Assembly: GCA_018645475.1 (NCBI GenBank)
Contig: JABGWU010000037.1
Location: forward strand, 1 to 32,545
Origin: Opitutia bacterium
GTDB taxonomy: Bacteria > Verrucomicrobiota > Verrucomicrobiia > Opitutales > Seribacteraceae
Reading direction: 5' to 3'
DNA: 32,545 nt
The first letter of the stretch is position 1. Every line of letters starts with the position of its first letter. A program made the position numbers and the translations under genes. A model generated the notes under the pieces. The model had not been told where the DNA came from. It worked only from the letters and a program-made list of their open reading frames with translations, and made no database searches. Below, in pieces: positions 1-32,545 of this stretch.

Positions 1-29
1 AGGTAAGTTATCTCACTTTGCGACCAAAG
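1..29 (+). repeat. 29-bp exact direct repeat, copy 1
   Basis: Bases 1-29 are identical to bases 250-278. Both lie in the same reading frame of the surface protein gene, offset by 249 bases (83 codons), and encode GKLSHFATK. The sequence between the copies is much more diverged at the protein level. Confidence 0.9.
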
Positions 30-2047
30 CGGAAGTTGTGGTTGAATTTGCTAAAGTTGCAGCTCCGGCTGATGCAGGGGGGAAATTTGATTTCACCACA
101 ATTAAAATGGATGATTTTGTTTCAAATATTCATACCAATTTAGATGAAGATCATACAAAAGCACTTGCGAAACTTGACCCTTCCCACATGGCTACTATGG
201 CTGCTGGGACGGACTTGTCTTCCGCTTCACTTGATTCTACTGCAATTGCAGGTAAGTTATCTCACTTTGCGACCAAAGGTGAATTAGCTTCCGGATTCAT
301 AGGTGATGGTGGAGCAAATGTCGATATTGATTCAATAATTACAAATGTACACGCAACAATTACTGTTGAACACACAACATCTTTAGCAACATTTTCTCCG
401 AGCGACATGCTATTGTTAATTGGCAACACTCCCATAACTCAAATTGCTGATGCTGGAACAAAAGCAAAAACTGCTCACCACTTTAAAAACAAGGGTGCAG
501 ATTCTTTAAATGATATTATAAACAATGTAGCTGGAATGAGTGTAGACCAATTGAAATCATTTGCTGATCTATCATTAACTGACATTGGTAAACTTGCAGG
601 TGATGGTGGAATTGATTCCTTTGACGATGTCGCTGCTAAAGCAGCAGGAGTCGCTTCAGGACATCACACAGTGGACAGTGCTAGCGATTTGACCGGGGCT
701 GAGCTTGATCATTTAAAAAATACTTCACTTGATAATCTTATCAAAGCTAAAGATGAAGGTAAAACTCCACATGATGCAGCTAATGAAAACACCGTAAACT
801 CATTAAATGTCGACATCGATACTGCTGCGAAAGCAGTAAAAACGGATGCTAAAGGAAAAAACAATACATACACAAATGCAGCAGCAACAGCAACTAATGG
901 CTTCCCCAAAGCACTCGAATCTGCGGTCAAAATTGCTGAATCAATATTAACCGACAGGGTGATCAACAATGATAATGATTTAGCTGACGATTTAAATGTA
1001 GGTATTTTATCAGGAAACGGCTACAATACCGAATTGATTCGTATATTAGCAAAATATGGAGCACTTGGTTCCAAAGGAGGTGCACTTGCCGATGCAGTCT
1101 TAGGAGCAGGTTATACTACTTTCGATAAATCAATCAATTTATCTGCAAAGGTGCAACCAGGAGTATCGTATTACCAGCAATTCCTTAGTACATTGGGGGC
1201 TCGTGCTATGGGACCCGATATGACTAACGACCATGTTCACATAAATACCACATCGGTTCCGACATCTAATATCAGACTCAGCCCAGGTGCGAATATTACC
1301 TTTAATGCGTCTGCTGAGATTGACGCTTCTGATGTTTTACCCAAAGGTGATCGTAGAATCGCAATTATTGGTGCAGCTAAAGACATGACCATTAAGGGTA
1401 ACCTCAACATAAAGAATTCAAACACAGAGGAAAACGGGGTTATGGTATTAGGAGCAGCAAGTGATTTATACTTCCGATCAGCAGACAATTCCCTAACGGC
1501 TGATGCAGATTACAATGGGAACCCAAATGTAGTTTCTATCACCAATGAAGGAGCAAACTTGGCACTTGGATCTGAAAAAACTCTACGTTTGGTAAATGTT
1601 TCAGTCTCAACTGGAGGAAACCTCGCAATCGGAACACTGAATGACTTACATATCGGAACTTCGACAGCCCAACAAAATACTTTATCAGTTGGTAATGGTG
1701 GACAAAACTCAGATCCTGATAACCTTTACTTGTACGCACACAACAAGATAGAAGTAAACGGATTAAACATTACGGGAAGAGTTGATGATGTCTACATGGA
1801 AGCAGTGACAATAAATTTGCGTAATGTCACTTTTCCAAATACTTCGGAAGTTACCTTACGAAGCAGAGATGGTACAATTGGGTTTAACAACTTCACAAAT
1901 CCAACTGTTGGGTCCGTCAATATGACAAATGTTAAGCATGGTTCTGACTTGTTATCACAAAGCTCGTTCAATGGTGTTGTTGGTAAATATGCCACTAATA
2001 AAGTCCTACCTAATGGTACTCCAGCCGTCCAAGTTAAGAAATTCTAA
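2..2047 (+). CDS. Large repetitive surface protein, 5'-truncated by window edge
   Basis: The reading frame is open from base 2 to the TAA at 2045-2047, so the gene begins upstream of the window. A GTG at 38 is not a convincing start, because the residues before it (GKLSHFATK) recur inside the protein. The first ~750 bases encode degenerate repeats of about 60-83 residues, each with a motif like D-x-I-I-x-N-V (nucleotides 113-131, 329-350 and 512-527), rich in Asp, Ala, Thr and His. From about 1220 to the stop the protein is rich in Asn, Gly, Thr and Ser, with alternating hydrophobic residues and turns (for example SPGANITF, GANLALGS, GGNLAIGT). This looks like a right-handed beta-helix of the filamentous-haemagglutinin kind. 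It has no barrel domain or sorting motif of its own; a separate beta-barrel gene follows 38 bases later. An adhesin or surface-layer role is inference. No family is recognised with certainty. Confidence 0.75.
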   Translation, partial: GKLSHFATKAEVVVEFAKVAAPADAGGKFDFTTIKMDDFVSNIHTNLDEDHTKALAKLDPSHMATMAAGTDLSSASLDSTAIAGKLSHFATKGELASGFIGDGGANVDIDSIITNVHATITVEHTTSLATFSPSDMLLLIGNTPITQIADAGTKAKTAHHFKNKGADSLNDIINNVAGMSVDQLKSFADLSLTDIGKLAGDGGIDSFDDVAAKAAGVASGHHTVDSASDLTGAELDHLKNTSLDNLIKAKDEGKTPHDAANENTVNSLNVDIDTAAKAVKTDAKGKNNTYTNAAATATNGFPKALESAVKIAESILTDRVINNDNDLADDLNVGILSGNGYNTELIRILAKYGALGSKGGALADAVLGAGYTTFDKSINLSAKVQPGVSYYQQFLSTLGARAMGPDMTNDHVHINTTSVPTSNIRLSPGANITFNASAEIDASDVLPKGDRRIAIIGAAKDMTIKGNLNIKNSNTEENGVMVLGAASDLYFRSADNSLTADADYNGNPNVVSITNEGANLALGSEKTLRLVNVSVSTGGNLAIGTLNDLHIGTSTAQQNTLSVGNGGQNSDPDNLYLYAHNKIEVNGLNITGRVDDVYMEAVTINLRNVTFPNTSEVTLRSRDGTIGFNNFTNPTVGSVNMTNVKHGSDLLSQSSFNGVVGKYATNKVLPNGTPAVQVKKF
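250..278 (+). repeat. 29-bp exact direct repeat, copy 2
   Basis: Second copy of the 29-base direct repeat. It encodes the same nine residues as copy 1, followed by GELASGF instead of AEVVVEF. It marks the boundary between repeat modules of the surface protein. Confidence 0.9.
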
Positions 2048-2085
2048 TTTCTAATACTTTACTTAATCTATAAATAAAAAATTTC

Positions 2086-3063
2086 ATGAACATGAAACTA
2101 TTAAAATTCGCTGCATTGTTTTCAACTTTGCCTACATTAATGTTTGGACAACAACCAGATGCCACGGTAACTGAGAGAAATAATCAACCGCCAACTGCAG
2201 TAACGAGCGGAGAGAAGAATAACGCAAATGTTGATGCATCTGATGCAGGAGCGCAGCGTCCAATTTTTCTTAAAACTACCAACATATCCCCCTTTGCAGG
2301 TTTAGACTCAAAGTATCTTTACCGAAACAATCCATTGTCTGCTGCTGATAAACTAGACTTTATTGAAACTGCAATGTGGATGAATACAGCATATGCCGGA
2401 GCAAGTTTTGAAGCTGTTGAGATTGATGATGCTGTGATTACTCCCTATCTCGGAGCGAGTTACACTACCACTGAATACCTTGAAAGTGGATTGGATGGCC
2501 TTGATTTTGCATCTACTAGTGCCTATGCAATGCTCCTAGCTCAACACTCTAGCGGATGGACCTTTCGTGCTGGTATCAGCTACGCTATGGACAAGTCAAA
2601 ATCAACTAAGGAGGAAACTTACAAAGAATTCTATCCGTATATTGGTGCAATGAAGTCTTATGCAGTATCTGATACAGTTCTCGGGATATTCGATATTTCT
2701 GGAGGTCAACACCGCTCAGAATCAGATGCAAGTGGAATTCCTAGTCTAAATAGCACGAATTCTTACTCTGGATCCAAGGAGTTACAAAACCTCGATGTAA
2801 TTGCAGGTTACTCCCTCCGATTCGTGTATGATAATATTGTGGTAAGTCCAAGGTATGGTTTAGTTTACAAAAGATATTTTTATGGTTCAAATGAGGACAG
2901 AAAAGATTTTCTACAAACTGTTAATTTGAAAATCGATTACATTGTAAATGAGAACATGAATGTTTCATTATTTGGCGGTTATTCAAATCGTGATTCAAGT
3001 AGCGGAAACAGCAGTGCTGATTACGATTTCAATAGTGCTGATGGAGGCATCGCGCTTGGTTAA
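2086..3063 (+). CDS. Outer-membrane beta-barrel protein
   Basis: A 325-residue exported protein. Residues 1-21 form a signal peptide (basic MNMKLLK, hydrophobic core, cleavage near FGQ-QP). A polar linker of about 45 residues rich in Asn, Thr and Asp follows. From about residue 65 on there are repeated amphipathic strands with alternating aromatic and small residues (for example VITPYLGASYTT, WTFRAGISYAM, VSPRYGLVYKRYF, MNVSLFGGYSN), typical of a 10-14 strand outer-membrane barrel. I cannot assign it to a named family; an autotransporter-like or OmpA-like barrel is possible. The start could be ATG 2086 or 2092; neither has a clear Shine-Dalgarno. It lies 38 bases after the large surface protein and 15 bases before the FecR gene, so the three are probably co-transcribed. 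Oddity: the stop at 3061-3063 comes five codons before a second in-frame stop, and those codons restore a classic barrel terminus. Confidence 0.75.
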   Translation: MNMKLLKFAALFSTLPTLMFGQQPDATVTERNNQPPTAVTSGEKNNANVDASDAGAQRPIFLKTTNISPFAGLDSKYLYRNNPLSAADKLDFIETAMWMNTAYAGASFEAVEIDDAVITPYLGASYTTTEYLESGLDGLDFASTSAYAMLLAQHSSGWTFRAGISYAMDKSKSTKEETYKEFYPYIGAMKSYAVSDTVLGIFDISGGQHRSESDASGIPSLNSTNSYSGSKELQNLDVIAGYSLRFVYDNIVVSPRYGLVYKRYFYGSNEDRKDFLQTVNLKIDYIVNENMNVSLFGGYSNRDSSSGNSSADYDFNSADGGIALG

Positions 3064-3078
3064 AATACCACCTTCTAA
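3061..3078 (+). other. In-frame stop separating a barrel gene from its apparent beta-signal
   Basis: The barrel frame reads ...GGIALG, TAA (3061-3063), AAT ACC ACC TTC (NTTF), TAA (3076-3078). If the first TAA were TTA (Leu), the protein would end GGIALGLNTTF. That has a terminal Phe and hydrophobic residues at positions -5, -7 and -9, which is the consensus C-terminal strand recognised by the BAM machinery. The TTG start of the next gene follows directly at 3079, in the same frame. Confidence 0.6.
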
Positions 3079-3837
3079 TTGTACTTAAGATTTTATTTAC
3101 TAAGTGCTCCCCTGCTTTGCATGGGAGCACTTTTGTTTTCCGAAAGTAACAAGGACAACAATAGTAGTCTATTTTGTTCCTATTCATTTGGTAATTCATG
3201 GATTATTGAAAAAACAAAAGAAGGCAAGAGTGTACCATTACAACTGGAAGAAAACTCAACCCTTAATCCAAATACTGCAATCCACAGCAAGGAAGGTGCT
3301 TTATGTCAGTTTGAAAAAACAGGACAAATCATTCGCTTAGGGGCAAAATCAATTTTTGAATATAATAATACGGAAAAGATATTAACCTTATCCCGTGGTA
3401 GCATGCTTATTTACCAAAAGGAAATAAGTGACATTACGATTAGATCTGATTTTTCAACATTACGAATAATGGGAAGGTTTACCGCTATTGTAGATTGTAC
3501 CAGTAACGGTGGATTCAAATTCATTCCGCTCGAAGGGAAGGGGCAAATTATTCCAGAAAGAGGAGATTCTAAGGATATTTATCGAGGTAGACTAACCATG
3601 GTGTTAGGTTCTCCCTCCAAATTAGGTAATGCATATGACATCGATCTTTTGCTTTTATTAAAGTCTAGTCGTTTAATAAATTCTTTTCCCACTCCCCTAC
3701 CCTCAATGAAAAGAATTTCTCTTTCCATTTATGCCCAGCAACTCAGATTGAAAGGAAAATTCAATGCACTCATTGGAGATGCACCCACCGATGATAATCT
3801 TCAAATGTGGGCATTCGGAGAAGAAGAATCAAAATAA
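3079..3837 (+). CDS. Secreted FecR-domain protein
   Basis: A 252-residue protein. The TTG at 3079 is chosen because it gives a complete signal peptide (YLRFYLLSAPLLCMGALLFSES); the next ATG (3121) would destroy it. Residues ~60-160 match the FecR fold pattern: an N-terminal strand set with NPNTAIHSKEGALCQFEKTG, then IIRLGAKSIFEYN, then LTLSRGSMLIYQ, and a final RIMGRFTAIVD strand where most FecR proteins have VrGTeF. The C-terminal ~90 residues are unassigned. FecR domains were first described in anti-sigma regulators. In Verrucomicrobiota and Planctomycetota many are exported, stand-alone and next to large surface proteins, which fits here. There is no transmembrane anti-sigma helix and no adjacent sigma factor. 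It starts immediately after the second stop of the barrel gene, so it is presumably translated from the same transcript. A role on the surface or in the periplasm with its neighbours is inference. Confidence 0.7.
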   Translation: MYLRFYLLSAPLLCMGALLFSESNKDNNSSLFCSYSFGNSWIIEKTKEGKSVPLQLEENSTLNPNTAIHSKEGALCQFEKTGQIIRLGAKSIFEYNNTEKILTLSRGSMLIYQKEISDITIRSDFSTLRIMGRFTAIVDCTSNGGFKFIPLEGKGQIIPERGDSKDIYRGRLTMVLGSPSKLGNAYDIDLLLLLKSSRLINSFPTPLPSMKRISLSIYAQQLRLKGKFNALIGDAPTDDNLQMWAFGEEESK

Positions 3838-3862
3838 AAATTCCCAAGAGCTTATTTCTATA

Positions 3863-4699
3863 ATGTTTATGAATTTTCGAAAACAAATCATTCAGACATT
3901 GTTATTATCATTACTTGTATCGATATTTGTTCCTCAAACTTTCTCATTTACTTTATCTGATCAAAAAATATTGGCTTTAAAAGGAGATCGTAATACCCAA
4001 TTCAAACTCGGTTTATTTTATCAAAAAGGAAAAAATAAGGACCATCTAGAAGCTTACTATTGGATGAAAATGGCAGCTATACAAAATCACATAGCAGCTT
4101 GTCGATATGTTGGTCGTGCTCATCTTTATGGAAAAGGAACAAGTGTAACTATAGAATTAGCAAAGAAATGGTTCCTTACGGGTGCAAATCAAGGGGATTT
4201 TCACTCTATGTTAGACTTGGGCTATTGTTTGGAATTAGAAAGGAACTGGATTGAGTCAGCGGCGTGGTATAAAATTGCTCATCAATTTGGAAATACCAAT
4301 GCGTTAAAACGTCTAAACAATGTTTTGAAAAACATAACTAATTCTGAAAAAGATGAGATAGAATTACTGGTCACACAAATACAGACATCTATTTCTGAAG
4401 AAAAAAAAACATCGACTTCCTCAATTAAACCTGAATTACAAAATTCGATTAAACGAATTGATTTAAAAAACGGTTATACATATTGGGGACAAATAAAAAA
4501 TGGAATACCCCATGGTTATGGAAAAAAGAAATTCGAACAAGTTACTAAATACCAGGGAGAATTCGTAATGGGATTAGAACACGGATATGGAACATCCTTT
4601 GATATGAATGGTAAAATTTCGTTTCAAGGACTGTGGGAAGAAGGTAGCCCACTTTCTCCAAGTAGTAAGGCATTAGAAAAGGACTTTACGAACTACTAA
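3863..4699 (+). CDS. Exported Sel1-repeat and MORN-repeat protein
   Basis: A 278-residue protein from ATG 3863 (ATG 3869 is equally possible). The frame is open up to ATG 3764, but that start would overlap the FecR gene by 74 bases and bury the signal peptide. From 3863, a basic N-terminus and a hydrophobic core (TLLLSLLVSIFVP) form a signal peptide or anchor, residues ~1-29. Residues ~41-145 hold three Sel1-like repeats, with hallmarks GLFYQKG, EAYYWMKMAA, GRAHLYGKGT, AKKWFLTGANQG and ESAAWYKIAHQFG. A charged linker (146-200) leads to two clear MORN repeats (YWGQIKNGIPHGYG, 207-220, and YQGEFVMGLEHGYG, 230-243) and a weaker third (FQGLWEEGSP). Both repeat types are protein-interaction or scaffolding modules; a specific function cannot be read. 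It is the last gene of the surface block and converges with the CDGSH gene, overlapping it by 4 bases. Confidence 0.75.
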   Translation: MFMNFRKQIIQTLLLSLLVSIFVPQTFSFTLSDQKILALKGDRNTQFKLGLFYQKGKNKDHLEAYYWMKMAAIQNHIAACRYVGRAHLYGKGTSVTIELAKKWFLTGANQGDFHSMLDLGYCLELERNWIESAAWYKIAHQFGNTNALKRLNNVLKNITNSEKDEIELLVTQIQTSISEEKKTSTSSIKPELQNSIKRIDLKNGYTYWGQIKNGIPHGYGKKKFEQVTKYQGEFVMGLEHGYGTSFDMNGKISFQGLWEEGSPLSPSSKALEKDFTNY

Positions 4700-4938
4700 G
4701 CCAAAGAGGAGTGACTACCGTCACACATCGCCCCATTGGTGGAGTGTTTACAATTACAAAATGCTACATTTCGGCTTTCTTCGATCACCACTTTTTCAGG
4801 AGTAAATGACGAATCTTTATGAGAACCATCACAGAAGGGTTGTTCCTTAGATTTCCCGCATGAACACCACCAATATTCACCCGCTTCTAGTTTCATTACA
4901 GCGGGTGTTTTAGAAGCAACTATTGGTTTATCACTCAT
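4696..4938 (-). CDS. Double CDGSH-type iron-sulfur protein
   Basis: An 80-residue protein with two CDGSH iron-sulfur motifs: CSCGKSKEQPFCDGSH (residues 25-40) and CNCKHSTNGAMCDGSH (61-76). Each provides the three Cys and one His (C-x-C...C-D-G-S-H) that ligate a labile [2Fe-2S] cluster in mitoNEET-like proteins. A tandem arrangement in about 80 residues is the common bacterial form, which can act as a monomer. No signal peptide is visible, so it is probably cytoplasmic. Likely roles are electron or cluster transfer. It lies 15 bases downstream of a small membrane-protein gene and, beyond that, of korB, all on the same strand, so it may be co-transcribed with the 2-oxoacid:ferredoxin oxidoreductase. 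Its stop overlaps the convergent Sel1-MORN gene by 4 bases. Confidence 0.9.
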   Translation of the reverse strand: MSDKPIVASKTPAVMKLEAGEYWWCSCGKSKEQPFCDGSHKDSSFTPEKVVIEESRNVAFCNCKHSTNGAMCDGSHSSLA

Positions 4939-4953
4939 AATCGAGCCCGAATC

Positions 4954-5115
4954 TCAATGAGACTCTTCAGCGTGTGGTTGATCCAACACACTGCTAACAT
5001 AAATTTTCGAAGCAATTATTCCTAAAATAAGTGTTCCGAACATTAAAACGGGTACTAAAAGTACAGGTAATTTGAACTTACTGTGTCCAAACTTTGGGTC
5101 GTCAATGAAATCCAT
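4954..5115 (-). CDS. Small single-pass membrane protein (53 aa), uncalled ORF
   Basis: A short ATG-TGA frame on the minus strand fills the gap between korB and the CDGSH gene. The 53 residues begin MDFIDDPKFGHSKFK. A hydrophobic stretch follows at about residues 16-34 (LPVLLVPVLMFGTLILGII), then ASKIYVSSVLDQPHAEESH. Basic residues before the helix and acidic residues after it predict an N-in, C-out single-pass inner-membrane protein. The composition and the fit into the operon (69 bases after korB, 15 bases before the CDGSH gene) argue that it is real. No strong Shine-Dalgarno is visible, as for most genes here. I do not recognise the family. A membrane anchor or partner for the adjacent redox proteins is speculation. 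Confidence 0.6.
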   Translation of the reverse strand: MDFIDDPKFGHSKFKLPVLLVPVLMFGTLILGIIASKIYVSSVLDQPHAEESH

Positions 5116-5184
5116 AATGTAATTATTTTGAAAAGTTCTTGGTTAAGGTCAATAAGAAGAAGTTTTTTAAGCCATTATTTGCGA

Positions 5185-6210
5185 TCATTCAACAATCCAG
5201 GAATTTTGACCTGTTAAAAGTTCCTGTAGATTATCTGAGCCATTAGATTGGGCATGTTCGATTTGCTGTACCAATGCATCTTCATATGTCTCGCGACCAT
5301 CCAGTTGTCTTAAAATCCCAACAGGTGTGGGGAAAGTAGGATATGTCATTTGAGCAAGTATATTGGCGTAGGCCGAATTTGAATTCCTAGGTTGATGAAT
5401 TAATAGATCATCCTGTCCGATACCATCTCCTAAAGTTACGATCTCCGGATCCAATCCGTTCAGTCGAATTCCTTTATCTCGATTAGCTCCGAATATGAGG
5501 GGTTTGCCCTCTTCTAACGACAATACTTGATCTTGTTTCACATCCCTGGATGTAACCGTATCAAAGGTTTTATTGTTAAAAATTACGCAATTTTGAAAAA
5601 CTTCTACAAAGGAAGTGCCTTTGTGGGCTTGTGCTGCCTTAAAAGTCTCAACCATATGTTTCATATCTGTATCGGTAGTACGGGCAACAAATGTGGCTTC
5701 ACTTCCTAAAGCAAACAATAAAGGATTGATTGGATGATCCACTGAACCAACAGGTGTACTCTTGGTCTTTTTACCGACCTCCGAGGTTGGACTGTACTGC
5801 CCTTTGGTTAAGCCATAAATTCTATTGTTAAACAGTAAAACATTGATGTCTAAATTTCTACGGAGTAAATGAAGGAGATGGTTTGCTCCAATAGAAAGTC
5901 CGTCACCATCACCAGTTATCATCCAGACAGATAAATCTGGATTAGCCACCTTCACTCCAGTTGCTACAGTAGGTGCTCGTCCATGTATCGTATGAAACCC
6001 GTAGGTATTCATATAGTATGGAAATCGGCTACTACATCCAATTCCGCTCACAACCACGAATTTTTCACGGGGTATGTCTAATTCAGGTAAAGTTCGTTGA
6101 ACCGCATTAAGGATTGCGTAATCACCGCAACCGGGACACCAACGGACATCGTTGGGGGTTACAAAATCTTTTTTGGTTAAACTACTCTCGTCAGTTGTTG
6201 TTATACTCAT
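5185..6210 (-). CDS. korB: 2-oxoacid:ferredoxin oxidoreductase, beta subunit (KorB-like)
   Basis: A 341-residue TPP-binding subunit of a 2-oxoacid:ferredoxin oxidoreductase, most like the 2-oxoglutarate (Kor) type, which converts 2-oxoglutarate and CoA to succinyl-CoA, CO2 and reduced ferredoxin. Visible motifs are WCPGCGD (24-30) and SGIGCSSR (55-62), which carry Cys ligands for the iron-sulfur cluster. The TPP/Mg motif GDGDGLSIGANH is at 100-111, followed by NNRIYGLTKGQYSPTS. The ~140 C-terminal residues correspond to the longer C-terminal region seen in this subfamily. The gene starts 21 bases after korA and the two form the whole enzyme. No separate ferredoxin-like delta subunit is encoded next to them. 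In an aerobe such an enzyme can replace the 2-oxoglutarate dehydrogenase complex. Substrate specificity cannot be proven from motifs alone. Confidence 0.9.
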   Translation of the reverse strand: MSITTTDESSLTKKDFVTPNDVRWCPGCGDYAILNAVQRTLPELDIPREKFVVVSGIGCSSRFPYYMNTYGFHTIHGRAPTVATGVKVANPDLSVWMITGDGDGLSIGANHLLHLLRRNLDINVLLFNNRIYGLTKGQYSPTSEVGKKTKSTPVGSVDHPINPLLFALGSEATFVARTTDTDMKHMVETFKAAQAHKGTSFVEVFQNCVIFNNKTFDTVTSRDVKQDQVLSLEEGKPLIFGANRDKGIRLNGLDPEIVTLGDGIGQDDLLIHQPRNSNSAYANILAQMTYPTFPTPVGILRQLDGRETYEDALVQQIEHAQSNGSDNLQELLTGQNSWIVE

Positions 6211-6231
6211 TTGAACAATTAAGGTTTTTGC

Positions 6232-8073
6232 TTATCGAAGGTATTCAAGAAACTTTTTATGTAATTCTGCAACTTTGAACGGTTTACCCTGAAGTTTTCC
6301 GTATGAAATTACATCTACTAAATATTTAGCACGAAGTATAACATTTAATTGCCCAAGGTTAAGCTCAGGAACAATAACTTTTTTAAACCGACTCATAATT
6401 TCTCCCAGATCATCTGGAAGTGGATTAAGATGTCGAAGGTGAATATTACTTATGGAAAATCCTTCATCTCTTAAATTTCTTGATGCAGATGAAATAGCTC
6501 CGTAGGTCCCACCCCATCCAATCACTAATAAATCTCCTTCCGATTCACCCTGAATATGAATGGGATCAAGTGTCTTAGAAATTCTAGCAACTTTCTGGGC
6601 TCTTACTAAACTCATTTCCTCGTGATTATCGGGATCGTAACTTACACCACCGTCTTCCCCTTTTTCCAATCCGCCAATTCGGTGTTCAAGTCCGACCTGA
6701 CCAGGAATGGCTTGTGAACGAGCTAAAGTCTCTTTATTTCGTCTGTAAATAACATACTCCTCTTCTGTGCTTGCGAAAGAATTTTCAATAACAGGTAAAT
6801 CTGATACATTTGGTACACGCCATGGTTCTGAACCATTCGCAACATATAGATCACTTAGAAGAATAACTGGTGTCATGTAAGTTAAAGCGATTCGAGCAGC
6901 TTCAATGGCACAATCAAAACAATCAGAAGGTGAATGAGCGGCAATAACAGGAAGTGGGCAATCACCATGCCTTGAAAAAAGAGCCTGCAATAGATCGCTT
7001 TGTTCAGTCTTGGTTGGCAAGCCAGTACTTGGCCCACCTCGTTGAACATTACATATAATCAGTGGCAATTCGGTAATGGATGCTAATCCAATAAACTCAC
7101 TCTTTAAACACATACCCGGACCACTCGTTGCACAAACGGTCAAGTCACCAGCAAAACTGGCACCAAGTGCAACGCCCATTGCCGCGATTTCATCTTCCGC
7201 TTGGACACATTTAATTCCAAATTTCTTAAGGTGTGAAAGTCCTTCTAGAACTGGCGATGCAGGCGTAATAGGATAACCTGAATACAAAAGTTCTCGATTG
7301 GACTGCTTGGCTGCAGCAACTAATCCATAAACCAATGCCTCATTTCCCGAAATTTTACGATAAACCCCAGCTTCAACGGGTGCCTTAGAAACCTGATATC
7401 GATTTCGGGCGGTCTCCATGGTATCACCTAAATTATGACCCGCTTTTAAAACTTGTGAATTAGCTTGGGCTAAATCTGGTAATCGTTTCCCCCACTTATC
7501 TTCAAAAAATTTCAAGGTAGGTTCCAAGGGTCGCCCGTAGACATAATACATAAAACCCAAAGCGAAAAAATTCTTACATCTTACCTTATCGGAAGGTTTA
7601 AGAGGACTATCTTTAAGAGCTTCCTTCGTTAACCCTGTTAAATCTAATTCAATAAGATGATATTTTTTTCGAAAATCCTCATCATCCAGTGGGCTACTTT
7701 CATAACCAGCCTTCTTCAAATTCATTGATTTAAAGGAATCTATGTTTACCACTAACATTCCACCTTCGGGAAGATCGCTAATATTAGCCCTTAATGCAGC
7801 TGGATTCATCGCTACGAGAGCGTCAGGTGCATCACCGGGAGTTAGTATTTTACTATTTCCAAATTGGAGCTGAAACCCAGACACCCCCGCAAGTGTACCT
7901 GCAGGTGCTCGAATCTCAGCAGGAAAATCAGGAAGGGTGGCAATATCATTACCAGCGAACGCACTACTGTCCGTAAAGCGTTCTCCAACGGTTTGCATAC
8001 CATCACCGGAATCTCCTGCAAAACGAACAACGGCGGAATCAATTTCTTCAAAAGAATCAGTGGACTGAGTCAT
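6232..8073 (-). CDS. korA: 2-oxoacid:ferredoxin oxidoreductase, fused gamma-alpha subunit (KorA-like)
   Basis: A 613-residue fused subunit. Residues ~12-205 are the gamma (POR/KOR CoA-binding) domain, beginning VVRFAGDSGDGMQTVGERF. Residues ~240-613 are the alpha (pyrimidine-binding) domain, with YSGYPITPASPVLEGL (264-279), AEDEIAAMGVALGASFAG, the CATSGPGMCLKSE loop, and QRGGPSTGLPTKTEQSDL, all typical of 2-oxoglutarate-type enzymes. Together with KorB it forms the (gamma-alpha)-beta oxidoreductase that reduces ferredoxin. The start at 8073 places the gamma domain at the usual distance. Upstream (8074-8211) is an AT-rich spacer with a hairpin, which separates it from the dioxygenase and cupin genes on the same strand. 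Confidence 0.9.
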   Translation of the reverse strand: MTQSTDSFEEIDSAVVRFAGDSGDGMQTVGERFTDSSAFAGNDIATLPDFPAEIRAPAGTLAGVSGFQLQFGNSKILTPGDAPDALVAMNPAALRANISDLPEGGMLVVNIDSFKSMNLKKAGYESSPLDDEDFRKKYHLIELDLTGLTKEALKDSPLKPSDKVRCKNFFALGFMYYVYGRPLEPTLKFFEDKWGKRLPDLAQANSQVLKAGHNLGDTMETARNRYQVSKAPVEAGVYRKISGNEALVYGLVAAAKQSNRELLYSGYPITPASPVLEGLSHLKKFGIKCVQAEDEIAAMGVALGASFAGDLTVCATSGPGMCLKSEFIGLASITELPLIICNVQRGGPSTGLPTKTEQSDLLQALFSRHGDCPLPVIAAHSPSDCFDCAIEAARIALTYMTPVILLSDLYVANGSEPWRVPNVSDLPVIENSFASTEEEYVIYRRNKETLARSQAIPGQVGLEHRIGGLEKGEDGGVSYDPDNHEEMSLVRAQKVARISKTLDPIHIQGESEGDLLVIGWGGTYGAISSASRNLRDEGFSISNIHLRHLNPLPDDLGEIMSRFKKVIVPELNLGQLNVILRAKYLVDVISYGKLQGKPFKVAELHKKFLEYLR

Positions 8074-8128
8074 AACGGCAAATCTATAGAATTAAATTAA
8101 TAGAGCTTATAAAAAAGTATTCAAATAA

Positions 8129-8153
8129 TTGTGATTGCACTGAATAATCACAA
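8129..8153. promoter_or_regulatory. Inverted repeat upstream of korA
   Basis: A perfect 8-bp inverted repeat TTGTGATT / AATCACAA with a 9-base spacer lies 56-80 bases before the korA start and about 60 bases past the stop of the upstream dioxygenase gene. On the minus strand it is followed by TTATTTGAATACTTTTTT. It could therefore be either a regulatory palindrome for korA or a weak terminator of the dioxygenase-cupin unit. The sequence does not decide between the two. Confidence 0.4.
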
Positions 8154-8211
8154 TGTAAATCTCAAAAGGTTAGTTTTTTTTTTAGTAAAATATAATATAT
8201 AACCGAAATTC

Positions 8212-8790
8212 TCACCATTCCACGCTAGGAAGGGGAAATGGGAAGAGATTAAAAGCCAATGAAATACGATTTTTCGCAGATTTATTTACCTGAACCCCGT
8301 GCTTTAATGATGAAGGAAAAAGAACCATCTTCCCTTCCTCTGGAGTAATCAAAAGATCATCATACCCATTCTTGGTGAAAAATAACTCTCCACAATCTGA
8401 ATTACACTGTAAATATACGACCCCTGAAATAATAGCTAATTTCGCATGATCGTGAATTCCTGTTTTTTCTCCAACATTTGCAATATTAAACCAAAAGGGA
8501 GGATGTGGCATATTAGATCCCGCTAATGGTTCAAAAAGTACAATCGTGGATATACCCCATTTTTCTTTTACCAAATTCCTAGCCAAACGCATGGGCACTC
8601 GAACGGACGGTACAAGATCAACGGAAAGATATGAATTTTCCCATCGTCCACCAATTTGATGCGAAAACTGAAAGTTCTTCTTTTCATTTGCAAGCTTTGT
8701 AAGTAATGAAATAACTATTTCTTCGTACGATGGAACCATACATGTAAGTATCCGATCCCCCCCAAAGGAGTACTCTTCAGTTAATGTCAT
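8212..8790 (-). CDS. Putative 2-oxoglutarate/Fe(II)-dependent dioxygenase
   Basis: A 192-residue protein whose C-terminal half matches the 2OG-Fe(II) oxygenase group related to PF13759. An iron-ligand motif is in GIHDHAKLAIISGVVYLQ (H113, D114, H115; H113 plus D/H115 as the facial-triad pair). The distal ligand is H164 in LFPSSLKHGVQVN, and the 2-oxoglutarate-binding Arg is R175 in KNRISLAFNLFP. The N-terminal half is less conserved. Many relatives are uncharacterised, so the substrate is unknown. The gene is followed by a 138-base spacer and korA, and starts 15 bases after the cupin gene, so the two form a likely unit. A link between it and the 2-oxoglutarate-consuming KOR enzyme is only suggestive. 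Confidence 0.75.
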   Translation of the reverse strand: MTLTEEYSFGGDRILTCMVPSYEEIVISLLTKLANEKKNFQFSHQIGGRWENSYLSVDLVPSVRVPMRLARNLVKEKWGISTIVLFEPLAGSNMPHPPFWFNIANVGEKTGIHDHAKLAIISGVVYLQCNSDCGELFFTKNGYDDLLITPEEGKMVLFPSSLKHGVQVNKSAKNRISLAFNLFPFPLPSVEW

Positions 8791-8805
8791 TGATATCTTA
8801 TAATT

Positions 8806-9285
8806 TCAAGACGCCAAACACTTGATAATATCTTCTTGTTCAGGAAATTTCAAAGCTAATTCTGATGAATTTGGCCAATGAAAATCTTTTTCATTAAAGC
8901 CCGGACTTACCGAACAACTAAGAAATGCATTACGATGCTCGAGTAATTCCGCACCAAAGATAATTCCTTTTTCCACAACATGCTGTACAGTTGCCCCGAT
9001 GTTTAATGAATGCCCTAGTGTAACCGAAGTATAATTAGTTTCAGTAAAAAGATGTAGCTTTACGGGCGATCCAAGATGAAAATACCAAACCTCATCTGAA
9101 TCCAAATAATGCAGGCAGGATTTTTCTCCACTTTTAAGAAAATATAGAATGGAACTTGCACAGCAACGATTACCTCTTTCGAGATTAACAGTATCAGTAC
9201 AACTGTAAGTCCTTCGAAACCATCCTCCTTCTGGATGTGGTTTCAAATTATAATGTTCTATAATGTTTTGGTCATCATCCATCAA
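8806..9285 (-). CDS. Cupin superfamily protein, DUF985 / Cupin_5 (PF06172)
   Basis: A 159-residue protein with the family hallmark YNLKPHPEGGWFRRTY at residues 12-27. It is followed by SSILYFLKSGEKSCLHYLDSDEVWYFHLGSPVKLH, a cupin core in which H59 and nearby acidic residues could line the pocket. The C-terminal part contains GATVQHVVEKGIIFGAELL and the CSVSPGF strand common in this family. The length is normal (150-170 residues). Members are small single-domain cupins of unknown or poorly defined function. The gene lies 15 bases upstream of the dioxygenase and is probably translated from the same mRNA. The preceding spacer (9286-9393) is AT-rich and holds the promoter region, but I could not identify convincing -35/-10 boxes. 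Confidence 0.85.
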   Translation of the reverse strand: MMDDDQNIIEHYNLKPHPEGGWFRRTYSCTDTVNLERGNRCCASSILYFLKSGEKSCLHYLDSDEVWYFHLGSPVKLHLFTETNYTSVTLGHSLNIGATVQHVVEKGIIFGAELLEHRNAFLSCSVSPGFNEKDFHWPNSSELALKFPEQEDIIKCLAS

Positions 9286-9393
9286 TAGGTTAAATTAAAG
9301 TTATCAGAATTTAAAGAAAACCAATGTGTTTCTCTTAAATGAACCAATATCTTAGGTATATTTTATTATTACAGACCTTAGATGAGAGGAAAA

Positions 9394-9471
9394 TGGTCGG
9401 GACGGAGAGATTCGAACTCTCGGCCTCCTGCTCCCAAAGCAGGCGCGCTAACCAGACTACGCTACGTCCCG
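9394..9471 (-). tRNA. tRNA-Pro (UGG)
   Basis: On the minus strand a cloverleaf begins CGGGACG and ends CGTCCCG-A-CCA, a perfect 7-bp acceptor stem. The anticodon stem CCTGC/GCAGG encloses loop TTTGGGA with anticodon TGG. The T-arm is GAGAG-TTCGAAT-CTCTC. The 3' CCA (9394-9396) is encoded. Confidence 0.97.
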
Positions 9472-9571
9472 AAAAAAACCATTTCTATACAATTCTTTAA
9501 AAATAAGCAAAGAAATTTACTCCTAAATTAATAATACTTTTTTTAACAAAAATTTCTTTCAGTTTGCAAAA

Positions 9572-9595
9572 ACGCATCAAGATATCATGATGCGT
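9572..9595. promoter_or_regulatory. 24-bp near-perfect palindrome before metH (candidate operator)
   Basis: The halves are ACGCATCAAGAT and ATCATGATGCGT. They are reverse complements except for one position, centred on GATATC. The palindrome ends 9 bases before the metH ATG. Its shape (ATCAAGATAT core) resembles operators of ArsR-family SAH/SAM-responsive regulators (SahR/SamR) known upstream of methionine-cycle genes. As RNA it would form an 8-bp or longer hairpin covering the ribosome-binding region. No regulator gene is adjacent. Confidence 0.55.
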
Positions 9596-9604
9596 TGATA
9601 CGAA

Positions 9605-12600
9605 ATGAAGAACTTTTCTATTAGCCGACCAACTGAACAAGACCTTAAAGACCTTTTAAAAGAAAGAATCGTAATTATGGATGGTGCAATGGGCACCATG
9701 ATTCAACAAGAAAGACTGGAGGAAGAGGACTTTCGAGGTGACCATTTTCGTGATCACAAACTGGATTTAAAAGGAAATAATGACTTATTATGCCTAACTC
9801 GGCCCGATATTATAAGAAAAATCCATCAATCCTATTTTGATGCCGGGAGTGACATCGTTGAAACAAATACATTTAGTGCAACGACTGTATCTATGGCGGA
9901 TTACAACCTGGAAGAAATTGTCCCTGAACTGAATCTGAGTGCGGCCCGGCTTGCAAGAGAAGCGGCTGATCAATCAATGGCAAAAGATCCAACAAGACCA
10001 AGATTTGTGGCAGGTGCAATCGGACCAACAAATCGAACGGCTTCATTATCCCCTGATGTAAATGATCCCGCACTTAGAAATATTACATTCGATCAATTGG
10101 TTGCCACTTACTATCAGCAAGTAGAATCTTTGGTTGCAGGCGGGGTTGATCTGTTACTTCCAGAAACTACTTTTGACACCCTAAATTTAAAAGCAGCTAT
10201 ATTTGCGATAGAGAATTATTTTGAAGATTTTGGAATAAGATTACCTGTTATTCTTTCAGTGACCATAACTGACGCCTCAGGTCGTACTCTTTCCGGGCAA
10301 ACAACCGAGGCGTGTTGGAATTCGATTGCCCATGCAAACCCCCTTTGCGTAGGTCTAAACTGTGCTTTGGGTGCCGATGCGATGCGCCCTTATCTGCAGG
10401 AACTTTCCAAGCATGCCGATTGCCTGGTTCACTGCTACCCGAATGCGGGCCTGCCCAACCCTTTATCCACAACAGGGTATGATGAAAAACCAGAGGACAC
10501 TGCCCAATCACTCTCGGTATTTGCCGATGAAGGATTGCTCAACCTGGCTGGTGGCTGTTGCGGAACAACTCCAGATCACATCCATGCAATATCGGAAAAA
10601 TTAGGTAACTACGCTCCTCGCGAAACTCCTCAACCTGAACCTGCACTTCGGTTGAGTGGCTTAGAACCCTTTACCATGGAAGATAAACAGGCATCTTTTT
10701 TAATGGTAGGTGAAAGGACAAATGTTACTGGCTCACCTCGATTCAAAAAATTGATCGAAGCAGAGGATTACGAGAGTGCATTAAAAATTGCCAAACAACA
10801 GGTGGAAAACGGTGCCAATGTTATCGATGTGAATTTTGATGCCGCCATGTTAGACGGCGAGGCATGCATGAACAGGTTTCTGAACTTAGTAGTTTCAGAA
10901 CCTGATATTTCCAAGGTGCCAATCATGATAGACAGTTCAAAATGGTCTGTGATTGAAGCAGGGTTAAAAGTCATTCAAGGCAAATGCATCATTAATTCAA
11001 TTAGTCTAAAGGAAGGCGAGGAAAGCTTTAAAGATCATGCAGGTCTGGCACTAAGATATGGGGCAGCAGTTGTGGTTATGGCGTTTGATGAAAAAGGTCA
11101 GGCGGCCACATTAAAAGATAAGGTCAGGATTTGTGAAAGAGCCTACAAAATTCTTGTAGAAGAAGTTAAATTTCCGCCACAGGACATCATTTTTGATCCT
11201 AATGTGTTAACTCTTGCTACCGGTATGCCCGAGCATGATTCGTATGGAATTGATTTCATTGAGGCGGTTAGGGAAATTAAATCCCGTTGTCCTCACGCAC
11301 GTACGAGTGGTGGAATCAGTAATGTTTCTTTCTCTTTCCGTGGAAACAATCTTGTTCGCGAGGCCATGCACGCGGCTTTCCTCTATCACGGTTGCAAAGC
11401 TGGCTTGGACATGGGGATTGTTAATGCTGGCATGCTCGCAGTCTATGATGAAATTGACCCGAAACTGAGAAAACGAGTCGAGGATGTCGTTCTTGCTAAA
11501 GACCCAGACGCAGGAGAACGCTTACTAGCCTATGCAGAGGAAATTAAAGATCAAAGCTCCAAAAGAAAATCGGAAGGACCAGATCTTTCCTGGAGAGAAA
11601 AACCTGTTGCAGAACGCCTTACCCATTCCTTAGTCAAAGGAATTGAGGATTACGCCGAAACTGATGCCGAAGAAGCTAGGCAACTACTCGGTCGTCCACT
11701 CGAGGTTATTGAAGGTCCATTAATGGACGGAATGAAAGTCGTTGGAGGCTTATTTGGAGAGGGGAAAATGTTTCTCCCTCAAGTCGTAAAAAGTGCTAGA
11801 GTCATGAAAAAAGCGGTAGCATACCTTGAACCTTTTATGGAGGCGGAAAAAGACGGAACGAACTCCAAAAAAAGAGGTACTATGGTAATCGCAACGGTAA
11901 AAGGGGATGTCCATGACATAGGGAAAAATATAGTTGGGGTAGTTTTGGCCTGTAACAATTGGGAGGTAATTGATCTTGGTGTCATGGTGTCATGCGATAA
12001 AATTTTAGATGCTGTTCGCAAACACAATGCAGATATTCTTGGTCTAAGTGGATTAATTACTCCATCCCTGGATGAAATGATACATAATGCCAAAGAAATG
12101 ACCAAGGATGGGATGAAAATTCCTCTCCTTGTGGGAGGTGCTACTACAAGCCGTGCACACACCGCAATCAAGATTGCCCCGTTTTATAATGACCCAGTCG
12201 TGCAGGTTCCTGACGCATCCCTTGTGGTTAATGTATGTAATGACTTAACCAACAAAGAAAAAAAGAAAACATTTATTGAAAAGTTAAAAACAGATCAAGA
12301 AAAGGAACGGGTTAAATATGCCAATAAAAGTAAACAAAAACTTCTCGGCATTCAGGAAGCCCGAAAGAAAAGTCTTACTTTTGACTGGAAGTCCCAAGAA
12401 ATTGCAAAACCTCAAATCGAAGGACTCGGAGTTCAAAAAATCACGGCCAAACTTGATGAGGTATTGGATTTCTTTGACTGGTCGCCTTTTTTCTGGTCTT
12501 GGGAATTAAAAGGTCAATATCCATCAATATTCGATCGGTCAGATTCTGGAAACGAAGCAAAAGATCTTTTTGATAATGCTCAAAAAATCCTTAAACGAAT

Positions 12601-13318
12601 CATCGATGAAAACCTATTCACCTGTGAAGCAGTTATTGGCTTATGGCCCGCCAACTCTGATGTAGATGATGTAGTAATTTACGATGACTGGGAAAACAAA
12701 AAGGAACTTGCAAGATTTCACTTTATTAGGCGTCAACAAACTCTTCTTGATCAACCACAGTATTGTTTATCCGATTATATTGCACCCATTGATTCAAATC
12801 GGACTGACTACCTTGGTGCCTTTGCAGTTTGTGCTGGTACTGGAGTAGATTCACTCGCGAAAGAATTTGAAGATGACAACGACGACTACAACGCAATCAT
12901 GACAAAAGCATTGGGAGATCGTTTTGCGGAAGCAATGGCCGAGTACTCTCACAAAAAAGTTAGGGGCCTTTGGGGTTTTGGAGAAGTTGAGAATCTAACG
13001 AACCAAGAATTAATCAAGGAAAAATATCGAGGAATTCGTCCGGCAAGTGGATACCCATGCCAACCTGATCATACAGAAAAAGACATTATCTGGAAACTTC
13101 TAGATGTTGAAAAAGCGATTGGATTAGAATTAACCGAGTCTCGTGCCATGAACCCCGGCTGCTCTGTGTCCGGTCTTTATTTCTCACATCCAGAAGCCAA
13201 GTATTTCAATGTGGGTAAATTGGATAAAGATCAGGTAGAGGATTATGCGAAGAGGAAAAACTGGCCATTTGAAGAAGCTATTAAATGGTTACGTCCAAAC
13301 CTAGGATTTGATTCCTAA
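9605..13318 (+). CDS. metH: Cobalamin-dependent methionine synthase
   Basis: A 1237-residue full-length MetH, which transfers a methyl group from 5-methyl-tetrahydrofolate to homocysteine through methylcobalamin. The homocysteine domain (~15-330) starts [12 protein letters not shown] and has the three zinc cysteines C253, C318 and C319 (GGCCGTTP). The pterin domain (~365-640) has [17 protein letters not shown] and [12 protein letters not shown]. The cobalamin domains (~660-900) carry DVHDIGKN with His770 as lower axial ligand, then [11 protein letters not shown] and [12 protein letters not shown]. The C-terminal activation domain (~920-1237) includes [18 protein letters not shown], the SAM-binding region, so reductive reactivation is expected. 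Start ATG 9605 gives the usual N-terminus. The cell must import or make B12. The upstream palindrome suggests transcriptional or translational control. thrS follows after 55 bases. Confidence 0.97.
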
Positions 13319-13373
13319 CTCTTTTTCCTTTGGCGTTGCAGGAATAAGCCAGCCCAATTAGAAATATTCCCCT

Positions 13374-15230
13374 ATGAAGGAAATGTCTCCACTCGAAGAA
13401 ATTCGACACTCTACCGCTCATGTACTCGCAGCTGCAGTTTTGCGGCTTTATCCGGACACTCAATTGGATATCGGACCACCGACCGACAATGGATTTTATT
13501 ACGATTTTGATTCCGACATAGCTTTCACTCCTGAGATCATTGAGGAAATTGAGGTGGAGATGAAAAAAATCATTAAAGAAAATCAAAGGTTTGAACGATT
13601 GGAAGTTTCGCGTGACGATGCCAAAAAAATCATTACGGAAATGGGGCAGACAACTTATAAGCTAGGTCGTTTGGAAGACATTCCTGAAGATGAAGCTATT
13701 TCCTTTTATAAAAACGGAGAATTTCATGATCTCTGTGCAGGAAGCCATGTGTCTTACACTAAAAAGATTAAGGCCTTCAAATTATTACAAGTTGCGGGTT
13801 CATACCATCGAGGTAATTCCGACAATAAACAACTTCAGAGAATTTACGGGACTGCATTTCCATCCAAAGATGAATTAGCAGGGTATCTTGAAAGAATCGA
13901 AGAAGCCAAAAAAAGAGACCATCGAAATATTGGAAAGGATATGGGTCTCTTTCATATAGACGATATGGTCGGACAAGGATTAGTACTATGGAAACCGAAG
14001 GGGGCGATCATCCGGCAGGAGTTAGAAAAATTCATTTCCGCTGAACTTAATAAACAAGGCTATTCTCAAGTTTTCACCCCTCATGTAGGAAAGCTCGATC
14101 TCTATCGAACATCTGGGCATTTCCCATATTATCAAGACTCTCAATACCCGCCAATTATTCACAGGGATTGCCTGACTAAACTTGCAGAAGAAGGATGCAC
14201 CTGTTCAGAACTTGCGAACAAATTAGAGGATGGAGAAATTGAAGGCTACCTTCTGAAGCCAATGAATTGTCCGATGCATATTCGAATTTTCAGATCAGAA
14301 CAGAGATCCTATCGTGACCTGCCCATTCGAATGGCAGAATTTGGAACTGTATACAGATGGGAGCAATCAGGTGAACTCAATGGAATGACCAGAGTACGTG
14401 GTTTCACACAAGACGATGCTCATCTTTTCATTCGAGAAGATCAATTACAGGAAGAAATTCAGGGATGCCTTGGACTGGTCAAATTAGTTTTTTCTATTTT
14501 AGGAATGGAAGACTACCGCGTTCGTGTAAGTTTAAGAGATCCTGATTCCGATAAATATGTAGGCAGTCCGGATGCTTGGGATAAAGCAGAGTCCGCACTC
14601 CGCAAAGCTGTACAAAGTCTAGGAGTTGACTACGAAGAGGAATTAGGAGAAGCCGCATTTTATGGGCCAAAAATTGACTTTGTCGTCAAAGATGTAATTG
14701 GTAGAGAATGGCAACTTGGTACGGTCCAAGTAGATTATAATCTTCCTGAAAGATTTGACCTTAGCTATGTGGGCTCTGATAACAAAGATCATCGGCCAGT
14801 TATGATTCACCGAGCTCCGTTCGGATCGATGGAAAGGTTCTGTGGAGTTTTGATTGAACATTTTGCCGGAAACTTCCCAACATGGTTGGCTCCGGAACAA
14901 GTTCGAATTCTCCCGATGAACGATGATTTAGTGGAACAAGCAGATCAACATCTCGTTACACTCAAAAATTTAGGATTCCGTGCAAGTATTGATAGCTTAT
15001 CTGGAAAACTTGGAGCCAAGATTCGAAAAGCGGAAACTGATAAAATTCCTCACATGCTCATTCTTGGAAAAAGAGAAGCCGAGGAGGGAAAAGTGTCAGT
15101 TCGCTCACGAGCGAACCCAGGTTTGGACGGTGCGCAAGCAATTGAAGAGTTTATTGAAAAGTTGACCGTTGAAATTAACACTAAAGCACTACCCGTTTCC
15201 AGAGAAGTTTCGGAAAAAAATTCTTCATAA
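13374..15230 (+). CDS. thrS: Threonine--tRNA ligase lacking the TGS domain
   Basis: A 618-residue threonyl-tRNA synthetase that begins directly at the editing domain. HSTAH (H12, H16) and DLCAGSH (C121, H125) are the metal-like editing-site residues. The catalytic core follows: GLVLWKPKGAIIRQELE, YLLKPMNCPMHIRIF (zinc Cys299), RMAEFGTVYRWEQSG, RVRGFTQDDAHLF, VQVDYNLPERFDLSY and IHRAPFGSMERFCGVLIEHFAG. Then comes the anticodon-binding domain (~505-600, SIDSLSGKLGAKIRKAE). Compared with the E. coli enzyme, about 60 N-terminal residues (TGS) are missing. An in-frame TAG at 13359-13361 shows they are not encoded just upstream. About 30 extra residues containing three Cys (HRDC, GCTC) are inserted just before MNCP. 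ATG 13383 is an alternative start. Confidence 0.95.
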   Translation: MKEMSPLEEIRHSTAHVLAAAVLRLYPDTQLDIGPPTDNGFYYDFDSDIAFTPEIIEEIEVEMKKIIKENQRFERLEVSRDDAKKIITEMGQTTYKLGRLEDIPEDEAISFYKNGEFHDLCAGSHVSYTKKIKAFKLLQVAGSYHRGNSDNKQLQRIYGTAFPSKDELAGYLERIEEAKKRDHRNIGKDMGLFHIDDMVGQGLVLWKPKGAIIRQELEKFISAELNKQGYSQVFTPHVGKLDLYRTSGHFPYYQDSQYPPIIHRDCLTKLAEEGCTCSELANKLEDGEIEGYLLKPMNCPMHIRIFRSEQRSYRDLPIRMAEFGTVYRWEQSGELNGMTRVRGFTQDDAHLFIREDQLQEEIQGCLGLVKLVFSILGMEDYRVRVSLRDPDSDKYVGSPDAWDKAESALRKAVQSLGVDYEEELGEAAFYGPKIDFVVKDVIGREWQLGTVQVDYNLPERFDLSYVGSDNKDHRPVMIHRAPFGSMERFCGVLIEHFAGNFPTWLAPEQVRILPMNDDLVEQADQHLVTLKNLGFRASIDSLSGKLGAKIRKAETDKIPHMLILGKREAEEGKVSVRSRANPGLDGAQAIEEFIEKLTVEINTKALPVSREVSEKNSS

Positions 15231-15271
15231 TAATTTATCCATCTTCAAGATTCCATAATGTTGCTTTGAGA

Positions 15272-15595
15272 ATGAAACCAAATCCCGATATAAAGGAAAA
15301 TATGGTCTACCCTCCAAGTATAAGTACATTTTGGCACATTATAGCTTACCCTTTTGTCTTTTGTGTTCGCATCTACCGGTTTTTCTCTCCCATCAAAAAA
15401 TTAATTCTGGGACCATACGCGACCTGTCGTTTTCATCCCACCTGCTCAGAGTATGCTCTAGAATGTCTATCTCTGTTTTCCCTGCCCAAAGCATTGTGGA
15501 AAACAATTTGCCGTATAGGTAGATGCAACCCGATGCATCCGGGGGGATTTGATCCGGTTCTCAAAAATGAGAAGTCAGGTTGTAATCATGAATAA
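15272..15595 (+). CDS. yidD: Membrane protein insertion efficiency factor YidD
   Basis: A small (107-residue) YidD-family protein that assists YidC/Sec-dependent insertion at the inner membrane. The signature region is FVFCVRIYRFFSPIKKLILG, an amphipathic membrane-binding helix. It is followed by CRFHPTCSEYALECLSLF and ICRIGRCNPMHPGGFDPV, which carry the conserved Cys and the C-x-P-x-H-P-G-G-x-D-P motif. ATG 15272 is preferred over TTG 15266 and ATG 15302, though any may be used. Here yidD is not next to rnpA-yidC but between thrS and menF. Its stop overlaps the menF start by 8 bases, which suggests translational coupling. Confidence 0.9.
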   Translation: MKPNPDIKENMVYPPSISTFWHIIAYPFVFCVRIYRFFSPIKKLILGPYATCRFHPTCSEYALECLSLFSLPKALWKTICRIGRCNPMHPGGFDPVLKNEKSGCNHE

Positions 15596-17027
15596 TTCAA
15601 GCACTTACTCAACTCCGATGATTTGTGATCAAAACACAAACCTTCATCCCTTTTTTGAGTCCTGTCTTGCCAAAGCAAAAAATCAAAATGCCACTCTTTA
15701 TTCGTCCATAACCTTCGAAACGAATTATTCGGATCCCTTGGCAATTCTTGAACAGATTCACGAACCTAACCAATCGGTTTGTTATTTTGAAAAACAATCT
15801 GAAGAATTTTCTATTGCGTGCGGCGATCCAATTGTAGATGCAAAGTTTAATGGCTCAGATCGCTTTAAACATGCAAAAGGATGGTCGCAAAAATTATTAT
15901 CAAATACACTGGTAGCGGGTGACCATAAAGTTGAAGGATCCGGCCCCACTCTTTTTCTTAATGCCACTTTTGAAAAGACCTCTAATGATTCAAAGCACCC
16001 TGCTCTTCAAGTTTTCCTTCCACATTGGCAAGTAATTCGAAAAGGGGGTACACATTTCATCATAATTAATTCTGTAATCACACCTTTTACAAACGCCCAT
16101 GAATTAAATACAAATATTCGTGAAACTCTTGAAAAGTTTAATAGTCTGCACGACCATCGACCTCGGTACAAGAATCCTGAAAGAATTCATTTGGGCAAAC
16201 CAGTGGAAGAAAACATTTATGAGCGTGCGGTGGCAAAAGCATTAAGATTAATTTCCCAAGGTAAAATTTCTAAAATAGTTTTGGCACGAAAACTTGTTTA
16301 CCAAACGCAAGATCAGCTTCCTTATTTCTCCATTGCACATTCACTCAGAAACAAATTTCCAGATTGCTACACTTTCTGTATGTCAACTCCAGACAAGGGA
16401 ATGTTTATTGGAGCGACTCCTGAGATTCTTACCCGAATTTCGGGTAATTCTCTAGAAACGGAAGCAGTTGCAGGTACTGCTGCACGCGGTCCATCAGCAG
16501 GTAAAGATGCACACCTCGGAAAAACCTTACTTGGGCGCAATAAGGAAGTTCGTGAACACCGACTCGTAATTGACTCTATTTTACGTAGACTCAAATCCTG
16601 TGGCATTTCAGAATGTAAAGAAGGCAGATCTCGCCTTCTTCGCCTCGCAAACTTGCAACATGTCCGTACTCCTTTGCAGGCAACCCTTGCTGAGGGGGTA
16701 CATCCTTTTGACGCCATATCCGCCTTACACCCAACTCCAGCAATGGGTGGATCCCCTCGCGAAGAGGCGTTGCCTTTGGTTCATGAACTAGAAGGATTTT
16801 CTCGTGGGTGGTACTCCGGTATTGCTGGTTGGTTTGACTCTCGTGGCCGGGGTGAATTTATGGTTCCAATTCGATGTGGAAAAATTATGCCCAACTCACT
16901 CACTCTCTTTGCAGGGGCAGGAATAGTAGAAGGATCGACACCCGCTAATGAAAAGGCAGAAACGGATTTAAAATTAGAAGCAATGCTTGAGGTTATTACG
17001 GGTAAATCGAGCCTTCTCAATGAATGA
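15588..17027 (+). CDS. menF: Isochorismate synthase
   Basis: A 479-residue chorismate-binding enzyme that converts chorismate to isochorismate, the entry step of classical menaquinone synthesis. The C-terminal ~270 residues are the chorismate-binding domain. Visible motifs are KISKIVLARKLVY, FIGATPEILTRI, LETEAVAGTAARG, LANLQHVRTPLQA, LHPTPAMGGSP, RGWYSGIAGWFD, GEFMVPIRC and FAGAGIVEGSTP. These fit MenF/EntC better than anthranilate or aminodeoxychorismate synthase. The adjacent menD fixes the pathway. The frame is open from ATG 15549, but ATG 15588 avoids a long overlap with yidD and has a plausible AGGT upstream. The stop overlaps menD in an ATGA. Confidence 0.93.
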   Translation: MNNSSTYSTPMICDQNTNLHPFFESCLAKAKNQNATLYSSITFETNYSDPLAILEQIHEPNQSVCYFEKQSEEFSIACGDPIVDAKFNGSDRFKHAKGWSQKLLSNTLVAGDHKVEGSGPTLFLNATFEKTSNDSKHPALQVFLPHWQVIRKGGTHFIIINSVITPFTNAHELNTNIRETLEKFNSLHDHRPRYKNPERIHLGKPVEENIYERAVAKALRLISQGKISKIVLARKLVYQTQDQLPYFSIAHSLRNKFPDCYTFCMSTPDKGMFIGATPEILTRISGNSLETEAVAGTAARGPSAGKDAHLGKTLLGRNKEVREHRLVIDSILRRLKSCGISECKEGRSRLLRLANLQHVRTPLQATLAEGVHPFDAISALHPTPAMGGSPREEALPLVHELEGFSRGWYSGIAGWFDSRGRGEFMVPIRCGKIMPNSLTLFAGAGIVEGSTPANEKAETDLKLEAMLEVITGKSSLLNE

Positions 17028-18730
17028 AGCAAGACTCCGAAAGTATTGCCAAGTCCAACCACGCTTGGGGACAAATTGTTGCTGGTACTCTTCATGAACT
17101 CGGAATCTCTAAAGTTTTTTTCTCACCTGGGTTCCGATCGACTCCCTTAGTTTTAGGCCTTGAAAGGCATGCAGGAATTGAATGTCTGCCCGTTCTTGAT
17201 GAGAGATCAGCAGCGTATATAGCACTGGGCTATTCAAAACGCACACAAATACCATGCGTACTGCTCTGCACCTCGGGCTCTGCTCCCACTCATTGGTTTC
17301 CAGCTCTAACAGAGGCCAATCATTCTAGTATTCCAATCATTCTTCTTTCCGCTGATCGCCCTCCTGAATTACAGGACTGTGGAGCCGAACAAACGATTAA
17401 TCAAATTCAGATTTTTGGAACATTTATAAGATCTTTTCATGAAATGCCCCTGCCCTGTTTGGAACCTTCCTCCGTTCATAAATTGCGAACAACTTTAGGG
17501 CAGGCTTATACCAGCACCCAAGGATTAAACCCTGGCCCAGTTCATCTCAACTTCCCCTTTTACGAACCATTCATCCCCGATCAATTTGATCCTCCTCTCC
17601 CCCTACCTAAACTTGAATTACCCAAAGTCATTGAACCTGACGCATCAGATATCATTGAATTGATTCAAAAAGAAATTGGTTCGAGTCAATGCCCACTCGT
17701 TATTGCGGGAGAAAAAGCTCCCTCGAAAAACTTAATCGATTGGCTTATTGACTATCAAACACCTGTGATTTGCGACTCGCTCTCACCTCTTAGAGAATGT
17801 CAATATTCCAATCGCATTCTTCGGTACGAGAACCTTTTAAGGGATACCCATTTTTTAGATTTTGCCATACCTGATTTAATTATAGTTCTGGGTCCATTGC
17901 CCACATCCAAAACACTCAGAAAATGGATAGAGCAAAGCAATGCAAAGCGAATCGTGATTGAACCAAGGGGAATAAAAGTTGATCCACTATCCAGTCCAAG
18001 CTTATCCTTTCAATTGGAATATAAATTTCTTTGCAAACTCCTACTTCCCTCCCACAACAAGGAATGGGAAAATGTATGGAATATCGCAGAAAGAAATGTC
18101 GAAACTAAATTTGACCAAGCCTTTGAAAAAGAACTCCCCTGCTTTGAAGGTAAATTAACCCGCTTGCTTTCGCTTCATATGCCAGGTGGTGCAAGCCTAC
18201 AAGTAGGGAACAGTATGCCCGTCAGGGATCTTGAATGGTTTTGGAAACCCGGAAATGACAATCGTAAATTTTTTGGAAATCGCGGAGTGAACGGAATAGA
18301 TGGAACCTTAAGCACTGCATTAGGAATTGCCCATAAATCTAACACTCCATCCTACCTGATAACTGGAGAATTAGCATTCTTACATGATTCAAATGCGTTA
18401 CTCTTTAACCAGCAATTTGAAGGAAGCCTAACTATCTTTTTAATTAACAATCAAGGTGGTGGGATATTTGAAAACCTTCCTATTGTGAAACAACCTGAAT
18501 TTGAAAAATGCTTTGCAACTCCACAAACCGTTAATTTCTCTCATATCTGCAAAGCCCATGGTATTGAATTTATCAAAGCTACCAATTGGAATGATACAGT
18601 AGACTATATCAAAAATCCCATCGATTTCGGGATCCGAATAATTGAAATGGAAACTGATCGAAAAACAGATCGTAAGACAAGACAATCTCTTCTTGGTTTA
18701 ACTCCTCATCCATTGCCTGGTCGTTCTTAA
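17024..18730 (+). CDS. menD: SEPHCHC synthase MenD
   Basis: A 568-residue TPP enzyme that joins isochorismate and 2-oxoglutarate to give SEPHCHC, the second menaquinone step. N-terminal TPP-pyrimidine domain: FFSPGFRSTPLVLGL, VLDERSAAYIALGYSK with the catalytic Glu, CTSGSAPTHWFPALTEA and LSADRPPELQDCGAEQTI. Middle domain: PLVIAGEKAPSKN and VICDSLSPLRE. C-terminal TPP/Mg domain: NRGVNGIDGTLSTALGIA, ITGELAFLHDSNALLF and LINNQGGGIFENLP. The length is normal (~550-570). The start overlaps menF by 4 bases (ATGA) and the stop shares one base with the glycosylase gene, so translation is probably coupled. It uses 2-oxoglutarate, as does the KOR enzyme elsewhere in the window. Downstream men genes (menH, C, E, B) are not in the window. 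Confidence 0.95.
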   Translation: MKQDSESIAKSNHAWGQIVAGTLHELGISKVFFSPGFRSTPLVLGLERHAGIECLPVLDERSAAYIALGYSKRTQIPCVLLCTSGSAPTHWFPALTEANHSSIPIILLSADRPPELQDCGAEQTINQIQIFGTFIRSFHEMPLPCLEPSSVHKLRTTLGQAYTSTQGLNPGPVHLNFPFYEPFIPDQFDPPLPLPKLELPKVIEPDASDIIELIQKEIGSSQCPLVIAGEKAPSKNLIDWLIDYQTPVICDSLSPLRECQYSNRILRYENLLRDTHFLDFAIPDLIIVLGPLPTSKTLRKWIEQSNAKRIVIEPRGIKVDPLSSPSLSFQLEYKFLCKLLLPSHNKEWENVWNIAERNVETKFDQAFEKELPCFEGKLTRLLSLHMPGGASLQVGNSMPVRDLEWFWKPGNDNRKFFGNRGVNGIDGTLSTALGIAHKSNTPSYLITGELAFLHDSNALLFNQQFEGSLTIFLINNQGGGIFENLPIVKQPEFEKCFATPQTVNFSHICKAHGIEFIKATNWNDTVDYIKNPIDFGIRIIEMETDRKTDRKTRQSLLGLTPHPLPGRS

Positions 18731-19524
18731 TGCCCGAACTTGCTGAAGTTGCTTATTCCTGTAGCCTATGGGATCCGGGTTTAGGAAAGCGGATAAACCA
18801 AGTAATCACCAACCCGACATCACGGGTTTTTAGAGATAACAACAGAGATAGTTTTGAACAGAACTTAAAGGGGGTAATTCTTTCCTCATCCTTTACTCAT
18901 GGAAAACAAATGCTTTTTTCATTCTCGGGTAATCATTGGATAGGCATTCATTTGGGAATGACGGGGAACTTAGCAATCGAATCAAAAGAATATTCCCCCA
19001 AAAAGCATGATGCACTTCTTTTTCGACAATCATCACAAACTCTCGCATTTCGGGATCCCCGTCAATTTGGTCGACTTCGTCTCCATTTAGGAAAAAAATC
19101 ACCAGACTGGTGGAACGATCTCCCAACCTCGATGTTGGCGGAAAGTTTTCATTCAAAAATTCTTACACACGCTCTTGGTCGTCATGCTCGTCGGCCAATT
19201 AAAGCATTACTTCTGGACCAACGCTATTTCCCTGGAATGGGGAACTGGATGGCTGATGAAGTACTTTGGCGAGCAAAGATTAATCCATCCAATTTGAGTG
19301 GAGGCATCAAGAAGACAGATAAAAAAAGACTTTTCAAGCAGATTAAATTTGTAGCCCATGGGGCAATAAAATCAGTAGGTAAGCATGGAGGAGACCCGCC
19401 GAAAAGCTGGCTTTTTCACTCTAGATGGAAAGATGGATTGAAGTGCCCCAAAACCAAAAATCCATTAATTCGAGAACAAATTGGTGGTAGAACCACTTGC
19501 TGGTGTCCATTCGTCCAAAAATAA
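18730..19524 (+). CDS. Fpg/Nei-family DNA glycosylase with incomplete zinc finger
   Basis: A 264-residue member of the formamidopyrimidine-DNA glycosylase family (base-excision repair). Catalytic Pro2-Glu3 are in MPELAEV (usually MPELPEV), and the beta-hairpin Lys is in THGKQMLF. The void-filling Met is in HLGMTG, the Arg/Phe wedge is in RDPRQFGRLRL, and the helix-two-turn-helix region is PGMGNWMADEVLWRA. The C-terminal finger keeps its length, GGRTT and the two outer zinc cysteines (one in LKCPKT, one in CWCPFVQK). The partners expected two residues further on are Thr and Val, so only two of four ligands remain. It starts one base inside the menD stop, an odd partner for a quinone operon. 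It converges with ribF with only 2 bases between. Confidence 0.85.
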   Translation: MPELAEVAYSCSLWDPGLGKRINQVITNPTSRVFRDNNRDSFEQNLKGVILSSSFTHGKQMLFSFSGNHWIGIHLGMTGNLAIESKEYSPKKHDALLFRQSSQTLAFRDPRQFGRLRLHLGKKSPDWWNDLPTSMLAESFHSKILTHALGRHARRPIKALLLDQRYFPGMGNWMADEVLWRAKINPSNLSGGIKKTDKKRLFKQIKFVAHGAIKSVGKHGGDPPKSWLFHSRWKDGLKCPKTKNPLIREQIGGRTTCWCPFVQK

Positions 19525-19526
19525 TT

Positions 19527-20474
19527 TTAAAATTTCTTACTAACTTCTTCCGCTTGAATAATGTCTTTTTTAATCTGAATCCGTAAATCGTCGACAGAAT
19601 CAAATTTTTTCTCAGGTCTCAAAAAAGCCTCTAAAGTCATAGAAACATTAGAACCCTCGAAGCCAAATCCTTCTTCGATTGAATCAAGTACATGCACTTC
19701 GAGAAGAGGTTTTGTAACCCCCTCCTCAACCGTGGGTCTAAGGCCATAATTTGCGATAGCATATTTACTTTCTTCTCCATCACAAGTCACTTGGCCGACA
19801 TATACGCCAAATGCAGGTAGAGCTTCAGGGGACCAAGGCAGGTTAATGGTGGGGAATCCAAATTCACGGCCCATTCCTTTGCCCCGCTGAACTGAAGAAG
19901 AAATTGTATAATGCCATCCCAGCATTTTGTTAACCTCTTCAATTCCTCCAGATAGTAAAGCTTCCCGTATCCTCGAACTGCTAACCGGCAAGGCTGAATA
20001 TAATTTCGATTCAACAACTTCCACTGTTAAGCCAACTTCCTCCCCGAAAGTCTTCAAATGATGACTATCCCAAGTTCTGCCCTTGCCAAAACGAAAATTT
20101 TCTCCCACGCATAGACCCTCAAGGGTGGGGACACGTGCAATTAAAAAAGAGGGGAAATGCTGCCCTTCAACATTTGCAAACTCTTGGTCAAAAGTTCTCA
20201 AAACCACACCGTCCATTCCCGTTTCTATTAATCGTTTTGCTTTGTGGTCTTTATTCATGAGCAAACTCGGAGCAGTTTCTGCTCGAAGAAAAGATGCCGG
20301 ATGTTTTGGAAAAGTAAAGGCAACCGCTTTTCCATTATTTTCATGGGCTATTTCCTGGGATTTAGAAAGAACTGCCTGGTGACCAGCATGAACACCGTCA
20401 AACATTCCCAACGCTAGAAAGATGGGTTGATCTGTACTTCGCCCCAAGTCTTCAATTGAGGTAAAAACCGCCAT
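19527..20474 (-). CDS. ribF: Bifunctional riboflavin kinase / FAD synthetase
   Basis: A 315-residue RibF that makes FMN from riboflavin and then FAD. The N-terminal adenylyltransferase domain shows LALGMFDGVHAGHQAVL (21-37, G-x-F-D-G-x-H-x-G-H), AFTFPKHP, CVGENFRFGKGR and a SSSRIREAL loop. The C-terminal riboflavin kinase domain shows GREFGFPTINLPW (P-T-A/I-N motif), GVYVGQV, AIANYGLRPTV and LEVHVLD. The length is typical (~310). It follows truB with 3 bases between, in the common nrnA-truB-ribF order. Confidence 0.96.
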   Translation of the reverse strand: MAVFTSIEDLGRSTDQPIFLALGMFDGVHAGHQAVLSKSQEIAHENNGKAVAFTFPKHPASFLRAETAPSLLMNKDHKAKRLIETGMDGVVLRTFDQEFANVEGQHFPSFLIARVPTLEGLCVGENFRFGKGRTWDSHHLKTFGEEVGLTVEVVESKLYSALPVSSSRIREALLSGGIEEVNKMLGWHYTISSSVQRGKGMGREFGFPTINLPWSPEALPAFGVYVGQVTCDGEESKYAIANYGLRPTVEEGVTKPLLEVHVLDSIEEGFGFEGSNVSMTLEAFLRPEKKFDSVDDLRIQIKKDIIQAEEVSKKF

Positions 20475-20477
20475 TAC

Positions 20478-21206
20478 TTAGAGAACATGGGAGGGAACTG
20501 CCACATGAATAGGAATTAAAAGAGACTGAAACTCCCCCAAGGGTATCGTTTCAATTTCTTCCAATGGCTTAGCATTTTGGATTTCAAACTGATCAATTTT
20601 TGTTCTTCGTAATGCGGTAAGGTGTGCACCACAACCTAACTTTTGCCCGAGATCGTGCAATACGGTACGAACATAAGTTCCTTTGCTACATGCCATGCTG
20701 AATTCTCCTTTTGGCGAATTCCATTTATTTAGGCTCAACTCATTAATTCGAATAAAACGAGGTTCTCTCTCAACAGTCTTTCCCTTTCTAGCCATCTTGT
20801 AAAGTGGAACGCCGTCAATTTTTTTAGCCGAGAACATAGGGGGGATTTGGTATTGATCTCCTAAAAATGTCTTCATTTCATCCTCAACCCTTACTTGATT
20901 TACTTCCTCAGAAACCGGCTTTTCAGCAACAACCTGTCCATCCGCATCCTGGCTATCGGTTTCAATACCAAGAAGGAACTCACCATCGTAACTTTTATCC
21001 AAGCTAATAAGAAACTGAGAGACTTTGGTGGCCTTACCAATCAACATAATCATAAGTCCGGTGGCCAAAGGATCAAGGGTACCCGCATGGCCAATCTTTT
21101 TCATTTTCAACTTTCTACGCAATCGATCGACAATATCGTGGGAGGTAATTCCCTCAGGCTTATCGACTAGTAGAATTCCTTCAAAAACAGGGTCTTGTAC
21201 ATTCAT
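20478..21206 (-). CDS. truB: tRNA pseudouridine(55) synthase
   Basis: A 242-residue TruB that isomerises U55 in the T-loop of tRNAs. It has [17 protein letters not shown] (10-26), the catalytic Asp45 in [32 protein letters not shown] (the K-x-Y motif), [21 protein letters not shown] and [15 protein letters not shown]. The length corresponds to the short form without a C-terminal PUA domain. It is 3 bases from ribF and 11 bases after the DHH phosphoesterase gene. Confidence 0.96.
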
Positions 21207-21217
21207 AAAATTTATTT

Positions 21218-22204
21218 TTATCTTGCTTCTGCCAAGTGCCTACCTATCGCATCAACAAGTTTCGGGTAAAATTCTTCCCATGTCTGATTCACATTAAATC
21301 CTGCCGCACAGGCATGCCCCCCCCCATTAAATTCCTTTGCGAGAATATCAACTCGGTATCGGGCATCCTTCGCTCTTAAACTTCCTTTAATCTTTCCATT
21401 TCGTTCTTCCAAAAGGGCACCTATTTCAACTCCCTCCATGGAACGGGCATAGTCCACAAAACTCTCGGCATCCTCGGGGTGAGTATTTGTTTCCTTGTAG
21501 TAAGAATCCCGCAGGGTCCCGATACATACCCGCTCATTATGCTCCATTCGAAAACTTGCCAAAAAGCGCTGAAGTAATTGAACACGCCCCGGCTTTTCTC
21601 TTTCATACAATTCATGGGCAACCGATGATGGATCTGCTCCATATTCACACAACCTTCGACACACTTCAAAAACCGAAGCATTTGTCCCAGAATAACAAAA
21701 CTGACCCGTATCAGTAGCAATTCCAACATAAAGTGCATCTGCTGTAATTGAATCTATCTTCATTTCGCAATCCAGAAAAAACTTGGCAAGAATCTCGCCG
21801 GTTGCCGAAGCATCTGACAATACAAAATTGATTGTAGCGTAATTATTGTTGGAAACATGATGATCAATATTCAGAAAAACCTGCGGAAACCGTTTTGATA
21901 ACTCCTCTCCAATTCTATGTTTATCTGCACAATCAACTGTCACGATGGTAAAATCATTTCCCTCTATTTCTTCGGGACTAAAAAAGGGAGTGTTTCCCAC
22001 AAATTTTTTCAATGTCCTTGGAATCGGGTCTTGATTAACAGCTCGGGCATCAATCCCAAGTTCGATTAGAATCCGGGTAAGTCCGACTTGGGAACCGATA
22101 CAATCCCCATCGGGTCGCCGATGACCGAGCACCAATACAGGTTTTCCCCTTAATTCATTTAAGGCATTTACAAACAGATTGGACTCTTGAAGAAAGGAGG
22201 TCAT
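21218..22204 (-). CDS. nrnA: DHH/DHHA1 phosphoesterase (NrnA-type nanoRNase / pAp phosphatase)
   Basis: A DHH-family phosphoesterase of about 328 residues. Motif I is [14 protein letters not shown], motif II VTVDCAD, motif [16 protein letters not shown], and motif IV is near [14 protein letters not shown]; these bind two Mn2+. The DHHA1 substrate domain ends in [12 protein letters not shown]. NrnA proteins degrade 2-5 nt RNA oligomers and remove the 3' phosphate from pAp. The frame is open to ATG 22228. ATG 22204 (MTSFLQESN) is preferred because the extra residues are not family-like, but this is uncertain. It sits upstream of truB and ribF, as in many bacteria, here without rbfA. Confidence 0.92.
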
Positions 22205-22271
22205 AACGAAAAAGCATTGGTGATGCAAAAATACTATCAGAAAGCACTCTACTGGGAAAGCATTGAAATAA

Positions 22272-24770
22272 TCATTTCACTACTAGGAAACCATCCTCGT
22301 CCAATCCCTGGACCATATCCACTGCATCAAAAACTTCATCGGTTCCTAAAATTCCAAATTGAGGATCATTTTTGTAACTCAAGCCAGGTAGTAATCGACC
22401 CAAGGAATTTTTCTTAAATCCCTGCTCCATTTCATCAAAATCACCATTCTGTTCGGCAACAGATTTAAAATTAAGTGAAATAAGCCCGTTCCGATCAGTG
22501 CTTAATCCATTAACTGACTGTAAGACTACCGATTCGTCCTTATTCCGATGCTGAATAGATATGCCTCCGTCTTTACATTCAACTTTGCATATCCCTAGAT
22601 AACCAATCCACAATATCCATTCAGGCTTCAAATATTTAGTATCTTGAACCACAAATCCATCCAGATCCCACAAATGAGACTCTTTTACTCGCAATAGAGA
22701 AGACCATATTTTTGCAGGACCCGACTCATCCTGATAGACTGCCTGCATCGAATTCATCCAAGGCATATATTCTTTGGGGATGGACAAGTATTTTTTTGAT
22801 TCCATACCATCCTTAAGAAATTCAGCTACATCTCCACGGGAAAGTGTGAACATATTTTCAAAACAAATGAACTGCTCTTTGGGACAAATTCGAAATATTC
22901 GATTAATGAGTTTGCTTACCTTTTGTCGAGGTGGGACTCGCTCAGCAAATGACTCTCGTCCCAAATCAAGAACTGCTAACTGAACATCCGCACCGTTGGC
23001 AGAGCTTGCATCCATTTCTGCACCAACGCGAACGGTGACATGATACGGAAAACGAAGTGGTTTTTTAAAGAAAAACCTACCTCGCTGCATACTAAAAATT
23101 GACCCCCATACTCCGTCTATATGAACGGGCACTATTGGAACATGGGCTTGTTTTGCCAATAATAATACACCCCGTTTGAATGTAAAAACCGATCCCGTCC
23201 TTGATATTCCTCCTTCAGCAAAAACGCACAGTGGTAATCCTTCCTTTAATCTACGGACGCAAGCTTTCATAGAGTCCAGAGAGCGATTTGCGGATACGGT
23301 AACCGTATGGGTAATGCGAAAGACGAATCGCATAATTCTGGAATCAGCCAACCCGGAGTAAGCAAGATACCTAATTTTTCTGGGAAATGCCGCACCAATA
23401 AAAACTGGATCTGCATATGACAAGTGATTACTTACCAAAAGAACACCATCCTTGCGCGGAAATTTATCCATTCCCACAATCCGAATTCGGTAAAAAATCC
23501 TTAGGAATATGTGAAACCAAGCCCGAAAGAAATCTTCCATAAGAAACCTTAATGAAATATATGCGACCAAGCAGGCAGGAATTGCCATAATCAATAATTC
23601 CTGTTTTGCAGAAAAACCTAAATACGAAAGCAATGCATGAACAAGAATAAGTCCGATGCTAGAAAGTTGGGTTAGTAAATTGGAAGCAGCTAAAACGCGG
23701 CCTCGTTCCGATTCTCCTGCCCGATCCTGTAAATATCCGTTTAAAGGAACAGCAAACAATGCACCTGAAAAGCCAAGCAACAAACAACCGCAATCAAATA
23801 CATTTTCGAACGGATCCACAAAATATAAAATCATTAAAGCAAGGGGCATTAAAATTGCCCCTATTGGAGTTAATCCCATTTCAACCCGCCCTCGGTTTAA
23901 ATATGCCACAAATAAACTCCCCATCATGATCCCGAGACCAAGAAGTAAAAACCAATATCCATAAAGCCCCCCCATCCCAAACTTCCCAACGACTACCTCA
24001 CCAGATAATTTAACCAAAACAAGGTAAAAAAAACTACCCACCGACCAAAACCAAGCATCCCCAATCGCGGCCCCCCGCAACCCTCTTTCTTTCCATAAGG
24101 AACTCAAGTCACTCCAATGACTCAATAAAACTCCCCATTGAAAAGACTTTGCTTTTGGAGCCTCAGTTTGTGGAGTCGGAATAAATAAAAGCCAAGAAAA
24201 AAGGGCCAATCCAATCGCAATCAGAGATAAAATTAAGCCAGCTTTCCAACCGCCATAGTCTGGAACTAAAAAATCAAAATAACTGGCTGCCGCAAAAGCA
24301 CCTCCTAAAATTCCGAGCATGGTCAACATCTCCATCCATCCAACTGCCATTCCCAAACGATCTGAACCTACCAACTCCTTTAGAATTCCCTTTTTCCCTG
24401 GCGAGAAAAATGCTGATTGAACCGCCAGAAGAAAAAATCCAACCAAGCCGACTGTCAGATTTTCTATAAACAAAGCAAAGCAAAGAACACTTAATCCCAG
24501 CACTTGTCCCAGTAGAGCATAACTCACGACCCTTTTTTTCGAAAAGCGATCCGATACCCATCCCGCCCAAGGCGCAAACACCACAAAAGGTATTATCAGC
24601 AAAAGGGACACAATCTGATTGGTCTGATCCATTTGATCCTTACCAAATTGAAAAGCTGCCATGATCGGCAACATAGCCTTCATTCCATTGTCATTTAATG
24701 CACCAATGGTTTGTGAAATAAGCAACGGGATCAAAACCCAAAATGGTCTTCTATCTTTTTCCTCGTTCAT
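22272..24770 (-). CDS. MFS transporter-PlsC acyltransferase fusion (Aas-like) with decayed ligase tail
   Basis: An 832-residue membrane protein. Residues ~8-415 are a 12-helix MFS domain of the lysophospholipid transporter (LplT) type (LNDNGMKAMLP, WVSDRFSKKRV). Residues ~425-600 are a PlsC-like acyltransferase with NHLSYADP (H449, D454), the FAEGGISRTG motif (517-526) and VPIVPVHIDG (544-553). In Aas-type three-domain proteins a complete acyl-ACP synthetase follows. Here only ~220 residues follow, without the P-loop-like SGTTG motif. Near the end, LGRLLPGLSYKNDP and DMVQGLDEDGFLVVK resemble the GRLLPG and D-x-V-x-x-D-E-D-G-F-L motifs of AMP-forming ligases, then the protein stops. It probably flips and reacylates lysophospholipids using acyl groups activated elsewhere. 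The gene lies between phhB (77 bases upstream) and the DHH gene, on the same strand. Confidence 0.85.
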   Translation of the reverse strand: MNEEKDRRPFWVLIPLLISQTIGALNDNGMKAMLPIMAAFQFGKDQMDQTNQIVSLLLIIPFVVFAPWAGWVSDRFSKKRVVSYALLGQVLGLSVLCFALFIENLTVGLVGFFLLAVQSAFFSPGKKGILKELVGSDRLGMAVGWMEMLTMLGILGGAFAAASYFDFLVPDYGGWKAGLILSLIAIGLALFSWLLFIPTPQTEAPKAKSFQWGVLLSHWSDLSSLWKERGLRGAAIGDAWFWSVGSFFYLVLVKLSGEVVVGKFGMGGLYGYWFLLLGLGIMMGSLFVAYLNRGRVEMGLTPIGAILMPLALMILYFVDPFENVFDCGCLLLGFSGALFAVPLNGYLQDRAGESERGRVLAASNLLTQLSSIGLILVHALLSYLGFSAKQELLIMAIPACLVAYISLRFLMEDFFRAWFHIFLRIFYRIRIVGMDKFPRKDGVLLVSNHLSYADPVFIGAAFPRKIRYLAYSGLADSRIMRFVFRITHTVTVSANRSLDSMKACVRRLKEGLPLCVFAEGGISRTGSVFTFKRGVLLLAKQAHVPIVPVHIDGVWGSIFSMQRGRFFFKKPLRFPYHVTVRVGAEMDASSANGADVQLAVLDLGRESFAERVPPRQKVSKLINRIFRICPKEQFICFENMFTLSRGDVAEFLKDGMESKKYLSIPKEYMPWMNSMQAVYQDESGPAKIWSSLLRVKESHLWDLDGFVVQDTKYLKPEWILWIGYLGICKVECKDGGISIQHRNKDESVVLQSVNGLSTDRNGLISLNFKSVAEQNGDFDEMEQGFKKNSLGRLLPGLSYKNDPQFGILGTDEVFDAVDMVQGLDEDGFLVVK

Positions 24771-24847
24771 TGATAATAATCAAAATAATGTTCACTGGAT
24801 CAATCCCATAGAAGAATTCCCTCTTGCCAAGGGGAATCTTTGCTTTT

Positions 24848-25132
24848 TCAGGCAACCGAATCAATTGCCAAAGCCAAGTCAAAGTCCATCTGTGTTACTT
24901 TATTACCCACATCATGCGTGTTTAAAGATATGTCCACCCGATTAAAACAATTAAACAATGCAGGATGATGTTCTAATTCCTCAACTTCATAAGAAATTCT
25001 TAAAATAAATGACATAGCATCTCGAAATGTTTCAAAAGTGTAGGTTTTTTTTAAACAATTATTTTCAAAAAACCATTCAGACAACTCCAAAATCTTATTG
25101 TTAATTTCTGCCTCGCTTAAACTTTTTTTCAT
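24848..25132 (-). CDS. phhB: 4a-hydroxytetrahydrobiopterin dehydratase (PCD/DCoH family)
   Basis: A 94-residue pterin-4a-carbinolamine dehydratase. The conserved E-x3-H-H-P core is EELEHHPALFN, followed by RVDISLNTHDVGNKVTQMDFDLALAID, which supplies the catalytic His (T-H) and the final Asp. The family dehydrates 4a-hydroxy-tetrahydropterin to recycle the cofactor of aromatic amino acid hydroxylases. Stand-alone copies without a visible hydroxylase gene are common in bacteria and may act on other pterins. The length is normal. It is divergent from uppS with a 72-base spacer (25133-25204) that must hold both promoters. Confidence 0.93.
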   Translation of the reverse strand: MKKSLSEAEINNKILELSEWFFENNCLKKTYTFETFRDAMSFILRISYEVEELEHHPALFNCFNRVDISLNTHDVGNKVTQMDFDLALAIDSVA

Positions 25133-25204
25133 TAGATGGAACTAGAATATGCTTTCCTCGTTGTCAATTGGTCGTGAAATCGTTGAGATATTACCATATT
25201 TAAT

Positions 25205-25981
25205 ATGACCACTTTTTCTGAACAGGATCGCGAAAAACTCCCAAAACATGTTGCCATCATCATGGATGGTAATGGGCGTTGGGCAAGATCCAGAGGAAAA
25301 CCACGAATTTTCGGGCATCGTAACGGAGTTAAAAATGTTCGAAGCGTGGTTAATGCGGCACGCGAATTCAATGTTCCCTTTGTTACTCTTTATGCATTCA
25401 GCACTGAAAATCAACATCGACCGGAAGATGAAAAATCTGGATTAATGCGACTATTGGAGGAATTTCTTAAGCGTGAGCTCGCAAGCATGCTCAAGGATGG
25501 AATCCGGTTGCGGGCCATTGGAGATTTATCGGGCTTACCCAAGTTCGCACAGAAAGTAGTGGAGGAATCTATCGAAAAAACAAAACATAATAAAAACTGG
25601 AATCTTACTCTCGCATTAAATTACGGGAGCAGGCAAGAGGTGCTCAATGGAATTCACGCCTATGCAAATAAAATTTTAAAATCTGGGAAAATGCCGGAAA
25701 ACCTTGATTGGCCAACATTTGCAAATCATTTGGAAACCAAAGATATACCTGACCCCGATCTTATTATTCGCACATCTGGGGAATTCCGATTGAGTAACTT
25801 CCTGCTATTACAAGCAGCCTATGCGGAGATTTTTGTATCCCCTCTACACTGGCCAGACTTTAATCGTGAAGCTTTTATCGAAGCCTTAAAAAATTACATA
25901 CAAAGAGAAAGAAGATTTGGACAAACCAGCGATCAAATTTCTCATTCTGCACAGCCTTTAATATCCAATAACCAATTATGA
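25205..25981 (+). CDS. uppS: Undecaprenyl diphosphate synthase (cis-prenyltransferase)
   Basis: A 258-residue cis-prenyltransferase that extends FPP with IPP to the C55 carrier for peptidoglycan and surface polysaccharides. It has VAIIMDGNGRWARSRG (catalytic Asp21), GHRNGVKNVRSVV, LYAFSTENQHRPEDE, ALNYGSRQEV and LIIRTSGEFRLSNFLLLQAAYAE (R-T-x-G-E-x-R-x-S-N-F). The length is normal. It is the first gene of a six-gene envelope/isoprenoid operon; its stop overlaps cdsA in ATGA. Confidence 0.97.
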   Translation: MTTFSEQDREKLPKHVAIIMDGNGRWARSRGKPRIFGHRNGVKNVRSVVNAAREFNVPFVTLYAFSTENQHRPEDEKSGLMRLLEEFLKRELASMLKDGIRLRAIGDLSGLPKFAQKVVEESIEKTKHNKNWNLTLALNYGSRQEVLNGIHAYANKILKSGKMPENLDWPTFANHLETKDIPDPDLIIRTSGEFRLSNFLLLQAAYAEIFVSPLHWPDFNREAFIEALKNYIQRERRFGQTSDQISHSAQPLISNNQL

Positions 25982-26838
25982 TTATACGCTCTTTTTCAAC
26001 CATTTTCTTATGGGGACTCGTGGCCTTGGTCGTCTATTCACTTAAGGAAACAGGAGCCATGTGGATTCTGAATCTCTGTGCAACCTTAACATTATTTGAA
26101 GTATACACAATTTTAGGTCGACTGGGATATGCGGCAAATCGACTTTCAGGGCTCATTACCGGTGGTTGTTTGATCCCCATTTCTTATTATTTTGAGGGAT
26201 ATGGAGTAGATGTTCTCGCTATCGGGGCCCTCTTTACATCCGCCGCATGTGTCCTATTTCCACAAGCCCAACGGGGAATGTATATTAAAAGACTCATGCC
26301 TACATTTTTCGGTCTGCTCTTTGTCTCTTTTCTTCTACAATATTTCGTTCGTGTTCTACAAGTTGGTGGAAGTGAAAGTGAAAACTGTTTTATGGGGTTC
26401 GGTTTATTCTTCGCACTCTGGATCGTAATTGTCGCAAAATTTAGTGATATTGGTGCCCTCCTGATCGGTAAGGCAATTGGTCGAACAAAAATGGCCCCAT
26501 CGATAAGCCCTGGTAAAACGATAGAAGGTTTGATTGGGGGCTTTGCTGCATCCGCAGGAATGGGAGCATTACTTCCATGGATTTTCCAAGAAAAACTAAC
26601 CGGCATCGTTTACTTTGGAGATTGGATATTTACACCAAGCCAAGGAGCACTTTGGGGATTACTCCTTGCCCTTAGTGCTGTCATTGGTGATCTGATTGCT
26701 TCTGTGCTAAAGCGCTTGGCATCCATGAAAGATTCCGGTGGTACCATACCTGGCATTGGCGGTCTTTTTGATCTGACAGATAGTTTAATCCTGGCTGCGC
26801 CTACCGGTTACTTCATTTTATTCTTCCTGCAAAAGTGA
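25978..26838 (+). CDS. cdsA: Phosphatidate cytidylyltransferase
   Basis: A 286-residue polytopic protein (about 8 hydrophobic helices) that makes CDP-diacylglycerol from phosphatidate and CTP. Diagnostic regions are FSDIGALLIGKAIGRTKMAPSISPGKTIEGLIGG (the D-x-x-A-Y/L...S-P-x-K-T-x-E-G motif) and SVLKRLASMKDSGGTIPGIGGLFDLTDSLI. The latter is the CDS signature, but the usual P-G-H-G-G-x-x-D-R-x-D has Ile for His and Leu for Arg. All metal-binding Asp residues remain. It is translationally coupled to uppS (ATGA) and to dxr (GTGA). Confidence 0.93.
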   Translation: MIIRSFSTIFLWGLVALVVYSLKETGAMWILNLCATLTLFEVYTILGRLGYAANRLSGLITGGCLIPISYYFEGYGVDVLAIGALFTSAACVLFPQAQRGMYIKRLMPTFFGLLFVSFLLQYFVRVLQVGGSESENCFMGFGLFFALWIVIVAKFSDIGALLIGKAIGRTKMAPSISPGKTIEGLIGGFAASAGMGALLPWIFQEKLTGIVYFGDWIFTPSQGALWGLLLALSAVIGDLIASVLKRLASMKDSGGTIPGIGGLFDLTDSLILAAPTGYFILFFLQK

Positions 26839-27989
26839 GTCAGCCTAAGAAGCTTGTTCTTCTCGGAGCCACTGGTTCCATTGGAGACAGTACCTTAAAG
26901 GTGATTCGCAAACATCCCGACAAGATTCAACTCGTCGGAATATCCGCTCACCAGCAAGCAGAAAAGCTATTGGGCATTGCCGAGGAATTTAAAGTGCCAC
27001 ATGCCTGTCTAACTAGCGAAAAAAGCCCTAAGCCTAGTTTCCCTGGTTACACAAAACTTCAAACAGGGGAGAACTCACTGGAAGAACTCGCATCTTTACA
27101 AGACGCCGATATTATTGTCGTTGCAGTGGTTGGTGCTGTGGGGTTAATGCCAACCCTTGCCGCACTTAAAGCGGGCAAGGATGTTGTCTTGGCAAATAAG
27201 GAATCCCTCGTAATGGGAGGAGAAATAGTGACCAAAACCGCAGAAAAATACGGGGCTAAAATCATTCCCGCCGACAGCGAGCACAATGCAGTTTTCCAAT
27301 GCATCCAAGGGCAGCCTGAAAAATCCGTTGAATCCATTATCCTTACAGCATCAGGTGGTCCGTTTCGAGATCTTCCCCTCAATCAACTCGATAAGGTAAC
27401 GATCGAACAAGCTCTTCGTCATCCAAACTGGTCGATGGGGAAAAAAATTACCGTCGATTCTGCAACTATGGCCAATAAAGGGCTTGAGCTCATCGAAGCT
27501 CGCTGGCTGTTTCATGTGGATCCCAAACAATTGGAAGTAGTCATTCATCCGACCAGTATTGTCCACGCAATAGTCCGATTTATTGATGGATGTTGCCTTG
27601 CTGAAATGACGCCGCCATCGATGACATTTGCCATGCAAAATGCCATTCTATTTCCGGAACGCCATGAGGGCGTGGAACCATCCCTAGACTTTTCTCAACC
27701 TCTCGATTTATCTTTCTCTCAACCTTCTCTCGAAAGATATCCATGTTTACGACTGGCTCAGAAGTCTATGGAGACAGGTAATTCTGCCCCGCTGGTATTC
27801 AATGCAGCAAACGAGATTGCAGTGGACGCTTTTCTACGGAATCGAATTGGCTTTCTTGATATTCCACGCATAATTGAAAATACTCTGAATGAATCCGAAT
27901 TTATTTCCACCGAATCAATTGAAGCATTGCTCTCTTCCGACGCGGAATCGCGTCGAATCGCGGCAACTCAAATCGACCTTCTCGCATAG
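26835..27989 (+). CDS. dxr: 1-deoxy-D-xylulose 5-phosphate reductoisomerase
   Basis: A 384-residue DXR, second step of the MEP isoprenoid pathway (DXP to MEP, NADPH). The GTG start at 26835 overlaps the cdsA stop (GTGA) and puts the NADPH loop LLGATGSIGDST at the right place. Other motifs are LANKESLVMGG, PADSEHNAVFQ (metal-binding D-x-E), LTASGGPFRDLP, HPNWSMGKKITVDSATMANKGLELIEA (substrate and metal loop) and FNAANEIAVDAFL. The length is normal. Confidence 0.97.
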   Translation: MSQPKKLVLLGATGSIGDSTLKVIRKHPDKIQLVGISAHQQAEKLLGIAEEFKVPHACLTSEKSPKPSFPGYTKLQTGENSLEELASLQDADIIVVAVVGAVGLMPTLAALKAGKDVVLANKESLVMGGEIVTKTAEKYGAKIIPADSEHNAVFQCIQGQPEKSVESIILTASGGPFRDLPLNQLDKVTIEQALRHPNWSMGKKITVDSATMANKGLELIEARWLFHVDPKQLEVVIHPTSIVHAIVRFIDGCCLAEMTPPSMTFAMQNAILFPERHEGVEPSLDFSQPLDLSFSQPSLERYPCLRLAQKSMETGNSAPLVFNAANEIAVDAFLRNRIGFLDIPRIIENTLNESEFISTESIEALLSSDAESRRIAATQIDLLA

Positions 27990-28004
27990 CACTCATTTTT
28001 AAAC

Positions 28005-29483
28005 ATGTCTTTTTTATACGACTTTGCATTCCTTCTCGTCGCCTTACTGGCTTTGGGTTTTACTATATTCATACACGAACTCGGTCATTTTCTCGCTGCC
28101 CGACAACGTGGACTAATCATTAAAAGATTTTCTATTGGATTTGGTCCTAAAATTTTCGGATGGGAAAAAGATGGAGTCGAATACAGGATTTCCATGTTTC
28201 CATTTGGCGGCTATGTTGCCCTACCCCAACTTGCGGATATGGGACGAGTTGAAGGACAAAATGAAGAACCGGAAGAAAAAAGACTATCCGCATGGGATGA
28301 CTACGACGAAGATGATGAAGAAAATGAAGAGGATGAATTAAAAGAAAAAAAGCCACCCAAAATAAGCTATGCCGATAAAATGATCGTTTCGGTAATGGGA
28401 GCGGTATTTAATATCCTTCTTGCGTTCTCGCTCTCCAGTGTACTGTGGTTCTTTGGATACGAACGAAGAGATGGAGAGTTAACAACTAAAATTGGCTACA
28501 TCGCTGATACCGTTGAACGATGGAATCCGATTGTGGAACAGGGTGAAACAGTGACCAGTCCAGCCAAGAAAGCAGGACTGCTTCCAGGCGACCAGGTTCT
28601 TTCTGTTGATGGTGCACCCGTTGAAGATTTCATGGATGTTCAAAGTAGAATCGTGACCGGAAAATTGAAAACGGCACAGGATCGACGACTTGCCCTATTG
28701 ACTGTATTACGAAACAACGAAAAAAAAGATATTGAAGTTTTTCCTGAAGTTTTCGGAACAGAGGAAATTCGCATTATTGGTATTGGTCCAAAAGAGACAT
28801 TTTTCATCAAAGAACTTCAACCAGACATGCCTGCAATTAAAGCCGGTTTAGAAAAAGGTGATCAAATTGTTGCCGTGGATGGAAATAAAATTTTCTCCTT
28901 TGTCCATCTCGTTGATTACCTCATGAAATTAGAGGATAAACAGGAAATTGCGCTTACCGTTCGCAAGGGAGGAGAAAAGGGATTAGAACAAACTTACAAT
29001 CTATTACCCGTCGAAAAAGAAATGCAACAAGGTGATATCCTAGCCAAAAGAAAGCTAATCGGGTTTAGTCCTGAATTTAAGACCATTACCACCTATCCTA
29101 ATCCTCTTCTTTTAATCGTAAGTCGTGTGAAAGATATGTATCATACTCTCACAGGTTTGGTTAGCCCCGAGTCTGATGTAAAACTCAGAAACATGAGCGG
29201 ACCCGTTGGCATCGTGAACAACCTGAGCATTTTTGCGAGTATCGGATTTAAAAAGCTTCTATGGTTTGTTGTCTTTATCAATGTCAATCTTGCCATTCTT
29301 AACTTGCTTCCAATCCCTGTTCTAGATGGTGGCCATATGGTTTTTGCAACCATTGAAAAACTACGTGGCAAGCCCCTTCCATTTGCATTTCTTGAACGCT
29401 CGCAAATGCTTTTTGTTGTTCTGCTCTTCTCTTTTATGCTGTATGTCACCTTCTTTGATTTTCAGCGTCTTTTCCCCTTTTAA
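28005..29483 (+). CDS. rseP: RIP metalloprotease RseP (site-2 protease family)
   Basis: A 492-residue inner-membrane S2P zinc protease. The first helix carries HELGH (24-28). The conserved FSIGFGPKIFGW and ISMFPFGGYVAL (G-x-x-x-G-G-Y) follow, then two PDZ domains (~180-250 and ~255-345: GLLPGDQVLSVDGAP and GLEKGDQIVAVDGNKI). The third catalytic Asp is in NLLPIPVLDGGHM near the C-terminus. Oddity: residues ~85-116 between the first helix and the membrane-re-entrant region are a strongly acidic insertion, about 15 Glu/Asp in 30. The family cleaves anti-sigma factors and remnant signal peptides. It is 15 bases after dxr, as often seen (dxr-rseP). Confidence 0.95.
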   Translation: MSFLYDFAFLLVALLALGFTIFIHELGHFLAARQRGLIIKRFSIGFGPKIFGWEKDGVEYRISMFPFGGYVALPQLADMGRVEGQNEEPEEKRLSAWDDYDEDDEENEEDELKEKKPPKISYADKMIVSVMGAVFNILLAFSLSSVLWFFGYERRDGELTTKIGYIADTVERWNPIVEQGETVTSPAKKAGLLPGDQVLSVDGAPVEDFMDVQSRIVTGKLKTAQDRRLALLTVLRNNEKKDIEVFPEVFGTEEIRIIGIGPKETFFIKELQPDMPAIKAGLEKGDQIVAVDGNKIFSFVHLVDYLMKLEDKQEIALTVRKGGEKGLEQTYNLLPVEKEMQQGDILAKRKLIGFSPEFKTITTYPNPLLLIVSRVKDMYHTLTGLVSPESDVKLRNMSGPVGIVNNLSIFASIGFKKLLWFVVFINVNLAILNLLPIPVLDGGHMVFATIEKLRGKPLPFAFLERSQMLFVVLLFSFMLYVTFFDFQRLFPF

Positions 29484-29499
29484 GGAGTAATTGAAAGAA

Positions 29500-31524
29500 A
29501 TGGCGTCCTCCTACTGCGCCTCGCGTTTTCATTCAATCCGCAGAACATCCCGGGTTGTTTCCATTGGAAGGGTACCAACAGGTGGAACTCATCCAGTCCG
29601 GGTTCAATCGATGACGACAACCGATACCATGGATATCGAAGCAACCGTTCGTCAAACCATCGAACTCGCGGAAGCCGGTTGCGAAATTGTACGTATCACT
29701 GCACCCAATGTACGGGCAGCCAAGGCTCTTGCAGAAATTACCAACCAAGTACGCTCCGCAAAAATCGAAGTTCCCCTAGTCGCTGATATCCACTTCCTTC
29801 CTCAAGCAGCAATGGAAGCGGTCAACCATGTCGAGAAAGTTCGGGTTAATCCAGGAAACTATGCTGACCGGAAAAAATTTCAGGTTCGAGAATACAGCGA
29901 TTCCCAATACGAAGAAGAACTTGAAAGGTTACATGAATCATTCTCTCCGTTGGTTCTTCGCTGCAAAGAACTTGGTCGTTCCATGCGAATTGGTACTAAC
30001 CATGGCTCATTATCAGACCGGGTGATGAATCGGTTTGGCGACTCTCCCCGAGGTATGGCTGAATCTGCTCTTGAATTCATTCGTATCGCACGCTCTCACA
30101 ATTTTCATGAACTCGTACTTTCTATGAAAGCAAGCAACCCGAAGGTTATGATCGAAGCGTACAGGTTGGTGGTGGCTCTTATGAACGAAGAAGAAATGGA
30201 CTACCCTCTTCATTTAGGAGTAACCGAAGCAGGAGATGGCGAAGATGCTCGCATTAAAAGTGCGATAGGCATTGGTTCTCTCCTATTAGACGGTCTCGGT
30301 GACACCATTCGTGTATCACTAACCGAAGATCCTGTTGCCGAAATTCCCGTTGCCCAAGATCTCGCTCACCGAGCTGAGTATTGGTGGGGATTCAAACAAG
30401 AAATTTCTACCGATCCGATGGAAGAAATTGACCCATTTTCCTTCCAACGCAGGGAATGTTCAGAGATTTCTCTCTCGGCATCGGGCCCAAGTATTGGAGA
30501 AAAACACCCACCTGCTGTCATCGCTCACAGCTGTCATACACTATCTAAATCAGCAGAAATCATTAAGGAATTAGCCCAAACCCAAGTCCGAACAAAAGAC
30601 GCTCCAATTGAAGGACTGGTTATTCCCTTAAAAGATTCCTCGGAACTGACTCACTTGGCCTTGCTTCGATCATCCTTACTTGGCGCAGTACCCTGCTTAA
30701 TCATTGACGATCAACGCGATGAATCTGCAGACGATTCCATTCCACCCCACCGACCAAACCTCGTACCTCTTCTTTGGCATTCTCAACAGGCTACATCGAA
30801 CGGAGCAAGCCTTGCACGATTCCTTACTCTTTGCGATGAAGCAGGGCACCAAGCCATCCTCTCAATTGACCCCACAGGATCGAATGAAGAAATATCAACT
30901 ATTCTGGCAAATGCGTCCTCTAAGTTAATCGTAACCCTTGATTCTCAAAACTACGATAATATCGTCTCTGGATACCGAGCACTTGTAGTTTATATTGCTC
31001 ATCTTGGTTTATTGTCTCCGATTTGGATTAGGAACGAAGAGAATTCTCGACTGTACCCTAAGGATAATCTTTTTTCCGGTCGACTGCTCGATGCATCCGT
31101 TCTATCAGGTTCGCTTCTATGCGATGGGATTGGCGACATTATATCCGTTGAACATACCGGCTCACTCGATCGTAACCGCGGACTCGCCTATAACCTTTTA
31201 CAAGGTGCTAGGTCACGTATTTCTAAAACCGAATTTGTCGCTTGCCCTAGTTGTGGACGAACACTGTTCGACCTTCAAAGCACAACTCAACGAGTCAAAC
31301 AAGCAACTGGTCATTTAAAAGGAGTTACCATTGCGGTCATGGGGTGCATTGTGAATGGCCCTGGAGAAATGGCCGATGCAGACTTTGGATATGTCGGCTC
31401 AGGACCAGGCAAAATTGATCTTTATGTAGGAAAAAATCGTGTAAAATCCTCCATCCCTGAAAACGACGCGGTTGACCAACTCGTTCAACTCATTCAAGAA
31501 GAAAACAAATGGATCGCTCCCTAA
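29500..31524 (+). CDS. ispG: 4-hydroxy-3-methylbut-2-enyl diphosphate synthase, large two-module form
   Basis: A 674-residue IspG (GcpE) converting MEcPP to HMBPP with a [4Fe-4S] cluster. The N-terminal TIM barrel begins at VPTGGTHPVRVQSMTTTDTMD and includes PLVADIHFLPQAAMEAV, KVRVNPGNY and IGTNHGSLSDR. The C-terminal iron-sulfur domain has CPSCGRTLFDL (C582, C585) and GCIVNGPGEMADADFGYVG (C616, E623). Between them lies an extra domain of roughly 250 residues (~330-575), absent from the E. coli type (~370 residues) but known from plants, Chlamydiae, Bacteroidota and Verrucomicrobiota. AAGGAG at 29482-29487 lies 12 bases from ATG 29500 and 3 from TTG 29491. ATG is chosen, TTG cannot be excluded. 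Confidence 0.95.
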   Translation: MASSYCASRFHSIRRTSRVVSIGRVPTGGTHPVRVQSMTTTDTMDIEATVRQTIELAEAGCEIVRITAPNVRAAKALAEITNQVRSAKIEVPLVADIHFLPQAAMEAVNHVEKVRVNPGNYADRKKFQVREYSDSQYEEELERLHESFSPLVLRCKELGRSMRIGTNHGSLSDRVMNRFGDSPRGMAESALEFIRIARSHNFHELVLSMKASNPKVMIEAYRLVVALMNEEEMDYPLHLGVTEAGDGEDARIKSAIGIGSLLLDGLGDTIRVSLTEDPVAEIPVAQDLAHRAEYWWGFKQEISTDPMEEIDPFSFQRRECSEISLSASGPSIGEKHPPAVIAHSCHTLSKSAEIIKELAQTQVRTKDAPIEGLVIPLKDSSELTHLALLRSSLLGAVPCLIIDDQRDESADDSIPPHRPNLVPLLWHSQQATSNGASLARFLTLCDEAGHQAILSIDPTGSNEEISTILANASSKLIVTLDSQNYDNIVSGYRALVVYIAHLGLLSPIWIRNEENSRLYPKDNLFSGRLLDASVLSGSLLCDGIGDIISVEHTGSLDRNRGLAYNLLQGARSRISKTEFVACPSCGRTLFDLQSTTQRVKQATGHLKGVTIAVMGCIVNGPGEMADADFGYVGSGPGKIDLYVGKNRVKSSIPENDAVDQLVQLIQEENKWIAP

Positions 31525-32351
31525 CCAACCAAACACCCGACCTATCAAAAGCCGATTCCGCACTGAATCAACGTATCCTGTCCGGACACCATGCCATACT
31601 CGCACAAGTCGACTACTTTCGTGCAAACTTTGGAACCGCTGAAAGCCGATGGAAAAAAGACGGCACACGCGTAACCATAGTAGACGAAACTATTTCCAGA
31701 GAACTTTTCCTTCTCCTTCAACAAGAATTCCCAAACGATGATTTCTGTTCAGAAGAAGGTGCAGAAACTGCGGAACCTATTCCAACAAAGTCAGAATTCT
31801 GCTGGATTCTTGATCCGGTTGACGGGACCAACAACTATGCTGTAGGCGTTCCTGAGTGCTGCATCTCCCTTGGTCTACTTCGACATGGAATGCCCATTTA
31901 TGGCTTTATATATGACTATGGACGAGATAACCTACTTCAAGGCGGAAAAGATTTTGGATCGATTGAAGGAACAAACCCCGCACAAGCAGCCACTCAATTA
32001 GTAAATGAAAAACTTACATATTGTATGCACTTCCCTATTCCAGCCCAATCACTTGAAGCCCTAAAACAAGCTTTAGGCGTTTGGCGTATTCGCTGCCCCG
32101 GTTCAGCTGCCGTGGGATTGGCCAATGTTGCCACGGGGCGGCTTGATGGATGCTTGGAATATCGGGCAAAGCCTTGGGACTGTGCCGCGGGATATCCAAT
32201 TTGCGAAGGAGCTGGTGCCACCTTTCATTTTCTAAATCATCCAGTATTCCCCCTCAAATCCTTCTCTCCCTCTATGGATTCCTGTCCTTTTCGTGTTGGA
32301 TCTGAGATTTTTCACAAAGAAGTTATGGAAGCTCTTAAAATCAATCCTTAG
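31509..32351 (+). CDS. Inositol monophosphatase-family phosphatase
   Basis: A 280-residue Mg2+-dependent phosphatase of the IMPase/FIG superfamily. Metal and catalytic motifs are WKKDGTRVTIVDETIS (T-x-x-D), FCSEEG (the Glu-Glu pair), WILDPVDGTNNYAVGVP (D-P-x-D-G-T) and KPWDCAAGYPICEGAGA (W-D-x-A). Also present are GSAAVGLANVATGRLDG. Members act on inositol phosphate, histidinol phosphate, 3'-phosphoadenosine 5'-phosphate (CysQ) or sugar bisphosphates. Motifs do not decide here, so no gene symbol is given. It overlaps the ispG end by 16 bases, and tRNA-Gly follows 57 bases later. Confidence 0.9.
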   Translation: MDRSLTNQTPDLSKADSALNQRILSGHHAILAQVDYFRANFGTAESRWKKDGTRVTIVDETISRELFLLLQQEFPNDDFCSEEGAETAEPIPTKSEFCWILDPVDGTNNYAVGVPECCISLGLLRHGMPIYGFIYDYGRDNLLQGGKDFGSIEGTNPAQAATQLVNEKLTYCMHFPIPAQSLEALKQALGVWRIRCPGSAAVGLANVATGRLDGCLEYRAKPWDCAAGYPICEGAGATFHFLNHPVFPLKSFSPSMDSCPFRVGSEIFHKEVMEALKINP

Positions 32352-32408
32352 CGATGTAATTGCACCTTGACCACCTCCACTCAAAAGGTTTTATATATGA
32401 CTTTTGAA

Positions 32409-32482
32409 GCGGGCATAGTTTAGTGGTAAAACCCCAGCCTTCCAAGCTGGTGTCCTCGGTTCGATCCCGAGTGCCCGCACCA
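32409..32482 (+). tRNA. tRNA-Gly (UCC)
   Basis: A cloverleaf with acceptor stem GCGGGCA/TGCCCGC, D-arm ATAGTTTAGTGGTAAAAC and anticodon stem CCAGC/GCTGG around loop CTTCCAA (anticodon TCC). The T-arm is CTCGG-TTCGATC-CCGAG, with discriminator A and an encoded CCA. It lies just after the IMPase-family gene. Confidence 0.97.
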
Positions 32483-32545
32483 TCCTTTTATTTACAAGGA
32501 TGTAGCTGATTTCGCCACCTCAAAACAGGCTAAGTGACAACGAAA

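Follow-up and report, generated by a model that had tools for sequence, protein, structure and literature searches.

The question raised by this locus is whether two small genes that follow the genes for a 2-oxoacid:ferredoxin oxidoreductase (KOR) belong to that enzyme. In the window, the whole stretch of 32,545 nucleotides that was analyzed, korA (6232–8073), korB (5185–6210), a gene for a 53-aa protein referred to here as TM53 (4954–5115), and a gene for an 80-aa double-CDGSH protein (4696–4938) are all encoded on the minus strand, separated by 21, 69, and 15 bp. An ORF check thus bore out the order, strand, and coordinates given in an earlier note on this DNA, which had proposed that the two small genes form an accessory set for the enzyme. 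KorA (613 aa) is a fusion of the gamma and alpha subunits (PF01558 and PF01855), and KorB (341 aa, PF02775) is the TPP-binding beta subunit, for which phmmer gave the beta subunit of 6n2n/6n2o as the nearest solved relative (by E-value). KorAB is of the two-subunit type, both subunits scoring over the curated NCBIfam subfamily cut-offs (611.9 against 482.75 bits for KorA with TIGR03710, and 277.4 against 261.9 bits for KorB with TIGR02177). No ferredoxin or delta-subunit gene adjoins the KOR genes in the window, as the earlier note had observed; since the two-subunit type has, to our knowledge, no delta subunit, this absence is not unusual in itself. At the other end of the cluster, the CDGSH gene shares 4 bp (4696–4699) with the end of a convergent Sel1/MORN-repeat gene (3764–4699, plus strand).

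OGDH E1 (TIGR00239) was found over the cut-off in the genome of the window itself (G000:C269) alongside KOR, and thus the KOR substrate could be a 2-oxoacid other than 2-oxoglutarate. The same combination was observed in most g1 and several g4 genomes, and no g2 or g3 genome contained OGDH E1 over the cut-off; from this distribution, KOR may have different roles in different genera.

TM53 is a real gene, strongly conserved and under purifying selection. It was located downstream of korB in all 28 genomes of this Opitutales family (Verrucomicrobiota) where both were read, which represent three genera (g1, g2, and g4), and was never seen apart from korB (the copy in G020 lies at a contig edge). 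Its length was kept at 52–57 aa except for one frame-shifted copy (G016), and the mean pN/pS over 351 pairs was 0.33, with values of 0.24 for the CDGSH gene and 0.15 for korB. A chance ORF was ruled out by this ratio and the synteny; the unannotated small membrane ORF of the earlier note is therefore a gene, and it is conserved well outside the genome in which it was noticed. No significant match was retrieved for TM53 from Pfam, NCBIfam, or the PDB chains, and the candidate relationships to PsbW (E 0.85), DUF1218, and the LapA domain were not significant. In 273 genomes from the order and 388 from the phylum, nothing outside the family matched TM53 significantly over its full length; the few weak matches were partial, and most of them were inside much longer open frames. 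Four genomes that gave no match for KOR (G002, G005, G011, and G033), most of which are incomplete assemblies, also gave none for TM53. In one genome (G029, L145), approximately 1 kb containing decayed reading-frame fragments on the opposite strand separates korB from TM53, and TM53 and the CDGSH gene are intact and 13 bp apart.

TM53 is predicted to be a single-pass membrane protein with one helix at residues 15–43 (AlphaFold2, 25 sequences, mean pLDDT 77). Conservation is highest in the N-terminal segment and the helix, and the acidic/His-rich C-terminal tail is variable. The N-terminal segment has the form F-I-D-x-P-x-x-G-H-x-K/R-x-K/R-L-P, in which the motif F-I-D-x-P-x-x-G-H is invariant, and near-invariant positions of the protein include F3, I4, D5, P7, G10, H11, P17, P22, M25, G32, K37, and V43. 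As it has no Cys and one invariant His only, TM53 is unlikely to carry electrons by itself.

The CDGSH protein aligned almost end to end with 3tbn and 6avj (phmmer) and carries the CxC...CDGSH ligand pattern in both halves; two zf-CDGSH stretches were recognized in it. With tandem CDGSH motifs approximately 20 residues apart in one short chain, it belongs to the type 6 CISD proteins as defined previously (PMC3174974). The korB–TM53 pair is accompanied by a linked CDGSH gene in 14 of the 28 genomes, four have a CDGSH gene elsewhere, and the remaining 10 have no CDGSH match, absence being called at PF09360 E 0.01 in assemblies of varying completeness (G015, G016, and G026 are 92–96% complete). 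Where both genes are present, they are usually 4–15 bp apart. The separation also occurs in the other direction, as two g3 genomes have korAB followed by CDGSH without TM53. KOR orthologs read from the Opitutales families f2, f7, f18, f21, and f24 have neither gene after korB, and no korA or korB match was found at any non-Opitutales CDGSH locus fetched, so a KOR–CDGSH linkage as a general rule was rejected. The kor–CDGSH linkage described in the earlier note is therefore present in 14 TM53 genomes and the two g3 genomes, and it is absent from the other Opitutales families read. On the KorB tree, CDGSH-linked and unlinked states are intermixed within genus g1, and this mixing is consistent with repeated loss of the linked gene. 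The best reading of these sequence comparisons is that CDGSH is an optional, dispensable neighbor of korAB–TM53. Two linked copies contain an in-frame stop (G031 of g3, L020; G035 of g2, L022) and are possibly decaying. The unlinked CDGSH genes at four loci (L008, L012, L013, and L014) adjoin a conserved membrane-protein ORF of approximately 91–116 aa with the motif GMPELGTQTQ.

The gap between korB and TM53 (5116–5184, minus strand) was inspected for a terminator-like site, a check suggested in the earlier note, and none was found. It contains a TTGACC box (5147–5152, minus strand) approximately 31 nt before the TM53 ATG. Of 27 korB–TM53 gaps, 26 contained TTGAC at a distance of 37–53 nt upstream of the FID codon, compared with a mean of 1.4 and a maximum of 6 under a first-order Markov null, and the following base was C in 21 of the 26. 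Between more distant genomes, the gaps are otherwise dissimilar. The hexamer 17 bp further on is weak, A-rich, and −10-like, with A at position 2 in 81%, the highest among the spacings tested. TTGAC as a general start-site feature was rejected, since no distinct peak around −40 emerged ahead of the ORF starts across 400 kb of a genome from the same genus. Of the genes in the window that were checked, just two carry it within 70 nt upstream: TM53 and an inositol-phosphatase-like gene at 31509. The CDGSH gene in the window has no TTGAC box of its own, and the box is missing from the unlinked CDGSH genes and the g3 korB–CDGSH junctions read. Given its conservation, TTGAC(C) probably serves as the −35 element of a promoter that drives TM53 and any linked CDGSH gene, which would at least partly be a transcription unit of their own; a repressor or activator site is possible instead. 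A separate promoter weakens the case for co-regulation with korAB.

A ferredoxin able to serve KOR has a potential far below that of CISD3. The potential of the human two-cluster CISD3 is about −31 mV (PMC10937110). By analogy with this value, the CDGSH protein is unlikely to be the direct electron acceptor of KOR, which upholds a doubt that the earlier note had itself expressed. Fe-S or redox sensing, or repair, is a more likely role for it than that of primary acceptor. The authors of the study on the M. tuberculosis KOR found no physiological acceptor and suggested a membrane association (PMC2773412). In the present family, Fer4-type proteins are encoded elsewhere in the genomes, and none of the 42 family genomes contained rnfC over the curated cut-off. 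Rnf was therefore set aside as the ferredoxin sink of the family; the weak matches probably represent NuoF/NuoI of complex I, judging from their size and position. At eight loci (L043, L050, L053, L055, L058, L059, L061, and L062), a homologous double-CDGSH gene was observed that directly precedes rnfA-rnfB-rnfC in the same orientation. These loci are proteobacterial-type and include Thiobacillus, Parasulfuritortus, and Tepidiphilus; because most come from related bacteria, the eight may represent about one evolutionary event. Among the papers searched, none joined CDGSH with 'oxoglutarate ferredoxin oxidoreductase', and the sole match for CDGSH with Rnf concerned Parkinson's disease.

We tentatively favor, as somewhat short of an even chance, the reading in which TM53 serves the two-subunit KOR of this family as a lineage-specific membrane accessory that would dock KorAB or its carrier, with CDGSH as an option. 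TM53 tracks KOR rather than CDGSH, as 14 genomes retain it with no CDGSH gene linked; its constant place after korB in 28 genomes, the lack of a significant full-length match elsewhere, the pN/pS value, the conserved N-terminus and helix, the conserved TTGAC(C), the lack of an rnfC match over the cut-off in the family, and the membrane association suggested for the M. tuberculosis KOR were also counted in favor. Against it, the same KOR occurs without TM53 in the two g3 genomes, the KOR orthologs of the other Opitutales families read lack TM53 too, and a persistent neighbor within one family can reflect shared descent. The occurrence of KOR without TM53 also suits the possible, though not probable, case that TM53 is unrelated to KOR and came to follow korB by chance in this lineage. 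It would then be a small membrane protein with a promoter of its own, for example a small subunit or stabilizer of a respiratory complex or a small protein induced by stress. The −35-like box agrees with such independence, as does G029, where a decayed remnant parts TM53 from korB and leaves TM53 and CDGSH together; this reading accounts poorly for a korB linkage that outlasted the coming and going of CDGSH in three genera and for the failure to detect TM53 in the four KOR-less genomes, mostly incomplete assemblies.

The CDGSH gene bears on the other two readings. TM53 and CDGSH could be the halves of a split, membrane-anchored NEET protein, with TM53 in the part that the N-terminal helix plays as the anchor of mitoNEET and KOR as a mere neighbor or a client for Fe-S repair. 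Their close spacing and the finding that the unlinked CDGSH genes of G001, G004, G010, and G022 adjoin another small membrane-protein ORF agree with this, but the 14 genomes with TM53 and no linked CDGSH gene, 10 of them with no CDGSH match, together with the persistence of CDGSH in g3 without TM53, make it improbable. Least probable is the relay of the earlier note, in which CDGSH and TM53 pass KOR electrons to the quinone pool. The gene order, the CDGSH relatives beside rnfABC, and the lack of Rnf over the cut-off in the family speak for such a relay; however, half of the korAB–TM53 genomes either lack CDGSH or have it elsewhere, a potential like that of CISD3 would waste most of the driving force of KOR, and a single His is the only obvious redox ligand in TM53. 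As a tight three-gene module, it was rejected because of the separation of TM53 and CDGSH in both directions; what stands of the accessory set is the small ORF tied to korAB across the family.

For TM53 as a KOR accessory, the N-terminal segment, which most likely faces the cytoplasm, would hold KorAB or an electron carrier shared with it at the inner membrane, and this contact and tethering would deliver electrons from 2-oxoacid oxidation close to the respiratory chain. TM53 and, in genomes that have it, CDGSH would probably be transcribed at least partly from the promoter in the korB–TM53 gap, and CDGSH would act as an add-on for sensing or repair. It is unlikely, but worth stating, that TM53 is the first member of a new membrane adaptor family, whose role would be to recruit a soluble 2-oxoacid oxidoreductase of the ferredoxin type to the inner membrane and so open an electron route into respiration in bacteria without Rnf. 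The question of electron delivery from the KorAB of aerobes becomes testable with a conserved gene for a membrane protein that stays with korAB in a family where Rnf did not pass the cut-off, and comparative genomics can tell a persistent small ORF apart from its CDGSH neighbor.

Compared with known systems, KorAB has the same fused gamma-alpha and beta composition as 6n2n/6n2o, Sulfolobus tokodaii StOFOR (5b46–5b48), and M. tuberculosis KorAB, likewise without a ferredoxin-like delta subunit, but differs in the small membrane-protein gene after korB; no such gene followed the orthologs that were read from other Opitutales families. The CDGSH-rnfABC cluster of Hydrogenophilales-type bacteria has the same homologous double CDGSH beside a ferredoxin-linked enzyme, whereas Rnf takes the place of KOR and no TM53 match is present. 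The CDGSH protein shares two CDGSH motifs in about 80 aa with the type 6 CISD proteins (MmCISD, 3tbn; human CISD3, 6avj); here, it sits after korAB or the membrane-protein gene and has no TM helix of its own. As in mitoNEET/CISD1, CDGSH chemistry is paired at the gene level with a membrane helix; in contrast to a mitoNEET-like anchored CISD, in which helix and CDGSH domain would always go together, they are separate genes here, with 14 genomes in which only TM53 is linked and g3 genomes in which only CDGSH is linked, and the helix gene persists without CDGSH.
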